Assembly: GCA_947446575.1 (NCBI GenBank)
Contig: CANFHC010000001.1
Coordinates: 62,001 to 126,000, forward strand
Source of the DNA: Bacteriovoracaceae bacterium
GTDB lineage: Bacteria > Bdellovibrionota > Bacteriovoracia > Bacteriovoracales > Bacteriovoracaceae
DNA: 64,000 nucleotides
Direction: 5' to 3'
The notes beneath the pieces were generated by a model. It saw only the letters and a list, made by a program, of their open reading frames with translations, was not told the origin of the DNA and did not search any database. Numbering within the stretch: the stretch's first letter is position 1; the number at the start of each line of letters is the position of its first letter. The position numbers were made by a program, and so were the translations under genes. Below are positions 1 to 64,000 of the stretch, piece after piece.

Positions 1-146
1 TCTTTTTCTAAATTTTCGATTTCAGATATGATATCTTGCAATTCTGCTTCATTGAAATTGCTTTCAATTTCAGTTACTGCTGTATCTTCCGTAGACATGT
101 CCACATCATTTAAAATTTCGTCCACTTCATCAAAAATATCACTCAT
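1..146 (-). CDS. Acidic protein, N-terminal part only (cut by window edge)
   Basis: A minus-strand reading frame starts with ATG at 144-146 and runs off the left edge, giving 48 complete codons with no stop. The visible part begins MSDIFDEVDEIL and is rich in Asp and Glu, so it is strongly acidic and probably helical. An AGGGG stretch lies a few bases upstream of the ATG as a plausible ribosome binding site. No family can be named from this fragment. The 232-base gap to the next gene, which is divergent, should hold both promoters. It contains a 6-bp inverted repeat (300-305 and 322-327) but no convincing promoter hexamers. Confidence 0.6.
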   Translation of the reverse strand, partial: MSDIFDEVDEILNDVDMSTEDTAVTEIESNFNEAELQDIISEIENLEK

Positions 147-378
147 AAAAGCCCCTAGTTTAGACACGGGAAGTCGAAAAGCTTTGAGCCTTTCTCTTCA
201 ACCTATCGACGACGCGTGGACAATTCTTTAGTGGTTTCTTATTTTCTAATAATTACTGATACTTGAAGCGAAAAAAAGTGCAATTTTTGCGTTTTTTTAA
301 GTGACTTCGCGATGGCCGTACGTCACTATTTTATCCTCATTAACTTATAGTTTTAGTTGGTCTTTTAAGGATTAAAAG

Positions 379-3213
379 TTGGATCATTTCGGCAATAGCA
401 AACCTAAATTTTGGGGAAGCGGCGACAATGGCAGTGCTCTCACTATTTCATCAGCGGAATTCGCAGCAGATGAGACTAGTGCTGTAGAGCAAGTTTTCGC
501 ACGCCCATTTAATCCCTCAGAATTTTTTATTCCAGGATGGAAAGGTGAAGGCTTAATCACAGCTTCTGCTATCGTTATTAAAAATTCTCTAAACAATCTC
601 TCTATCGATGCATTAGCGTTGTTTAAAAAATCTTGCTCAACAAATAAATCGATGAAGCTTCAAACCTATAATGAGTTTATGCATTTTGCTGATTATGCAA
701 AACTCGACAAATCACTTCTCGGCCAACAAAATGATTTCTGGCTGCACATGCAAGATGAGACTTCTCCTCTGAAAAAACATTTAGATGACTTCGTAAAAAT
801 TCATTGTTTCAGGGCTGTCGCTATTTATCTTTTTAGAATTAAATTTATCTTGGATCTAGGCAAAGAACAAAACCTTGCCATGACAGAAGATATTCTTTTA
901 AACCCACTGTCGTTCTTAGGGAAAATCTTTAAAAAAGATAGCTCTACCGAATTGATGTGCGAGTCCCTGCAAATCAATCAATTTAGCTGGTACCGTCCAT
1001 CAAGTGAATATAAAGAGTCGCTATTAAAACTTAAAGACGCTTTTGAGAACATCACTCTGACCGAATTAATTAAACTCATCTCAACTCCTAAAGATGACCA
1101 AATTTATTCCATTAGAAATTATTCTCATTCTCTTTCTCATTTATCTTTTGGTCTATTGGTAAATGAACTTTTAATAAAACTTCCAACTTGGTTAAACCCT
1201 AGTAGCAAATCCAAAACTCTAAACTCTCAAAAAGTTTGCTTGTTGCCAAAAACAATCAATACGCGCTTTATTGGAAACCATGTCTCTTCTTTTGCACTTT
1301 CTCATTGGTTAGCTCAAGAAACGAATATCAAAATATCCCAATGGAATAATTTAATTTGCCCAGAATTTGAAGGATTAGAATTCATCGACGGACAATTCTT
1401 AAAGATATGTCAGGAATTGCAATTTTTGAGTTTCTTAACTCGAGTTGCGGTTGAACATAAATATGAAATAATCCCATTTATTTGCAAAATTATGCGTGAG
1501 AAGTATCACAACAACAGCGATGAATCAGGTGGATCGCAAGTTTCTTTGTTTAATCTAGGAAATCTAGTTAATACTGAAACTCTCTATCATCGCATAGTGC
1601 TTAACTTAACAGATTTACCTAAAAACAACCCCCATCACTTTTTAGTGCAACAAATTCTTGGTCAGTCTGATAAATTAAAAAAAGATGGAATGATTTTTGT
1701 ATTCACCAATCAAAAGCTTTTTGTTCCTAGCCAAAGTGATCGAGTTGAACAACTCTTGAAAGATTTTAAAGTTGAAGCTTGTTTTAACTTAGAGGAACTT
1801 AAGGGCAAAGGAGAAATTGCTCACTTTATTTACGTACTAACAAAAAGAGCTGCTGCGCCTAAAAGCAATAAGCATCTTTTTGAAATGAACAAGACAATAA
1901 AAGAATCATGTCTTTCATTTGAATTTAAAGGAGTGCTGTCGCGCTTTAATAAATTTAATAAACTCGTTGAAGAGCTTCAACATTTTACTCGTCATAAAAA
2001 TCCAATCACGACTCCTATTTATATAAATGAAATTGAAAAAAATATAAGCTTCGAATTTCATCAAGACGCTATTATAGAAGGCAAGATGGTTTCTTCTGTT
2101 TCCACAAAAGAAAATGGCCATCTACCTCATCCTAGCTTCTTTAAAAACCTAACTAAATCATGCACGTCTCTTGAATCATTCTTTCACATTGATCAGATCA
2201 CTCAAGATGATTACCAAGCAATGAAGAAGTCTGTTGCTTCAGAGCTTCTAGGGCTCAAAATTGGACCAGAAAAACAATACCCCCTCCTTTTAATTATCAA
2301 TCAAACTGATCCGATGAACGTTAAAATAGAACTTACGACTACAGATAGCTACAGAGCAAAAGTAGAACAATACGGAACGGCTTTCTTTTATTACTTTGGT
2401 CTTATCCCAAAAAATCAGGTCATAAACTTAAACGTATTTAGAGAGTTCTTTACTTCCGTTTTAGGTCATCAGATTATTCAACTTCAACTCTCTGATGGAC
2501 CAACTAAGTTAAAAGCGAAATTAAAGTCTATGCTCATTCCAAGCTTTTTCGCCAAAACGCAAATGATGGAAGCAGCGGTAAAAGAGAAATTTGCATTATT
2601 AGATTTTGATGCCCGTGATTTAAAAACACATCACCCAGCGGAACTGCAAGCCCAATTTGAAAAAGTAAAAGCTGATTTCCACCAATATGCAGAGCTTAAT
2701 CCTTGGCATTTGTTAGGACTTCTCTCACATTTTAAATTACAAGTTCAATCGACTCTATCTGATTTTGATCAGTCGAGACCCAATACTTTTAACTTTGATA
2801 ATCCATTCATAAGCGAAGCCTTAGTAAAATTAAAAACCTTTGCTATTTATCCGAATAACCCTGATGTTTATATCGATTACAAAATTAAAACACATCAGGA
2901 ACTGCAGCTCCCATTAACTTCTTTGCAAATTAAAAACACTGAAGAAAGCTCTGTTCTGCAGTTTAAATTTCAAGACAAAGATATTGTTCATTTACATTCA
3001 TCAAGCACAATGAATCACTTTATTAAGTTTATTCTTCAAAATGCGACTGGTGTGAAAATTGCTGATCTTTTACTCAATCTAAAAGTTCCAACAATTCAAG
3101 AGCTAGAAGTTGTTACTAACAATGTTGAGCAAATTAAAATTGCAAAAGCTCTGCTTCTCAAAGAAACAGAGGATTTGATTTCAAATATTCTTAGAACTCA
3201 AATTTCAAAATAA
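379..3213 (+). CDS. Large protein of unknown function (944 aa)
   Basis: This long frame starts at TTG (379) with AAGGA about eight bases upstream. No signal peptide or membrane segment is visible, so it is probably cytoplasmic. The composition is that of a globular protein without repeats. Around residues 425-500 the text resembles the late part of N6-adenine methyltransferase domains: a segment reading KKDGMIFVFTNQKLF, then a 'fixed-length loop plus LTK' ending (HFIYVLTKRA). The catalytic NPPF/DPPY motif is not present; the nearest segment reads LPKNNPHH. The resemblance is weak and could be chance. It faces a histidine-kinase-like gene tail to tail across 5 bases. Function unknown; a degenerate methyltransferase is one possibility. 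Confidence 0.8.
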   Translation: MDHFGNSKPKFWGSGDNGSALTISSAEFAADETSAVEQVFARPFNPSEFFIPGWKGEGLITASAIVIKNSLNNLSIDALALFKKSCSTNKSMKLQTYNEFMHFADYAKLDKSLLGQQNDFWLHMQDETSPLKKHLDDFVKIHCFRAVAIYLFRIKFILDLGKEQNLAMTEDILLNPLSFLGKIFKKDSSTELMCESLQINQFSWYRPSSEYKESLLKLKDAFENITLTELIKLISTPKDDQIYSIRNYSHSLSHLSFGLLVNELLIKLPTWLNPSSKSKTLNSQKVCLLPKTINTRFIGNHVSSFALSHWLAQETNIKISQWNNLICPEFEGLEFIDGQFLKICQELQFLSFLTRVAVEHKYEIIPFICKIMREKYHNNSDESGGSQVSLFNLGNLVNTETLYHRIVLNLTDLPKNNPHHFLVQQILGQSDKLKKDGMIFVFTNQKLFVPSQSDRVEQLLKDFKVEACFNLEELKGKGEIAHFIYVLTKRAAAPKSNKHLFEMNKTIKESCLSFEFKGVLSRFNKFNKLVEELQHFTRHKNPITTPIYINEIEKNISFEFHQDAIIEGKMVSSVSTKENGHLPHPSFFKNLTKSCTSLESFFHIDQITQDDYQAMKKSVASELLGLKIGPEKQYPLLLIINQTDPMNVKIELTTTDSYRAKVEQYGTAFFYYFGLIPKNQVINLNVFREFFTSVLGHQIIQLQLSDGPTKLKAKLKSMLIPSFFAKTQMMEAAVKEKFALLDFDARDLKTHHPAELQAQFEKVKADFHQYAELNPWHLLGLLSHFKLQVQSTLSDFDQSRPNTFNFDNPFISEALVKLKTFAIYPNNPDVYIDYKIKTHQELQLPLTSLQIKNTEESSVLQFKFQDKDIVHLHSSSTMNHFIKFILQNATGVKIADLLLNLKVPTIQELEVVTNNVEQIKIAKALLLKETEDLISNILRTQISK

Positions 3214-3218
3214 TTTTA

Positions 3219-4664
3219 TTAGTTAATGATTGAATTATTTTGCGAGTTTAAAGTCGCAAGAATTTCTTTTTTGCTGCCGATTTTAAGATCAACTAAGCGA
3301 GTTGAATTCTCTCCACCTTTGAAGATAATTTTCACTCGTCCGCCAATAATATTTCCATTTTGATTAAGCTTATTATCCAACTGAATCTTGGCATGGACTT
3401 CTTCAAGAAGTGATTGACAAATTTGTAGATCTACATCAAGAGCTTTGGTTGAGCTAGAAATTCCTACTCTACTTTTTAAAATCTCTTCATCGAATCCCAG
3501 ACCAGAGTGAATCATATCGAAGGCTACAATATCCCCTAACCGGTGTGCAAAAATAGATATCGTTTTCTCACCTATTTCAGAATGTGTTGAATTAATAGCA
3601 TAATTAATTAAGTGATAAAGGATTTGCTCAAGTTCTTCAGCTCTTCCTTTAATGGTAAGATTTTCAGGAATTTTTACGTCTAGCTGAATCCCTTGAGAAA
3701 ACAATTTTTCAGCTAAAAGATCAATAGTGCTCGAACTCATTTGTTCTAAATTCAAATCGAATAACATTTTTTCCTCTATAATATCTGCGGCTACACCAAT
3801 GTTATCATCGTTCCAAATTTTATCAATCTTCTCCTTAACCGCTTCAAGTGATTGTGGACCAATGGGAGTAACTAATCCCTCTAGAGAAAAATTGTTTTTA
3901 TTTTTAATTATTTTTCCCATTGATTGTTCTGCGTGATAATTAGAAAAAAGTTTCGAACAATTTATCAGACCATTTTGTTCAAGTGCTGTTCGGATAATTT
4001 CCCCCACCTTCACACTTACAACTCCATCGTGGTCCATCAACTCTGCTTGTGCTTCTTTTTCACGAGCAAGATTAGAAAGACGGCGGCGAGTTGTGCTCAT
4101 AAATTCTGAAATCATTAAGAAGACCAGAAATGTAGCTGATACATAGAAAAAGGTTTTCTCTTTATTAAGAGAATTTGATATTTCTGTTTTGTACTGATCA
4201 CTGGCCTCTAATATCTCATCTTTTGTTGTTTCAATTTTCTCAAATCTTGCTCCGACATCTCGCTCTTCACCATCTCTGGCAATACTACGTGCCCCTGTTG
4301 GAGAGAGAATATCTTCATGAAACCAATGAACATTGGAAGCTAGAGTGCTGAGTTTTTTTGCGACTTGAGAGAGTTCAGTTTTAAAGCTGTCTTCAACATT
4401 TAAAATTCCTTCTGCGAAACATTCTTCTGTTAAATTTTGAAAATTTTGTGTGAGGTAATTTGAAGTCGTATCGGCCAACATTTTAGCAGTGTAAGTTTGA
4501 TTGACTCTTGCAAAACAAGTTTGCATTCCACTTTCAAAATTAGTTAATCGCTTAATACGAGTTGAATTTTCTTGAATATTATAAGTAATACCTACTAGGG
4601 CCGACAGAAGAAAGAGTCCGGCAATGCTTCTTTTGCTTTCTAATAAATTTGTAATCTGCTTCAT
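3219..4664 (-). CDS. Membrane-bound histidine-kinase-like protein with degenerate ATP-binding site
   Basis: The 481-aa protein has a membrane segment at about residues 13-28, an extracytoplasmic region of about 140 residues, a second membrane segment at about 172-187, a helical linker and a C-terminal domain laid out like a HATPase domain. In that domain the N-box reads LINYAINST, with Tyr355 where the Mg-binding Asn is expected. The G1 box reads DMIHSGLGF, with His386 in place of the adenine-binding Asp. No HisKA box with a phospho-accepting His precedes it. The topology is that of a sensor kinase, but the residues argue against phosphotransfer, so it may work as a sensor scaffold or modulator. 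No response regulator is adjacent. Confidence 0.65.
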   Translation of the reverse strand: MKQITNLLESKRSIAGLFLLSALVGITYNIQENSTRIKRLTNFESGMQTCFARVNQTYTAKMLADTTSNYLTQNFQNLTEECFAEGILNVEDSFKTELSQVAKKLSTLASNVHWFHEDILSPTGARSIARDGEERDVGARFEKIETTKDEILEASDQYKTEISNSLNKEKTFFYVSATFLVFLMISEFMSTTRRRLSNLAREKEAQAELMDHDGVVSVKVGEIIRTALEQNGLINCSKLFSNYHAEQSMGKIIKNKNNFSLEGLVTPIGPQSLEAVKEKIDKIWNDDNIGVAADIIEEKMLFDLNLEQMSSSTIDLLAEKLFSQGIQLDVKIPENLTIKGRAEELEQILYHLINYAINSTHSEIGEKTISIFAHRLGDIVAFDMIHSGLGFDEEILKSRVGISSSTKALDVDLQICQSLLEEVHAKIQLDNKLNQNGNIIGGRVKIIFKGGENSTRLVDLKIGSKKEILATLNSQNNSIIN

Positions 4665-4783
4665 AGGTTTTGCAATCCTTGCAATAGTTTTGCGCCATAA
4701 AAGTTATGGGTAATGACGCTACTTTAAGTGTACATTTGTAAGCATCAGGGTCAAGATTGGGTCAAAAATTCCTGGCTTTTACC

Positions 4784-4789
4784 TATAAT
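4784..4789 (+). promoter_or_regulatory. Candidate -10 box upstream of the TonB-type gene
   Basis: TATAAT at 4784-4789 is a perfect -10 hexamer. No good -35 lies at the usual spacing; TTGGGT at 4757-4762 is 21 bases away. Transcription starting near 4796 would leave only about 8 bases before the ATG at 4804 and about 23 before the in-frame ATG at 4819. This favours the later start for the downstream gene. Confidence 0.35.
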
Positions 4790-4803
4790 TTCCGCCCTGG
4801 CCA

Positions 4804-5757
4804 ATGTATCATACTGAAATGATCAGAAACGTTGAGAATAAGTTCAATTTTTTGGCCTCTCTAGTTGCCGCCATTCTCTTTCATTTGGTGATCCTTCTTT
4901 TTGTTAAAAAAAGTACTCTTCAATTCAATATTGCAAGTCTAAATTCTTATCGTTCTTCTCCTATTAAAATTGATCGCATCCAATTAATTCGACCAGATGA
5001 GATACCGATGATGAAAAGAGTTGGTATAAAAAATGGAGCAAAAGATAAATATTTTAGACCTGATCACTTAAAAATCCCAAAGCTTGCTCCACTTAAAACT
5101 CCAGGTCTTTCTCTTTCAAATCTCACTCCAGATTTGCCTGCACCAAAAATGACAAAAAAACCTGAAGGAAAAGCTCAGGATAAATCCGCAAAAAATTCTG
5201 CTATAGTTGATACGATAGTTCGCCCTAATTTAGTGACCGATGAAGAACGTGGGCATTTTTATTTCAATCCCAAAAAAGAAAAGAAAATCGTTCAGAATCA
5301 TGACCAAGACAGTTTAAAACAAGAAGCCTATAAAAATATCACTACAAGTAAGTCAAATCCTGTTGCTGATAAGATCTCGAATTTTGAAATACGCTATGAA
5401 CGCCCAGAAGGAGTTTCAGAAGATGAACTCAATTCAGATGAAAAAGCTTATTACTCATTTTTCAAAAGATCTTATGCCAATTATCTCTCGAAGCTTTATG
5501 CAACTTACGACAAAGTCAGTGTGGAACGTCCGGGATTAGAAAAAGCATTTGAAGGAAAGCACTTATTGATTGGTAAAATCGATTACGATGAAAAGGGAAA
5601 TATAGTGGCAATTAAAATTTTAAAGTCTTCTGAGAGTGATGATATTCATTATTTTTTTGAAGAGACTTTAAAACAATTAAATCTTCCTAATCCCCCCAAG
5701 AGTTTCGTTAAAAACAAAAAAGCATTTTCAACTTATTACCAAATTCAGATTAACTGA
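4804..5757 (+). CDS. TonB-type energy-transducer protein
   Basis: This is a 317-aa protein with a short cytoplasmic N-terminus, one membrane anchor at about residues 16-36 (ASLVAAILFHLVILLFV), a Lys/Pro-rich periplasmic stretch and a C-terminal domain ending PKSFVKNKKAFSTYYQIQIN. The last 60 residues follow the TonB C-terminal pattern: 'G.i.yde.Gni..ikilkSS', then 'f.etl.qlnlPnPP'. TonB-type proteins couple the inner-membrane ExbB/ExbD motor to outer-membrane receptors, but neither exbB/exbD nor a receptor gene is in this window. A second in-frame ATG at 4819 (protein starting MIRNVENKF) fits the candidate -10 box better. AgmX/gliding-type TonB-domain proteins are an alternative assignment. 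Confidence 0.65.
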   Translation: MYHTEMIRNVENKFNFLASLVAAILFHLVILLFVKKSTLQFNIASLNSYRSSPIKIDRIQLIRPDEIPMMKRVGIKNGAKDKYFRPDHLKIPKLAPLKTPGLSLSNLTPDLPAPKMTKKPEGKAQDKSAKNSAIVDTIVRPNLVTDEERGHFYFNPKKEKKIVQNHDQDSLKQEAYKNITTSKSNPVADKISNFEIRYERPEGVSEDELNSDEKAYYSFFKRSYANYLSKLYATYDKVSVERPGLEKAFEGKHLLIGKIDYDEKGNIVAIKILKSSESDDIHYFFEETLKQLNLPNPPKSFVKNKKAFSTYYQIQIN

Positions 5758-5804
5758 CTGATAAAAAAATGAATTATATGCTAAGAGTTTCGGTCAGCCC
5801 GAAG

Positions 5805-6233
5805 TTATAGAAAAAGTTTAAGACAGATAAAGAGAGCGAATGCAAAAACATAAGTTTTAAGCATTGTTTTAGAAGCCAAATTTTTCAAAAATTCCACGCC
5901 CATACTATCAATGAAACGTATTCCTTTTTTCATATTACGCTTTAGCATAATGCGCTCATTTAAATTCATTACTTTAAAAAGCTCACTAACTTCACGTTCA
6001 AAAGATTGGCGCAAATCTCTATCCATTGCGACCTTAGGTATAAAAATTTGTGCTGCCAAGGTTTTCATTTGGAATTTTTTAAATTCTTCTGCACAAACAG
6101 GGCATACTTCAACATGCTTACTCATACGTTTATAGGCTTCTTCTTTTTTGGGCGTATCTAGAAGTGTATAAATATGCTTTGTGTGAACGCAATGTCTTGC
6201 TGGGATTTTTTCGTAATTTAATTCTTGTGGCAC
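5805..6233 (-). CDS. Zinc-finger membrane protein, putative anti-sigma factor
   Basis: The 142-aa protein starts with GTG directly after the TAG stop of the upstream sigma-like gene, with GGAGGAG eight bases before it, so the two are translationally coupled. It carries an H-x3-C-x2-C motif (His40, Cys44, Cys47), the signature of ZAS-type zinc-finger anti-sigma factors. There is an extra His14-Cys15-x-His17 cluster nearby. A single membrane segment ends the protein (about residues 126-141), leaving the zinc finger in the cytoplasm. By analogy with ZAS proteins it should bind the product of the preceding gene at the membrane. The sensory part would have to be minimal, as almost nothing lies beyond the membrane. 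Confidence 0.6.
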   Translation of the reverse strand: MPQELNYEKIPARHCVHTKHIYTLLDTPKKEEAYKRMSKHVEVCPVCAEEFKKFQMKTLAAQIFIPKVAMDRDLRQSFEREVSELFKVMNLNERIMLKRNMKKGIRFIDSMGVEFLKNLASKTMLKTYVFAFALFICLKLFL

Positions 6234-6731
6234 CTAGGCGACTCCTCCATTTTCCAATTCATCAAATAATTCATGATTGGGAATAAGCTCAGTCATTTTG
6301 AGTCTTGCAGAATAAAGATGAGATAAAATCTCAGCTCTGCTTCCACATGCAATGAACTCAATCTGGTCTAATTCAAGTCCTGCTTTCTCTTTAAGATAAA
6401 GCATGGCTTTTTCATCAAACTCTAATGAAAAGAATCCACCATTTTGTTCGACATCCGAAAAACTCATTTTGAGCTGTTGGTATCTCTTTTTCGAAAGTTC
6501 ATAAACTATTTTTAATAGGTGTAACTTTGTTTCATCTAATAGATTTCGGACTATTTTGTTTTTTGTCAGCGCCATTTTTTCGACGAGTGGTTTTTTTTGA
6601 ATTAAAAAAGACTGCACACAATCAATCATCAATTGCGATGCTTGTAAGTCGTCAGGTATTAAAACATAAGCAAAGCTGTAGAGTTCTGGGCTTAAATTTT
6701 GGATGAATTTTTGTAGTTCTTCGGTTTTCAT
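6234..6731 (-). CDS. Degenerate ECF-sigma-like protein
   Basis: This 165-aa protein has the size and order of an ECF sigma factor. An N-terminal segment (YSFAYVLIPDDLQASQLMID) follows the region-2 helix pattern. A C-terminal segment around residues 105-145 follows the region-4 pattern of 'L..k..l.ldqi..i..gsr.eil..L..AR.k'. The highly conserved acidic/aromatic residues of region 2.3/2.4 and the strong helix-turn-helix are blurred, so promoter recognition is doubtful. It is followed without a gap by the zinc-finger membrane protein, the usual sigma/anti-sigma order. It could be a diverged true sigma factor or a sigma-like regulator. Confidence 0.5.
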   Translation of the reverse strand: MKTEELQKFIQNLSPELYSFAYVLIPDDLQASQLMIDCVQSFLIQKKPLVEKMALTKNKIVRNLLDETKLHLLKIVYELSKKRYQQLKMSFSDVEQNGGFFSLEFDEKAMLYLKEKAGLELDQIEFIACGSRAEILSHLYSARLKMTELIPNHELFDELENGGVA

Positions 6732-6938
6732 TGGCTCTTTTAAACTTAATCATTCCTCGATTAGTTATTATTATTCTACACCATTCCCTCAAATGAATTC
6801 AACTAGTGGCCACTATGTCATTTCAGACACTTAGCTTTAAAACAGATCAAGAAATAATTAATTTCAAGAATTTTACCAAATCAGTCGATTAGCTTGAAGA
6901 GAAAGATTAGCCCCTTCTCTTTTTAAAAAGGTTTAGTT

Positions 6939-7691
6939 ATGAAGAATTATCAAAAAATTTCAGCGATTATAATGATGATGAGTGCAATCTCAGCCTGTAC
7001 TGTAAAACAGACGTCGTCTAAAACGACATCATCAACTAGCACATCAACGAGTGGAACTTCGGGAAGCACAACAACAACAACAACACCTCCCACAACTACA
7101 ACAACCACAGGCGGAATTTCTTGTGATGGTGTTTATCATGATGGAGCAACTCGCTGTTACTATAAAAATATTCCAACCATAATGGCCAGTGGTGGAACTT
7201 CCGGACAAACCTGGTGGTCTTCTACTAACTTCATTGCAAGTTCAGGAAATTCACCCAATCAATTTTCTTCGGATGCTACTTTTAACGTAAGAATAATTCC
7301 ACGAACACCAGTTGCAAATGCAACTTCAACATTTGGAAAAGTATGTAGTGCTTCTAGAATGTATGCGACGAAAGTAAAAGTTCAATTAATGTTACATAAA
7401 AGTGGAGTCAGCGTTGGAGAAACGGCTACTTTAAGTTCAACAATCGGAGCTGCTTCGAACGTATATCATTTTTCTGTTCCTGCAACATCTGCTCCATTGG
7501 TATTAGAAGTTGTAAACGTACAATCAGATTCAAGATGCACGGGAATGTATGGGACAAATTTAAGTGGATGTGCGACTAATCCTTATTATGATATTCCTAT
7601 CAATACTGCTGGACCAACTGAGTGTGTCGGTTTTGATATTCAATACTCAACAGATGAAACATACGACTTGCCTGGTACTGCTGCGAATTAA
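6939..7691 (+). CDS. Lipoprotein with Thr/Ser-rich linker, function unknown
   Basis: The 250-aa protein has a lipoprotein signal peptide ending in the lipobox SAISAC (Cys20), followed by a low-complexity Thr/Ser/Gly/Pro linker to about residue 58, where the DNA is a run of ACA/ACT repeats. The rest looks like a beta-rich globular domain with six cysteines, suitable for disulphides after export. No Asp follows the lipidated Cys (next residue Thr), so by the usual +2 rule it would go to the outer membrane. AAAGG at about ten bases upstream serves as ribosome binding site. Its neighbours on both sides are on the minus strand, so it stands alone. No family recognised. Confidence 0.75.
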   Translation: MKNYQKISAIIMMMSAISACTVKQTSSKTTSSTSTSTSGTSGSTTTTTTPPTTTTTTGGISCDGVYHDGATRCYYKNIPTIMASGGTSGQTWWSSTNFIASSGNSPNQFSSDATFNVRIIPRTPVANATSTFGKVCSASRMYATKVKVQLMLHKSGVSVGETATLSSTIGAASNVYHFSVPATSAPLVLEVVNVQSDSRCTGMYGTNLSGCATNPYYDIPINTAGPTECVGFDIQYSTDETYDLPGTAAN

Positions 7692-7769
7692 TCAGAATGA
7701 AGATGTAAACGAAATTTTAACAAACTTTAATTTTATATCAAGGATAGATGGATCAAAAGCTTCTTAATT

Positions 7770-8720
7770 TTAAAGTAGTTTTATTAATTCGTGCGCGAGA
7801 TTTTTCTTATGAGCGAAACTAACTTCCACTAATAAACCAGGACATGTGATATTGATTTCAGAGACATGATCTCCCATAATATCAAAGGCAACCCAGTCTA
7901 CTCCATCACGCAATAGTTCCGAACAAATGCGATTACATTCATCCTTTATTGAACTGGATAGTTCGATAGCATGAAAGTCAGCCCCCTGAGCAATATTGGC
8001 TAAAAACTCTCCAGTTTTCGGAACTTTTAAAATTGAGCCGAGCTCGATTCCTTTAAAATACAGAGAACGTATTTCACCATTCATTACTTCTTTGCAAAAA
8101 GGTTGAGCTACGACTGGTCCATTATTTTCTTGAACCTTCGCTTCGAATTTTTCTCGCAAATCAGATCTATCAAGAGTGATTTTCTCTACTCCAATGCCTT
8201 GAAAAAGATCCAAAGGTTTTAATATCAACTCAACATGCTTTTCTTTTTTCATGAGAGAAGCAAAATTTAAAAATTCATTTGCACTACTTCCTACATAAGT
8301 GGGCAGTGAAGAAGGCTGAGCATAGGCATGAAGCTTTTCATTAAATTTTAATATTCCATCTGGAGAATTGACTACGCGAATCCCCTTTTCTTGATAAAAA
8401 CGCAACATCCATAGATAGCGTAAATAACGAGCATCAAAAGGTGGATCAATTCTCATATGAATAATATCTTCAATTGATACTGGCTGCAGGCTAACATTCC
8501 CCAATTGAAAAGATTTTAAGTAACATCCATCTTCATAAAACTCTGAAGCAAAATCGTAAACTTGAAATTCTGGAGTAAGTTTGTTGCTTAAGTAAAAATC
8601 CTTTTCAAAAAGCAAAAAAACTGGAATTCCCATCGCTTTCATTGTTGTTGCTAACATGAGAGTACTGTCTTTTTTAGGATTTAATTTTTCTATTGGATCG
8701 ATAAAGAGAATATGCTTCAT
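7770..8720 (-). CDS. gshB: Glutathione synthetase
   Basis: GshB joins gamma-glutamylcysteine and glycine with ATP to make glutathione in the cytosol. The 316-aa length equals the usual GshB length. Recognisable family segments are MRIDPPFD near residue 89, the ATP-grasp region with LILKPLDLFQGIGVEKI, GEIRSLYFKG, and the metal-binding end SEINITCPG. The N-terminal Rossmann-like part starts MKHILFIDPIEKLNPKKDST, also typical. No gshA is seen nearby. The stop lies 11 bases from the lipoprotein aminopeptidase gene upstream, so the two may be co-transcribed, although a functional link is not evident. Confidence 0.9.
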   Translation of the reverse strand: MKHILFIDPIEKLNPKKDSTLMLATTMKAMGIPVFLLFEKDFYLSNKLTPEFQVYDFASEFYEDGCYLKSFQLGNVSLQPVSIEDIIHMRIDPPFDARYLRYLWMLRFYQEKGIRVVNSPDGILKFNEKLHAYAQPSSLPTYVGSSANEFLNFASLMKKEKHVELILKPLDLFQGIGVEKITLDRSDLREKFEAKVQENNGPVVAQPFCKEVMNGEIRSLYFKGIELGSILKVPKTGEFLANIAQGADFHAIELSSSIKDECNRICSELLRDGVDWVAFDIMGDHVSEINITCPGLLVEVSFAHKKNLAHELIKLL

Positions 8721-8731
8721 GGACGTACCTT

Positions 8732-9793
8732 TTATCTAAAGAGGTACAACGAAAAGTCAGATACCTCTGATTGATTTTTATAATCTTCATACTTTTTAGT
8801 AATAAAATTATAATAGCCTTTTAAGTTTAGCCCAAGTTTCTTCTGGAGTCCTTCGAGATCATCAGATTTTTTTTCATACGTAAGAAATGCTGCAAAGCTT
8901 GCATTATTCCATTGCCTCTGGATTGGAAAGCAGGCCTTTGGTGCAACATTAAGTTCCTGACATTTTTTAAGAATCTCTGGTTTAAATCTCTTGTCCATAA
9001 ATTCATTCAAAATAACATCGGCATCTTCTTTATTTTTTGGAAGTAATTGGTGATACAAATCTTGCAGCTCAGTAGTTAAATTAACAACAGACTTTCTTAC
9101 TGCTTTATCTTCTATTTCTTCTTTTTGCTGAATCTTTAGATATTCAAGTTGATTAGTATTTTTAAAATATTCTTCCATCATTTCCTTGGCAAAATAATTT
9201 GCCAAATTTTCATTGAGCTCTACCTGATTATTAACAAAAAAAATCGTATGAAATAATTCATGAAAAATAAGTTCTGCTAATTCATAATCTGAATAATGGA
9301 AAAATGAAGAAAGGATGGTATCAGTAAAGTAACCCAACGTTGAATAAGCATAAACGGGGCGAACCCAAGTTACCAATTCCTCAGCTTCTTTTGATTTGGC
9401 AAAATCGCGAGCAGAGGCAAGGTTAAAAAATCCTAAATAAGGAAAACAACCCATAATAGGAAAACAAGTTTCAATTGCTTTGATTTCTGAAAACGATGAG
9501 GCAACGACTAAATACGTAACGGCCTTATTCTGGAGCATGGTTGTCTGGGAATAGATGGAAGTCTCTTTTTTACCCCAGTATTTGTAAAAATACTTTTTTA
9601 GCTCCTGAATTTTTTTAATTTTTTCTTTTTGATCTTTAGTAACGCGAACACTTTTGAGCATTTCATTATTATCTCGAGCACGAGATTGTAGCGAAATTTG
9701 CCCTACACTTTGCTCATAAAGATAATCAAATTTTGCACAACTAATGATGTTGGAGCATACCAGTAGCAGAACCAAATATTTTAGAAAATCCAT
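8732..9793 (-). CDS. Lipoprotein metallo-aminopeptidase, COG4324 type
   Basis: The 353-aa protein begins with a lipoprotein signal (SNIISC, Cys19). After it come the features of the 'predicted aminopeptidase' family COG4324: an N-terminal YEQSVGQISL segment, VRPVYAYSTLGYFTDTILSS, then the zinc motif HELFH followed by NENLANYF, which supplies the third ligand Glu. It should act as a zinc peptidase attached to the envelope. The start codon lies inside the 3' end of the upstream outer-membrane protein gene (13-base overlap), so the two are translationally linked. Substrate unknown; the family is assigned from motif order, not from experiment. Confidence 0.75.
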   Translation of the reverse strand: MDFLKYLVLLLVCSNIISCAKFDYLYEQSVGQISLQSRARDNNEMLKSVRVTKDQKEKIKKIQELKKYFYKYWGKKETSIYSQTTMLQNKAVTYLVVASSFSEIKAIETCFPIMGCFPYLGFFNLASARDFAKSKEAEELVTWVRPVYAYSTLGYFTDTILSSFFHYSDYELAELIFHELFHTIFFVNNQVELNENLANYFAKEMMEEYFKNTNQLEYLKIQQKEEIEDKAVRKSVVNLTTELQDLYHQLLPKNKEDADVILNEFMDKRFKPEILKKCQELNVAPKACFPIQRQWNNASFAAFLTYEKKSDDLEGLQKKLGLNLKGYYNFITKKYEDYKNQSEVSDFSLYLFR

Positions 9794-10395
9794 GAAAATC
9801 CGACTAAGTATTTTATATTATCTTTTGCTTTATTATATTCAAAAGCTGGAAAGAGTGTTCGCACTGAACCCTTTAGCGAGAATCTCTCTGTTAATTTTAT
9901 TTGTAAACTGAAAGATCCAAACACTGAGTTATAGACCTGCTTTGTTTCGGATAAGTTATATACTTTATGGGCATTATTGGTCGTATCTTCTGTTGTTATA
10001 TCTCCAGACGAAGTGACAAATTCTCTCGCATATCCAACACTAATAACAGGAACAATTCTTGAGCCTCTTCCCGCGAGCATTTGTTTTATTCCCATTCCAT
10101 AAACATTAGTCTTCACCCTATTTTGTTGAGCAACAACATCCAGATTTGTCCCGACTGTATAGCGGTCATTTTGAGAAGTTATGTCTTGAGTATTGGATAC
10201 ATTTAAATCGATAGCGGTTAAATCAAAAATATAACTAGAAAGGCCTACCGAATAATTTCTGCTCACCACGGAATTCTGCCGATTGGCCCCATAGATTTGA
10301 CGGTCATACCCAAAATCAAAATCAAACTCAAACACGGCCATGCTTTTGATAGGAAATATCAATATTAGGAGAATTAAAAACTTGAGATTCTTCAC
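9781..10395 (-). CDS. Outer-membrane beta-barrel protein
   Basis: A signal peptide (MKNLKFLILLILIFPIKSMA) is followed by about 185 residues of alternating hydrophobic/polar strands, with the C-terminal aromatic pattern KYLVGFSWIF typical of barrels recognised by BamA. About eight strands can be counted, which suggests a small barrel. Two GTG codons could start it. The one at 10393-10395 is preferred because GAGG sits five bases upstream; the earlier GTG at 10399-10401 overlaps that GAGG. It overlaps the downstream aminopeptidase lipoprotein gene by 13 bases, so both envelope proteins are probably made together. The specific function is unknown. Confidence 0.65.
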   Translation of the reverse strand: MKNLKFLILLILIFPIKSMAVFEFDFDFGYDRQIYGANRQNSVVSRNYSVGLSSYIFDLTAIDLNVSNTQDITSQNDRYTVGTNLDVVAQQNRVKTNVYGMGIKQMLAGRGSRIVPVISVGYAREFVTSSGDITTEDTTNNAHKVYNLSETKQVYNSVFGSFSLQIKLTERFSLKGSVRTLFPAFEYNKAKDNIKYLVGFSWIF

Positions 10396-10433
10396 AGTCA
10401 CCTCGACTGCTACTATTCTATCAATTGTGAGGG

Positions 10434-10466
10434 GAGAAAAAACGAAGGGGGAAGAAATTCCCCCTT
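10434..10466 (-). terminator. Intrinsic terminator after miaB
   Basis: A 9-bp stem, AAGGGGGAA (10445-10453) with TTCCCCCTT (10458-10466) and a GAAA loop, is followed on the minus strand by CGTTTTTT. It lies 14 bases beyond the miaB stop and separates it from the outer-membrane protein gene. Confidence 0.8.
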
Positions 10467-10479
10467 TACTATAGTTCTT

Positions 10480-11940
10480 TTATTGTATTGTTGATGGAGC
10501 TCTACGACCAAGATCTTGGATTAGCTCGGCTTGAGTCGAAAGAGCAGTTGCCGATATGATTTTTACGTCTACCCAATGCCATTTGAAATCTATTTCAGTA
10601 TTTTCCGGAACAAAGTGGACAATTCTGTTACAGTTTGTGCGACCCTTCCATTTTTTTATCCCCCCCATATTTCCATCGCTATCAACAAGCACGCGATAAG
10701 TTTTTCCGATCATCGTCTGGTGAATTTTATCTTGGATTTTTAATTGATGGGCTTGAATTTCACGAAGTCTTTCCCCTTTTACGTCATTAGGAAGATTATC
10801 TTCCATTTTTTCCGCTCGAGTTTTAGCCCTTGGTGAATAAACATATGAATAAATAAAATCAAACTGGGCTTTATCCAAAAGATCGATTGTTTCTTTGTGC
10901 TCTTCTTCTGTTTCATTAACAAAACCGGCGATGATATCTGTCGAAAGAACGATTTCAGGTTGAGCTGCTCGCAATTTTGTCAATAATCCCAAATAATGCT
11001 CTGGTGTATATTCTCTATGCATTCTCTCTAGCACTGTTGCTGATCCGGATTGAACAGGTAAATGAAGATGCTTTGATAATTTTTTTGAACTTCCGTGAAC
11101 TGCGATTAATTCGTCGCTGACATCATACGGATGTGATGTTGTATAGCGGATGATTTCAAGACCGTCGATTTTATCAAGCTCAGTAATAAGTTGAGCTAAA
11201 CTTTCACCATTTTCTTTTCCATATGAGTTTACGTTTTGTCCTAAAAGTGTGACTTCTTGAATCCCTTGGTACTTCACAAGCTTTCTTACGTCTTCAACAA
11301 CTTCGGCCATTAAACGTGATCTCTCTTTTCCGCGAGTATAAGGGACGATACAGTACGTACAATACTTATTGCAGCCTTTAATGATGTTTACGAATGCTTG
11401 TGGTGAGTCCCCAGAGACTTTTGTTTCGATTGAAAAATTCTCACTTCGATCCCAAGAATTGATCGTAAACTTACTGTCACCGGCATAAACACGAAAGACC
11501 ATATCGTTGATCGTATCAATAACATCAGTTCCGAAAGCAAAGTCTAAATGTTTATACTTTTTTACTAATTCCTTACCTTCAGTTTGGGCCACACAACCGC
11601 CAATCCCAACAACTAGGCCACCTTTTTTCTTTTTTGCATGCTTAATCTCACCTAATTGCGAATAAAATTTATTATTCGAAAGGTCTCGGACCGCACATGT
11701 ATTAAATAGGACCAGATCAGCCTCATCTAATTCTTCTGTTTTTTGAAAATTGAGATCTTGAAGATGGGCCGCGATTCGGTCTGAATCGTGATAGTTCATC
11801 TGACAGCCAAATGTTTTCATCCAGACTTTGCGCGGAGGAAAAGCGAGATCACCCATGACTACTGTTTTTTCACCTGTTACTGGATCGATGATAGTTTGTT
11901 CGCGAGGACCATCGCCTCTTGTACCTAGACCTGTTGCCAT
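10480..11940 (-). CDS. miaB: tRNA-2-methylthio-N6-isopentenyladenosine synthase
   Basis: MiaB is a radical-SAM methylthiotransferase that adds a methylthio group to i6A37 of tRNAs reading UNN codons. The 486-aa protein shows the UPF0004 domain with its three cluster cysteines (TFGCQMNYHDS, FNTCAVRD, IGGCVAQTEG), the radical-SAM CxxxCxxC motif (GCNKYCTYCIVPYTRG) and a C-terminal TRAM domain from about residue 410. A 40-residue N-terminal extension before the UPF0004 domain is unusual but in frame. It has its own terminator downstream and a gap of about 170 bases upstream. The partner miaA is not in this window. Confidence 0.95.
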   Translation of the reverse strand: MATGLGTRGDGPREQTIIDPVTGEKTVVMGDLAFPPRKVWMKTFGCQMNYHDSDRIAAHLQDLNFQKTEELDEADLVLFNTCAVRDLSNNKFYSQLGEIKHAKKKKGGLVVGIGGCVAQTEGKELVKKYKHLDFAFGTDVIDTINDMVFRVYAGDSKFTINSWDRSENFSIETKVSGDSPQAFVNIIKGCNKYCTYCIVPYTRGKERSRLMAEVVEDVRKLVKYQGIQEVTLLGQNVNSYGKENGESLAQLITELDKIDGLEIIRYTTSHPYDVSDELIAVHGSSKKLSKHLHLPVQSGSATVLERMHREYTPEHYLGLLTKLRAAQPEIVLSTDIIAGFVNETEEEHKETIDLLDKAQFDFIYSYVYSPRAKTRAEKMEDNLPNDVKGERLREIQAHQLKIQDKIHQTMIGKTYRVLVDSDGNMGGIKKWKGRTNCNRIVHFVPENTEIDFKWHWVDVKIISATALSTQAELIQDLGRRAPSTIQ

Positions 11941-12060
11941 AAGATTACCCTGTTAAAAAGCCTTATTGCCTAACGTTTTGAATGTGGGGGGAAGTTAACA
12001 GGATGGTGGCCAGAAGTAAACGGATTGGAAAAATTACATTGAGATTGAACCCCTAAAATA

Positions 12061-12083
12061 AAAAAGGGACCTCGAAAGGTCCC
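12061..12083 (-). terminator. Terminator of the histone-like gene
   Basis: The stem GGGACCT (12066-12072) pairs with AGGTCCC (12077-12083) around a CGAA loop. A-tracts on one side and T-tracts on the other make it symmetrical. On the minus strand it follows the histone-like gene by 25 bases and ends in a run of T. Confidence 0.85.
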
Positions 12084-12108
12084 TTTTTTAACTAGGTCGC
12101 TTAATAAA

Positions 12109-12285
12109 TTAAGCTTTCTTAGCAGCTTTTTTTGTAGCTTTTTTAGCTACTTTTTTCGTAGCTTTTTTAGCTACTTTTTTAGCAGCTTTTTTAGCTACTT
12201 TTTTCGTAGCTTTTTTAGCTACTGCTTTCTTAGCTACTTTTTTAGTAGCTTTCTTCTTAGTTGTTGTTGCTTTTTTAACAGCCAT
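12109..12285 (-). CDS. Histone H1-like Lys/Ala-rich DNA-binding protein
   Basis: The 58-aa protein is made almost entirely of Lys, Ala, Thr and Val in tandem KKATKKVA/KKAAKKVA-type units, like the C-terminal tail of histone H1 and the bacterial H1-like/AlgP-type proteins. It should be an unstructured, highly basic DNA- or RNA-binding protein acting on the nucleoid. The start is ATG at 12283-12285, with GGAGG five bases upstream; an upstream TTG in frame would include the ribosome binding site and is rejected. The DNA is a tandem repeat of lysine/alanine codons and so is prone to length changes between strains. It has its own terminator, suggesting a highly expressed single-gene unit. Confidence 0.8.
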   Translation of the reverse strand: MAVKKATTTKKKATKKVAKKAVAKKATKKVAKKAAKKVAKKATKKVAKKATKKAAKKA

Positions 12286-12606
12286 AAATTCCTCCAAAAG
12301 TTTTTATTCTTTTTTTAAGAATAAACATTTTTTTATTTTCGTGCAAACAAAAAATTACATCTTTGATTTATTTTTCGTATTTTTTTTTTATTCCTTTAAC
12401 TTTTTTTTTCATCAAATCGATCTTTCTGCTCATTTCATGGCTTCTTTTATCTCTATTGAAAGCTCTGAAATGCTTTATTCATCGATGTTTCAGCCGTTTT
12501 CCACGTCTCTAAATTATTTTAAAAATTATTTTTCATGAAGATCTCAAAGCCCGCTCATGGCGGGCAAAATAATTTTAAATAATCTACTTTGGAGGTAAAA
12601 AAATGC
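12286..12606 (-). other. Gene-less AT-rich stretch between clpA and the histone-like gene
   Basis: About 320 bases without a supportable gene. It should hold the promoter of the histone-like gene: a run of T-rich sequence lies around 12350-12420, but no clear -35/-10 pair. A GC-rich hairpin lies near 12549. A 65-codon plus-strand frame at 12341-12538 is mostly Phe/Ser from T-rich DNA and lacks a ribosome binding site, so it is not annotated. Confidence 0.5.
12549..12565 (-). terminator. Possible weak terminator after clpA
   Basis: GCCCGC (12549-12554) pairs with GCGGGC (12560-12565) around a 5-base loop, about 40 bases beyond the clpA stop. On the minus strand only three T residues follow, so termination may be weak. 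Confidence 0.4.
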
Positions 12607-14958
12607 CTAATTTGGGAAATTGAAGTCGATTTTTTGGTTAATTTCATCAAATGAGACCACTACAACACCACCTTTTTCTAATTTTCCAAAAAGAATTTCG
12701 TGCGAAAGTGGCTTCTTGATCTCAGTATCGATGATTCGAGCGAGTGGTCTGGCACCCATTTGAGGATCAAATCCAATTTTTGCGAGATGAAGTCGTGCAG
12801 ATTCAGAAATTTTCAGCTCAACATTCTTTTGTGAGAGCAATGTTTCGAGTTGGATGATGAATTTATCGACGATTTTTAGGATCTGTTCATCTCCAAGCTT
12901 GTTGAAATGAACAATTGCATCCAATCTATTTCTAAATTCTGGCGTAAAGAAGTTCTTAATCGATTGATCGCGCTTAAAAGTTTGAGAATTGGCTTCTTTG
13001 TTGATTCCAATTGAACCAGATTCCATTTCTTTAGCACCTGCATTTGATGTCATAATAATGACAACATTTCTAAAATCAGAAGATCGACCATGCGAATCTG
13101 TTAGCGTTCCATGATCCATTATTTGCAATAAAATATTAAAGATATCAGGATGAGCTTTCTCTATTTCATCCAACAATAATACGGCATGCGGATGTTTCTT
13201 CATTACATCAGTCAGTAATCCTCCGCCTTCGTGCCCAACATAACCTGGAGGAGCGCCAATTAATTTTGCCACTGAATGCTTCTCCATGTACTCCGACATA
13301 TCAAAGCGTTCAAGATGAACTCCCATTTCACGAGCAAGCTGTTTTGCTAATTCCGTTTTTCCCACACCAGTGGGCCCTGTGAAAAGAAAAGATCCGATGG
13401 GCTTATGCTCATGCCCTAAGCCTGATCTCGATAGTAAAATGGCATCGGCAACCTTATCAACTGCATCGTCTTGACCGAAAATCAAAAGACGTAAATTAGA
13501 TTTTAATCCCTTTAATTTTTCTCTTTCATCACTATGAACAGACATTTTGGGAATCTTGGCCATGGCCGCAACAATTGTTTCAACATCTTTTTTTGTTACG
13601 TTTGAATGACGCTTGGATTCCGGCATAATCCTTATCATTGCACCGACTTCATCCATAATATCGATAGATTTATCTGGGTTTTTTCTATCCGTAATATGTT
13701 TATTCCCCAAATCGACCATGAGCTTTACGATCGAGTTAGAATATTTAACGGTATGGTGATCTTCAAACTTTGAGCGCAAGCCTAAAAGAATTTTATATGT
13801 ATCTTCAAGTGTCGGTTCATTGACATCAACCTTTTGCATGCGGCGATTGAAGGCTGAATCTTTTTCTATGAATTTTCTATATTCTTCATACGTAGTACTT
13901 CCAATGCAGCGTAATTTTCCTGCACTTAAGGCCGGCTTTAATAAATTAGAAGCATCCATTGATCCGCCACTTGTTGCTCCGGCGCCCATGATCGTGTGAA
14001 TTTCATCGATAAATAGAATTGCCTCACCAAGTCCTCTTTCATTATATGAAATCAGCTCTTTCATCACATTTTTTAATCTTTGCTCGAAATCACCACGGTA
14101 TTTTGTACCCGCCAATAGGCTGGCGAGATCTAGGCTAAAAACAGTCGCATTTGTTAAAAGATCTGGGACTTCACCTTTTACAATTCTATAAGCGAGTCCT
14201 TCTGCGATTGCAGTTTTACCGACACCTGCTTCACCAACAAGAAGTGGATTATTTTTTCTTCTACGACTTAAGATTTGGGCCACACGTTCAATTTCTTCAG
14301 TTCGACCTATAATAGGATCAATGCGATTTTTTTCTACTTCTTGATTTAAATTCAAACAATATTCATCTAGTGCTGAGGCTGATTTTCCTCCGCTTTTTTC
14401 GGCACCCAATTCTTCTCGAATGCTTTCATTAACAGAAGCTTCACTATTGACCGGTTTATCTATTCCGTGTGCGATTAATTTAACAACATCGAATTTTTCC
14501 ACTCCATGGGAAGCCAATAAGTAATTAACGTAACTTTCTTGCTCGTTAAAAAGAGCAACTAAGAGGTTCACTCCCATAATGTCTTTTTTGCCAGATGATT
14601 GAACGTGAATAGCGGCCCTTTGAATGACTCTTTGTAGAGTCATTGAAATTTCTGGTTGATAGTAAATGCCATTTTCACGAGCTAAATCACGTATACCAGA
14701 ATCTTCAAATTGTCTTTTTGAAAGTTCTTCAATTTCTTCTTTTGAAAGAATACTAAAATGCGACTTGTCACTAATAAATATATTTAATTCAGCTTCCAAT
14801 TTGGAAACATCAGCACCACAATGCTCCAAAATATTTCGCACTTCAGAGTCGGACAACATCGATTGAAACATGAGTTCAAGAGTAAGGTATTCATGTTGAA
14901 GCAAATTTGCTTTTACGATAGCTGAATTGATAATGAGTTCCAGACGTTTACTTTGCAT
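12607..14958 (-). CDS. clpA: ATP-dependent Clp protease ATP-binding subunit ClpA
   Basis: ClpA is a hexameric AAA+ unfoldase that feeds substrates to ClpP. The preferred start is ATG at 14956-14958, giving 783 aa beginning MQSKRLELIINSAI, which aligns with the usual ClpA N-terminus; the longer frame to 14982 overlaps clpS. There is an N-domain to about residue 150, a first AAA+ module with Walker A GEAGVGKTA and a second with GPTGVGKTE. The IGF-type ClpP-binding loop region is present around SGSIGINKE. The gene starts two bases after the clpS stop, so adaptor and unfoldase are coupled. No clpP is in the window. Confidence 0.95.
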   Translation of the reverse strand: MQSKRLELIINSAIVKANLLQHEYLTLELMFQSMLSDSEVRNILEHCGADVSKLEAELNIFISDKSHFSILSKEEIEELSKRQFEDSGIRDLARENGIYYQPEISMTLQRVIQRAAIHVQSSGKKDIMGVNLLVALFNEQESYVNYLLASHGVEKFDVVKLIAHGIDKPVNSEASVNESIREELGAEKSGGKSASALDEYCLNLNQEVEKNRIDPIIGRTEEIERVAQILSRRRKNNPLLVGEAGVGKTAIAEGLAYRIVKGEVPDLLTNATVFSLDLASLLAGTKYRGDFEQRLKNVMKELISYNERGLGEAILFIDEIHTIMGAGATSGGSMDASNLLKPALSAGKLRCIGSTTYEEYRKFIEKDSAFNRRMQKVDVNEPTLEDTYKILLGLRSKFEDHHTVKYSNSIVKLMVDLGNKHITDRKNPDKSIDIMDEVGAMIRIMPESKRHSNVTKKDVETIVAAMAKIPKMSVHSDEREKLKGLKSNLRLLIFGQDDAVDKVADAILLSRSGLGHEHKPIGSFLFTGPTGVGKTELAKQLAREMGVHLERFDMSEYMEKHSVAKLIGAPPGYVGHEGGGLLTDVMKKHPHAVLLLDEIEKAHPDIFNILLQIMDHGTLTDSHGRSSDFRNVVIIMTSNAGAKEMESGSIGINKEANSQTFKRDQSIKNFFTPEFRNRLDAIVHFNKLGDEQILKIVDKFIIQLETLLSQKNVELKISESARLHLAKIGFDPQMGARPLARIIDTEIKKPLSHEILFGKLEKGGVVVVSFDEINQKIDFNFPN

Positions 14959-14960
14959 AA

Positions 14961-15287
14961 TTATTCCGGTTCGATCGAGCACATTAATGGATGAGTTTGT
15001 TCGCGGGCCAGACGCTCGACTTTTTTTGCCTTACTTTCAGCGATTTCAAAAGTATAAATTCCACAAAGACCAATTCCACTTTTATGAACTTCCATCATTA
15101 TAGTTTCAGCCTCTTCGATCGATTTATGGAAAACTCCTTGGAGAATAAAAATGACAAATTCCATAGTGGTGTAATCATCATTATGTAAAAGAACTTTGTA
15201 TTTTTTAGGAAGCTCAATTTTGGGTTTGATAATGGTGGAAGTTCCACCTTCATCCTCATGTTCATGATTATGGTTTTGATTCTTCAT
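14961..15287 (-). CDS. clpS: Clp protease adaptor ClpS
   Basis: ClpS delivers N-degron proteins to ClpAP. This 108-aa protein has the family core: PKKYKVLLHNDDYTTMEFV, which holds the N-end-recognition Asn-Asp-Asp, followed by HKSGIGLCGIYTFEIAE, and a disordered His/Glu-rich N-terminus. It precedes clpA by two bases, the classical clpS-clpA order. The upstream gap to the metallopeptidase gene is only 22 bases, so transcription could continue from that gene. Confidence 0.93.
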   Translation of the reverse strand: MKNQNHNHEHEDEGGTSTIIKPKIELPKKYKVLLHNDDYTTMEFVIFILQGVFHKSIEEAETIMMEVHKSGIGLCGIYTFEIAESKAKKVERLAREQTHPLMCSIEPE

Positions 15288-15309
15288 ATGATTTTATTAT
15301 CGCTCTTTT

Positions 15310-16542
15310 TTAATTAAAGACGCAAGAATTCTCTGAGAGCTGAGAGAAGTAGTCATCTGGTACGCTAACACCTGCTTTAAGTGAACACATAATATTGGTA
15401 TTGTTCTTAGAAAATTCATAGTAGACCAATTCTTTTTTTGAATCATCGAAATACTCTATATAACAATCAGGAAATCCCAAAACATGTCCAAATTCGTGAG
15501 CAAGTACATGCTTATTCTCGTCAAATTCCAATGTAGTGCTTAAATAAACTAATCGGTTGTTATTGTCGGGGACATAAGAAATACCTTTAGATGTTGGAAG
15601 AATTTGAACTACACCTTCTCGATATTCTTTAACCAATTCTAGCTTTAAGGAAAAATTTTTGCTGTTCCATATATTCTCAACGCTACTGAGAAGCTCAACT
15701 AGGTAGTTGTGGTCAAATGCTCCTTCCCAAACTTGGATAGTCATTACCGTTTTTCCATTATCCTTTTGACATGCATATTTTTGATGTGGTGCTCGCAGCT
15801 TAAACAGCGGTAAAAATCGCTCTTGTTGGAATTTCTCATAGTATTTACTAACCATGGGACCTATAAGATTTTTTTTCTGATTAATCCGATATTCGTTCAG
15901 GCAATTCGCTTCTTTAGTGAAGGATTTACACAAATTTATCGTATTATCTCTGGTCCAACTCTCCTTATCTGGAGACATGCCAGAGTATTCATCATCATCA
16001 CACTTTTCATTTTGATATTTTTTATAGCAAGCATGAGCAATATTAAGATAAGGACGGATATCATTCTTTTTCTTTTCGACTAATGCTCCAAATGAGCATT
16101 TTTGGTCTTCATACCTACGACTCTCATTATAGAGATGATATAAATTCTCACCATTTTCACTTAGATTTGGATCCACTTTAACTCGATCGTAAGCCTCTCC
16201 TAAGATCGCTTGTGACAAAATTAATGGATTTTCATAGTTATATGAACGAGGGCTAACAAAGAAAAAACTTTGCGGATATTTAGTATTTTGAAAGGTAAAG
16301 AGCGCTTTTATTTTTTGAGAAATTTCAGAATCATGAGGAGCTGCTTGTCCACATTGATTTTCCATCATTAAAAAAGAAAGATTCCTTTCTAGATTAGAAG
16401 CACCTTTTCTATTATTGACTTTCCCACAACCTGAAATCATTAACAACATCACTGATATGATAACTAGTGAGTGTCTAAACTTTAGGCTACTGTCGAATCT
16501 CGCAAGTGCTAACCTGTGAGTATCGTAAAAAACTTTCTTCAT
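15310..16542 (-). CDS. Metzincin-type zinc protease lipoprotein
   Basis: The 410-aa protein has a signal peptide with lipobox LMISGC (Cys39), preceded by an unusually long N-terminal region of about 25 residues for which no better in-frame start exists. Near the C-terminus it carries HEFGHVLGFPDCY, an HExxHxxGxxD zinc motif of the metzincin kind, most like snapalysin (M7), followed by a Met-turn candidate (NTNIMCSL). Nine or more cysteines suggest disulphides. It should be an envelope-bound or shed zinc protease. A sigma-54-like promoter lies just before the start codon. The family is inferred from motif only. Confidence 0.7.
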   Translation of the reverse strand: MKKVFYDTHRLALARFDSSLKFRHSLVIISVMLLMISGCGKVNNRKGASNLERNLSFLMMENQCGQAAPHDSEISQKIKALFTFQNTKYPQSFFFVSPRSYNYENPLILSQAILGEAYDRVKVDPNLSENGENLYHLYNESRRYEDQKCSFGALVEKKKNDIRPYLNIAHACYKKYQNEKCDDDEYSGMSPDKESWTRDNTINLCKSFTKEANCLNEYRINQKKNLIGPMVSKYYEKFQQERFLPLFKLRAPHQKYACQKDNGKTVMTIQVWEGAFDHNYLVELLSSVENIWNSKNFSLKLELVKEYREGVVQILPTSKGISYVPDNNNRLVYLSTTLEFDENKHVLAHEFGHVLGFPDCYIEYFDDSKKELVYYEFSKNNTNIMCSLKAGVSVPDDYFSQLSENSCVFN

Positions 16543-16554
16543 TTACTTATAGAT

Positions 16555-16570
16555 TACAAAAAGAGTGCCA
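16555..16570 (-). promoter_or_regulatory. Sigma-54-like promoter of the metzincin gene
   Basis: On the minus strand the sequence TGGCACTCTTTTTGTA matches the sigma-54 consensus TGGCAC-N5-TTGCA except for T in place of the -12 C. Transcription would begin about two bases before the ATG, giving an almost leaderless message, which is odd. rpoN itself lies 0.6 kb upstream. Confidence 0.35.
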
Positions 16571-16718
16571 AAGTATAAGCCTTAGGATCAAGGCATTGGT
16601 TAGTTAACCATAGAGAATTTTCGGTGATGCTTTAATCATTGACGATGACCCAGGCCATTCTATGAAAAAAATCTTCAAGATAAAGTACTTAAAATAATCA
16701 CTGCTAAATAGTAAAAAA

Positions 16719-16743
16719 AAAGCCGCATTAAAGCGGCTTTTTT
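16719..16743 (-). terminator. Terminator after hpf
   Basis: AGCCGC (16721-16726) pairs with GCGGCT (16733-16738), flanked by eight A and six T residues, so it works in both directions in principle. It closes the rpoN-hpf unit 14 bases after hpf. Confidence 0.85.
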
Positions 16744-16751
16744 AAAAAAAT

Positions 16752-17114
16752 TTAAGCTACATCTTCATCTTCATGGTCCATCCAAGCGTCAGCTGGTTCT
16801 AAAATAACCACATCACTTTTTTCTCTGTGAATTTTATTGTATTTATCTTTTTTCTTGAAAGCTTGTTTTTCAATCTTATCAACCGCCATATCGATGCTGT
16901 GATAAAGATTATCAGAGTGGGCTGTCGCGTGATATTCACAATGAGGAGCATGGTAATAAAGTTCGGCGAAGTGCACACCGTTTTTCACATAACAAGACCA
17001 TTTAATCGTTCCTTTATCGTGAAAAAATTTAGTCAGCTTCTCTGACGTTTCTTTAATTTTTTCATCAAGTGCAGGAGTGTGTTCTAAGTGCAAGAAAGAT
17101 GTTGTAATTTTCAT
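16752..17114 (-). CDS. hpf: Ribosome hibernation-promoting factor, short form
   Basis: Hpf/YfiA proteins bind the 30S mRNA channel in resting cells and block translation. This 120-aa protein has the beta-alpha-beta-beta-beta-alpha layout of the short form, ending with the conserved helix SIDMAVDKIEKQAFKKKDKY. It lacks the C-terminal dimerisation domain of long Hpf. A short acidic tail (DHEDEDVA) follows. It sits directly downstream of rpoN, an arrangement also seen in enterobacteria, and shares the terminator behind it. Confidence 0.9.
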   Translation of the reverse strand: MKITTSFLHLEHTPALDEKIKETSEKLTKFFHDKGTIKWSCYVKNGVHFAELYYHAPHCEYHATAHSDNLYHSIDMAVDKIEKQAFKKKDKYNKIHREKSDVVILEPADAWMDHEDEDVA

Positions 17115-17137
17115 AAACGCCCTTGTCCTAAAAAGTT

Positions 17138-18583
17138 CTAGTTTTTTTCTTTTCGTTTTGATGATGGAAGAACTCCCAGCATCTCGCGATATTTAGTAAC
17201 TGTTCTTCGAGCAACTGTTAGATTTTCTTTAGCTAAAATCTCGACTACTTTCTGATCTGATAATGGTTTCAGTGGGTTTTCAGCTTCAAAGATTGCTTTT
17301 ATTTTCATCTTTAAAACTTCACTCGCAATATCAGCTCCACCATCCTTACCTCCAATGCCTGTATTAAAGAAATACTTAAGCTCAAACGTTCCAAGAGGTG
17401 TGTGCATATACTTATTGGTTGTCACCCGTGAAACAGTAGACTCATGCATTCCAATGTCATTCGCGACATCTTTTAGCACCATCGGTTTTAAATATTTGGG
17501 ACCTTTTTTGAAAAATTCCTGTTGTTTGGCAACAATGGCCTTAGAAACTTTTTCAATGGTCTTTTGTCTATTTTGAATAGACTTAATTAACCACTCTGCT
17601 GAACGTAATTTTTCTTTCACAAACTCACTGGCTTCATCGGTTTTATGACCAGCTCCACGCTTAATCATTTCCTGATAAAGTTTTGAAATTTTTAAACGTG
17701 GAATTCCTTCGTCGTTTACTTGCACAACGAACTCTCCACTGACTTCAACTACAAAAATATCTGGTAAAATATAGTGAGTATCAGGTGTCGCAATCAAGCG
17801 CCCTGGTTTCGGGTGAAAGTTTTGAAGTAATAGTGAAGTTTTCTTCACTTGCTCAGAAGTTACACCTAAAGTTTTAGAAATTTTTTCAAAGTTTTTACTT
17901 TGTAAATCTTCCAAGTGATCTCTAATAATTTTTTCTAATAAAGGTGATCTCTCTTCTGCAATTCTTGCTTGAGCAAGTAAACATTCTTGAAGATTGATCG
18001 ATCCACAACCTACGGGATCTAGTCTTTGAATGACTTCTAGTACATCGAAAGCATCTTCGCGAGAAAGCCCTGACTCAGCAATAAGTTCATCAAAATTGAC
18101 TTCGAGGTATCCATCATCGTTTATATTTCCAATGATCAAATGAGCAAGTTTCCAATCGGCATCGCTCAATGTTTCCATTTTCAACTGCCACTCTAAATGC
18201 TCGGCAAGAGTCATCGATTTTGAAACAATATTTTCATATCCAGGCATTTCATCTGAATCAGATGATGGGCTCGCCATATTCGGCGCAGAAGAATTTGAAT
18301 TGAATGAATCGGCGTACGAATCCCAGTCGAAATCATCTTTTTCTTTCATGAGAGGTGCTTCAGAAAAGTCATCTGAAGTAGCTTCACGATTTTCATCGCT
18401 AGCGGCCTCTACTTCACCAACGCCTTCGGCTTCCTCGAGCATGGGGTTTTCCACCATCTCTTCGGCAATCACGTTAGTCATCTCTAGGTGAGTAAGAGTT
18501 AGAAGCTTAATCGCTTGCTGCAATTGTGGTGTCATTGCAAGATTCTGCGTCTGCTTTAACCCTTGGGACATTTTCACGGCCAT
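17138..18583 (-). CDS. rpoN: RNA polymerase sigma-54 factor
   Basis: Sigma-54 directs polymerase to -24/-12 promoters and needs an AAA+ activator. The 481-aa protein has the Gln/Leu-rich activator-interacting region I (QTQNLAMTPQLQQAIKLL), an acidic region II (residues 50-110), the core-binding domain and the RpoN box ARRTVTKYRE near the C-terminus. AAGG seven bases before the ATG supports the start. It lies in the usual cluster lptB-rpoN-hpf, all on the minus strand with short gaps (22 and 23 bases). Confidence 0.96.
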   Translation of the reverse strand: MAVKMSQGLKQTQNLAMTPQLQQAIKLLTLTHLEMTNVIAEEMVENPMLEEAEGVGEVEAASDENREATSDDFSEAPLMKEKDDFDWDSYADSFNSNSSAPNMASPSSDSDEMPGYENIVSKSMTLAEHLEWQLKMETLSDADWKLAHLIIGNINDDGYLEVNFDELIAESGLSREDAFDVLEVIQRLDPVGCGSINLQECLLAQARIAEERSPLLEKIIRDHLEDLQSKNFEKISKTLGVTSEQVKKTSLLLQNFHPKPGRLIATPDTHYILPDIFVVEVSGEFVVQVNDEGIPRLKISKLYQEMIKRGAGHKTDEASEFVKEKLRSAEWLIKSIQNRQKTIEKVSKAIVAKQQEFFKKGPKYLKPMVLKDVANDIGMHESTVSRVTTNKYMHTPLGTFELKYFFNTGIGGKDGGADIASEVLKMKIKAIFEAENPLKPLSDQKVVEILAKENLTVARRTVTKYREMLGVLPSSKRKEKN

Positions 18584-18605
18584 AGTCTTACCTTGTGCCT
18601 TCGAA

Positions 18606-19334
18606 TTACATCCTGAATTCTTCTCCTAAGTAGAACTTCCTTGCTCTCTCGTCGTTAATTAATTCTTCTGGTTTTCCACTTACAAGTAACTCTCCACTAT
18701 TCATGATGTACGCTCGATCAACAATTCCTAATGTCTCACGAACGTTGTGATCAGTGATTAGTACTCCAATATTCCGACTCTTCAATCCTTGTATCAAAGC
18801 TTGAATGTCGGAGACGGCCAGCGGATCTACTCCGGCAAAAGGCTCATCTAATAAAACAAATTTCGGTTCAAGTGCGAGCGCTCTTGCGATCTCTACTCTT
18901 CTGCGCTCCCCACCCGAAAGTGCCGCCCCTTTGGATTTTCTCACATGATTCAATTTAAAATCGTGAATCAGTGAATCCCTTAAATCTATTCTTTCACGGC
19001 GAGAGAGATCTCTATTTTCTAAAACCGCCATGATGTTTTCTTCAATCGAGAGGTCGCGAAATACAGAGGCTTCCTGTGGAAGATAACCAATACCGTTTAA
19101 AGCGCGCTTATGAATTGGTTGCTCTGTTACATCGAGATCATTTAACGTTATTGTTCCCTCGTCAGCTTTTACTAGACCCACCATCATATAAAATGAAGTT
19201 GTCTTTCCAGCACCGTTTGGACCTAAGAGTCCTACAATTTCACCTTGGCTAACTGATAAGCTCACACCTTTGACGACTGTTCTTCCGCCGTAGGTTTTTT
19301 TCAAATTTAAAGCTTCAAGCTTTGTTTGTTCCAT
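18606..19334 (-). CDS. lptB: LPS export ABC transporter ATPase LptB
   Basis: LptB powers extraction of lipopolysaccharide from the inner membrane with LptF/LptG. The 242-aa protein has Walker A ([13 protein letters not shown]), Q-loop ([13 protein letters not shown]), signature [16 protein letters not shown], Walker B ([14 protein letters not shown]) and the switch His (ITDHNVRET), all typical of LptB. It follows the LptC/LptA-type gene and precedes rpoN. lptF and lptG are not in this window. Confidence 0.95.
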
Positions 19335-19371
19335 ATCCCTTCTAACCTATCCTTAGGTTTATTCTTAATAT

Positions 19372-20406
19372 CTATTCTTTGTCTCTTTCAAGAGTAATGT
19401 TGGTGTTGGCATCATCGACTTCAACGGTTTCAACATTTTCTCTAATAATAATTCTATTCCCTTTAATCACATCTTTCTCCTGAAATACTTTCGGGAGACC
19501 TGTGAGTATAATCTTTTTATCACTAATAAGTCCTTCCAACTTTTCAGAAAATGCTTTTCTCATCAGAGGCTTTCCTTTCTGCAATAACCTCTCCTGTAAT
19601 CTAACATCGTCATAAAGAGCATAATACTTGAGTCTTTTGTTATAGTTCTCTAAAAAGACTTCTCCTCTTGAGGCATTGGCCTCTAAGTTTTCTTTTTTAA
19701 AGGAAACATTCCCTTTCATTTCTGCAAGAGACTTTGGCACATCCATAGTTAAAAGATCTGTTTTAAAACTGATACTTTCTTCGTATTGCCGTTTTCTTAA
19801 AATCTTGCCATTCACATTGCCTTTGTACTCAAAAAATTGCTCTTTGGGTCTATAGATCGCAGAATTGGAATCGACCATTATTTGGTCACCGGTCTTTTCC
19901 ACAGTGCTTAAAGTTTTTACATTATTGTTGGCGAATAAAACTTCTCCCTTGGCGAGAATTGAAATTTTATCTGCATTTAGATTTGTTGCATTCATTTTTA
20001 TTTCAACAGCATTTTCTAAAAATATTTCTTTTTTCTTTAACAAGGCCCGTGAATTTTTTGCGTAAAAATAAATCGGCTCTAATGGTTCATTGTCTTTTTT
20101 ATCATATCGATAAACAATTCCATTTGGATTAAAACCAATAACGACTCCATCCAATGAAGAAATACTCAATTCTTCTGAATCTAATTGTAAAAATGGTTGT
20201 GAGCTATCGACAGAGTAATAAGTCACATTTTTAAAATAACTCTCGTCTACTTGATCATGGGCCTGGCTATTTTGTGGTATCGCGTGTTCACTTCCGAAAT
20301 TATCAAAATGACCAAAATACGAAATTAAACTTAGTCCCGCACAAGAACTAATAAATAAAAAAATAGTGGCATATTGACGTATTTTCAAAGCGTTTCCAAA
20401 AGTCAT
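19372..20406 (-). CDS. LptC-LptA-type fusion protein of the LPS transport bridge
   Basis: The 344-aa protein has a single N-terminal membrane anchor (about residues 11-31) and then two consecutive beta-jellyroll-like stretches. The first (about 50-185) fits LptC: variable 'D..qpflql.se.l.i..ldg' segments and 'A.nAel.a.kIsilakGeV'. The second (about 190-344) fits LptA/OstA: GNVNGKILR, LAEMKGNVSF, then 'L.G.isdkkiiLtG.PkVfqekdvikG'. LptC (about 190 aa) and LptA (about 180 aa) are usually separate genes in this place, and no separate lptA is seen here. It lies 37 bases before lptB, so the export bridge and its ATPase are co-transcribed. The fusion is inferred from length and pattern. Confidence 0.65.
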   Translation of the reverse strand: MTFGNALKIRQYATIFLFISSCAGLSLISYFGHFDNFGSEHAIPQNSQAHDQVDESYFKNVTYYSVDSSQPFLQLDSEELSISSLDGVVIGFNPNGIVYRYDKKDNEPLEPIYFYAKNSRALLKKKEIFLENAVEIKMNATNLNADKISILAKGEVLFANNNVKTLSTVEKTGDQIMVDSNSAIYRPKEQFFEYKGNVNGKILRKRQYEESISFKTDLLTMDVPKSLAEMKGNVSFKKENLEANASRGEVFLENYNKRLKYYALYDDVRLQERLLQKGKPLMRKAFSEKLEGLISDKKIILTGLPKVFQEKDVIKGNRIIIRENVETVEVDDANTNITLERDKE

Positions 20407-20583
20407 AAAGGGATATTTATGGACACCTTTCTTATCGTATTATAGCGCCCAAACTCTTATAATATTAAGCATTTATTTTTTCTGTTTTCATCCAACATTG
20501 CTTTACTAAGTCCTTGTATTTTTGTTACAGTTGACCCTATTCATCAAGTACTTTTTAAGCGGATTTAATCAAAGGATTATCAA

Positions 20584-23235
20584 GTGTCGTTAAAAGACCT
20601 GCAAAAGATCATCGACTCTGGCGTAAAACTCACGCCAATGATGGAGCAATACTTTCAAATTAAAAAAAATTATCCAGAAACTCTACTATTGTTTCGCATG
20701 GGAGATTTTTACGAAGTTTTTTTTGAAGATGCTAGAACGACTGCACGTATATTAAATATCACTCTTACTCATAGAGGAAAGATTGGTGACACTCCAATAC
20801 CAATGGCTGGAATTCCTCATCATGCTGCTTCAGTTTATATTGATCGCATCACTAATCGCGGACTAAAAGTTGCGATCTGTGAACAAATTGAAGATCCAAA
20901 AGATGCAGTTGGAATCGTAAAACGTGGAGTCACGCAAGTAGTGAGTCCGGGAATGCCTTTTGATTTAGATAAAACTCAAGGTCATGATCACCGCTATATG
21001 GTTTCTAGTTTCAAAAAGAATGAGAATTATTTTTTAGTCGCGCTAGATTTTACGACTGGAGATTTCCGCGGATACAAGTACCAGAGTTTCGAAGAATACA
21101 TTGAAGGTCTCCGTCTTTTGGCGCCTCGTGAATTTATAACTTTCATGGGGCAGTGGGACGATCAAAGCGATGTTGAGAGTCTACTCTCACATTACGGAGT
21201 TCTTAAAACACATTTAAGTGTTGAGTATTTCACTCCAAAATTTTCTGAAATTTATATTGAAAAACTTATTCCTGGATTTAAAAGAGATAAAATTTTAAAG
21301 CTTGATGAAGATATTCTATCTGCCATTGGTGCTCTCGCTTTTTATGTTTGCTCGACTCAACTGCTAGAGAGCTTCATGCACATCCGTCCTTTTAAAATGA
21401 TTTCTAATGCTGGAACTATGAAGGTGACCCAACCGACACTAACTGGTTTAGAAATTCTGCCAAAGTCGAGAGAAACATACAAAGAATCTCTCTTGGGGTT
21501 TTTTGATAAAACAGAAACGGCAATGGGCGCGCGTTTACTTAAAGCACTTTTCTCTTCGCCACTTTATAATGAAAAAGAAATCAATGATCGTTTAAATATT
21601 ATTGAAGCCCTTACTCAAAATGATTCTTTAATAAAAGATCAACGATCTGAGCTCGCTAAAATTCGCGATATCGAACGTATTTTAGCAAAAGTAGCTATGA
21701 ACAAAGGCTCAGCTTCCGATCTAATCAATTTAGCCATTGCAACGAAAGCCTATATTGAATTGCTAACTCTGAGTAAATCATTGCCTTATAAAGCAGAATT
21801 ATCTCCGACTGAAATTAAAAAACTTTCAGAACTTGCTAACAAGATTACAGATACGTTGAATGATGAAATTGGTGCAAGTCTTGAAAAAGGCAACTTGATT
21901 CGCGCAGGAGTTCATAGAGACCGCGACCGTTTAGCAAAACTTCACTTAAACGTTGGTGAAGAATTACTTAAAATGGAAACAAAGCTTCGATCTGATAGTG
22001 GGATTCAAAAACTACGAATCAAATCGAATAATGTGGCCGGATTTTTTATTGAAGTATCTAAAGGAAGCACGGTTAAAGTTCCCAAAAATTTCGAACGCAG
22101 ACAAACTTTAGTGAACGCAGAAAGATATACGACTCCAGAGCTTACTCAACTAGAAAAAGAGACGATTACAGCTCAATCTAAATTAGAAAAATTAGAACGC
22201 GAAATATTTAAAGACTTAATCGCAACTGTTTATGAGTTACATTTGTCTATCATGACAATGTCAGGTCATATTGCTCTTGTTGATGCCTTCCAAAGTTTAG
22301 CGAGCATTGCTCTTCAAGAAGGTTTTACTCGTCCGCAAATTGAACCAAAAAAACAAATTCTCCATATAGAAAATGGCTTTCACCCTCTTATTAAATCTTT
22401 AATAAAAGATCAATTCGTCAGCCATGATTTACATTTAGATAGCAATGTTTATTTTGGTCTTATTACTGGTCCCAACATGGCGGGTAAAACGACAGTTATG
22501 AGAGAAGTCGCCATCATTCAATTGCTCGCGCAAATGGGATCATTTGTTCCGGCCAAAGTTGCTAAGCTTGGACTTTGTGATTTTCTGTTTAGCCGCCTTG
22601 GAGCAAGTGACGATATCTTAAAAGGTCAGTCAACATTCATGGTGGAGATGGCAGAAACTGCAGAAATTCTTCGCCACGCTACTAATAAATCACTCATTAT
22701 TTTGGATGAAGTTGGAAGAGGAACATCAACGTATGATGGTCTCTCAATTGCTTGGGGGCTTGTTGAACATTTTATTGAAGAGACAAAGGCCCTTACACTT
22801 TTTGCAACTCACTATCACGAGCTTATTGATATCGCCGAAAAAAATCCAACAGCTAAAAACCTTACAGTGGAAACAGTTAACCACAAAGGGAATGTCCAAT
22901 TTTTATACCGCTTAATTGAAAAACCTGCTTCTCAAAGTTTTGGTATTTATGTAGCAAACCTCGCAGGCCTTCCAAAGTCTGTTATCTTACGTTCTGAAGA
23001 AATTCTTCATCAACTAGAAACAAACCATACCCCAGTGGTGCTTGATCAAAAATCCTCTTTAACTAAGCATCCTAGTTCTCAACTTTGTTTTCTGGAGGAT
23101 TTAAAGACAGAAGAAATTCCGACATACCTAAAAGTATTAGAAGAAGAAATTTCGAAACTTGATGTAATGAAAATGACTCCAATTGATGCTCTTTTGAAAT
23201 TGAATCAATTGAAATTACAGTTAGAGCTTCACTAA
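20584..23235 (+). CDS. mutS: DNA mismatch repair protein MutS
   Basis: MutS recognises mispaired bases and starts mismatch repair with MutL. The 883-aa protein has the mismatch-binding Phe-x-Glu in MGDFYEVFFEDA, clamp and lever domains, the ATPase P-loop GPNMAGKTT, Walker B LIILDEVGRGTSTYDG and the dimer helix ATHYHEL. Length is near the usual 850-880. It starts at GTG (20584) with AAGGA eight bases upstream. It is divergent from the LptC/LptA gene and followed by an RDD membrane protein. mutL is not present. Confidence 0.97.
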   Translation: MSLKDLQKIIDSGVKLTPMMEQYFQIKKNYPETLLLFRMGDFYEVFFEDARTTARILNITLTHRGKIGDTPIPMAGIPHHAASVYIDRITNRGLKVAICEQIEDPKDAVGIVKRGVTQVVSPGMPFDLDKTQGHDHRYMVSSFKKNENYFLVALDFTTGDFRGYKYQSFEEYIEGLRLLAPREFITFMGQWDDQSDVESLLSHYGVLKTHLSVEYFTPKFSEIYIEKLIPGFKRDKILKLDEDILSAIGALAFYVCSTQLLESFMHIRPFKMISNAGTMKVTQPTLTGLEILPKSRETYKESLLGFFDKTETAMGARLLKALFSSPLYNEKEINDRLNIIEALTQNDSLIKDQRSELAKIRDIERILAKVAMNKGSASDLINLAIATKAYIELLTLSKSLPYKAELSPTEIKKLSELANKITDTLNDEIGASLEKGNLIRAGVHRDRDRLAKLHLNVGEELLKMETKLRSDSGIQKLRIKSNNVAGFFIEVSKGSTVKVPKNFERRQTLVNAERYTTPELTQLEKETITAQSKLEKLEREIFKDLIATVYELHLSIMTMSGHIALVDAFQSLASIALQEGFTRPQIEPKKQILHIENGFHPLIKSLIKDQFVSHDLHLDSNVYFGLITGPNMAGKTTVMREVAIIQLLAQMGSFVPAKVAKLGLCDFLFSRLGASDDILKGQSTFMVEMAETAEILRHATNKSLIILDEVGRGTSTYDGLSIAWGLVEHFIEETKALTLFATHYHELIDIAEKNPTAKNLTVETVNHKGNVQFLYRLIEKPASQSFGIYVANLAGLPKSVILRSEEILHQLETNHTPVVLDQKSSLTKHPSSQLCFLEDLKTEEIPTYLKVLEEEISKLDVMKMTPIDALLKLNQLKLQLELH

Positions 23236-23319
23236 TCGGCAAAAATTGCCCACCAATAATACCTAAGTTTTTCCTCCCGGCATTCGATAAGTCTAATGTT
23301 GAATGCTCTGGAGGATTAT

Positions 23320-23904
23320 ATGTTTCAAACCAGCGATCTAGTAAAAAAACGAGTCTATGCTTTAACCATGGATTTTTTTATCGTTGTAGTGACTAACTAT
23401 TTTCTCATGGCCTCATTCACCAACTTTTTAAAAACCATTTTCTTTTACTTACCTTTTCGGTCGCAATTATTTTTAATTAGTAAATTAGCAGTAATGTCAT
23501 CAGTTTCTTTGATGACATTAACATTTGCTTATTTTTCACTTTTTTATTTTGTGACTAATGGTCATACAATGGGAAAGACCATGTTTGGTCTAAAGGTAAG
23601 AAATAGTGACAATAGCGAGATATCGCTTAAACAAGCAATTCAAAGAACACTTGCCTATTTTGTTTGCGCAATGTTCGGCTCGTTTCTTTTTGCTCTTTCT
23701 TTTATCAGAAAAGATGGCAAAAGTTTAGCGGACGTTCTTTCAGGAACTACAGTTGATTACGACAAAGTAATTATTGAAGAGAAAGAAAAAATTGGAACCG
23801 AATTTCAACTCACACTTCTTCAAACTGTTTCTCTTGAATCGGGTTCAGAAGATACTACAGAGCAAGATGAAGTTGAATATTTCGAACAAAACAAAGCATC
23901 TTAA
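23320..23904 (+). CDS. RDD-family membrane protein
   Basis: The start is placed at ATG 23320, with GGAGG five bases upstream; an earlier ATG at 23296 has none. The 194-aa protein has the RDD pattern: an N-terminal Arg/Asp membrane segment (KKRVYALTMDFFIVV), a second and third membrane segment, then NGHTMGKTMFGLKV and the closing RKDGKSLADVLSGT. A hydrophilic acidic tail of about 50 residues follows. RDD proteins are small integral membrane proteins, some acting in ion exchange; the role here is unknown. It may be co-transcribed with mutS, 84 bases upstream. Confidence 0.8.
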   Translation: MFQTSDLVKKRVYALTMDFFIVVVTNYFLMASFTNFLKTIFFYLPFRSQLFLISKLAVMSSVSLMTLTFAYFSLFYFVTNGHTMGKTMFGLKVRNSDNSEISLKQAIQRTLAYFVCAMFGSFLFALSFIRKDGKSLADVLSGTTVDYDKVIIEEKEKIGTEFQLTLLQTVSLESGSEDTTEQDEVEYFEQNKAS

Positions 23905-23906
23905 AA

Positions 23907-25196
23907 TCACTCTTTCTTGTTAATCCATTTAGGATCTGTCAGTGCTTCACTTAAAAAAATTAATAGATAATTTTTTTCCAAAGGTGTGAGTAATATTTTA
24001 TTAGAAATTTTTGGATTCTTTGAAATTTGTGATGACAGCCAAATCTCATCCAAAACTAATGGAGAATTAAGTAATTCAACTTCTACAGGCATTGAATGTC
24101 TCCTCTGACTACTCACTTCAAAATTTTTTAATGAATGACTAAGCCAATCGTAATGGTTAACAACCTCTTTTAATGTTTGAAAGGCTCCATTATGCATATA
24201 AGGGGCAGTTAATCTTATATTGAGTAAGCTTGGAACTTTAAAAAAGAAATTTTCAGCCGAATCATGAGTAACCTCGGCTCTTCCATAGTCTTGGCTAGCC
24301 GGCATGGCACCCCATTGTGGAACTGCAACAGAAGCAAACAGAGAAGTATTTCCCAACTCACTACCTTGATGGCAATTGATACATTTCCCACTTCCTAAAA
24401 AAACAACCAATCCGCGTTTTGCAGAATTAGTCATAGCTGCTTTATCTCCTCTTAGATAACGCTGAAAAGGAGATCCTAAAGATTGAAACTCTTCTTTCTC
24501 AAATGATCCTATCGCTTCGGCGACCAGACCGATATTGATATTTCTTAATGCGATTTCGGGGTAAGCCGATTGAAAAAGTTTTTTGTACTGATCATTATTT
24601 TTTAAACGATTAATTATTTTTTCCCAAGCCTCTAAATTATTTTTTGCATCAGCTATTTCATTCTCACCTTTTTCTCCCATCATTTCGTTATGACTGACCA
24701 GAGGAAATAAGGCCTGAGCAGATAGCGCACTTGATAAATATTTTGTGATGAATGAAGCTTTAGGAATTTTTCCATTTAAGCCAATCTCTGGAGTCGTAAA
24801 AACTTTTTCATTTAGATCAAAATGAACTCTACCATCCCAAAACATAAATGGTTTTTTTTGCAGACCTAGATTAAATAAGGCTGGTGCATTCCTGCGCAAA
24901 ATTTCTTTTTGATTTTCACTCTGAGACATGGGGAGATTGTCACTTGTCCCCAATCCTGGCGAATGACAAGTGCTACAACTCATTCGTTTATTGCCAGAAA
25001 GAATCGGATCATTGAACAGCTTTTTCCCCAAAAAAATTTTAGCTCTATTGGGGTCTTGAATTGGAGCTGTGAGAGGTTTAATATTGTAATAATTTAATCG
25101 TTCGTGAATGACAGGATCTAAGATAATATTTTTATCTTGAGCAAAGACTGGAGATAAAAAAAACGAAAAAATTAATGAAATTGAAAAAAAATTCAT
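23907..25196 (-). CDS. Di-haem cytochrome c peroxidase / MauG-family protein
   Basis: The preferred start is ATG at 25194-25196, with AGGG just upstream, giving a 429-aa protein with signal peptide MNFFSISLIFSFFLSPVFA. Two CxxCH haem motifs (CSTCH and CINCH) lie in two cytochrome domains, with the family segment [20 protein letters not shown]. Bacterial cytochrome c peroxidases reduce periplasmic H2O2 using electrons from cytochrome c; MauG relatives oxidise proteins instead. The longer upstream frame would run through the dps terminator and is rejected. A second, closely similar gene is cut by the right window edge. Dps lies just upstream, so an oxidative-stress role is plausible. Confidence 0.88.
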   Translation of the reverse strand: MNFFSISLIFSFFLSPVFAQDKNIILDPVIHERLNYYNIKPLTAPIQDPNRAKIFLGKKLFNDPILSGNKRMSCSTCHSPGLGTSDNLPMSQSENQKEILRRNAPALFNLGLQKKPFMFWDGRVHFDLNEKVFTTPEIGLNGKIPKASFITKYLSSALSAQALFPLVSHNEMMGEKGENEIADAKNNLEAWEKIINRLKNNDQYKKLFQSAYPEIALRNINIGLVAEAIGSFEKEEFQSLGSPFQRYLRGDKAAMTNSAKRGLVVFLGSGKCINCHQGSELGNTSLFASVAVPQWGAMPASQDYGRAEVTHDSAENFFFKVPSLLNIRLTAPYMHNGAFQTLKEVVNHYDWLSHSLKNFEVSSQRRHSMPVEVELLNSPLVLDEIWLSSQISKNPKISNKILLTPLEKNYLLIFLSEALTDPKWINKKE

Positions 25197-25208
25197 AACC
25201 CTCGCCAT

Positions 25209-25236
25209 AAAAAGGCTGCAAAAAAGCAGCCTTTTT
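25209..25236 (-). terminator. Terminator after dps
   Basis: AAAGGCTGC (25211-25219) pairs with GCAGCCTTT (25226-25234) around six A residues, and T residues follow on the minus strand. It lies 20 bases beyond the dps stop and directly before the peroxidase gene. Confidence 0.85.
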
Positions 25237-25255
25237 ATTAATTTTAAAAAATTTA

Positions 25256-25729
25256 TTATTCCAACATACTTCTTAACATCCATGCTGTTTTTTCATGCAC
25301 ACGAAGTCTTTGAATAAGCAGATCAGCGGTTGGCTCATCATGCCCCTCTGTAACCATTCCAAAAATCCCTCTAGCTGTTTTCACTACGGCTTCATGTCCA
25401 TGAACTAAATCAGCAATCATTTGAGTGGCTGAAATATCACCTGTATTTTCTTTTATTGAGCTGAGTTTTAAAAATTCTCCATAAGTCGCTGGAGCTTTCA
25501 CTCCTAAAGCTCTAATTCTTTCGGCAATATCATCAACTGCAATGGCCAATTCGCCATACTGTCCCTCAAACATAATATGTAACGTTTGAAACATGGGTCC
25601 CGTTACGTTCCAATGATAATTATGTGTCTTCAAATAAAGTGTATAAGTATCTGCTAGAAAATGAGATAAGCCTCTTGCAATTTCTTCACGGTGTTTTTCG
25701 TCAATTCCAATGTCAATTTTTGATTTCAT
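25256..25729 (-). CDS. dps: Dps-family ferritin-like DNA-protection protein
   Basis: Dps dodecamers oxidise and store iron and shield DNA from peroxide. The start is ATG 25727-25729, with AAGGAG seven bases upstream, giving 157 aa. The family core is visible: THNYHWNVTGPMFQTLH with ferroxidase His39 and His51, then AVDDIAERIRALG with Asp66 and Glu70. The ATG overlaps the TGA of the upstream ZIP-like gene (ATGA), so the two are translationally coupled. Next downstream, after a terminator, is a peroxidase gene. Confidence 0.93.
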   Translation of the reverse strand: MKSKIDIGIDEKHREEIARGLSHFLADTYTLYLKTHNYHWNVTGPMFQTLHIMFEGQYGELAIAVDDIAERIRALGVKAPATYGEFLKLSSIKENTGDISATQMIADLVHGHEAVVKTARGIFGMVTEGHDEPTADLLIQRLRVHEKTAWMLRSMLE

Positions 25730-26505
25730 AATAACTCCTTCCAAACAATAAATATTACTGTCACAATTACACCACTAACAAAATTAGGGTTTAGTTTCCA
25801 ACGACCTTCTTTCTGCTCTATTTTTCTAAAAATTTCTTGGACCTTGGGTGTAATTAATGTTCCAGCCACAAATGAAAAGATGATTGGAATAAAATTCAAA
25901 TTTTGATATCCCAAAAATCCTCCAACAGCACTTGCAGCCAATCCGATAAATGCGAAAAACAAAGATCCAATCATAGTAAGAACTGGGTCAATTCCAAGCT
26001 GCATAAAACAGAGTGCTGCTACTGCTCCTTGAAAAAGAGCATGCATTCCAATTCCTGTTACTATTGAAAAACTCAATCCTTGGTGACCTATATTGATGGC
26101 CGCTCCTGAAGCTAGTCCAGAGGGAATTGTTTTAACAATCGTTAAGAGAAGTAAAATGGTTGCTTTTTTTTCATCATAAATCTTGAATGAAATATTAGTA
26201 TCGGCCATTTCTTCAACAAATCTGGTTGCGAGACTTATAAAAAGTGTCCCTACAAGAAAAGCAATTACTAAACTCCATAGTTCGTAATTTTTACTAAAAG
26301 AAAATTGATAAAACTTTTCAAAGACAGGGGTAATAAAAATAAGAACGATGAAAACTAATAAAAATCCCAAAAGATACTCTAATTTTTTTTCAATTTTATT
26401 TTCATGTTCAAATGATTGATCGAAGAATAACATCGCCACAGAGCCAACTATCGTCGCTCCACCAAAAATAAGACCACCAATTAAACCTGAGAAAAGTCCA
26501 CCCAT
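25726..26505 (-). CDS. ZIP-like multi-pass membrane protein coupled to dps
   Basis: The 259-aa protein has about eight membrane segments. Its fourth and fifth (TIVKTIPSGLASGAAINIG, and GIGMHALFQGAVAAL) follow the ZIP metal-transporter pattern, but the ligand positions differ. HNxPEG reads KTIPSG and HxxxEG reads HALFQG, so most His/Glu ligands are lost. It overlaps the dps start by four bases. Coupling to an iron-storage protein suggests a role with iron or another metal, yet the missing ligands make ordinary ZIP transport uncertain. A different membrane family with similar topology cannot be excluded. Confidence 0.55.
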   Translation of the reverse strand: MGGLFSGLIGGLIFGGATIVGSVAMLFFDQSFEHENKIEKKLEYLLGFLLVFIVLIFITPVFEKFYQFSFSKNYELWSLVIAFLVGTLFISLATRFVEEMADTNISFKIYDEKKATILLLLTIVKTIPSGLASGAAINIGHQGLSFSIVTGIGMHALFQGAVAALCFMQLGIDPVLTMIGSLFFAFIGLAASAVGGFLGYQNLNFIPIIFSFVAGTLITPKVQEIFRKIEQKEGRWKLNPNFVSGVIVTVIFIVWKELL

Positions 26506-26595
26506 AGATCACTCTCCCTTTCAAAAGAGTATGAGATATTTAAGCAAGGATGAACAATTGATAAAAACAAAGATAATATAGAGAATTGTTATAGA

Positions 26596-26624
26596 AATGG
26601 GCCTCTAGATTTTAGAAGCCCATT
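26596..26624 (-). terminator. Hairpin after aspS
   Basis: AATGGGC (26596-26602) pairs with GCCCATT (26618-26624), with three more interior pairs. It begins five bases after the aspS stop. The following T-run on the minus strand is short and broken, so it is a moderate terminator candidate. Confidence 0.55.
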
Positions 26625-26628
26625 ATTA

Positions 26629-28422
26629 TTAGGACTTAGTCCAATTGAAATGTAACTCTTTTAGCTGGGCTTCACTTGGTCTTGATGGTGCTTGCGACAT
26701 TAAATCGCTTGCTGAAGTTGTTTTTGGAAATGCAATAACATCACGGATTGAATCATTACCCGTTAAGATCATAATCAATCGATCTAACCCAAAAGCCAAT
26801 CCACCATGTGGGGGAACTCCATATTTTAGAGCTTCAATAAAAAATCCAAATTGATTTTTTGTTTCTTCAGGAGTGAATCCTAAAACTTTAAACATTCTAT
26901 CTTGCACGGCTTGATCGTAAATTCGTATTGATCCACCACCAATTTCATATCCATTACAAACAACATCGTAAGCTTCTGCCGTGAGTGATCTTAGTGGACC
27001 ATTTGGATCTTTATGATCAGCATTCATGAATACATCTAACTTTTCTCTTGCAGGCATTGTAAAAGGATGGTGACAAGCAGTGTATCTGCCATCACTCCAC
27101 TCTAAAAGTGGAAAATCATTTACCCAAAGAAAAGCTTTTTTTCCAGCTTCAATTAGATTTAACTTGTGTCCTAAGTTTCTTCGAAGTGCATCAGCACTTG
27201 CGTGAGCAACTGAGTGATCATTATCAGCAAAGAACAACCAAGTCCCATCACCATGAACTTCTGATAGAGAGAACAATTTTTTCTCTATTTCTTCTGTAAT
27301 AAATTTTGAAATACCAGTGCTTCTTTCAGCTTTCGATAGTTTATAAAAAGCGACACCTTTTCCACCATGAGGTTTTACAACTTCTACAAAGGCATCCGTA
27401 TCTTTGCGACTGAATTGTCCCATCGATTCAGGCACAAAAATCGCTTTAATTAAACCACCCGCTTTCGCGACTGTTGCAAAAGTTGCAAATTCAGAATCAG
27501 TAAAAATATCTGTAACAATCATTTGTTTAAGAGCAAAACGAACATCAGGCTTATCGCAGCCATAAATATTCATTGCATCTTTATAGGTCATCATCGGAAG
27601 TGTGAAATTTTGATCTAAATCAAAAACATTTTTCAAAATCTTCTCAACTAAGTTTTTCATATATTCTTGAGTTGAAAATGAAACTTCAATATCCACTTGA
27701 GAAAATTCAGGCTGACGATCAGCTCTTAAATCTTCATCGCGAAAACAACGACAAATTTGAAAATACTTATCTGTCCCGCCAATCATTAAAAGCTGCTTGA
27801 GTGTTTGTGGTGATTGGGGAAGTGCATAAACTTGGCCAGGATGCACGCGTGAAGGAACAATATAATCGCGAGCTCCCTCTGGAGTTGATTTATAAAGAAT
27901 TGGGGTTTCAACTTCAACAAAATCTTCATCAACCAAAAGTGATCTAATTTTATTCATCGTCCGTGAACGAAGTAACAGAATGTCTTGTAATTTTTTTGTA
28001 CGAAGATCTAAATAACGATATTTCAAACGAAGATCTTCACTGGCCTCAACTGATCCAAAAGGAAGAAACGGGATTGTATCTACATCTGAGCGAGAAAGAA
28101 TTTGCAACTCAGTAACCTGAACTTCCACTGCACCAGTGTCCATATTTGCATTTTGCGCCTCATTTGGCCGTGCTGTTACTATTCCAGTTGCCAAGATAAC
28201 AGATTCAAGCGAGCACTTTTTTAAATCATCAAGGTTACCTTTAAAATCGACAAATCCTAATTGAGTCACTCCAAATTTATCGCGTAAATCAATGAAGTGC
28301 AGGCTCCCTAAATTTCTGTATTTGTTTACCCATCCGCAAAGTGTCACAGACTTTCCGATATCAGAAGCCTTTAGTTCTCCACAGTGATGAGTTCTCATTA
28401 ATCCTTTGATCGCGCTGGCCAT
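26629..28422 (-). CDS. aspS: Aspartyl-tRNA synthetase
   Basis: The enzyme charges tRNA-Asp (or tRNA-Asp/Asn in organisms lacking AsnRS). The start is ATG 28420-28422, with GGGGAG six bases upstream, giving 597 aa, the bacterial-type length. It shows the OB-fold anticodon domain ([19 protein letters not shown]), motif 2 [20 protein letters not shown], the bacterial GAD insertion (about 290-400) and motif 3 [13 protein letters not shown]. Discriminating and non-discriminating forms cannot be told apart with certainty here. It is divergent from the DUF192 gene, with about 55 bases between them for both promoters. Confidence 0.95.
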
Positions 28423-28477
28423 TGATTTCTCCCCTAAAATTGACGACAATTACCCTACACATACGAGGTAATTGACC

Positions 28478-29005
28478 ATGACAACTATATCTCAGAACAC
28501 CCTAAAGCTCATTAAAAATCTTTTTTTGCTCACAATGATAATCAGTGGGTTAAATACTAATATTGCATTGGGAAAAGAGAGTTTTCAGATTAAAAATCCC
28601 AGTGGCAATTCAGTAAATCTCAGACTTGCCCTTACAAGAGCAGAGCACACCCAAGGATTAAGTGGATTAAAATCCAATGAGTTCAAAGAATCGCAGGGCA
28701 TGCTTTTTGTAAATTCCGAAATGGGCCCGCGCCGCTTCTGGATGCCAGATACTTATTTTAATTTAGATATTATATTTTTAGATCGTGACTTAAAAGTTGT
28801 AGGAGTTGAGCGCGACGTCCCTGCTCATCCTGGCATGAAAGAGCCACCAACTATTTATAAAACAGAAAATTATTACGCACAATTTGTATTAGAGACAAAA
28901 GCAGGATCTGCTTTTGGAAAAAAATTAAAAAGAAATGATCAGCTCAAATTTATTGGACCGACTTCTCTTTCGGAAATAGCACTAAAAACTCGTCTGATGC
29001 AATAA
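28478..29005 (+). CDS. Exported DUF192 protein
   Basis: The start is ATG 28478, with GAGGT nine bases upstream (a TTG six bases earlier is less well spaced). The 175-aa protein has an N-terminal membrane/signal segment (LIKNLFLLTMIISGL) and the DUF192 core: 'R.eHtqGLsgl', SQGMLFVNSE, RRFWMPDTYFNLDIIFLD and PAHPGMKEPPTIYKTE. DUF192 proteins are small beta-barrel-like domains often found exported; no biochemical role is established. Its 3' end overlaps the convergent FtsB-type gene by 56 bases, so both sets of final codons share the same DNA. Confidence 0.8.
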   Translation: MTTISQNTLKLIKNLFLLTMIISGLNTNIALGKESFQIKNPSGNSVNLRLALTRAEHTQGLSGLKSNEFKESQGMLFVNSEMGPRRFWMPDTYFNLDIIFLDRDLKVVGVERDVPAHPGMKEPPTIYKTENYYAQFVLETKAGSAFGKKLKRNDQLKFIGPTSLSEIALKTRLMQ

Positions 29006-29771
29006 ATCCTAAATTGTCTCGAACTAATTTTCTTTGAAATGCTACATCAGTCTGCATGCGTTCAATCTCACGCACGAGCTGCATATTTTCTTTTTTAATT
29101 CGATCTAGTTCACTTAGGCGATCATTATAGACTGAACGGTTTGAGTAATAATCAGTCACTCCACCATTGGCAAAGAATAATCGCAGCACCATCACTGCAC
29201 AAAAAATCCAACAACCTTTTACTAAATATCCAGCTAGTTTAGGATCAAGTGACTTTGATTTTTTTCTACTGCTAGCTGTTGTGTAACTTATTTGGCTAGA
29301 AACTTTTCTTGGAGCTCTTTTTACAGGAGTAAAATCAGCTTCATCCGGGCGAGCGGCACTTCGCCTAGTAACAACTTCAGAACTCTTAACAGGATTACTT
29401 GCTTGTGCTCTTTCTTGAGCGCGAGGTCTATGAGGTGGAACCCGTATTGTAGATTCTTCTTCTGAAGCAGCAGGTGCTTGCGCTTGTGGTTTATCAAATA
29501 ATGTCGCTTGTTCTTGTTGAGCAGGCACTGCTTGCGGAGGTTGATTGCGATTGCGATCAGCCTGACGCGCACGATTTCTTTCAATCGCTTTTCTTAAACG
29601 TTCATTGGCAATCGTTGATGTATCAATGCCATCCTCATGAGAATTGTTTTGTTCGGTTGATGCTTGAGTAGCTTGCGGTGGAGTCTGAACTCCAGCTCTC
29701 GCCGGCTCGCTTTGAGTAGTATTACGTTGCTGCTGTCGCGCTTCGTTTGAACGGTCAAATGAAAATTCCAA
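28950..29771 (-). CDS. FtsB/DivIC-type septum protein with a long disordered N-terminus
   Basis: The C-terminal 90 residues look like FtsB/DivIC: a membrane segment at about 183-201, a heptad-like coiled coil at about 215-245 (NDRLSELDRIKKENMQLVRE) and a closing ARDNLGF-like segment (KLVRDNLGFIASDEF). FtsB links FtsQ and FtsL in the division complex. Ahead of the membrane segment lie about 180 residues rich in Gln, Ala, Pro, Arg and Ser, predicted to be disordered and cytoplasmic; usual FtsB proteins have only a few residues there. Start is TTG (29771) with AGGA seven bases upstream. It overlaps the convergent DUF192 gene by 56 bases. Confidence 0.65.
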   Translation of the reverse strand: MEFSFDRSNEARQQQRNTTQSEPARAGVQTPPQATQASTEQNNSHEDGIDTSTIANERLRKAIERNRARQADRNRNQPPQAVPAQQEQATLFDKPQAQAPAASEEESTIRVPPHRPRAQERAQASNPVKSSEVVTRRSAARPDEADFTPVKRAPRKVSSQISYTTASSRKKSKSLDPKLAGYLVKGCWIFCAVMVLRLFFANGGVTDYYSNRSVYNDRLSELDRIKKENMQLVREIERMQTDVAFQRKLVRDNLGFIASDEFLVLFPKEKSVQ

Positions 29772-29773
29772 GC

Positions 29774-29805
29774 AAACATCCTGTTAAAGAAAAAAACATC
29801 CTGTT
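29774..29805. repeat. Short direct repeat, AAACATCCTGTT twice
   Basis: The 12-base unit occurs at 29774-29785 and 29794-29805, 20 bases apart, in the gap before the FtsB-type gene. On the minus strand each unit supplies an AGGA, and the nearer one acts as the ribosome binding site. It may be a small duplication or a site for regulation. Confidence 0.5.
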
Positions 29806-29815
29806 TTATTCTATT

Positions 29816-30730
29816 TTAGCCGAGCTTGGATTTGACTTCAATCCAAAACTTTCGAACTATCGCTAGTTCATGAAAGTAATAGTACAAAGTCCGCCCCACG
29901 CTGTTATCCGGGAAATTCTCGAGTTCGGTTTGATTCACGCCTTCGAGAAAAATATTCTTAAAAGAAATAAAACTTAAATGCTCAGGTTTTGAAGAGGCTA
30001 CTGTAAAACTCTTATCATCACAAGAAAATTCACTAATTGGAAATGAACTGCGTAGAAGTGTACGCGCTTGATTCATGCGAAGTGCGGCCACTCCACCATC
30101 ACCGATAGGACCAAGTTGTATATATTTTTCAGCTCGATTGATTCCATGTGAGCGAAAAAATATTTCAAAACGCCCTCCAGCATTTGCCTCACGCGAATCT
30201 TGATCAATATTCATCCACCAACTAAATCCAGGATCGCTGATATTGCATACAGAATCTTCTTGATGTGGAAAACGGCGGTTTATAATTTGCTCGCGCACAG
30301 CTTCTGCTAACTCATAACTTTTTGTTTCGAAAAACTCTACGCTATCAAGAGAGAACTCTTTATCGAGCTTTAATATGATTCGCTTAGAAGAATTAAGCTC
30401 CTCTAATTCCTTAAATGATTGGCGGATATTAGTTGTCGAAAAACCTCGGACACAAAAAGTACTACTCGCATTATCAATTTTATAAACGATCCCCGAAGTT
30501 TCTGGAAGAACTTGCTCGTCGATCTTTTTAACATTAACAATTATGGGATTTTCAGGAACATCTAAGACAATACTATCGGCCAGGTCGTAGAGATAATCAT
30601 CATCTTTATCATCATTAAATAGTGAAGGTTGAATAGCAGGTGAATAAGATGAAGTGCCAGAACGCAAGTACTCTGTGAGTGCTAGTGTTTCTTGCAGTAA
30701 AATATCTAAGCTTAATTCAGATTCGCTCAT
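29816..30730 (-). CDS. Hypothetical cytoplasmic protein (304 aa)
   Basis: This is a 304-aa protein without signal peptide or membrane segments. An acidic N-terminal 70 residues is followed by a mixed alpha/beta region with several aromatic, well-structured stretches (DPGFSWWMNIDQDSREANAG, EKYIQLGPIGDGGVAALRM). I recognise no family. The gene lies 44 bases upstream of the FtsB-type gene on the same strand, so a role near cell division or simply co-transcription is possible. Codon use and composition match the neighbours. Confidence 0.7.
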   Translation of the reverse strand: MSESELSLDILLQETLALTEYLRSGTSSYSPAIQPSLFNDDKDDDYLYDLADSIVLDVPENPIIVNVKKIDEQVLPETSGIVYKIDNASSTFCVRGFSTTNIRQSFKELEELNSSKRIILKLDKEFSLDSVEFFETKSYELAEAVREQIINRRFPHQEDSVCNISDPGFSWWMNIDQDSREANAGGRFEIFFRSHGINRAEKYIQLGPIGDGGVAALRMNQARTLLRSSFPISEFSCDDKSFTVASSKPEHLSFISFKNIFLEGVNQTELENFPDNSVGRTLYYYFHELAIVRKFWIEVKSKLG

Positions 30731-30817
30731 TTTAATCCTATCAAATCCTATGATGGAAACTAATTTTTAATCTCAGTAATTATTGTAAAATTAAAAAACA
30801 TTCTCTGACAAGTTATT

Positions 30818-31045
30818 CTACCAAAGAAACATGAAAAGATTGATAAGCATAATCACAATTAGTGGAGAAAAATCAAAAGGAAGATGCGGAGGAAGCTTTT
30901 TTCGAATTGGATCACAGGTGTAATTACAAATTCTATGCAACTCGCTTCTCCACCTATACTTCTTGATCTCGGGAAAATAGCTTAATAGTGCATCTAAAAT
31001 AAGCAGGCAAATATACAGAACTAACAATGGTCTTATTATACTCAT
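30818..31045 (-). CDS. YggT-family membrane protein
   Basis: The 75-aa protein has two membrane segments flanking a basic loop and the YggT signature CDPIRKKLPPHLPFDFSPLI. YggT proteins are small membrane proteins; in other bacteria single-domain members lie near division genes or affect ion homeostasis. This one is half the length of the two-repeat enterobacterial form, as is common. Its ATG overlaps the TGA of the upstream YihY gene (ATGA), so the two are translationally coupled. Confidence 0.85.
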   Translation of the reverse strand: MSIIRPLLVLYICLLILDALLSYFPEIKKYRWRSELHRICNYTCDPIRKKLPPHLPFDFSPLIVIMLINLFMFLW

Positions 31046-31965
31046 TTTGCTACTCCCAACTCTCGTCTTTCTCTATAGACATGGCACACACAAGCTCCAT
31101 AAAAGAAAAAACACATTAGATAAAAAAGCCAAATCACTCCCATTACTGAGGTGTAGAGGTCTCCGTAATTTCTCATTAACCCTGTACGGACGTAATAGAT
31201 ATAGACCCAAAAAAGAGATTTACCGATAAAAACTGAAAACGTAAACGCCATCGCCGCGACAAAAGCTTCTCGCATATGAATTTTCCAAGAAAAAAGCCAG
31301 CGGTAAAGAATGGTGAAATAGAGAATGAGTACACTAATGTGAAGTGTGTTGGAATGAAGCCAATAAGATTTTTTCAAATTAATTTTTAAAAGATATGAAA
31401 TCAGCGGCCGTAATAAATCAAAATTATCGTAAATAAATCGAGTAAGGTAATTTGATTGTAAAAACTTTATCAGAAAAATAATTATAGGTGGCAGAAGAAA
31501 GATCATTCCTAACATCAAAAGGGTCATGGCAATTATCACAAATCCTTTTAAAATCCTCCAAAGAGAGAGAATGCTTTTATCTTCAGTAATAAAAAATATT
31601 CCCATCCAGATAGAATTCAAAAATGTTATGGCCGATACAATTAAAACGAAAAAGTTTAAAATGGTGAAGTTTGTTCCAGCAAAAAGTGGGCCTTTTATCA
31701 ATTCCTGCACTTTCATTAACAACTGAGGTGCTATATCTGGGAAAAATTGACTTCCGATTATAAAAAGATATTTTTGGGTTCGATCAAGATTTCCTAAAAA
31801 ATATCCTATCCCTCTCACTAGCAAAAGGACAAAAGGAACACAACTTATCAAGGCGTAAAAGCTTGAAGATGAAGCCAGCGTTGTCCCTTTCTTTCTATAA
31901 AAAAGAATGGCGCCTCTGTAAAGATTGGCAAGGCTGTCTTTTAAAAATTGAGTCATGGTTCCCAT
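31042..31965 (-). CDS. YihY/BrkB-family inner-membrane protein
   Basis: The 307-aa protein has six membrane segments and the family features: an N-terminal LYRGAILFYRKKGTTLASSSSFYALIS segment (quoted here in part: FYRKKGTTLASSSSFYA), 'L..G..f...' loops and a C-terminal GDLYTSVMGVIWLFYLMCFF. YihY proteins were once named RNase BN in error; they are integral membrane proteins of unclear function. It is coupled to yggT downstream and lies 42 bases after polB, which is on the same strand. Confidence 0.8.
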   Translation of the reverse strand: MGTMTQFLKDSLANLYRGAILFYRKKGTTLASSSSFYALISCVPFVLLLVRGIGYFLGNLDRTQKYLFIIGSQFFPDIAPQLLMKVQELIKGPLFAGTNFTILNFFVLIVSAITFLNSIWMGIFFITEDKSILSLWRILKGFVIIAMTLLMLGMIFLLPPIIIFLIKFLQSNYLTRFIYDNFDLLRPLISYLLKINLKKSYWLHSNTLHISVLILYFTILYRWLFSWKIHMREAFVAAMAFTFSVFIGKSLFWVYIYYVRTGLMRNYGDLYTSVMGVIWLFYLMCFFFYGACVCHVYRERRELGVAK

Positions 31966-32007
31966 TAGTCAATGCTAGCGGAAAGTTTGGCATTTTAAAA
32001 CCTAAAA

Positions 32008-34311
32008 CTAAAAAAGTGAAAGTTGGGATCCTCTCATATCTTCAAAGTTTTGCCCAAATAGAGCTAAAATGCTGTCGGCGATAGGCGCTATTTGCCTTTC
32101 AATATAATAGTCATAATCAATATCGTTGTGAGGAATTTCGATTGGGATCGCCCCTCTCAAAGTCATTACGTACTGAGGACGTTTTTTTATAATCCCTGTT
32201 TTTTCAAAAAGAATTTTTGCAGCCTTGGCATGCGGTGGAATATTTTTAACATACTCCTCGATGGGCTTACTTAAACGCTTACTTAAAACGAGCGAATCAT
32301 CTAACTTATGGTCCATTAAATCTTTTAATATTTTTTCAATAAAGGGGCGGATATCTTCTCCGTAAAACACTCTGCGAATCAATTCATACTGAAAATTTCG
32401 AGCGAGAGCACTCCAATCGGAACGTACATACTCCATTCCCGTTAAAACCATTTCCTCTTCGATGCCTTTGGGACTAGTTTTTAACATCAATCCAGCGTAT
32501 CTTTTTTTAGCCCCAACACCTTCTCCTCTGGTAGAAGTCATAATAAGTTTTTTAAAAAATTTATCGTATTGGATTTCTAATTTTGATTCAACTCTAAAGT
32601 CTACTTGTAATTTTTCCACTAAGAATTGATTAACTTTTTTTACTAAGAGAATGCTTGTTTCTTCATAACCATCGAATTCTTTAAGCTGCACAAATAAAGA
32701 ATCTGTATCACCATATAATACTTCAAAACCTAATTCTGCTAAAAAATGTATAACTGTTTTTAAAAGCCACTGCCCAGTTCCAGTAATTGCGTCTGGCAAA
32801 TCTTCTTGGTAAAAACGGCATCCGCTTGATCCCATGACCCCGTAAAAACTATTCATTAAAATTTTTACAGCTTGAGAAAGATTAGTATTTTTCATGGCCT
32901 TTGCCTCGGCCCTTCTCCCTAATAATTCTTTAATTTTTCCAGGAAGAATGTGATGATCACGTGAAAAGGTTAAAACTACTGGAGTTGTAAGAGGGTTCAC
33001 TCCTCGCTCTGCTCTTGAGAGTGGATCAATGAAAAATGTCTGAATCAATGTTGGGTATAAACTTTTAAAATCCATAACCAAAACATTTTCATGGACGCCT
33101 ACTTTGGGATTTAAAACAAAACCACCTTTGGCCTGTCGCAACCATTCAACGTCAGATACATTCGGAGCAACATATCCATATTCATGCAAAGGTGGCAGAT
33201 AAAAATGATCAAATGCAGCTGTTGATCCTCCAACTCTATCAAGCAATAAGCCCGAGATGAGTGAACGATTTAAAAGTAAATCAAGAATTTTTGTAGATTC
33301 TAAAATATCTAGAACTAATTGCGCATCTTTTAGATTATACCGAGCAAGAGAGAGTTGATCTTCGCGGAAGCGCCGCTCGATTTCTTCCCATTTGTCGTAA
33401 ACTTCATCTTCATCGATATCTTTCCCCTCGCCCAAAACAATTTTGGCGACGTTATTTAACTTATAACTTTCAAATGAGAAAAAATTGGTTTTTAATGCCC
33501 AAGGACCATCGATTATGACTCGTCCTTCGAGATTCATCGTCCATTCACCTCTGGCATTTTGATACATTTCCAAAGGTCTCGTTCCTCTTCCTAGATATAA
33601 GGGAGATTTAAATTGTTTAGATTTTTTTTCTAAAAAATGAAAATCAAACCCAATGACATTCCAGCCAGTAAAAATATCTGGATCGAGGCGAAAGGTTGCG
33701 GCTTGAAATGATTCTAAAATTTTCTTCTCAGTATAACAAAAAGTTACTGTCTCATCAGATGTGGCATCTCCAAGCATGAACACTTTATTTTCAACTAAAT
33801 CTTTAGAACGAAAGGAATAGGCTAAAGAATAAAGCCTGCCATCTTTTCCAGTCTCAATATCAAAAGACATAATTTTACAGTCTGGATAATGATTTCCTTT
33901 TTCAATACTTGGATTTATATAATGAAGAATTCCATTTTTTAAAATAGCCTCACCTTCAATATTGACTTGTGCATAAAATCCACGATCCATTAAATAGCGC
34001 TCTAGTGGACGAATATCACTTTCAAAAGTTCTTAGCCCTTCGTCTTCAAATTGCTTTTTACGTGCTTTTAAATCCGTTTGAGTATTGCACAAAACTTTTT
34101 CAACCCAAGTTCCATCTAAATTCTTAAAAGAAGTCTGGGACTTACTTTCAACAAAAAAATAATTTTGGAAATGATTAATCGTGACAAGAAATGCGCCGGC
34201 ATTAGATTGTCCATAAAGTTTAATTAAGAGGTGATCTTCCCTATCAAAACTTTGTCCCGATAAAATAAATCCTTCTATTTGTTTGTGCATAAGTGTTAGA
34301 ATAACATGCAC
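32008..34311 (-). CDS. polB: DNA polymerase II, family B
   Basis: PolB is a repair and restart polymerase with 3'-5' proofreading. The 767-aa protein has exonuclease motifs (SFDIETGKDG; GWNVIGFDFHFLEKK; the YNLKDAQLVLD region) and polymerase motifs A (MDFKSLYPTLIQ), B (KILMNSFYGVMGS) and C (YGDTDSLF). The C-terminus ends QLSLF, a sliding-clamp-binding motif as in E. coli Pol II. Length agrees with about 780. The first ATG at 34311 and another at 34290 (MHKQIEGFILS) are both possible; neither has a clear ribosome binding site. No lexA-type operator was recognised upstream. Confidence 0.93.
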   Translation of the reverse strand: MHVILTLMHKQIEGFILSGQSFDREDHLLIKLYGQSNAGAFLVTINHFQNYFFVESKSQTSFKNLDGTWVEKVLCNTQTDLKARKKQFEDEGLRTFESDIRPLERYLMDRGFYAQVNIEGEAILKNGILHYINPSIEKGNHYPDCKIMSFDIETGKDGRLYSLAYSFRSKDLVENKVFMLGDATSDETVTFCYTEKKILESFQAATFRLDPDIFTGWNVIGFDFHFLEKKSKQFKSPLYLGRGTRPLEMYQNARGEWTMNLEGRVIIDGPWALKTNFFSFESYKLNNVAKIVLGEGKDIDEDEVYDKWEEIERRFREDQLSLARYNLKDAQLVLDILESTKILDLLLNRSLISGLLLDRVGGSTAAFDHFYLPPLHEYGYVAPNVSDVEWLRQAKGGFVLNPKVGVHENVLVMDFKSLYPTLIQTFFIDPLSRAERGVNPLTTPVVLTFSRDHHILPGKIKELLGRRAEAKAMKNTNLSQAVKILMNSFYGVMGSSGCRFYQEDLPDAITGTGQWLLKTVIHFLAELGFEVLYGDTDSLFVQLKEFDGYEETSILLVKKVNQFLVEKLQVDFRVESKLEIQYDKFFKKLIMTSTRGEGVGAKKRYAGLMLKTSPKGIEEEMVLTGMEYVRSDWSALARNFQYELIRRVFYGEDIRPFIEKILKDLMDHKLDDSLVLSKRLSKPIEEYVKNIPPHAKAAKILFEKTGIIKKRPQYVMTLRGAIPIEIPHNDIDYDYYIERQIAPIADSILALFGQNFEDMRGSQLSLF

Positions 34312-34342
34312 GATTTTTTAATCCAACTCTCTTGGTGGTAAT

Positions 34343-35284
34343 ATGAAAGAAATGTATCCTGAGATCGAACCTTACAGCACGGGATTTTTAAAAGTTTCCG
34401 AAATTCATACACTTTATTTTGAAGAAGCGGGAAATCCGAAAGGAAAACCAGTTGTCTTTCTTCACGGTGGTCCAGGTGGTGGATTAATTGCGAACTATCG
34501 TCGCTATTTTAATCCTGAAAAATGGCGCATTATTCTTTTTGATCAACGAGGTTGCGGACAGAGCACTCCATTTGCTGAGCTTCGTGAAAATACGACTTGG
34601 GATCTAGTCGTAGACATTGAAAAACTCCGCGAATATTTATCAATTCCACAGTGGTCTGTCTTTGGTGGTTCTTGGGGCTCAACACTAGCTCTAACTTACT
34701 CTATTACGCACCCTAAAGCTTGTACTGCACTATTTTTGCGCGGAATATTTTTATTGCGGAAAAAAGAAATTGATTGGTTTTACCAAGAAGGTTGCTCAAA
34801 AATTTATCCCGATGCTTGGGAAGAATATGTAAAACCAATTCCAGCAAATGAAAGGCATGACTTTGTCAGCGCTTATCATAAAAGATTAACTTCTGATGAT
34901 ATTAACGTGAGAAAAGAAGCAGGAAAAGCCTGGTCAATATGGGAAGGTTCAACTTCTAAACTTGTACCTGAATCAGATGTAGTCGCGCGTTTTGGCGACG
35001 ATCAGTTCGCCGATGCTTTTGCGCGAATCGAGTGTCATTATTTTATGAATAAAGGATTTTTCACAGAAGATAATTTTATCCTTAATAATGTAGATAAAAT
35101 CCGTCACATTCCAACAGTCATTGTCCAAGGTCGCTACGATGTCGTTTGTCCAGCCGAAAGTGCCTGGGATCTTCATCGAGCTCTGCCTGAAGCTGAATTC
35201 CATCTCATTGCAGATGCAGGACACTCGCTTTCTGAAAAAGGAATAACTGATGCTCTCGTTAGAGCTACTGATGAATACTTATAG
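34343..35284 (+). CDS. pip: Proline iminopeptidase
   Basis: This alpha/beta-hydrolase removes N-terminal proline from peptides. The 313-aa protein shows the oxyanion HGGPGGG motif, DQRGCGQS, the nucleophile elbow GGSWGST (Ser near residue 113), Asp in QGRYDVVCP and His in DAGHS. The family's length and cap domain agree. GGTGG six bases before the ATG acts as ribosome binding site. It is divergent from polB and followed after 11 bases by a periplasmic binding protein gene. A peptide-scavenging role fits a protein-feeding organism (inference). Confidence 0.93.
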   Translation: MKEMYPEIEPYSTGFLKVSEIHTLYFEEAGNPKGKPVVFLHGGPGGGLIANYRRYFNPEKWRIILFDQRGCGQSTPFAELRENTTWDLVVDIEKLREYLSIPQWSVFGGSWGSTLALTYSITHPKACTALFLRGIFLLRKKEIDWFYQEGCSKIYPDAWEEYVKPIPANERHDFVSAYHKRLTSDDINVRKEAGKAWSIWEGSTSKLVPESDVVARFGDDQFADAFARIECHYFMNKGFFTEDNFILNNVDKIRHIPTVIVQGRYDVVCPAESAWDLHRALPEAEFHLIADAGHSLSEKGITDALVRATDEYL

Positions 35285-35295
35285 GAATTAAAAAA

Positions 35296-36243
35296 ATGAA
35301 ATTACTATCCATATTACTTCTAAGTTTTTACCTCTTAATAACAACTGCATTGGCTGCTCCCACTGCTCCTGAAAAATTAATCAAATTAAATCTTGGTTAT
35401 CCTGCTTTAGGCACAGTAATCAGCGCTCAAATCGGTCTAGTTTTAGAAAAAACTGAAATCCTTAAAATTTACGGCTTCGATGCAACTGTAAAAGGATTGG
35501 ATACTGAAAAAGAATTAAAAACAGCAATGGTCTCTAATCAGCTCGATGCAATTCTTACGAGTGAATCTATATTTGTCATTCTTCGCGGAAGTAAATTCGA
35601 ACCTTATGCTATCTCAACTTTAGGTTCAGCCGGCAGACTAGCTCTAGTGGTTAAGAATGGGGGCCCAATTCAAAAACTTTCCGATCTCAAAGGAAAAAAG
35701 ATTGGTGCACTTTTTGGAACAACAGTTCACCAACGAGCACTTGAGTGGAAAAATAAAATAGACGATAAAGGAATTGAGCTTGTAAGTTTAGCCTCAATTG
35801 CAGCTCTAAATTCTGCCCTTCAAGCAGGCTCAGTTGATGCCATCATGTCATGGGATCCCTACTTAGAAGATGCATTGCGTGCAAAAAAAGTTAGACTCTT
35901 AGGAACTTCTGATTTTGATTTAATTAATCTTCTGAGCAAGTCTTATTCGGATAAAAATCCAAAAGCTATCGAAAAACTTAATGGCGCTTTCATAGATGCT
36001 TTTTATTACTTCATTACTCACAAAGAGCAGGTGAACAAATGGTATAGCGATATGTTAGGCATTTCTATTGATACACTGGATGCCGCATCAAAAGTTAATA
36101 AAAATTATAATGCCAAAAAATTAAGTGATATTGACATTAAAATTACTCCAGCTTTTAAATCAAACTTAGAAAAAGTTTCTGATTTTTTATTCAATGAAAA
36201 AATTATTTCGGAAAAGCCTGATCTTAATTCCTATTATAAATAG
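35296..36243 (+). CDS. NMT1/SsuA-type periplasmic binding protein
   Basis: The 315-aa protein has a signal peptide (LLSFYLLITTALAAP) and the bilobal fold of ABC-transporter binding proteins of the nitrate/sulfonate/thiamine-precursor class. Recognisable parts are KLNLGYPALGTVISA, GLDTEKELKTAMVSNQLDA, KLSDLKGKKIGALFGTTVHQ and GSVDAIMSWDPYLEDAL. These bind small anions or amines for uptake. No permease or ATPase gene lies beside it, so it is an orphan; the ligand is unknown. AGGA eight bases before the ATG supports the start, and it likely shares a message with pip. Confidence 0.8.
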   Translation: MKLLSILLLSFYLLITTALAAPTAPEKLIKLNLGYPALGTVISAQIGLVLEKTEILKIYGFDATVKGLDTEKELKTAMVSNQLDAILTSESIFVILRGSKFEPYAISTLGSAGRLALVVKNGGPIQKLSDLKGKKIGALFGTTVHQRALEWKNKIDDKGIELVSLASIAALNSALQAGSVDAIMSWDPYLEDALRAKKVRLLGTSDFDLINLLSKSYSDKNPKAIEKLNGAFIDAFYYFITHKEQVNKWYSDMLGISIDTLDAASKVNKNYNAKKLSDIDIKITPAFKSNLEKVSDFLFNEKIISEKPDLNSYYK

Positions 36244-36364
36244 AATTTTTATATTTAAAAAATTATCAAGCCCAAAACAGAAAGCGCAAGCCAACGTTTT
36301 GTCACTTTTTGAGATTCAGTCAGAAGGAAATGAGCCTGGAGTCGAAGAAGTAAAATAATAATAT

Positions 36365-36412
36365 AAATTGCAGACTCGTTAATACTTAACCCAAAAAACG
36401 GGTCTGCAATTT
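36365..36412 (-). terminator. 11-bp inverted repeat at the end of the peptidase E-like gene
   Basis: AAATTGCAGAC (36365-36375) is repeated in reverse complement as GTCTGCAATTT (36402-36412). One arm lies in the last codons of the gene and the other beyond its stop. On the minus strand a T/A-rich tail follows. It could end transcription, but the 26-base loop is large. Confidence 0.45.
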
Positions 36413-37084
36413 CTCTTCTAGGATTTTACCATCTCTTAAATTTACTCGATAAGCACTGGCAGTATCAACAGAGCAAACCGCTTCAATGAATTTTTCATTT
36501 TCAAAATAGACAGCGGCACTATCATCACAAGCATAGCCGGCATTAAGCCCATCTTGAATTAATCGATGATAACTAGGGCGACGATCACTTTCGCCATCGT
36601 AGTGCGGACAAAAAGAACCTTCGAGAATGTTCATGCAACTAAGCTTGCTGAGAGAGCCTGGAATAGAATCTGTGACACCTTCTTCAAACCAACAAAGTCC
36701 TCCGGCCGAAAGGCCTCCGAGAACAACTCCTTGTTGATAAGCTTCTAATAAAATTTTATCTAATCCCCATTCACGCCAAAGAGTCATTAGATTTCTTGTG
36801 TTGCCACCACCAACATAAATTACATCTTTTGATAAAATATAATCGCGCATTGATCCAGCAGGCGCTTTAAACAGTGATAAATGAGAAGGTGCAACTTCAT
36901 GATCTTTCATATAATCATAAAAACGATCTATATAGCCTTGTGAATCCCCACTGGCGGTTCCAATAAAACAAACATTGGGTTTAGATTTTTCAGCGAGTGA
37001 AAAAAAGAATTGATCAAGCAGTAGATTTCCAGGTTCCATGGAAAATCCGCCACCGCCCATTGATAGAATCTTTCTCGTTTTCAT
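36386..37084 (-). CDS. Peptidase E-like protein (family S51)
   Basis: The 232-aa protein follows the S51 fold (dipeptidase E, cyanophycinase): an N-terminal MGGGGFSM, a VIYVGGGNTRNLM segment, the nucleophile elbow GGLSAGGLCWFEEG (Ser126) and His161 in FCPHYDGE. Dipeptidase E hydrolyses Asp-X dipeptides. The length matches PepE (about 230). It stands alone on the minus strand. Whether it is a true Asp-dipeptidase or a related amidase cannot be decided from motifs. Confidence 0.85.
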   Translation of the reverse strand: MKTRKILSMGGGGFSMEPGNLLLDQFFFSLAEKSKPNVCFIGTASGDSQGYIDRFYDYMKDHEVAPSHLSLFKAPAGSMRDYILSKDVIYVGGGNTRNLMTLWREWGLDKILLEAYQQGVVLGGLSAGGLCWFEEGVTDSIPGSLSKLSCMNILEGSFCPHYDGESDRRPSYHRLIQDGLNAGYACDDSAAVYFENEKFIEAVCSVDTASAYRVNLRDGKILEEKLQTRFLG

Positions 37085-37153
37085 ATAATTATTTCCTATA
37101 CGACAGTTTCATTTCCACATGCTAGTTACGGTTTACTTTTAATCGGAGGGAAA

Positions 37154-37579
37154 ATGAAAATTTTTATCACAATTGTAATTACTATTCTAATGACATCAAG
37201 TTCGTTTGCCTATGACGAATCGCTTCTCATCAATGTAAAGCAGGTAAGTCGATTGCTGAATAAGGCGAACCTGAGCGGAAAAACTCCAGGTGGTGCCCCT
37301 TGTGAAGTTGAACTTAGAAGAATTGAAGATGGCTACTATACTGTGTATTCACGTACGGCCACAGATGAGATTTTCATAGCCCTAGACTTAGAAGTTTACG
37401 GGATTACTCCTGTTTCTTCATGGACTCAAACTTCGTTTGAACTTGAAGAGCCCGGCTGTTTTAGCGCACAAAATTTAAAAATGAGAGTAGAAAATGCTAC
37501 CAAAAAACTTGTAGTTGATTCTCGCGATGAATACGAAGGTCACGTCAGAGAGATCCGCTGCTACTTACCTCTTAAATAG
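37154..37579 (+). CDS. Small exported protein of unknown function
   Basis: The 141-aa protein has a signal peptide (MKIFITIVITILMTSSSFA, cleavage before Tyr/Asp) and a mature part of about 120 residues with three cysteines, in a beta-rich pattern. GGAGG six bases upstream supports the ATG. It overlaps the convergent downstream gene by eight bases. No family recognised. Confidence 0.75.
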   Translation: MKIFITIVITILMTSSSFAYDESLLINVKQVSRLLNKANLSGKTPGGAPCEVELRRIEDGYYTVYSRTATDEIFIALDLEVYGITPVSSWTQTSFELEEPGCFSAQNLKMRVENATKKLVVDSRDEYEGHVREIRCYLPLK

Positions 37580-38456
37580 ATTGATTGGCGGTTTCATTAC
37601 TGCCATGTAATTTCTCCAAAACATCTTTGCACCAAGATTGGTCTTCTGGCGTTAGCTCTAAAAGAGCTTTTTTCATTTTTTCTATCGATTCTTCAAAACC
37701 TAAATTATTTCTACGGGCCCTTTCAACGAGGGCCATTACTTCAAACCCGAAGAAAACTTCTAGTGGTTCATTGTTATTGGCTGCAACGATCTCTAAACAT
37801 TTTTCTGCGTGTAAAAAAGCCTTATCCAAAATATCTGCCTTTAGAAATGAGCGGGCCACACGGTATTCCGCTCGTTCGACTTCTTTCCAGGTACCGGCCA
37901 GCTCCCAGAAAATTCGACCGACATAAGCCGCTTGAACCATCAATTTAGTTTCCTCATGAGTTAGTGATTCTTTTTCTTCTAAACTACTCGCTAGGTTGTT
38001 TCCAGCAATCGCTAAACTTTTATTGGCCGGATCAGATTTATCTAATTTTGACTTTGCAATTTGACAAGCCAATTCAATATAATCTGCCGCTCTTTTGGCT
38101 TGGTTATTAAAAGCAAGTGCTGAAGCGGCCATGGCCAAAATTCTTGCTTGATCAGAATCCGAAAAGTTTTTTATAGAGTAATGTGAATCAAGGCTTAAGG
38201 AAAGAGTCGCAATGTATCGATCAATAATTAAATAATCATTGAGAAGTGGATTGGCTTTAAGAATTTGAAGTAAATGCAATCCTTCTTTCCATTTCCCAAG
38301 GTGTTCGCCAGAGACATGAGTTATTAGATGAGCAAAAGCATTTACATCTTCTGATGTCTGAATCAAATTCAAGTGCCTTTTAAATTCACCAAAAAGTTTT
38401 TCAGATTCAAGTGGATGAATAGACCAAGCATTTTTTAAATATTCGTGAAATGTCAT
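37572..38456 (-). CDS. Helical-repeat protein, TPR-like, unknown function
   Basis: The 294-aa protein is nearly all alpha-helical, with Ala/Leu-rich helix pairs resembling tetratricopeptide repeats (ARILAMAASALAFNNQAKRA; AEYRVARSFLKADILDKAFL). It has no signal peptide, so it should be a cytoplasmic interaction scaffold. Its ATG overlaps the TGA that ends the short interrupted frame just upstream (ATGA), as in a coupled operon. At the other end it overlaps the convergent exported-protein gene by eight bases. Confidence 0.7.
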   Translation of the reverse strand: MTFHEYLKNAWSIHPLESEKLFGEFKRHLNLIQTSEDVNAFAHLITHVSGEHLGKWKEGLHLLQILKANPLLNDYLIIDRYIATLSLSLDSHYSIKNFSDSDQARILAMAASALAFNNQAKRAADYIELACQIAKSKLDKSDPANKSLAIAGNNLASSLEEKESLTHEETKLMVQAAYVGRIFWELAGTWKEVERAEYRVARSFLKADILDKAFLHAEKCLEIVAANNNEPLEVFFGFEVMALVERARRNNLGFEESIEKMKKALLELTPEDQSWCKDVLEKLHGSNETANQSI

Positions 38457-38602
38457 AAGACTTTCTCCATAACAATATTTGTGTCCGCGTATCCATGTTT
38501 TTTACACATTTCATGAGAGAAGTGATTGTTTCAGTACTCATGTAATCCAATATGTTTAAGTTCTGGAGCTTTTACTTTTCCCTCCAGTTCAAACAACTGC
38601 AT
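38453..38602 (-). pseudogene. Short reading frame interrupted by an in-frame TGA
   Basis: A 49-codon frame starts at ATG 38600-38602, with GAGGAG (38608-38613) five bases upstream, an excellent ribosome binding site. Codon 24 is TGA (38531-38533); the frame then stays open to a TGA whose bases overlap the ATG of the downstream TPR-like gene. The two halves read MQLFELEGKVKAPELKHIGL-HEY and NNHFSHEMCKKHGYADTNIV-MEKVL. A Cys (TGC/TGT) at the TGA would give a compact C/H-rich protein. As it stands, ribosomes make a 23-aa peptide. Options are a gene broken by one base change, a selenocysteine codon, a leader peptide, or chance. Confidence 0.4.
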
Positions 38603-38686
38603 CGCCACTCCTCATTTATTTTACTCTAAAAAATTGCAACGTCATTGATCACTTATAAGTTAAAATATTTAAATTTTCTATACGAC

Positions 38687-39412
38687 TTATTCTTTTTCTA
38701 CAGTAACACACATGAATGACGCTAATTTTGAAAATTTCCCAAACTTAAATGGGTCAAGAGTGCGAAGAGCATCGATAGGTTTTAAATCTTCAACTCGCAA
38801 TATTTTAAATCCTGCTGTAATAAGCGGATTGATAACTTCTTCGAATGAGCGATAATAATCCGGCATCGTCACCGGTTCATCTGTAAATCCTTTCCAGCTG
38901 GCTTCTACATATTGAACCCCAAAAGCACATTCAGGTTTATACCAATTCCAAGATCCCAATGGATGTTGAATAGTAAAAATAAATTTTCCTTTTGGTTTTA
39001 GTAAACGATGAAACTCTGCCAGTGGAATTGCCCAATCTTTGATATAATCGATCGCAAGTGAAGCAACAACCATATCAAATTGCCCATTTTGCTCAGGACC
39101 AAGTGGAAGAGCAACAGATCCATCAGCAACAAAAAAAGTTGCATTTTTGGGATTGCGTGTGCGAGCAAGCTCAATCATTTTTGGACTTACATCGTAAGCC
39201 ACAACTTTTGCCCCTTCATGCACGAGATACTCTGCTAAAATTCCTGGCCCGCAACCAGCTTCAAAAATTTTAAGCCCACGAACCTCTCCAACTGCCTTTC
39301 TCATCGCCGGTTGTTCGATGTAAGCATTCTCTGCTTTTGAAGGAGCGAGCCTTGAAAAAGACTCAGCTAGTTTTTCATAAGCTTCTAGTGCGATTGGCTT
39401 TTTATCACTCAT
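38687..39412 (-). CDS. Class I SAM-dependent methyltransferase
   Basis: The 241-aa protein has the Methyltransf_11-type core: motif I as IFEAGCGPGILAEYL, acidic VVAYDVSPKMIELA, then DMVVASLAIDYIKDW (motif IV) and HRLLKPKGKFIFTIQHPLG. The substrate may be a small molecule such as a quinone or lipid precursor; the sequence does not say. Its ATG overlaps the stop of the upstream O-methyltransferase by four bases, so the two are made together and may act in one pathway. Confidence 0.85.
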   Translation of the reverse strand: MSDKKPIALEAYEKLAESFSRLAPSKAENAYIEQPAMRKAVGEVRGLKIFEAGCGPGILAEYLVHEGAKVVAYDVSPKMIELARTRNPKNATFFVADGSVALPLGPEQNGQFDMVVASLAIDYIKDWAIPLAEFHRLLKPKGKFIFTIQHPLGSWNWYKPECAFGVQYVEASWKGFTDEPVTMPDYYRSFEEVINPLITAGFKILRVEDLKPIDALRTLDPFKFGKFSKLASFMCVTVEKE

Positions 39413-40092
39413 AAATTCCCTTCTATTTTTTTTATCAAAAACATACCGTCGCGAATGGGAAGTAGTGTGCCATACAAAGTCTTCTCCGCGGCGATATAAT
39501 CATTCATCAAACGCATAAACTCAGTATTGCGATCGCGCAAATTGCTCCCTGTTGACTCACTTCCCGGAACGACTTGCCCGCCCCACAAAACATTATCGAT
39601 AACGATAATTCCACGGGGAGATAAAAGTGGAACCGTGAGTTTCAAATAATCAATATAGTTTCTTTTATCGGCATCAATGAAAACAAAATCAAATGGAGCC
39701 ATAAGCTTAGGAATAATGTCGAGACCACTTCCTAATAAACTTTTTATTTTATGACCGTGTTTAGACTTGTTCCAAAAATCCTGTGCCAGAACGACAGTCT
39801 CTTTATTGATATCTACGGTTAAAATCTCACCATCTTCTGGCAGGTTTTCTGCCATAGTAAGTGCCGAGTAACCAGTAAACGTTCCAAGCTCTAAAACTCG
39901 CTTAGCCTCAATTGAGCGCAATAAAAAGCCAATAAACGACGCTTCCATTTTACCAATAAGCATCCCCGCCCCATGTACATTCGCACGAGTATAGTCCTCT
40001 ATGCTGTCGCAATCAGGAGAAGGTAAATTACTTTTAGCGATACAATAGTCTTCGATCTTCTTATCAACCATTTGCATATATTGTCCTAACAA
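39409..40092 (-). CDS. O-methyltransferase, caffeoyl-CoA/catechol type
   Basis: The 227-aa protein matches family 3 O-methyltransferases: VLELGTFTGYSALTMAENLP, GEILTVDINKE, FDFVFIDADKRNYIDY with the metal-binding Asp, and GIIVIDNVLWGGQVV. These enzymes methylate a catechol-like hydroxyl with a divalent metal and SAM; bacterial substrates are mostly unknown. It is followed by a second methyltransferase in a coupled pair and is divergent from the DAHP synthase gene with 65 bases between. Confidence 0.88.
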   Translation of the reverse strand: MLGQYMQMVDKKIEDYCIAKSNLPSPDCDSIEDYTRANVHGAGMLIGKMEASFIGFLLRSIEAKRVLELGTFTGYSALTMAENLPEDGEILTVDINKETVVLAQDFWNKSKHGHKIKSLLGSGLDIIPKLMAPFDFVFIDADKRNYIDYLKLTVPLLSPRGIIVIDNVLWGGQVVPGSESTGSNLRDRNTEFMRLMNDYIAAEKTLYGTLLPIRDGMFLIKKIEGNL

Positions 40093-40157
40093 AAATGTTA
40101 AATTTGTCTAAGCCCAGCCCCCTTAACAATAGCCTAAAGAGAGTGTAAGGTATAGAC

Positions 40158-41252
40158 ATGAAAATCGATTCAATTAGCTCTTGGCTTCCAACTTTTAAAG
40201 ATAACACTAGTCCTCTTGTGATCGCAGGACCTTGCTCTGCTGAGTCACTCGAGCAAGTGCTTTCAACTGCTCATGCATTAAAAAATATTCCTGCCGTAAA
40301 AATTTTTCGCGCTGGTATTTGGAAACCAAGAACTCGTCCAAATAATTTTGAAGGCCTAGGCGAAATTGCACTACCTTGGCTTCACGAAGTAAAAAAGCAG
40401 ACAGGTCTGCTTACAACGACAGAAGTAGCTACTGCAAAACATGTTGAACTTTGTTTAAAAAATGGTGTGGATATTTTATGGATCGGCGCTCGCACAACAG
40501 CTAATCCATTTTCTGTTCAAGAAATTGCAGATGCACTTAAAGGCGTCGATATTCCAGTAATGATCAAAAATCCCATCAATGCAGATTTACAATTATGGAT
40601 TGGTGCCATTGAAAGAATAAACAATGCCGGCATTACAAAGCTCATCGCTATTCATAGAGGATTTTCTGTTGCTGATAAATTAGAATTTAGAAACGACCCT
40701 CTTTGGCGTATTCCAATGGAACTCAAAGTAAAGTTTCCTAATCTTCCACTTCTTTGCGATCCATCACATATAACTGGTGAGCGCGAGCTGATTCAAAAAG
40801 TCTGCCAAAAAGCAATGGATCTCGATATGAACGGGTTGATTATTGAAACTCACCTCAATCCTGAGAAAGCTTGGTCAGATGCTGCTCAACAAATTACTCC
40901 AGAAAAATTGAATACAATCCTAACTGAACTAGCGCTTAAAACTCAGTATTCAAATGACGCTGGTTTTGAAGCTGAATTAAATATTCTTCGCGCCCAAATT
41001 GACCGCTTAGACAATGAACTTCTCCATACATTACAACTACGATCAAATGTTGTTGAAAAAATTGCTTTTGCTAAAATCGAACAAAACATAACGGCGCTCC
41101 AAAGTAGTCGTTTTGATACTTTGATGAAAGAGCGTCTCGATACAGGAAAAACCTTAGGATTAGATGAAGGTTTTATCAAGGAAATTTTTGACTCTATTCA
41201 CGAACAATCAGTAAAACTGCAAACCGATTTATTTGAACGTTCTAAAAAATGA
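40158..41252 (+). CDS. Bifunctional DAHP synthase / chorismate mutase
   Basis: The 364-aa protein joins two shikimate-pathway activities. Residues 1-265 are a DAHP synthase of the KDO8P-like class: VIAGPCSAES, FRAGIWKPRTRPNNFEG, VDILWIGARTTANPF and LPLLCDPSHITGERE. Residues from about 272 form an AroQ-type chorismate mutase helix bundle (LRAQIDRLDNELLHTLQLRS). The order synthase-mutase is known from Bacteroidetes and some other bacteria, where the mutase domain mediates feedback by prephenate or aromatic amino acids. It overlaps the AlkB-type gene by four bases (ATGA). Confidence 0.93.
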   Translation: MKIDSISSWLPTFKDNTSPLVIAGPCSAESLEQVLSTAHALKNIPAVKIFRAGIWKPRTRPNNFEGLGEIALPWLHEVKKQTGLLTTTEVATAKHVELCLKNGVDILWIGARTTANPFSVQEIADALKGVDIPVMIKNPINADLQLWIGAIERINNAGITKLIAIHRGFSVADKLEFRNDPLWRIPMELKVKFPNLPLLCDPSHITGERELIQKVCQKAMDLDMNGLIIETHLNPEKAWSDAAQQITPEKLNTILTELALKTQYSNDAGFEAELNILRAQIDRLDNELLHTLQLRSNVVEKIAFAKIEQNITALQSSRFDTLMKERLDTGKTLGLDEGFIKEIFDSIHEQSVKLQTDLFERSKK

Positions 41253-41818
41253 AAATTCTTCTGGATCATGATGGCTTGGTTTTGTATCAAGAAAGTTATT
41301 TCAATGCGACTCTCGAAGAAATCACAAAAGATATCACTTGGCGAAATGACACTATAACGATGTTTGGAAAAACTTATCCTCAACCACGCTTAACCGCTTG
41401 GCACGGTGATCTTGATCTTGCTTACTCCTACTCTAAAATTAAAATGATTTCTCCAGGATGGACTCCTAAACTTTTTGAAATTAAAAATAGACTGGAAATT
41501 GATTTGAAAACTAAATTTAATTCAGTTTTAGTGAATTATTATCGAAATGGTCTCGATCATATGTCATATCATTCCGACAATGAGAAAGAACTAGGAACGA
41601 ATCCAATCATCGCTTCTTTAAGTTTTGGAGAAAAAAGAAAATTTCTTCTCAAGCATCGCTTTGAAAAAAGTCTCGCACCACTGCAATTTGAATTGAGTTC
41701 ACAAAGTTTATTAGTGATGAAAGGAGAGCTGCAACACTTCTGGGTACACAAAATAGCCAAGAGCACTAAAATCAAAGATCCTCGTTTAAACCTTACTTTT
41801 CGTTTTATTCATAATTAG
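41249..41818 (+). CDS. AlkB-type 2-oxoglutarate/Fe(II) dioxygenase
   Basis: The 189-aa protein resembles the ALKBH2/3 branch that repairs alkylated bases: NYYRNGLDHMSYHSDNE with iron ligands His108 and Asp110, the third ligand His167 (QHFWVHKIAK) and the 2-oxoglutarate-binding R-x5-R (RLNLTFR, Arg179 and Arg185). The segment PRLTAWHGD near residue 47 matches the family's nucleotide-recognition lid. Its coupling to an aromatic-pathway gene looks incidental. Its TAG stop overlaps the TAA stop of the convergent downstream gene (bases 41815-41818). Confidence 0.9.
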   Translation: MKILLDHDGLVLYQESYFNATLEEITKDITWRNDTITMFGKTYPQPRLTAWHGDLDLAYSYSKIKMISPGWTPKLFEIKNRLEIDLKTKFNSVLVNYYRNGLDHMSYHSDNEKELGTNPIIASLSFGEKRKFLLKHRFEKSLAPLQFELSSQSLLVMKGELQHFWVHKIAKSTKIKDPRLNLTFRFIHN

Positions 41819-42330
41819 TTTTTGATTGTGTAACAAAGCTCATGTCGCGATTCTTGTTTGCAAAGAATAAACACTTGTCGATCAATGCCCTTTTCAAGTT
41901 TTGAAATACTAATAAGTGATAGAATAATTTCTCTACTTAAATTTTGAATATCTGTTTGGCTTAATTTAATCATTCCTTGCCCGAGACCAGAAACGGCAAT
42001 ATAAGAGCTAAGCATTAGCTTTAATCCTGTAAATTTAACTCCACTTGGGAAAGTCGTTTTGTAAGCACCAATAGCAATTGCGATAATCGCCAAAGTTCCA
42101 GCGATATTTCGAATCTTTACATAAGTTGCCTGACCCTTTTTAGCTTGCTTTAAACTCGCCTGCATCTTTTGAAGATAATCTTTCTTCTCTTGAATTTCAT
42201 TTTTTTGTTTTGAAATTCCCTCCAGAGATGCATAGGTATCGGCATAAACGATACTATCAATTCGTTCAGATGCATAAAGCGCCTGAGTAGATAATAGCAA
42301 TATCAGCAAAAAAGACTTTATGATTTTCAT
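41815..42330 (-). CDS. Exported or membrane protein of unknown function
   Basis: Starting at ATG 42328-42330, the protein has a signal peptide (MKIIKSFLLILLLSTQALYA), a helical stretch of 50 residues with coiled-coil character (KQKNEIQEKKDYLQKMQASL) and two further hydrophobic segments around residues 80-120. It should be exported and perhaps membrane-associated. No strong ribosome binding site is visible. A perfect TATAAT lies 30 bases upstream (42360-42365), and a palindrome lies 72 bases upstream of the ATG, shared with another exported-protein gene. Unknown function. Confidence 0.65.
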   Translation of the reverse strand: MKIIKSFLLILLLSTQALYASERIDSIVYADTYASLEGISKQKNEIQEKKDYLQKMQASLKQAKKGQATYVKIRNIAGTLAIIAIAIGAYKTTFPSGVKFTGLKLMLSSYIAVSGLGQGMIKLSQTDIQNLSREIILSLISISKLEKGIDRQVFILCKQESRHELCYTIKN

Positions 42331-42359
42331 ATAGAATATTCTAAACAATTATGCTGATG

Positions 42360-42365
42360 ATTATA
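42360..42365 (-). promoter_or_regulatory. -10 box of the exported-protein gene
   Basis: TATAAT on the minus strand, about 30 bases upstream of the ATG at 42330. No good -35 is present at 17 bases, in keeping with a promoter that needs an activator bound at the palindrome farther upstream. Confidence 0.45.
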
Positions 42366-42401
42366 GGAAGTAATTAGGGCAGTATGTATTTATATCTTCA
42401 T

Positions 42402-42418
42402 TGTCTAAATTCTAGACA
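42402..42418. promoter_or_regulatory. Palindromic operator candidate, copy 1
   Basis: The 17-base palindrome TGTCTAAATTCTAGACA agrees at 15 of 17 positions with that at 55794-55810. Both end exactly 72 bases upstream of the start codon of a minus-strand exported-protein gene. This makes a shared dimeric regulator binding site likely. Confidence 0.5.
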
Positions 42419-42449
42419 GTCACGTTTGAGGTAAATGCTCGATATTGTT

Positions 42450-43400
42450 TTAAGATGCTTTTTTTGCACCTGCATTTACCTTTTTAATTTCACAAAAATG
42501 TGCAAATTCTTTTCTCATATGTCCTGGATCTAGCACCTCCACCCGATTTTTCATAGAATACAGCCAGTGAAAAATATCATCACACATTTCTATGGTCGCG
42601 GCCCAGATCATGTCGCCTTCCGTGTTAGTAGTTACAAACGGATTGCCTAAAAAGTGATGACTAGGAAGTAGGTCTGCTTCATATTGGCTATATATTTTTA
42701 AAACCAATCGCTCTTCATTTCCATTGATAAGTCTTAGGTGACAAATGAATTCATTCACTTCAATTTGGCTAAGATTTGGATCGTATTCAACTTTAAATTC
42801 GCTGACGGTTTTAATATCTTCGAGACCAAAATACACTAGTGTTTTATCATAAATACTTTCTCCAATCACACAGAGAACTCCATCGAGAAAAACCATGCGA
42901 TGAGGATAGATAATGCATTCTTTGTTGTTATAAAAATGAACTATTGTCGTCTTTTTATAACAAATATCGTAATCAATTTTCTTTTTTAGATTTTCAAAGT
43001 CACATGCTTTTACAGGTACATCAACTGGTCTCTTATAAAGATTAAATTGTTCGCACGCCACTAGGGCAACTTGCATTTTATTTTGCATAATTCTCTGATA
43101 ATAATATTTGAAACTTTTTGATTCGCTATCGGCTCCAAAACTTGCTTGTAAAGCAAGCCACTCTGAAAGTGTGAATTCCATTTTGATTTTGCATTTATCT
43201 TTTAAAGGATAAATATATTCATCATCACTCACACACATAACATCAAAACGATTTAAAAATTCTACAAATGAATTTAGGGTTGCTTCATCCACACTAAGCA
43301 TACTACAAAAGAGAACTTTATCTTTTTTCTCATTAAGCTCTTCTAGTGAAACTAAAAATTTCCAAAAATTATCATTTAAAACCAATTGCTGTTCAGACAT
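42450..43400 (-). CDS. WYL-domain protein, probable transcriptional regulator
   Basis: The 316-aa protein has an N-terminal part of about 110 residues with helical, possibly winged-helix content, then a WYL-type domain: YPHRMVFLDGVLCVIGESIY, where the name-giving triad is altered, and YFGLEDIKTVSEFKVEYDP. The WCX-like end is LKIYSQYEADLLPSHHFLG, then WLYSMKNRVEVLDPGHMRKE. WYL proteins sense nucleic acids or small ligands and control defence and repair genes. The neighbour upstream is an RluA-type gene, with about 95 bases between. No defence genes are nearby. Confidence 0.75.
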   Translation of the reverse strand: MSEQQLVLNDNFWKFLVSLEELNEKKDKVLFCSMLSVDEATLNSFVEFLNRFDVMCVSDDEYIYPLKDKCKIKMEFTLSEWLALQASFGADSESKSFKYYYQRIMQNKMQVALVACEQFNLYKRPVDVPVKACDFENLKKKIDYDICYKKTTIVHFYNNKECIIYPHRMVFLDGVLCVIGESIYDKTLVYFGLEDIKTVSEFKVEYDPNLSQIEVNEFICHLRLINGNEERLVLKIYSQYEADLLPSHHFLGNPFVTTNTEGDMIWAATIEMCDDIFHWLYSMKNRVEVLDPGHMRKEFAHFCEIKKVNAGAKKAS

Positions 43401-43495
43401 CGATAATCCTAATGAAGGAGTTAGAAGACTTACTAAACTTGTCGGTTATTCGACTGTCTTCCTTGAATTTTTTTATTGTTTTAGATAGGAATTGG

Positions 43496-44362
43496 CTATA
43501 ACCCATTAAAAGAATTGGGACTTGAATGGAACTGAAATCTCTTACCAACGTATTCTATTTCATAAGTCTGGGCATGTAAGTAAAGCCTCTCGGCTTGCTG
43601 CCCTCCATAAAATTTATCCCCTCGAAGAGGAAACCCTAGAAAAGCTAACTGGGCGCGGATTTGGTGGCGCAAACCACTCTTTAAAACTACTTCCATCAAA
43701 GTCGTGTTGGTAACCCCATCAAACGAGATAGCTCTAAGACTAAGCTCTCCTTTGTCGCCAGCTAGTTCATTGAGCTCACCTACGACAACTCTTTTTCCAC
43801 GCGCTTCACTAGATGAAAAAGAATGAGAAAAGCTTCCTGTCAAATGGCACTCCCCTTCAACTCTACAAAGATAAATTTTTCGTTTTGCGACAGTTTTAAA
43901 ATTCTCTCGGAGCAATGTATAGGCCAAATCATTTTTTACATAGACGAGCACTCCAGAGGTCTCAAAATCTAAGCGGTATAAGAGACCCCGATCATAATGA
44001 GTTCTATTAACCAGTAAAAGACTTGATTGCTTTTGTCGTAAAAAACTCAAGCAATTATTTTTCTCTTCATATACGAGAGGGTGAACAAAGAGATTGGCCG
44101 GTTTATCCAATACTAGAAAATTTTCGTCTTCATATAAGCTAGGAATAAAAGGACCTATATAATCTGGATTTATCAACCCATCATTCACAAAATTAAGAGG
44201 CAGACTAAGTGTTGAGTGGGCCTTCATCGAACGCGAAAGAAAAGATTTATCAAAATATTTTTTTAACTTTGATGATGTTGCATTAAATGTAGATTTTAAA
44301 AATTCTTCGACAGAAGAAGTGGATTCCAGCAGGCAATATTCAACTTTAGTGATTGGGTCCAT
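43496..44362 (-). CDS. RluA-family pseudouridine synthase
   Basis: The protein isomerises uridine in rRNA or tRNA. The catalytic Asp lies in HYDRGLLYRLDFETSGVLVY; other family parts are LVLDKPANLFVHP, KIYLCRVEGE and LKSGLRHQIRAQLAFLGFPL, then LYLHAQTYEI. The longer frame to 44434 would start inside the upstream terminator, so ATG 44360-44362 (protein MDPITKVEYCLLE, 288 aa) is preferred; GAGG stands one base before it, which is close. An S4 domain is not evident. The target site is unknown. Confidence 0.85.
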   Translation of the reverse strand: MDPITKVEYCLLESTSSVEEFLKSTFNATSSKLKKYFDKSFLSRSMKAHSTLSLPLNFVNDGLINPDYIGPFIPSLYEDENFLVLDKPANLFVHPLVYEEKNNCLSFLRQKQSSLLLVNRTHYDRGLLYRLDFETSGVLVYVKNDLAYTLLRENFKTVAKRKIYLCRVEGECHLTGSFSHSFSSSEARGKRVVVGELNELAGDKGELSLRAISFDGVTNTTLMEVVLKSGLRHQIRAQLAFLGFPLRGDKFYGGQQAERLYLHAQTYEIEYVGKRFQFHSSPNSFNGL

Positions 44363-44377
44363 ACCTCTAGATATAAG

Positions 44378-44404
44378 AAAGCCTGGCATAAAGCCAGGCT
44401 TTTT
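44378..44404 (-). terminator. Terminator after the 65-aa gene
   Basis: GCCTGGC (44381-44387) pairs with GCCAGGC (44393-44399), five-base loop. On the minus strand it is followed by TTTCTTAT. It lies between the small gene and the RluA-type gene. Confidence 0.7.
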
Positions 44405-44456
44405 AGTAGCTAAAACCAAAAGTCCTACTGACAAAAGGTTTATCTAATAACTTTTT

Positions 44457-44654
44457 TTAAAAATTCGAATCAAGATAAACTAAAACTTTTTTTCTTAATT
44501 CTTCCATAGTCATCTCGGATTCCATTTCATCACCGAGCAATAACTCTCTTTTTATGTAATCAACTGGAAAGCCAGTTAATTCCGCTAGGGTCCCTAAAGA
44601 AACTACCTCATCAGTAGTCGGCTTCGATACTTCTTGTAATCCTGCAGCACCCAT
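44457..44654 (-). CDS. Small conserved-looking protein (65 aa)
   Basis: The start is ATG 44652-44654, with AAGGAG seven bases upstream. The protein is acidic and helical: a first half with SLGTLAELTGFPVDYIKREL, then an acidic stretch and MTMEELRKKVLVYLDSNF. It has no signal peptide and no cysteines. It has its own promoter with near-consensus hexamers, a leader of about 110 bases with a GC-rich hairpin, and its own terminator. This layout suggests a well expressed small gene. No family is recognised. Confidence 0.7.
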   Translation of the reverse strand: MGAAGLQEVSKPTTDEVVSLGTLAELTGFPVDYIKRELLLGDEMESEMTMEELRKKVLVYLDSNF

Positions 44655-44772
44655 TCAACACTCCTTTGTCTAAATCATTTGGCCGATCCTGAGCTACTCC
44701 CCTCAATCCATGAAGGGGGAAGTTCCAGAACTTTTATCCTGGCCAAATAGTCAATTACTATGACGCAAAAAA

Positions 44773-44802
44773 ATCATATCGACTCAGTCAAATGCATGTC
44801 AA
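44773..44802 (-). promoter_or_regulatory. Sigma-70-type promoter of the 65-aa gene
   Basis: On the minus strand TTGACA (44797-44802) and TATGAT (44773-44778) are separated by 18 bases. The -35 is perfect and the -10 has one mismatch. Transcription would start near 44766, leaving a leader of about 110 bases before the ATG, which includes a hairpin with four-G/four-C arms near 44695-44715. Confidence 0.65.
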
Positions 44803-44856
44803 TGATTCTTGTCCTTAATGGTCTCAATGTAAGAATTTATTAGAAAATGAGCAATT

Positions 44857-46032
44857 TTATAGAGTTAGAGTGTCTATAAAACTATTGTGTTTGTAAGTCA
44901 TCTCTTGGAATTCGTCCTCGGCTTCACTCAAGAGCGTAATTCCTCCACCTGCTTGGAAAAGGAGTGTCCGATTTTCTGTCGTAAAATCAATCTCACCTGA
45001 CCTGATATTGATAGAAGCACTCTTCATCTTTTTTAGGAGAATCAAGGTTGATCCACAGTAAAAACCTCTGTGTCTTTTTTCTAATTGATAAATTAAGCGC
45101 ATCGCTCGCAACTTAGGAGCTCCTGTTATGCTTCCGCCTGGAAAAATTTTTTCAATGACTCTCCATAGACTCACATTATCCGAGAGCTCCACATCGATTT
45201 GGGAGCATTGATGAATAAGTCCCGGGACGAGTTTGGGAAATTTCTTTTTTACGATTTGTGCTTGTGGTTTTTCAATGCGCGAAAGATCGTTGCGTAATAA
45301 ATCACTGATCATATAAAGCTCTGCCTGACTTTTTTTATCACGCTTTAGTTTCTTCCAAAGTGGTTTCCAATCTGCACAATCTACTCTTTTAAAAGTTCCT
45401 TTAATTGGCATACTCGAAAGCGTATTGCCCTTAAATTGAAATAAGCATTCAGGAGAATTACTCAAATAGAGCTTTTTGAATATTGGAATATAAGTGGCTG
45501 AACCAAAGGCACCACGTTTTCTTTCGTTTTTCCATAAGGAAAAAACAAAATCCAGAGGCTCGTAATCTTCATCAAAAGAGTACTCGTAAGGACAAGTTAA
45601 ATTAAATTGATAACAATTTCCTTGTAACAATTCGACGTACCCTTTATCGAAATCTTTTTTATACTGAACAATATTAGGACTAGATTTTAATTTTAGTTTT
45701 ATCTGTGGAGGTAAGCCCGGTGATATTTTTTGAAATTTTTCATACTCACAATCAATCGCAAGCAATGTTTCTTCAGCGATATAAGCCAATTCGTTTTCAA
45801 TATAAAAACCCAATTCATAAAACAGATGAATAACTCTAGGATGAATTGTTTCTTCATTAATTTTCTTTTTTTCTAATGAACTAATCCAATTTGAAAAATT
45901 GGAAACTATTTTTTCACCCGTTAATAGATTAATCGCGTGATTTTTATAATACGCAAAACCAGAAATCGGTTTATCCAATTTTATTAAATAATCTTTATAA
46001 GGAATGATTGAATAAAAACTAAGGTCCGTCAC
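44857..46032 (-). CDS. pabB: Aminodeoxychorismate synthase component I (PabB-type)
   Basis: The 391-aa chorismate-binding enzyme has the segments CYQFNLTCPYEY, SMPIKGTFKR, DLLRNDLSRI, IEKIFPGGSITGAPKLRAM and AGGGITLLSEAEDEFQEM, the last two being catalytic. The 'PIKGT' sequence fits the PabB class with catalytic Lys, rather than anthranilate synthase, so the product is aminodeoxychorismate for folate. It is shorter than the usual 450 residues, lacking part of the N-terminal domain. Its start overlaps the end of dnaB by 14 bases. The glutaminase partner pabA is not in the window. Confidence 0.82.
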   Translation of the reverse strand: MTDLSFYSIIPYKDYLIKLDKPISGFAYYKNHAINLLTGEKIVSNFSNWISSLEKKKINEETIHPRVIHLFYELGFYIENELAYIAEETLLAIDCEYEKFQKISPGLPPQIKLKLKSSPNIVQYKKDFDKGYVELLQGNCYQFNLTCPYEYSFDEDYEPLDFVFSLWKNERKRGAFGSATYIPIFKKLYLSNSPECLFQFKGNTLSSMPIKGTFKRVDCADWKPLWKKLKRDKKSQAELYMISDLLRNDLSRIEKPQAQIVKKKFPKLVPGLIHQCSQIDVELSDNVSLWRVIEKIFPGGSITGAPKLRAMRLIYQLEKRHRGFYCGSTLILLKKMKSASINIRSGEIDFTTENRTLLFQAGGGITLLSEAEDEFQEMTYKHNSFIDTLTL

Positions 46033-47362
46033 GATGAGCTAAGTTTTCAAAGCTGGTATAAGCACCAACCCAAGCAAGTTTCGCCGTTCCAATTTCTCCA
46101 GCACGGTTTTTACCAATGATAATTTCCGCAATCCCTGGCTCTTTAGTGTCTGGATAATAAACTTCATCTCTATATACGAACATAACGATATCGGCATCCT
46201 GCTCGATTGCTCCAGATTCGCGAAGGTCAGCAGTAGATGGACGTTTGTTAGGCCGTGACTCAACACCACGATTAAGCTGAGAGAGAGCTATAACTGGACA
46301 GCCAAGTTCTTTGGCCATGGTCTTTAAACCTCTGGAAATTTCCGCGATTTGCTGTTCACGCTGAATATTTTTGCTCGTTGATCCCATTAACTGTAAGTAG
46401 TCGATGACGATTAAACCTAGACCTTGGTCTGCTTTAATTTTTCGACACTGACTTTGAATATCTAAAATAGTCGTGTTACCTGAATCATTTATATAAATCG
46501 GCAGAGCAGATAATTCTTGAGTGGCTTTTGCAATACTTCTTAAATCTGTATCCAAGAAAGCTTTTTTGCGAACTCGTTTTGAGTCTACTTTCGCGCGACC
46601 TGTAAGAAGTCTCATTGAAAGCTCTGTCGCCAACATCTCGAGAGAAAAAATTGCTACAGGAAGTCCTGATTGAATACATGAGCTAACCGCGACGTTTAGA
46701 GCGAGTGATGTTTTTCCCATCGCAGGACGAGCTGCTAGAACAATTAATTGTCCTGGTTGCATTCCAAGTAAAAGTTCATCGAGACGAGGATATCCTGTAG
46801 AGAGACCAGCTATCTCGCCCATCAAGCGGCTTGTATCTTCTAGTTCTTTCAAGTTTTGTTTTAAAGTAGCATTTAATTTTACCATTCCACCCGTTTTGGC
46901 ATCATTAGTAAGTTTGAAAAATTGCGATTCTACATCTTGAATAAAATCTTCAGCATTTCCAGTAAAAGTCATTCCCATTTGAACAACTCTCATTGCTGTT
47001 CTTAGAATTTCTCTTATTGAAGATTTATCTTTAACAATTTTTCCGTAGTCATAAACGTTTGCTGAAGAAGCTTGATCTTCAACTAAACTTAGAACAAATG
47101 ATTGTCCGCCGATTTCTTCAAGTTTTCCTTTTTCTTGAAGTTTCGAGCACACAGTAACGTAATCGATCGCGCGATTAGCAAGTGAGAGATCGGCGATCAC
47201 ATCATAGATCATACCGTAGCGTGGATCGTAAAATTGATCCGAGGTGATTTTTAAATTTGAGATTTCATCAAAGACGGATCCGTCTATAATCAAACATCCG
47301 ACTAATGCTTTTTCAGCAAGAAGATCGTGTGGAAGTTCATTTACTTGATTATTGTTGGCCAT
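46019..47362 (-). CDS. dnaB: Replicative DNA helicase DnaB
   Basis: DnaB is the hexameric 5'-3' fork helicase. The 447-aa protein has the N-terminal domain that binds primase (PHDLLAEKALVGCLIIDGSV), and a RecA-like domain with Walker A AARPAMGKTS, 'SLEM...L..R' and Walker B IVIDYLQLM, then DLRESGAIEQDADIVMF. Length is typical. It follows the rplI terminator by 20 bases and has pabB overlapping its end. The order rpsF-rpsR-rplI-dnaB is widely conserved. Confidence 0.96.
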   Translation of the reverse strand: MANNNQVNELPHDLLAEKALVGCLIIDGSVFDEISNLKITSDQFYDPRYGMIYDVIADLSLANRAIDYVTVCSKLQEKGKLEEIGGQSFVLSLVEDQASSANVYDYGKIVKDKSSIREILRTAMRVVQMGMTFTGNAEDFIQDVESQFFKLTNDAKTGGMVKLNATLKQNLKELEDTSRLMGEIAGLSTGYPRLDELLLGMQPGQLIVLAARPAMGKTSLALNVAVSSCIQSGLPVAIFSLEMLATELSMRLLTGRAKVDSKRVRKKAFLDTDLRSIAKATQELSALPIYINDSGNTTILDIQSQCRKIKADQGLGLIVIDYLQLMGSTSKNIQREQQIAEISRGLKTMAKELGCPVIALSQLNRGVESRPNKRPSTADLRESGAIEQDADIVMFVYRDEVYYPDTKEPGIAEIIIGKNRAGEIGTAKLAWVGAYTSFENLAHRDGP

Positions 47363-47382
47363 AATAAATCACATCCTGGGCA

Positions 47383-47415
47383 TAAAAAAGAAGGACCTCG
47401 GCTAAGAGGTCCTTC
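47383..47415 (-). terminator. Terminator/attenuator between rplI and dnaB
   Basis: A perfect 10-bp stem, GAAGGACCTC (47390-47399) with GAGGTCCTTC (47406-47415), six-base loop, is followed on the minus strand by a T-run. It lies 26 bases past the rplI stop and just before dnaB. It should keep ribosomal-protein transcripts from entering dnaB, apart from read-through. Confidence 0.85.
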
Positions 47416-47441
47416 AATATTACATCATTTGAGAGTAAAAA

Positions 47442-48056
47442 TTAAGAACGAAGAAGTTTATCAACTTCTGCTTTTAATCTTTGCTCTTCAGTAAGCTCAG
47501 CAACTGGAGTAGCTGTTACACCAGATTCTTTTGCTTCAGCAGCAGCTTTTTTACGTGCTTCTGCAGCTTTTAGAGCTTCTTCTTGATTTCTCTTAAGCTC
47601 TTCAGCTTGTTTTGGATCAATAGAAACTTTTACTTTGAAAGTCGCTTCAACATCTTGGAAAATTTTCGCTTTAGCATTGAAAATTCCTAGACCTTTGATT
47701 GGAGATTCTAAGTGAATCAATCTTCTTTCAACAACAAGACCGCGGCTTTCAAGTTCTTTTGAAAGTTCAGCGTTTGTTACAGTTCCAAAAAGTTTACCAC
47801 TTGCTCCAACTTTTTTAATAAGTTCGATAGTAGTTCCTTCGATTTTTTTCTTAAGTTCTAAAGCTACATCTTTTTGGCCTTGAATTTTTTTCGCAAGACT
47901 TTTTTGTTGAGCAGCTAATAGGTTTTTGTTCCCTTCGTCAGCTACCATCGCAAAACCATTTGGCACTAGATAATTTCTAGCATGTCCAGCTGATACGTTT
48001 ACGATTTCACCGATATTTCCTAGAGCAGGAACTTTTTCAGTTAAAATAACTTTCAT
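47442..48056 (-). CDS. rplI: Ribosomal protein L9 with C-terminal extension
   Basis: The first 150 residues are L9: MKVILTEKVPALGNIGEIV with the VSAGHARNYLVPNGFA loop, the central helix rich in Lys and the C-terminal domain with GKLFGTVTNAELSKEL. Then follows about 55 residues of charged helix (ELKRNQEEALKAAEARKKAA) not usual for L9, which is about 148 aa. The ATG overlaps the stop of the DUF2232 gene by four bases. Confidence 0.92.
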   Translation of the reverse strand: MKVILTEKVPALGNIGEIVNVSAGHARNYLVPNGFAMVADEGNKNLLAAQQKSLAKKIQGQKDVALELKKKIEGTTIELIKKVGASGKLFGTVTNAELSKELESRGLVVERRLIHLESPIKGLGIFNAKAKIFQDVEATFKVKVSIDPKQAEELKRNQEEALKAAEARKKAAAEAKESGVTATPVAELTEEQRLKAEVDKLLRS

Positions 48057-49066
48057 AATATATCTCCTTCATCCTTTTTTGAATTTGTAAAAAACTTCCT
48101 AAAATCAAACCATAGATCAAACATTCCTAAGATAGCTAAAAATTTGTACGCCATCACTAAAGTGAAAACGACAAACATTGTCTTCAAGAATCCGCCGATT
48201 TTTAAATAATGCAAAAATGCATTATAAACGCCGAATCCTTGAAAAAGATAAAACACGCCTAAGCAGTATAATAAGTTGTTCCCAACTATCTCAGCAACTT
48301 TAGGAAGACCGTAATCTCCTCCGACAATGCAAACCAAAGAGACAATCAATGGCCATACGAAAAAGTCTGGAGCTCTGAAATTAATCAGATCCTTAAGAGT
48401 ATACGAGTAAAGATTTTTATAGCGCCATACAACTGAATTACGGAGTGTCATATAAAGACTGACCCATAAACCGAAGAAGGCAAAAACAAAGATGATAGCT
48501 GGCAGAACGCTGTAAATTTCATTAGAAAGCTCTTCTGGCTTAGAAATAAAATCTTGGAACGCGCGTGCCTCTTCACCATTTGAATTCAACGCTTCATTAT
48601 CTTTATTCTGCTCTTTAACCATCGTCATTAATTTCACCACAGAAGTTTGAAGTTCTGTTTTTACTGAAATCTTACTAAGCTGATTAAAGCCTACAAGTGA
48701 CCCACCAATTATTGATACGAGAATGAGGCCTGCGTAAATTAATCCTTTAACCGGATTAATATTTCGAAGAATCACTTCCGCAATCAAGATGGCATAAAGA
48801 AATGCAGTTAAGTACATTCCAGCAATCACGAGTGGGATACTAAACTTTACTGAAAGGAACCAAAGAGCACTTGTGCTAAGCCCACCAATGAACAATGTAG
48901 TTAATCGCCCATAGAGAAGAAAAGCTAGGATCAATGGAACAGGAGCAAAAACTGATAGAGGTCCAAATGAGCAAAGGGCAACAGAAATAACTGCAAGAAA
49001 CACTAGCTTCCCGAAGGATGCTCTGTGATCGAACATTTTGTTGCTTTGAACTTCTGGTTTAATCAT
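48053..49066 (-). CDS. DUF2232 (YybS-like) membrane protein
   Basis: The 337-aa protein has about eight membrane segments and a soluble loop of about 50 residues around residues 130-180. Its place between rpsF/rpsR and rplI is typical for DUF2232/YybS-type proteins, whose function is not established. The middle segment YAILIAEVILRNINPVKGL and the C-terminal YLFQGFGVYNAFLHYLKIGG resemble the family. Its end overlaps the rplI start (ATGA), with the rplI ribosome binding site GGAG inside its last codons. Confidence 0.75.
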   Translation of the reverse strand: MIKPEVQSNKMFDHRASFGKLVFLAVISVALCSFGPLSVFAPVPLILAFLLYGRLTTLFIGGLSTSALWFLSVKFSIPLVIAGMYLTAFLYAILIAEVILRNINPVKGLIYAGLILVSIIGGSLVGFNQLSKISVKTELQTSVVKLMTMVKEQNKDNEALNSNGEEARAFQDFISKPEELSNEIYSVLPAIIFVFAFFGLWVSLYMTLRNSVVWRYKNLYSYTLKDLINFRAPDFFVWPLIVSLVCIVGGDYGLPKVAEIVGNNLLYCLGVFYLFQGFGVYNAFLHYLKIGGFLKTMFVVFTLVMAYKFLAILGMFDLWFDFRKFFTNSKKDEGDIL

Positions 49067-49086
49067 CTTCTAGCTATACCTAAATA

Positions 49087-49728
49087 TTATGCTCTTTCAG
49101 CAGTTTGGTTTGAAAGATAACTTGAAATTCCAAGTTGTCTTGCATGCTTAATAGCTGAATTTGAAAATCTTTGGTGTTTCATTGAAATACCAGAAACGCG
49201 AGCTGGAGAGATTTTTCCGAATTCAGAAACTAACCAGTTCCAAGTTTGAGGATCTTTCCAATCTGCTTTGATTTTCTTAGCTGTGAACCAGCAAGATTTT
49301 CTCTTAGCAAATTTACGACGATCGTCTTCCATATCTTCGAAACCTTCTTCGTCATCATCTTTCTTGTTATCAAGAACTGATCCGCGGCGAGTTTTTGAGA
49401 ATGGAGAAACAAATGCTTTTTCAAGAGTTTCTTTTTCTGCATCGTTACCGATTACGAAAATCATTGAGCGCATTACGCCTTCGTTGATACCAAATCTTCT
49501 AGACAACTCAGTGTTAGCTTGAGTGTTTGCCTTGAACATAAAGTAATGGAAATGACCGTGTTTAGCTCCATTAGCATATGGTTGTGCTAAATGAAGTTTT
49601 CCCCAATCGTCAGCGATTAAAAGTTCTCCTTCGAACCCTTTTAATGCGTCTTTAACGATTTCTGCGATCTGTGCGTGAGCTTCTGAACCTAGCTCGGGCT
49701 TTGTCACTACTGACAACTCATAAATCAT
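49087..49728 (-). CDS. Fused ribosomal proteins S6 and S18
   Basis: One 213-aa frame holds S6 (residues 1-100: MIYELSVVTKPELG, KLHLAQPYANGAKHGHFHYF, RRFGINEGVMRSMIFVI), an acidic linker (about 101-137, including DDDEEGFEDMEDD) and S18 (about 138-210: KRKSCWFTAKKIKADWKD, FGKISPARVSGISMKHQRF, IKHARQLGISSYL). In other bacteria rpsF and rpsR are separate neighbours, and the proteins form a heterodimer on the 30S platform, so a fusion keeps the pair at 1:1. No stop or second start with a ribosome binding site lies between them. A structured leader lies upstream. Confidence 0.9.
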   Translation of the reverse strand: MIYELSVVTKPELGSEAHAQIAEIVKDALKGFEGELLIADDWGKLHLAQPYANGAKHGHFHYFMFKANTQANTELSRRFGINEGVMRSMIFVIGNDAEKETLEKAFVSPFSKTRRGSVLDNKKDDDEEGFEDMEDDRRKFAKRKSCWFTAKKIKADWKDPQTWNWLVSEFGKISPARVSGISMKHQRFSNSAIKHARQLGISSYLSNQTAERA

Positions 49729-49731
49729 AAA

Positions 49732-49780
49732 TCCCCCTGGACTAATAAAAATTAGGTCCAGCCCCCCTATGGGACTGGAC
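49732..49780 (-). promoter_or_regulatory. Structured leader of the S6-S18 gene with alternative hairpins
   Basis: Reading the minus strand, GUCCAG (49780-49775), CUGGAC (49761-49756) and GUCCAG (49742-49737) follow one another. The middle segment can pair with the first, enclosing a CCC/GGG inner stem, or with the third. The second option adds four UAAU/AUUA pairs, one bulged C and a U4 loop. The third segment overlaps the Shine-Dalgarno AGGGGGA (49738-49732), which lies three bases before the AUG. The second hairpin would hinder translation. The first could also serve as terminator of the preceding protease gene. Confidence 0.55.
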
Positions 49781-49813
49781 GAGTAATTAAATTTGAATCA
49801 GGGGAAGATAACA

Positions 49814-52690
49814 TCAATGTTCTAACATAGGAAGGAATTTGAGAGAGAGTTGCTTGTTGGAATCGGTGCACAAAAAGGCATAATTAAAGCTTGATTTCTC
49901 CTCGAGAGTTTCAGGATTTAACGGCACACATCCAGAAATAATATCAATACTTAAGCGCAGTGGTCTGATAAGGCCATTTTCGGTGCCTATCATACTGTAA
50001 AGACGTTCACCATAAATCAAAGTTGAATTAATAAACACTCCAGGGCGACCTTCTGAAAGTATTGGCATAAGCGTCTCAGAAAAATTTTGGCCCGGAAAGC
50101 TAGAATCTCTATACACAGGAAGTTCAGAGTGATCTCCATTATTCGTTAAAAAAGTGATACTCGAGCGATTTTCAACCAGAAAACTCTTATCTCCCGAGTT
50201 ATCAAAACCACCAATTAAACCAATAATTGGATTTTCCCATTCTTGCTTTAAGACTAGAGGAACCAAAACTCCCGTATCGTTTTTCACTAAAAATTCTGCA
50301 TTGGCGCGATTGAGTAGCGAAGTAAGAATAGATTCATTGATCATTGCTCCACTCTTGGTATTTAAGATTGGATAAATTAAAGCTCCATCTAAACCCATTG
50401 CACTTGTTAAAGATTTCGACTGAATACTATTTACAGCTAAAATAAGTTCTAAATAAGTCGATTTTGTTCCATCATTAAGACTTGCTAGAGAATGAATTTC
50501 GCCCCTGCTTGCTTGTAAACTTGTTTGAGGAAAAGGTTTTATGATTGTGATTGTTTGATCGTCGTATAAATGAAAATCACTTCTCATTTTTTTCATCACG
50601 GTGACATTATCGACAACTCGCAATTCAATCTTCATGACATCGTCTATAGCAGACAACTTTGGATTTAAGTAATACTGATGGTTTCCAGCAGTTGTTACTC
50701 GATCTAAAATATTTTTTGAGTTATCAACTTCTGGCATACCATATGTTTTAAAAATAGAAGGAACTAAGATTGAGCCCAATTGAGTGCTGGTAACTTTTAA
50801 CCATTCAAATTTTTCTATTCCACCATCAATCGGTAGTCCTTCAAAAGTTGAAAGAGTCATCGCCCATTTTGAATATTTTCCAAATAATGGATTTAAACTA
50901 GAATCAAAATTAAAAAATAATAATTCATCTTTTTTAACAGAAAGAGCATAGATAAAATAATCCAATTTCCCGTCTTGATTGATATCTTGACGGTGAATTG
51001 AAAGCACACGATTAACCAATGGAAGTGTGATCGTTTTAACGACAAAGGCATCGTCAACTTTAGTTAGAAGCGAAACAACTGTTGAAGTTGCATTTTGCTT
51101 TGATTTTTCTAAGAAAAAATATTCTGGAAAATTTAAGCGGTGAAATTTATCCATCACGCGAGCCATACGAGAAAGTTTACGATCTGGAGTCATAACTCCC
51201 ATATCATCAAAATTTCCACCAGCTATCGGCATTGATATTACTTCAGAGTCGTTATTTAAATCGCGACTAAAAACAAGACTTGTCTGAAATAATTTTTGAT
51301 CTACCTGAATAGTCATATTTAAATGAGAATCACTACTTAAATCCAGTAAAGTCCCAGCGATATTAAGTGTTGTAATCGAATGCCCTTTTATGTCTTTTAG
51401 CTCAAAACAATTTTGATCAAAAGACAATGCTTGCGATGAACTGTTTATACATACTGAGCCATTGTAATCAATATTGGATAAGTTTTTTAATGGAAGATTA
51501 AAAGCAAATCGGCGATCAATTACACGAAATTTAATTTCTGTAATCGACTTCACTAGTGGATTTAAAAATGCACTTTCTTCATTAGTTTGAGCTAAACTTA
51601 AAAGATTTTTTAAATCTAACGCACCAAATTTTACTGAACGATTGTTTTTACTTTTATTCAAGGCCCTTGAACTTCTAAAAATCAAAGATCGGACTCTATC
51701 GTTTGATAATCCAGGATTTAATAATTTTAAGGTCGCTACAGCAGCTGTTAAGTACGGAGCAGCCTGGCTAGAGCCGCGCTTAACATCGTAATTAGCAATT
51801 CGTAACACGCGCGATTCAATATTCGTTGGAATCGTACTGATAATGTATTCACCAGGAGCAACCATATCAACTTTTGATCCAAAATTAGAAAAACCAGTTA
51901 GCTCACCACGATTATCAATTGCCCCCGTACAGACAACATTTTCATAGGCACATGGAAAAGTGGGAAGATCTTTTGTGTTATTTCCTGAAGCTGCAATAAC
52001 CATTACGTTTTGCTCTTCTGCCAATTGGAAGGCTTGGCGAACTTTGGCAGTATCAATTAATTTAGGCCATCCTAAACTTAGGTTAATAACTTCAGCTCCA
52101 TTCTTAATGGCAAAAATCATGGCATCAGCAATAACATCAGTAATTAATTTTCCGTTATAAACAAAACCATTTACTTGAGAATTTAAAACTTTAATGGGCA
52201 TAATTTTAATTCTGGCATCGGCTGCACCCGCTATACCGATAGAATTTCTATTGGCAGCAATTGCTCCAGCAACGTGTGTTCCGTGGCCGACATCATCACT
52301 TACATTGTTATTACCATCTAGAAAGTTAAAACCGTTACACGCTAAAATTTTAGCGTTTGGTGCGTTTGTACATAATTTTTCATTATACCAAATTCGTCCT
52401 TTTAGATCGGGATGATTAATATCTACACCACTATCGATAACAGCAACGATTAAATCTTTTTTTGATGTAGCAATGGCACTCGTATCTATCCAATTAATAT
52501 CATTTCCAGGAATTCCTTTCATACTTACGCGCTCAAGATCTGAAGTCGTTTGCAAAATAACTTGTCCACTATTTTGAAGTGCCCATTGTTTGTTATAAAG
52601 TGGATCGTTGCTCACTAAATTATCTGCGCTCATTGCCATTGATGATAACGTTGCCAGATTCAATAGAGTGAAGAGTGTTGTTAATTTCAT
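49814..52690 (-). CDS. Exported subtilisin-like serine protease (S8) with long C-terminal region
   Basis: The start is ATG 52688-52690, with AAGGGAG upstream and the signal peptide MKLTTLFTLLNLATLSSMAMSA, giving 958 aa. The catalytic triad is Asp86 (VAVIDSGVDINHPD), His136 (DVGHGTHVAGA) and Ser308 (KRGSSQAAPYLTAAVA), with oxyanion Asn237 (AASGNN). The remaining 600 residues are beta-rich and include DINQDGKLDYFIYAL and GGFDNSGDKSFLVEN, Asp-rich loops like FG-GAP/VCBS repeats. It is coupled to the upstream 1011-aa gene by an ATGA overlap. It is probably secreted or at the cell surface. Confidence 0.9.
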   Translation of the reverse strand: MKLTTLFTLLNLATLSSMAMSADNLVSNDPLYNKQWALQNSGQVILQTTSDLERVSMKGIPGNDINWIDTSAIATSKKDLIVAVIDSGVDINHPDLKGRIWYNEKLCTNAPNAKILACNGFNFLDGNNNVSDDVGHGTHVAGAIAANRNSIGIAGAADARIKIMPIKVLNSQVNGFVYNGKLITDVIADAMIFAIKNGAEVINLSLGWPKLIDTAKVRQAFQLAEEQNVMVIAASGNNTKDLPTFPCAYENVVCTGAIDNRGELTGFSNFGSKVDMVAPGEYIISTIPTNIESRVLRIANYDVKRGSSQAAPYLTAAVATLKLLNPGLSNDRVRSLIFRSSRALNKSKNNRSVKFGALDLKNLLSLAQTNEESAFLNPLVKSITEIKFRVIDRRFAFNLPLKNLSNIDYNGSVCINSSSQALSFDQNCFELKDIKGHSITTLNIAGTLLDLSSDSHLNMTIQVDQKLFQTSLVFSRDLNNDSEVISMPIAGGNFDDMGVMTPDRKLSRMARVMDKFHRLNFPEYFFLEKSKQNATSTVVSLLTKVDDAFVVKTITLPLVNRVLSIHRQDINQDGKLDYFIYALSVKKDELLFFNFDSSLNPLFGKYSKWAMTLSTFEGLPIDGGIEKFEWLKVTSTQLGSILVPSIFKTYGMPEVDNSKNILDRVTTAGNHQYYLNPKLSAIDDVMKIELRVVDNVTVMKKMRSDFHLYDDQTITIIKPFPQTSLQASRGEIHSLASLNDGTKSTYLELILAVNSIQSKSLTSAMGLDGALIYPILNTKSGAMINESILTSLLNRANAEFLVKNDTGVLVPLVLKQEWENPIIGLIGGFDNSGDKSFLVENRSSITFLTNNGDHSELPVYRDSSFPGQNFSETLMPILSEGRPGVFINSTLIYGERLYSMIGTENGLIRPLRLSIDIISGCVPLNPETLEEKSSFNYAFLCTDSNKQLSLKFLPMLEH

Positions 52691-55600
52691 AGAGACTCCC
52701 TTAACCAGCTGCCCGAGAACTCGCCACCAGATAAACCTAATAAATCGCGAACTACATCTAAAGGTCCATTCCACTCTTTGCTACCAATTTTACCCACAGT
52801 ATTTGAATATATTGTGTCGTTTAATATTTCTGAATGTTGTCTAAATCCATCCATAGAGCCGTAAACGTACAGATTGTTCTCGCCAATAAGTTGTTTGAAA
52901 TCTTTAAACTCCAACGAAGCAAGCAAATCATCTATAAGATTTACGTTACATGATGCTTTATCTTCATCATTGTCAGCCTTCTGGCATTTTTTCAAATCCC
53001 ATTTCAGCGCTCCTAGATCACCACACATTGCCGAATTGGCATTTTGATTATCTTCTGCATTACAAGCACGATCTTTTTTATAACGAGCTTCTATTACCTC
53101 AATATCTGAAAGCTTAATTGCATTCAAACGCTCGATACCTCTGTCATATAAATTGAGATGGTATCCGACTCTGAAAAGTCTTAATTTCTCAAAATCAATT
53201 TGATCAACATCAAATAGAGTTGCTTGAAATTTTTCATTTACTTTAAGCATCATCTTTTTTAATTTTTTAGGTGAAAGTGACCATCCTTGCTTAGTATCAG
53301 TGAGTGATAAGAACTTGTGATCAAATTTATTCTCAGCGTTTACTTGCGCTTCAAAACGAATATTTTGTGTATAAGATCGACCAAAGAAACTATCACCTGG
53401 ATTAGCCTGGCCTTCTTCAGTTAAAACAAAGTCACCTTTAGTCTGTTCTGCTAGATAATAGTTGGCCATCTGTTTTGAGAATGCTTCAACATTGACTCCT
53501 CTCATGAAATCTTTGTTCAAGCTGAAATATCGTCCGTTAATTCCATCTTTAGCGTCTAAGTTATAATATGTTTTTCCTTTTATCGACTTCATCTTCCAAA
53601 ATAATAAAGAGAAGCTTGTAGACCTATCGCGAAAATCAGCATCAAGCTTTACTGGAGTTACATTATTATTTAATGTTTCAAAATTTTTATTTTTCAAAAC
53701 ATTGTAAACACCTAAAGCATTTGAATATAAATTTGGGTTTTCATCAAGATCACTTGATAAATTAACCATGTAAGACTTTATATTGTATTTACCAACATCA
53801 TACTGTCCAGTGATTTTCAGAAGTGAAATATATTCATTTACTGAAAAACTTAAATTGATATCTTTAACAAATCCTAAGTCATCAAAGATTTGAAGAATCT
53901 TTGGGCTCTTTTTATAAATGTGAATTCTTTTAATAGTCGTCACACCTGCGCCCACACCAACACCAGCTCCAATTAAGCCAGCTGAAAAATTAAGCTTCAC
54001 TTCTGCCGACGGCATAAGACGATCTGTCATAATAAGTGATTCACCAGTATCTAAGTATTGATCAATTTCTTTTAAAAGCGCTGTGACTTGTTTTGCTTTT
54101 TCATCGTTAGATGCTGATGAGTTTTTTAATTCAGACAATGAGAAATAACGCTCTCGCAGTGATTTCTTTAAAAGATTTACAAACATATTTTTGTACGGTT
54201 CTTTTAAACTTTGTTTTAAATTTTTAACGGGTTTAACATGCGAGAAGGTTCTCACAAGAGCAACCGTTGCCTTCACACTTCCAGATAATCCATTTCCAAG
54301 TCCTTCTACTCCTAAATAAGCACCCAGATTTACACTAGCACCAAAGGTATCGGCAAGTTGAACTAAGTTATCTGTTCCTAAATAATTTCCTAGAACAATA
54401 TCGCGAGAAAAAATTAATTGTGCACTAGCGAGTGGACTACTCCAAGTTTCAACTCCAATAGGTTGAATTTCTCCAGTTTGAATAAAATGATTTAATCCAT
54501 CTTCAAATTGTTTTTGGAAAAATGAACTTCGAACTTTTTTGATATCATACCCTTCAAGGTAAGAATTAAATTTTGTCACTAAGTTATCAATCACATTACT
54601 TTGAAGTTTAGCATAAAGGAAAAATCTCAACTGCTCGAAAGGTGACTCTGCATCTCCATAAGCAAACCGGGAAGCAAAGCCTGGAAATTCTTTATCAATT
54701 ATTTTTCCATCTTTTACACTTTCTCCAATAGATATTTTTTGATTAAAGGCAATTCCTGCACTTTTTTCTTCAAAAAGTCTATTTAGTGAATTCCTTCTTG
54801 AAACAATTTTTTCTGTTAGAACGGCAGCAATGTCACTTGGAAAATAAGCGCCATCAACTATTTCTTTAATATCTGCGCGTGTAAGTTTATTAAGTTTACG
54901 AAGCATCCATTGCGCATCCTCCAGGGTTGTCGCGAAATCATTCCCCGTAAAATGCGAGAAGACCGCAGCGCGGTTATCGATTTTTCCATCAATCCAGCTA
55001 AACTTATTGATACTTTCATATAAGTCTGCCAATGAATAAGGAATTAAAAGTGAGCGCAGCGTTCTGCTATTTATTGTTTGTGTTGGAACACCCATGGCAA
55101 CGTTGTAAAAATCATTTTCAGACGGCTCTGTGATAGCAACATCTTGAATATCTACTGTTAGTTCCTTGGACTTTGTTACCCAACGAGCTGAGGCACCATC
55201 TGTGTTTTCGGGAATTGATTTTTTCAAAAACAATTCGCGATCTTCTACCGAATTAAAACGAATTGAAATATTTTTTAAGTATTTAATCGCTGGAATTTTA
55301 TATCCTAACTTTCTTAAAAGATTTTTTCTCAATAGTAATGTATGCAGCGTTTTATCTAAATGAATCGTAAAAATCTTAGAGCCATTTTCTGGAATAGCGT
55401 TAAAACGGTATAGGCCTGAATTTGAAGTTAAAGATCCTTCAAAGGAGAGAGTTTCGTTATTTCTGACTTCAATTGATTCTTGATCATTAACCGCACTTAT
55501 TTCTTGAGACCAAATTTCATTGGACTTTGGATCTAACAGAGACAAGTCCACATTTTCAAGTGTACTTAAATCCTGAGCTTCTCTAGAAGATACTACATTA

Positions 55601-55722
55601 TCCCTGTAGATAAGGTCATCACTGGCCATCCTAACCCCTTTTTGCAAAGGAACGAATGATTCTCCAGCTTGGGCCAATAAGGAAATAGAAAACAATAAAA
55701 TTGTTGTGATTAAAATCTTCAT
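52687..55722 (-). CDS. Large exported protein of unknown function (1011 aa)
   Basis: The protein has a signal peptide (MKILITTILLFSISLLAQAG) and no membrane segment near its end. It is mixed alpha/beta, with a Gly/Ala/Val-rich stretch around residues 560-600 (SAGLIGAGVGVGAGVTTIKR) that may insert into a membrane or form a barrel wall, and a C-terminal part with six cysteines. I recognise no family. Its TGA overlaps the ATG of the S8 protease gene, so both are made in a fixed ratio; it may be the protease's partner, substrate or exporter. A palindrome and a sigma-54-like element lie upstream. Confidence 0.8.
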   Translation of the reverse strand: MKILITTILLFSISLLAQAGESFVPLQKGVRMASDDLIYRDNVVSSREAQDLSTLENVDLSLLDPKSNEIWSQEISAVNDQESIEVRNNETLSFEGSLTSNSGLYRFNAIPENGSKIFTIHLDKTLHTLLLRKNLLRKLGYKIPAIKYLKNISIRFNSVEDRELFLKKSIPENTDGASARWVTKSKELTVDIQDVAITEPSENDFYNVAMGVPTQTINSRTLRSLLIPYSLADLYESINKFSWIDGKIDNRAAVFSHFTGNDFATTLEDAQWMLRKLNKLTRADIKEIVDGAYFPSDIAAVLTEKIVSRRNSLNRLFEEKSAGIAFNQKISIGESVKDGKIIDKEFPGFASRFAYGDAESPFEQLRFFLYAKLQSNVIDNLVTKFNSYLEGYDIKKVRSSFFQKQFEDGLNHFIQTGEIQPIGVETWSSPLASAQLIFSRDIVLGNYLGTDNLVQLADTFGASVNLGAYLGVEGLGNGLSGSVKATVALVRTFSHVKPVKNLKQSLKEPYKNMFVNLLKKSLRERYFSLSELKNSSASNDEKAKQVTALLKEIDQYLDTGESLIMTDRLMPSAEVKLNFSAGLIGAGVGVGAGVTTIKRIHIYKKSPKILQIFDDLGFVKDINLSFSVNEYISLLKITGQYDVGKYNIKSYMVNLSSDLDENPNLYSNALGVYNVLKNKNFETLNNNVTPVKLDADFRDRSTSFSLLFWKMKSIKGKTYYNLDAKDGINGRYFSLNKDFMRGVNVEAFSKQMANYYLAEQTKGDFVLTEEGQANPGDSFFGRSYTQNIRFEAQVNAENKFDHKFLSLTDTKQGWSLSPKKLKKMMLKVNEKFQATLFDVDQIDFEKLRLFRVGYHLNLYDRGIERLNAIKLSDIEVIEARYKKDRACNAEDNQNANSAMCGDLGALKWDLKKCQKADNDEDKASCNVNLIDDLLASLEFKDFKQLIGENNLYVYGSMDGFRQHSEILNDTIYSNTVGKIGSKEWNGPLDVVRDLLGLSGGEFSGSWLRESL

Positions 55723-55734
55723 AAGACCTAACTA

Positions 55735-55750
55735 TGCAAGAACAAATCCA
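55735..55750 (-). promoter_or_regulatory. Sigma-54-like element upstream of the 1011-aa gene
   Basis: On the minus strand TGGATTTGTTCTTGCA has the GG-N10-GC spacing with TGG and TTGCA exact. The predicted start of transcription is two bases before the ATG, as for the element before the metzincin gene. The middle part does not match CAC, so support is modest. Confidence 0.3.
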
Positions 55751-55790
55751 GTTTGGGCCCCTTATGAATCTCGATAAGTGGGAAAAGGAG

Positions 55791-55813
55791 AGGTGTCTAA
55801 AGTTTAGACACCT
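55791..55813 (-). promoter_or_regulatory. Palindromic operator candidate, copy 2 (or terminator)
   Basis: The arms AGGTGTCTAAA (55791-55801) and TTTAGACACCT (55803-55813) are perfect complements around one base. The core TGTCTAAAGTTTAGACA resembles copy 1 at 42402. It lies 72 bases upstream of the 1011-aa gene. As RNA it would form a hairpin just after the short interrupted frame, with CUCCUUUUC behind it, so a terminator role is possible too. Confidence 0.5.
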
Positions 55814-55815
55814 GC

Positions 55816-55920
55816 TTATTTTTTTGTTGTTTCTGGACGAAAATGCTTATTTTCATGATCCACTGATAGAACGTTTCAAGATAAAAGTAATATAACAAAT
55901 ACGCGAATTAGTTTTTTCAT
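55816..55920 (-). pseudogene. Short lipoprotein-like frame with TGA at the lipobox Cys
   Basis: Starting with ATG 55918-55920, six bases after the stop of the caspase-like gene, the frame reads MKKLIRVFVILLLS, then TGA (55876-55878), then NVLSVDHENKHFRPETTKK and TAA. The N-terminal part is a typical lipoprotein signal peptide, and the TGA is where the lipidated Cys of 'LLLSC' would be. TGC or TGT would give an intact 34-aa lipoprotein of the entericidin size. No ribosome binding site is clear, so expression would rely on coupling with the gene upstream. It may be a freshly broken gene or a recoded one. Confidence 0.4.
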
Positions 55921-55926
55921 TTTTTG

Positions 55927-57123
55927 CTATTTATTTAAATTAACAAATCCTTCTAGGTAAGCTTTATATTCTCTAGCGAGCGTTGTTGCTTTTCCTTCAA
56001 AATTATTTACCAGCGTACAAGTTCCTGGCTTATAAACTCCAGTTAATAGAACTTTGCTACACTTGATTTCCGCTTTGCACCCTTTAAAATCACATTCTAC
56101 TTGATTGCGAGAAAATGGATTGTAAGTTTGATCTTTAGTTAAGAGAGAGTTTTCAAGATTAGCTGCACACTCGCCTCTTAAATCATTTTTTGCACTTATT
56201 GGACAAAGAAAATCTTGGAGTAATTTTTTGTATTCAACTAAAGTCCCAGTCTTTTTTAAGTTTGTATTTCCAATGAAAGATAAGAGTGATTTTGCCATTA
56301 CTCTCTTGCAATCAACTTCTGAATTTTTTGTACAGAAAAATTTATAAAATGGCAGACCACCATCAGTATACTCTCCCCAAAATCCTGTATATGGATTGTT
56401 GTCTGGTTTCAATCTTAAACAGATTCCCGATTTACTACAGTCTAATGTTGTATCAAATGATTTTGAGTTTTGTTGCGCCCAATCTGTATTCGGAAAAAAT
56501 CCTTCTTCTGTTAAATAGAAATTTCCGTCATTGTTTAGTTTTTGAAAATTTGTAGAAGTCATTGCTCCGGCAACCGGAATTTCCCACATATCTGAAAGAA
56601 ATGGAGCTAAATTAAATCCACCATTACATCCATGGAGAAAAGCATATGCATCTTTTGTAAAATGCCCTTTAAGCGCGTCTAGACCTTTGGTATTTAATGT
56701 TAAGCGATGAGCTTTACCATCTAAGTGAATTCCATATTGAGCTGAGCTATGGCTAAAAATATCAATTGAATCTATTTTACTAAATTTAACTGCTTCATCA
56801 ATTAATGTTTTCCCATTGAATGTAGAGCGATCTTCATTTATTACTCCAAACCCCCAAGCTTTCAGGAGTGCTTTATCATCTATCTGAGGCTCATTTGCAG
56901 TGATTAAAACAATTTGTTCACTAGGATATTGTTGACTGTATTTAAGTGCTTTTCCGCGTGCAACTTCTTGGAACTGCGTCCCTAAATCATCACCTGCTCC
57001 AGCAACTAAAATTCTAGTTGGTGCATCGTAATTTACTTTGTCTGCATTGTAAGCAGTAACTAAATAGGCATTCGATTTGGCGGCCATAAACAAAAGCGCA
57101 AAAAATGAAATTATTTTCAACAT
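55927..57123 (-). CDS. Exported caspase-like (clan CD) protein
   Basis: The 398-aa protein has a signal peptide (MLKIISFFALLFMAAKSNA) and a segment that fits the His-Cys dyad of clan CD cysteine peptidases: IDIFSHSSAQYGIHLDG with His125, then AYAFLHGCNGGFNLAPFLS with Cys166. Their spacing of 40 residues, the hydrophobic strands before each, and the Gly after each agree with caspase/CHAT/gingipain-type folds. The C-terminal half has about 12 cysteines, presumably in disulphides. It lies in a run of exported proteins behind an S8 protease. Peptidase activity is inferred only from motifs. Confidence 0.6.
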   Translation of the reverse strand: MLKIISFFALLFMAAKSNAYLVTAYNADKVNYDAPTRILVAGAGDDLGTQFQEVARGKALKYSQQYPSEQIVLITANEPQIDDKALLKAWGFGVINEDRSTFNGKTLIDEAVKFSKIDSIDIFSHSSAQYGIHLDGKAHRLTLNTKGLDALKGHFTKDAYAFLHGCNGGFNLAPFLSDMWEIPVAGAMTSTNFQKLNNDGNFYLTEEGFFPNTDWAQQNSKSFDTTLDCSKSGICLRLKPDNNPYTGFWGEYTDGGLPFYKFFCTKNSEVDCKRVMAKSLLSFIGNTNLKKTGTLVEYKKLLQDFLCPISAKNDLRGECAANLENSLLTKDQTYNPFSRNQVECDFKGCKAEIKCSKVLLTGVYKPGTCTLVNNFEGKATTLAREYKAYLEGFVNLNK

Positions 57124-57216
57124 ATTTTCCCCAACAAGATAATCAATGCCCTAAAGATACTAATAATAAGTCACTCTTAGTAGTGTGTAGATATTTTTTA
57201 CAATACAAATTTTGAT

Positions 57217-57245
57217 AAAAAAGGAGCTGCATTTTAAGCAGCCCC
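57217..57245 (-). terminator. Terminator after the poly-Gly lipoprotein gene
   Basis: GGAGCTGC (57223-57230) pairs with GCAGCCCC (57238-57245), with one G-U pair, and six T follow on the minus strand. It lies 31 bases past the stop. Confidence 0.8.
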
Positions 57246-57275
57246 CTCGGTTTTTCGAACTAAATTATCTATATC

Positions 57276-58136
<861 letters not shown>

Positions 58137-58344
58137 ATTTTCCCTCGCCTTTTTTTGTCGAATTTAATTCGACTATTATTTGTTGTTTAACTAATACCTA
58201 AGATTTTTAATTGACCAATTGACTCAGACTTAAATGTTTTTACAATTCCTGCAAGAAATTTAGTCACCTTTTAACCCTATATTGTTTAAAGCTGGCCTCA
58301 AGATATGCCGTTAAACCACAGAGTACCAATTATAGGAATGGCCC

Positions 58345-61300
58345 ATGAAAACTTTACTTGGCATATTTTTAATTCTTTCCTTTTCCCAACAATCATTTGC
58401 TGGCGAGTTGGATTCTATTGCATTACTAACTCCTATTTCATATGAACAAAAAACATCTGCGACTCAAACTTTTACTTCTAAAGTCAAAGTTGGAATTGGA
58501 GATTTGATAAAAACCGATGTTACAGCTGAAGTTAAAAAGAAAGTTGAGCCTTACCGACAAGATCTGGCGGCTTATTTTAGTAAACCAGGCGAGCTTGATA
58601 CATTTGTTAGCAAAGTTGCATCGGAAGGAAAAAATGCAACTGTAGGCAATGATCTAACAGATGCAAAGTTAATTAAATTTTACGAGTATCTTGGAAATAA
58701 TTTAATTGGTGGTTTTGCTGATAAAATTTTAAAAACAGAGGGAGTTACTGACCCTGCAAGAAGATTATTATGGGTTAATAAAATGTTAGCTCCTTTTGAT
58801 CATTGCATCTCAATTGCTCAAAATTCCCAATACGACGCAAGTCGCTGCCTAGATGCCTTAACTTCGAGCTTAGTGCCTAGTGCCGGAGTCGGTATTGTTT
58901 ATGAATTAAGCCGTTCCAATCTAGATGCTTCATTATCAGCAGCTGAAAGACCATCATTTAAAAAAGAGCAAACAGACCTCTATAAAGAATGCATGAGAAA
59001 AGCCAGTGGCGAAGCAAGCGATGTTAAAAAATGTGCAATCGTTGCTATGCGTGCGGGAGTGCTAAAGGTTAGTAGTAAAGCTTTAGCAAAAACAGTTACT
59101 GAATCCACTTCTTCCCCCGCTGTTGCTCAAAAAATCAAAACGGCAGTTTTACCTGGGTTAAATACTTGTGTTCAAAATGTTGGAGCAGACACAGCTTCCT
59201 CTACTCCGCTAAATAAGCAATTCATGAATTGTATCGATGGTCTCGTTAAATCAACAGGAGCATTAGTTGTTCAAGATAAACTGGCCAATACGCCTGCAGT
59301 AAAAACTAATTTTTCAAAAGTTGAAATTACAAAATTGATAGCAGACAAAGTTCAAAGTTTTAGTGATTGTGTTGCTGAACAAAAACAAAATGACATAAGA
59401 AAAGATGGAATGTTAGACACAAGTAAGTGTGAAAATAGCATAACCAATGATGTTACATATAAAGTTGTTGTAAAAACCCTTGCTCAAACTGCAAAGGAAT
59501 CATTTCCCAAAGATGAAAAAAATATCAGCGATGTCTCAAACGAAGGAAAACGTCTTCTCGATTTATGTTGGAACAATGACCAAAATGGAAAAGAACGCGA
59601 AGCTTGTTTAAGAAAAACCATTTTGTCTTTTTCTCAATCACTTGGAGCCATTAAATTAGATAAAGCCATTCCCGATGATTTAAAAGATAAAAGTGATTTG
59701 GTTAAGACATCTATTAAAGATCTCACAAGTTGTTTAGAAAAAGAACTTCCAGCGAATATTTCTGAGGCTACAAATTTGAGTGCATCAACATCACTTTGTT
59801 CGAATAAACTTACTAAAAGCGTAGCTCTTGAAGTTGCTCGTGAAACAATTCGTCTAAAAGCACTGGAAAACAAACTTACTCCTGAAGCCACAGAAGAAAT
59901 GGTGAGGAGTTATGTTGATCAAAAATTTATGACTTGTTTAGGTACTAGTCCATCAGACGCTAAACTTGATAGTTGCTCTGGTGATTTAAAAAAGAACGCT
60001 TCGTTAGTATTGGCCGCTAGTCAAATCAGAGTGAATGCTGCTGGAAAAGTGACTCCTGCCGCCACCGACGCGCTGATTGATAATTTAGTTAATAAAAAAT
60101 TCAAAGACTGTCTTGGAGCTAATCCATCTGATAAAGTGCTAGATTCTTGCATTGGTGATTTAACTAAGGCTGCTACTAAATCAATCGTGCTCTCATATGA
60201 AAAAAGCCAAATTAAAGATCAGTTAAATGCTGATTTTACCCCAGACAGTATTAAACCGGTCGAAGATGCATTTACGGCTTGTGTGGACAAATCTTATGGG
60301 CCAAAAGAAGTTTCTAAGGCCCTAGATGAATGTACAAAACAATTTGCTTTAGGTTTTGCAAAAACGTTAGGTGAATTAAAAATAACAACATTGATGAAAT
60401 CAGTCTTAGGTTTAAAAAATTACAATGACCAACAAAAAAGCATTGATGATATGCTCGCTAAATACAATGCTTGCTTGGATGATTTAAAACAATATGGATT
60501 GGAAGATGGATTATTAGATAAACTTTCGACCTGTACAAGTTCATTGGAACGCCGAGGAATTAACTTCGTTTCTAACACCGTTAACACATGGATGAGTTCA
60601 GAAGAAAAAGATGCTGCAACTGCCATGGTGAAGCAGGAGTTCGCACACTTTCTTCCATGTATGAGTGCTCTTCTTCCTGCTTCACCTTACGATCCAAAAA
60701 TGGAACAAAATATTGATTCTGTTTTAAAGCCAGTAGCAATGCTACTATCTCAATATATAGAGTACTCTCCTGAAAATGCTAAGCGCAGTTTAGATGAAAT
60801 TATTAAAAAGCTCTCTACTGATTTAAAAGATGTTGCAACAAACCCTGCCTCTAAAAAAGAGTTAATTGATTTGCTTTATAAAAATGGAGCCCTTGATCAA
60901 TTTATTAAATCAATGGTCCGTGGGCAAGTTAAGGATGCATTAGAACAAACCTCTGAAGCAGATCTTCCAAAAGATCTTCGTGACATTTTAATGAAAAAAG
61001 AAAATTTTGATAAAATTTTTGCGACTCCTGAAGGATTGGCCATCAAAGACATGGTTATGGAAAAAATTCTAAAGCCCGTTTTAATGGAACAAGCAAGTAT
61101 GAGCTCGCCACTAATGACCGCGGGGACAGAATTAGTAAAAGATAAAGTTATAAAACTATTAGTTAATGCACCTACTTTTGGTGAGCAGATAATTAAATCG
61201 GGTATCCAGAAAAAAATAAATGAGACGGATATGTTCACTAAGTTCTTTGCAAAAATTCTTTATGGAAACAAATCCTTGAACTGGGGAGAAGTGGGAAAGA

Positions 61301-61449
61301 CTTCTGAAGGTGTTGCCGCCGAAAACTACATTAAAGAGAATTATGTTCTTCCATTGTTTAAAGGACAAAAGTTTACAAAAGATGAAGAGAAAAAAATAAT
61401 GGCCGAAGCTGAAAGATTAGTTAAATCAGCTGTAAAAAATTACGAGTAA
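58345..61449 (+). CDS. Exported helical repeat protein with cysteine pairs (1034 aa)
   Basis: After a signal peptide (MKTLLGIFLILSFSQQSFAG) comes an all-helical protein with about ten repeats of 70-100 residues. Each carries two Cys 12-21 residues apart in the pattern 'F..C(12-21)C...l'. The best copies read FMTCLGTSPSDAKLDSC and FKDCLGANPSDKVLDSC. Each pair probably forms a disulphide holding two helices together, giving a rigid solenoid outside the cytoplasm. The last 250 residues lack the Cys pairs. I recognise no family. A receiver-like gene follows six bases later. Confidence 0.8.
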   Translation: MKTLLGIFLILSFSQQSFAGELDSIALLTPISYEQKTSATQTFTSKVKVGIGDLIKTDVTAEVKKKVEPYRQDLAAYFSKPGELDTFVSKVASEGKNATVGNDLTDAKLIKFYEYLGNNLIGGFADKILKTEGVTDPARRLLWVNKMLAPFDHCISIAQNSQYDASRCLDALTSSLVPSAGVGIVYELSRSNLDASLSAAERPSFKKEQTDLYKECMRKASGEASDVKKCAIVAMRAGVLKVSSKALAKTVTESTSSPAVAQKIKTAVLPGLNTCVQNVGADTASSTPLNKQFMNCIDGLVKSTGALVVQDKLANTPAVKTNFSKVEITKLIADKVQSFSDCVAEQKQNDIRKDGMLDTSKCENSITNDVTYKVVVKTLAQTAKESFPKDEKNISDVSNEGKRLLDLCWNNDQNGKEREACLRKTILSFSQSLGAIKLDKAIPDDLKDKSDLVKTSIKDLTSCLEKELPANISEATNLSASTSLCSNKLTKSVALEVARETIRLKALENKLTPEATEEMVRSYVDQKFMTCLGTSPSDAKLDSCSGDLKKNASLVLAASQIRVNAAGKVTPAATDALIDNLVNKKFKDCLGANPSDKVLDSCIGDLTKAATKSIVLSYEKSQIKDQLNADFTPDSIKPVEDAFTACVDKSYGPKEVSKALDECTKQFALGFAKTLGELKITTLMKSVLGLKNYNDQQKSIDDMLAKYNACLDDLKQYGLEDGLLDKLSTCTSSLERRGINFVSNTVNTWMSSEEKDAATAMVKQEFAHFLPCMSALLPASPYDPKMEQNIDSVLKPVAMLLSQYIEYSPENAKRSLDEIIKKLSTDLKDVATNPASKKELIDLLYKNGALDQFIKSMVRGQVKDALEQTSEADLPKDLRDILMKKENFDKIFATPEGLAIKDMVMEKILKPVLMEQASMSSPLMTAGTELVKDKVIKLLVNAPTFGEQIIKSGIQKKINETDMFTKFFAKILYGNKSLNWGEVGKTSEGVAAENYIKENYVLPLFKGQKFTKDEEKKIMAEAERLVKSAVKNYE

Positions 61450-61455
61450 CGATAC

Positions 61456-61857
61456 ATGCATGCCTATAAAGAAAACGATTTTAAGATTATTATAGTCGAT
61501 GAAAACACACCGTTTCGAAACACACTCGCAACGCGCTTGAGGCTCTTGGGCTTTCAAGTGGAATTTGCGACCGGAGGATTTCATTTGCTGCATGTTCTTG
61601 AAAAAACTTGGAAGTATAATCTCATAATCGTTCATGAGGATATGGAAGATATGCCAGGCGAAGAAATAATTTCCCTTGTGAGAATTCACAAAACCAAGGC
61701 TGAACTGCCCATTTTATTTATTTCAACATCCGATATTGAAAAAGAAATTTGCGAGATAATTGTTCAAGGAGCTAACGAATATATAGTGAAGACATCCAAT
61801 TACCAAACTATCGTTGATCGGGCACAAAAATACTTCACTCTTTTGAAAAATTCTTAG
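61456..61857 (+). CDS. Stand-alone receiver-like protein lacking the phospho-acceptor Asp
   Basis: The 133-aa protein has the CheY-like fold pattern: acidic pair Asp15-Glu16 (IIIVDENTPF), the third strand YNLIIVHEDMEDMPGEE, Ser/Thr in LFISTSD and Lys112 (NEYIVKTSN). At the phosphorylation position it has His60, aligned to Asp57 of CheY. It therefore cannot be phosphorylated in the usual way, and may bind partners constitutively. It follows the Cys-repeat protein gene by six bases but is cytoplasmic. There is no output domain. Confidence 0.75.
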   Translation: MHAYKENDFKIIIVDENTPFRNTLATRLRLLGFQVEFATGGFHLLHVLEKTWKYNLIIVHEDMEDMPGEEIISLVRIHKTKAELPILFISTSDIEKEICEIIVQGANEYIVKTSNYQTIVDRAQKYFTLLKNS

Positions 61858-61936
61858 CACTGCATATCGACGAACATACACTTTTTCCTTATGATTCAGA
61901 CTTAATTTGAGAAACACCAACGAAAGGAATATGCGT

Positions 61937-63160
61937 ATGAGTAAAATTAAAGTGGCCAACCCGGTGGTCGAGTTAGATGGCGATGAAATGACCAGAATAA
62001 TCTGGAAGTTTATAAAAGATAAACTCATTCTTCCCTACCTTGATTTGGAAATTAAATACTTCGACTTAGGAATGGAATACCGTGATCAAACTAATGATCA
62101 AGTAACTGTAGATGCTGCTGAAGCCATAAAAAAATATAATGTAGGTATCAAATGCGCGACGATTACTCCAGATGAAGCGCGCGTAAAAGAATTCAAATTA
62201 AAAGAAATGTGGAAGTCACCAAATGGTACGATTAGAAATATTCTTGATGGAACTGTTTTCAGAGAGCCTATCATCTGTAAAAACGTTCCTCGTTTAGTTC
62301 CCAATTGGACTAAGCCAATCATGATTGGTCGTCACGCGTTCGGTGATCAATACCGCGCTACTGATTTCGTTACAAAAGGTCCTGGAAAGTTAACAATGAC
62401 TTTCGAAGGCGCTGATGGAACAAAGATTCACAAAGAAGTTTATAACTTTAAAGGTGATGGTGTAGCCCTTGCTATGTATAACACTGACGAATCAATTAAA
62501 GGATTTGCTCATTCATGTTTTAACATGGCGATGACAAAAAAATGGCCTCTATACTTCTCTTCAAAAAATACTATTTTAAAAAAATATGACGGAAGATTTA
62601 AAGATATATTCGAAGAAATCTACCAAGCAGATTACAAAAGTAAATTTGAATCCCTAGGAATCACTTATGAACACAGACTTATTGATGACATGGTAGCCTC
62701 TGCTCTTAAATGGAACGGTGATTTCGTTTGGGCATGTAAAAACTATGACGGAGACGTTCAATCAGATACAGTTGCTCAAGGTTTTGGTTCATTGGGCCTT
62801 ATGACTTCTGTTTTGATCACTCCAGATGGAAAAACGATGGAAGCAGAAGCCGCTCATGGAACTGTTACTCGTCACTTCAGAATGCACCAACAAGGCAAGC
62901 CAACTTCGACTAACCCAATCGCTTCAATCTTTGCTTGGACGAGAGGACTTGGCCATAGAGCTAAACTTGATGGCAACACTGAACTGGCCCACTTTTCTGA
63001 AACTCTTGAGAAAGTTTGTGTCGCAACGGTTGAGTCTGGAAAAATGACGAAAGACCTTGCGGTTTGTATTTACGGCGAAAAAGTGACTGCAGACAAGTAT
63101 TTAACGACTGAGCAGTTTCTAGATGCAATAGATGATAATCTAAGAAAAGCGCTTGGATAA
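61937..63160 (+). CDS. icd: NADP-dependent isocitrate dehydrogenase, eukaryotic-like type
   Basis: The enzyme converts isocitrate to 2-oxoglutarate with NADPH in the citric acid cycle. The start at ATG 61937 ([20 protein letters not shown]) has AAAGGA eight bases upstream; the ATG at 61931 is too close. The 407-aa length and segments [46 protein letters not shown] and [15 protein letters not shown] are those of the dimeric subfamily II, shared with mitochondrial IDH. It ends with a clear terminator. Confidence 0.95.
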
Positions 63161-63185
63161 TAAATAAAACATAACAATTAAAATG

Positions 63186-63212
63186 AAGGCTGCATCCAAC
63201 GCAGCCTTTTTT
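63186..63212 (+). terminator. Terminator after icd
   Basis: AAGGCTGC (63186-63193) pairs with GCAGCCTT (63201-63208), seven-base loop, followed by a T-run. It lies 25 bases past the icd stop. Confidence 0.9.
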
Positions 63213-63293
63213 ATTTAGGAGTGTCTTTTTTACACACTAACTAGACGATCCATCTTCTCCGACTTACAAACATCTAAATCTGGGGAGGAACCT

Positions 63294-63662
63294 ATGAAAT
63301 ATTTAATGCTATTAAGTGTACTTTTTGTTTTCAATGTCCAAGCACAAAATGCTGATGATCTAACTTTAGCAGATGAAGCTATTTCAAATCCATCCGTGGA
63401 TATTGAAGGACAATATCAAGTTAAAGAAGCTAAAGAAGAAAAATCAGTAGTAGTAGAAAAAGTACTTACTCCTAAGAAAGTCGCAAAAAAAGTTTCTCAA
63501 TCTGACAGATTAAAAATGTATAGAGAAAGACTTGAAGAACGCAATAGAATCATGATCGAAAAAAAGATGGAAATGATTCGCTATAGACAAGAAATGGCCT
63601 TAGCTCGTCAACTAGAAGCTTCAATGAATCAAACTCTTAAAGCAATTGATAACGTAAAATAA
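63294..63662 (+). CDS. Small exported coiled-coil protein
   Basis: The 122-aa protein has a signal peptide (MKYLMLLSVLFVFNVQAQ), an acidic then Lys/Val-rich middle (VVVEKVLTPKKVAKKV) and a C-terminal charged helix, likely coiled coil (DRLKMYRERLEERNRIMIEK). GGGGAGG six bases before the ATG is a strong ribosome binding site. It is convergent with the second peroxidase gene, five bases apart. No family is recognised; small periplasmic chaperone-like or scaffold proteins are possible. Confidence 0.75.
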   Translation: MKYLMLLSVLFVFNVQAQNADDLTLADEAISNPSVDIEGQYQVKEAKEEKSVVVEKVLTPKKVAKKVSQSDRLKMYRERLEERNRIMIEKKMEMIRYRQEMALARQLEASMNQTLKAIDNVK

Positions 63663-63666
63663 AAAA

Positions 63667-64000
63667 TTAATGAGATGGCACTTCCCATAATGAATCGGTG
63701 AGTGCCTCTTTTAAAAAGATTTCAAGATCATCTTTTTCTGAATCCATTAAATTAAGTCCATTTCGCAAAAATCCCGCTTGTATCGAATTCATTAATTCAA
63801 TTAAATACACTGATCTTCTTTCAACATCCACTTTGACTGGCATTGTCGCTTCTCTTTCCGCAGGTATGACATAATTATTCATAGAAGAGCGAATATCATT
63901 ATAATGATTAATAACTTCTCTCAAAGTTCTGAATGCTCCGTTGTGCATATAGGGCGCTGTTAATCCCACGTTAAGTAAACTTGGCGTCCTAAAAAAATAT
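63667..64000 (-). CDS. Second di-haem peroxidase-family protein, C-terminal part (cut by window edge)
   Basis: The minus-strand frame continues to the right edge (upstream residues [11 protein letters not shown]) and so has no start in the window. The visible 111 residues match the end of the peroxidase at 23907-25196: [26 protein letters not shown], then the Met-Pro-Val segment ATMPVKVDV and the final [10 protein letters not shown]. The haem-binding motifs lie beyond the edge. It is a paralogue of the first gene; whether it works in peroxide removal or in protein oxidation cannot be told. Confidence 0.85.

Follow-up and report, generated by a model that had tools for sequence, protein, structure and literature searches.

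In a 64,000-nucleotide stretch of a Bacteriovoracaceae genome (the window), ribosomal proteins S6 and S18 are encoded as one polypeptide, and apart from the product of this fused gene no source of either protein was found in these cells. The single frame, the single copy, conservation across the family and the lack of a general internal start are direct observations, as are a conserved leader structure and conserved rRNA- and leader-contacting residues. From sequence comparison, we consider it likely that the protein represents a natural S6:S18 heterodimer in a single chain and still regulates its own mRNA by feedback, and we infer that the chain would escape cleavage, dock in cis, assemble into the 30S subunit as a unit and act in feedback. 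Fusion of partners is a classic signature of interacting proteins. As far as could be found, a fusion of two structurally partnered bacterial ribosomal proteins is unreported, and the open-access literature (subscription journals being outside the scope) held no earlier report of an S6-S18 fusion.

The ORF list gives a single frame of 213 residues on the minus strand (49728→49087) with both S6 and S18 inside, and the plus strand of the same interval is full of stops. Pfam Ribosomal_S6 (PF01250) matches residues 3-91 with 60.7 bits (cut-off 27) and Ribosomal_S18 (PF01084) residues 151-201 with 48.2 bits (cut-off 21). The protein passes the NCBIfam S18 equivalog TIGR00165 (50.4 vs 38.75) and falls slightly below the cut-off of the S6 model TIGR00166 (41.1 vs 42.9). 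ORF and Pfam evidence thus agree with the first-pass annotation, which had described a complete S6, an acidic linker of ∼37 residues and a complete S18 in one frame, without naming a strand. That annotation had also suggested looking for a separate rpsF or rpsR elsewhere in the genome, and none was found: profile and protein searches of the draft (3.39 Mb, 71 contigs, 95.5% complete) returned the fused gene alone, with no second S6 or S18. Where bS6 and bS18 would be two genes, the window genome has one ORF and no other copy. Downstream on the same strand follow a DUF2232 gene, rplI and dnaB, and these neighbours match those of related loci (Table 1).

Table 1. Positions of the fused gene, its parts, its leader and the neighbouring operon genes within the window.
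Feature	Position	Strand	Basis
5' leader	49733..49783	-	Covariation, pairing test, E. coli rpsF-leader architecture
Leader, CUC strand of H1	49783-49781	-	
Leader, H2 hairpin	49780-49756	-	
Leader, cytosine pair	49740-49739	-	
Leader, Shine-Dalgarno AGGGGG	49738-49733	-	
Fused S6-S18 gene (rpsF-rpsR)	49087..49728	-	213 aa + stop; Pfam S6 + S18; sole copy
S6 part with native tail, residues 1-112 (Pfam core 3-91)	49393..49728	-	Pfam; tail motif YK(S/T)PFS
Acidic linker, about residues 105-141, overlapping S6 tail and S18 N-extension	49306..49416	-	Charge, length, pN/pS
Internal in-frame ATG (M133) with weak upstream AAGG, unconserved possible second start	49330..49332	-	
S18 part, residues 138-213 (Pfam core 151-201)	49090..49317	-	Pfam; K60, R63 and K24 equivalents invariant
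DUF2232 membrane protein gene, same operon	48053..49066	-	PF09991; order common to parsed relatives
rplI (L9), same operon	47442..48056	-	PF03948 + PF01281
dnaB, downstream of rplI	46019..47362	-	PF03796

We compared the gene across 129 genomes of the class, all of them placed in one family in the taxonomy used (Bacteriovoracaceae, to judge by record titles). A match was present in 119 of the 129 genomes, including all 73 of high quality, and both domains lay in one uninterrupted frame in 110 genomes at 36-93% identity to the window protein; three further matches were interrupted by contig ends, and a "stop inside" flag in five of the 110 is the natural C-terminal stop. Named relatives at 75-93% identity are metagenome-assembled Bacteriovorax and Bacteriovoracaceae, and the fused set includes near-closed genomes (G002, with a 3.44-Mb contig, and G128, in one contig). 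Because 110 genomes retain the uninterrupted frame over this range of identity, the fusion is real rather than a product of chance or assembly error. Elsewhere in the phylum, S6 and S18 appeared as separate matches, or just one of the two was matched; the inspected outgroup loci carry separate rpsF and rpsR genes, and the fusion was not seen in the sampled genomes from other families. Looking beyond the phylum, a plasmid search returned solely separately annotated rpsF/rpsR or partial unannotated matches. The search of related genomes that the first-pass annotation had proposed therefore recovers the same fusion, and its suggestion of a lineage-specific ribosomal innovation is borne out by a distribution that is near-universal in one family and unseen in the other families sampled.

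Separate rpsF and rpsR genes, with a ribosome-binding site before rpsR, occur in five family genomes (G001, G019, G025, G063, and G028; loci L055 and L120-L123). In these genomes, free S6 stops a short way past YK(S/T)PFS or a variant motif, and free S18 has a long, often acidic N-extension ending in sequences like DKDRRMFSRKKSCWFC. The fused linkers of 85 family members resemble the native S6 tail and the native S18 extension joined together; they are 24-40 aa long with a median core net charge of -5, and in the window ∼37 residues (about 105-141) separate the globular parts. The linker is under purifying selection, with pN/pS of 0.12 in the window's genus and 0.29 in another genus. The fusion probably arose in an ancestor of most Bacteriovoracaceae by loss of the rpsF stop and of the spacer carrying the rpsR ribosome-binding site, so that the S6 tail continued in frame into the acidic N-terminal extension already present on S18.

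The two gene arrangements also differ in their zinc ligands. The CxxC/CxxH ligands are intact in all five separate S18s of the family, and the second and third ligands are absent from all parsed fused S18s, which consequently lack the CxxC ... CxxH pattern of zinc-binding (C+) S18. The split within the family is complete: separate S18 is of the zinc-binding type, fused S18 is not. We claim no causal link between fusion and zinc loss, because the two changes may go back to a single event on the tree.

The order of fused and separate-gene lineages was not resolved by rpoB alone or by three genes with distant outgroups; 12 genes with nearer outgroups resolved it better. In a tree of L9 and DnaB, G001 and the G019/G025/G063 lineage fall outside the fused clade (bootstrap 94), and G028 is nested inside it (bootstrap 96). 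The 12-gene tree is concordant, with SH support of 0.92 for a clade of the fused genomes, G028 and G026. Two separate-gene lineages outside the fused clade are consistent with one ancestral fusion. In AU comparisons of 12 genes, the best tree unites the fused genomes, G026 and G028 in one clade (p=0.89), whereas a tree that keeps G028 out of the fused clade is rejected (p=0.010). This makes a single fusion followed by reversal or replacement in G028 the simplest account. Independent fusions in two subclades are possible but rather unlikely: linker junctions differ by subclade (YKTPFSKKYNGSV vs YKNPNHT) and the AU test does not reject a tree in which the G019/G025 lineage separates two fused subclades (p=0.20), but the best-scoring topology unites all fused genomes, and the loss of zinc ligands is common to every fused S18.

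Two genomes stand out in this respect. G028 (L123, G028:C31:2750-8477) is a 1.6-Mb genome among fused relatives with separate rpsF and rpsR and a zinc-type S18. Its S18 clusters with the other separate S18s, as would be expected either from horizontal replacement or from an attraction caused by the zinc ligands they have in common. In G026 (L111 / L064, G026:C61, about 11570-12163), an in-frame TAA lies in the linker between S6 and S18, with no ATG, GTG or TTG from the TAA to the S18 core; making S18 there would take read-through or an uncommon start codon, unless the TAA is a consensus error.

Returning to the product of the fused gene, we consider it reasonably probable, judging from conserved sequence features, that the whole class uses the uncut, covalent S6-S18 protein as its sole S6 and S18 of the platform, with pairing made intramolecular, the termini that are modified elsewhere removed, and the chain serving as effector of the leader loop. 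Within the chain, the two domains most likely pair with each other as they do in the heterodimer of other bacteria, and a linker of 24-40 residues should suffice to span the dimer. The fused chain most likely enters the 30S platform as one unit, in a 1:1 ratio fixed by the gene, and platform assembly may be altered as a consequence. An AlphaFold2 model of the fused protein built with ten close homologues reached a pLDDT of 47, too poor to judge docking, and none of the best sequence matches among solved chains spans both domains.

A ribosomal polyprotein, made as one chain and then cut by a protease in the acidic linker to give ordinary S6 and S18, would fit a linker that is acidic, variable in length and probably exposed, like a cleavable spacer, and eukaryotic fusions of ubiquitin to ribosomal proteins are indeed cut. 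We nevertheless regard cleavage as improbable: the 85 variable linkers showed no shared motif resembling a cleavage site, their conserved ends being instead the native S6 tail and the native S18 head, and we know of no reason to retain an always-cut fusion over the lifetime of the family.

In E. coli, S6 receives glutamates at its C-terminus from RimK, and S18 is acetylated at its N-terminus by RimI; the fusion leaves neither of these ends free. The window genome nevertheless encodes a RimK-family ligase (G000:C31:24462-25313; 283.9 bits vs a cut-off of 143.4), which may therefore act on another substrate. RimI and RimK were also considered as co-evolution markers and proved uninformative, GNAT and ATP-grasp homologues being everywhere.

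A second product, free S18 translated from a start inside the linker alongside full-length S6-S18, is very unlikely. The window's genus has an internal ATG (M133) 13 codons before the S18 cysteine with a weak AAGG upstream, and similar sites occur in some other fused genes. However, 34 of the 85 parsed fused genes contain no ATG, GTG or TTG between residue 100 and the first S18 cysteine, which rules out a general internal start, and most fused linkers lack the clear AAGGA or GGAG that precedes free rpsR in separate-gene relatives. The first ATG of the fused genes has a strong Shine-Dalgarno sequence. Finally, the window genome is an incomplete draft, but an artefact, whether a stop codon removed by sequencing or assembly error (which the first-pass annotation had named as what would overturn the fusion) or a second S6 or S18 in the missing 4-5% of the genome, has a negligible chance of being the explanation and was rejected, given unbroken frames in 110 family genomes, near-closed ones among them, and a lone extra copy that looks like a contaminant. 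That copy, the only second one seen among family genomes, is a low-identity S6 (189-aa frame) in G048 (L058, G048:C102), which also carries the fusion; it is probably contamination.

The probable single-chain heterodimer also appears to have kept its regulatory target. The E. coli rpsF leader, through which the S6:S18 complex represses translation, carries the Shine-Dalgarno sequence in helix H1; K60 and R63 of S18 contact two leader cytosines that mimic C719/C720 of 16S rRNA (PMC4647458). A two-helix structure is conserved upstream of the ATG of the fused genes. Its H2 covaries (73 leaders), and the short CUC/GAG pairs of H1, one strand of which is the Shine-Dalgarno sequence, are kept in 96% of cells and vary on one side only. 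Pairing between the 5' flank and the region from the Shine-Dalgarno sequence to the ATG exceeded all 500 permutations (47 dissimilar leaders), and a cytosine pair lies immediately 5' of the Shine-Dalgarno sequence in 75 of 78 fused leaders. The element thus has the layout of the rpsF_leader (RF02893, PMC4647458): two helices, H1 with the Shine-Dalgarno sequence and H2, and a 3' internal loop whose last two positions, just ahead of the 3' strand of H1, are conserved cytosines. It differs in that the window leader is too distant in sequence to score with the Rfam model and in that binding by the fused protein is putative.

Rfam RF02893 (RpsF_leader) gave no match in the window or in nine related loci, and nothing over cut-off in 192 genomes of the phylum. 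The model is narrow, because among the control genomes it scores in E. coli only, missing Bacillus subtilis too. The rpsF-leader-like element at 49733-49783 and its counterparts in related leaders go unrecognised by it.

On the protein side, with rRNA/leader-contact and interface residues taken from PMC4647458, the equivalents of S18 K60, R63 and K24 are invariant in 85/85 fused proteins, so that fused S18 has the residues that touch C719/C720 in 16S rRNA and also touch the rpsF leader. The S6 interface loop A and Q are nearly or fully invariant. The contact set is not fully kept in the window, where the equivalents of S6 R44/Y48 are L/Q and that of S18 R61 is H. Since both the leader-like element and the S18 residues that read it are still there, the feedback loop appears to be retained, with the fused chain as its effector. 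Fused chain made in excess most likely represses its own translation by binding the rpsF-leader-like structure of its mRNA, the Shine-Dalgarno sequence being part of the outer helix of that structure. The first-pass annotation had expected S6:S18 feedback to be changed; given the conserved leader and K60/R63, this idea is refined to a loop that seems retained and an effector that is now one chain.

The pairing step of ribosome assembly thus seems to be built into a single chain across nearly a whole family of predatory bacteria. This offers a natural experiment on whether S6:S18 pairing before rRNA binding limits platform assembly, and on whether the heterodimer, rather than either protein alone, is the feedback signal. 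Both questions become testable with a single-chain effector that is wild type, and close relatives that have separate genes provide the controls. There is also a consequence for annotation, as rpsR could be scored as missing in Bacteriovoracaceae by tools that expect each gene to encode a single protein.

Among known systems, the bS6:bS18 heterodimer of E. coli and Bacillus is the nearest: the same two proteins, in the usual operon neighbourhood with rplI nearby, and the fused protein keeps the rRNA contacts K60/R63 and the interface residue K24. The heterodimer consists of two polypeptides that pair after translation, whereas the fusion is one chain with a 24-40 aa linker; unlike the bS6:bS18 genes compared, it has no priB between the S6 and S18 parts. 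Eukaryotic ubiquitin fusions (S27a/eS31, L40/eL40) likewise place a ribosomal protein within a longer chain, but there the partner is non-ribosomal and the chain is cut, whereas both parts of S6-S18 are ribosomal and natural partners. The bifunctional signalling protein/L9 (NCBIfam NF011110) is similar in that a ribosomal protein of the rpsF-rplI neighbourhood is fused to another domain; it joins L9 to a signalling enzyme, whereas S6-S18 joins two ribosomal proteins.

Directly upstream of the ribosomal operon in the window lies a gene for a subtilisin-like secreted serine protease (49814-52774, minus strand; identified by its motifs DSGVDINHPDLKG and GHGTHVAG), which is functionally unrelated to the operon.
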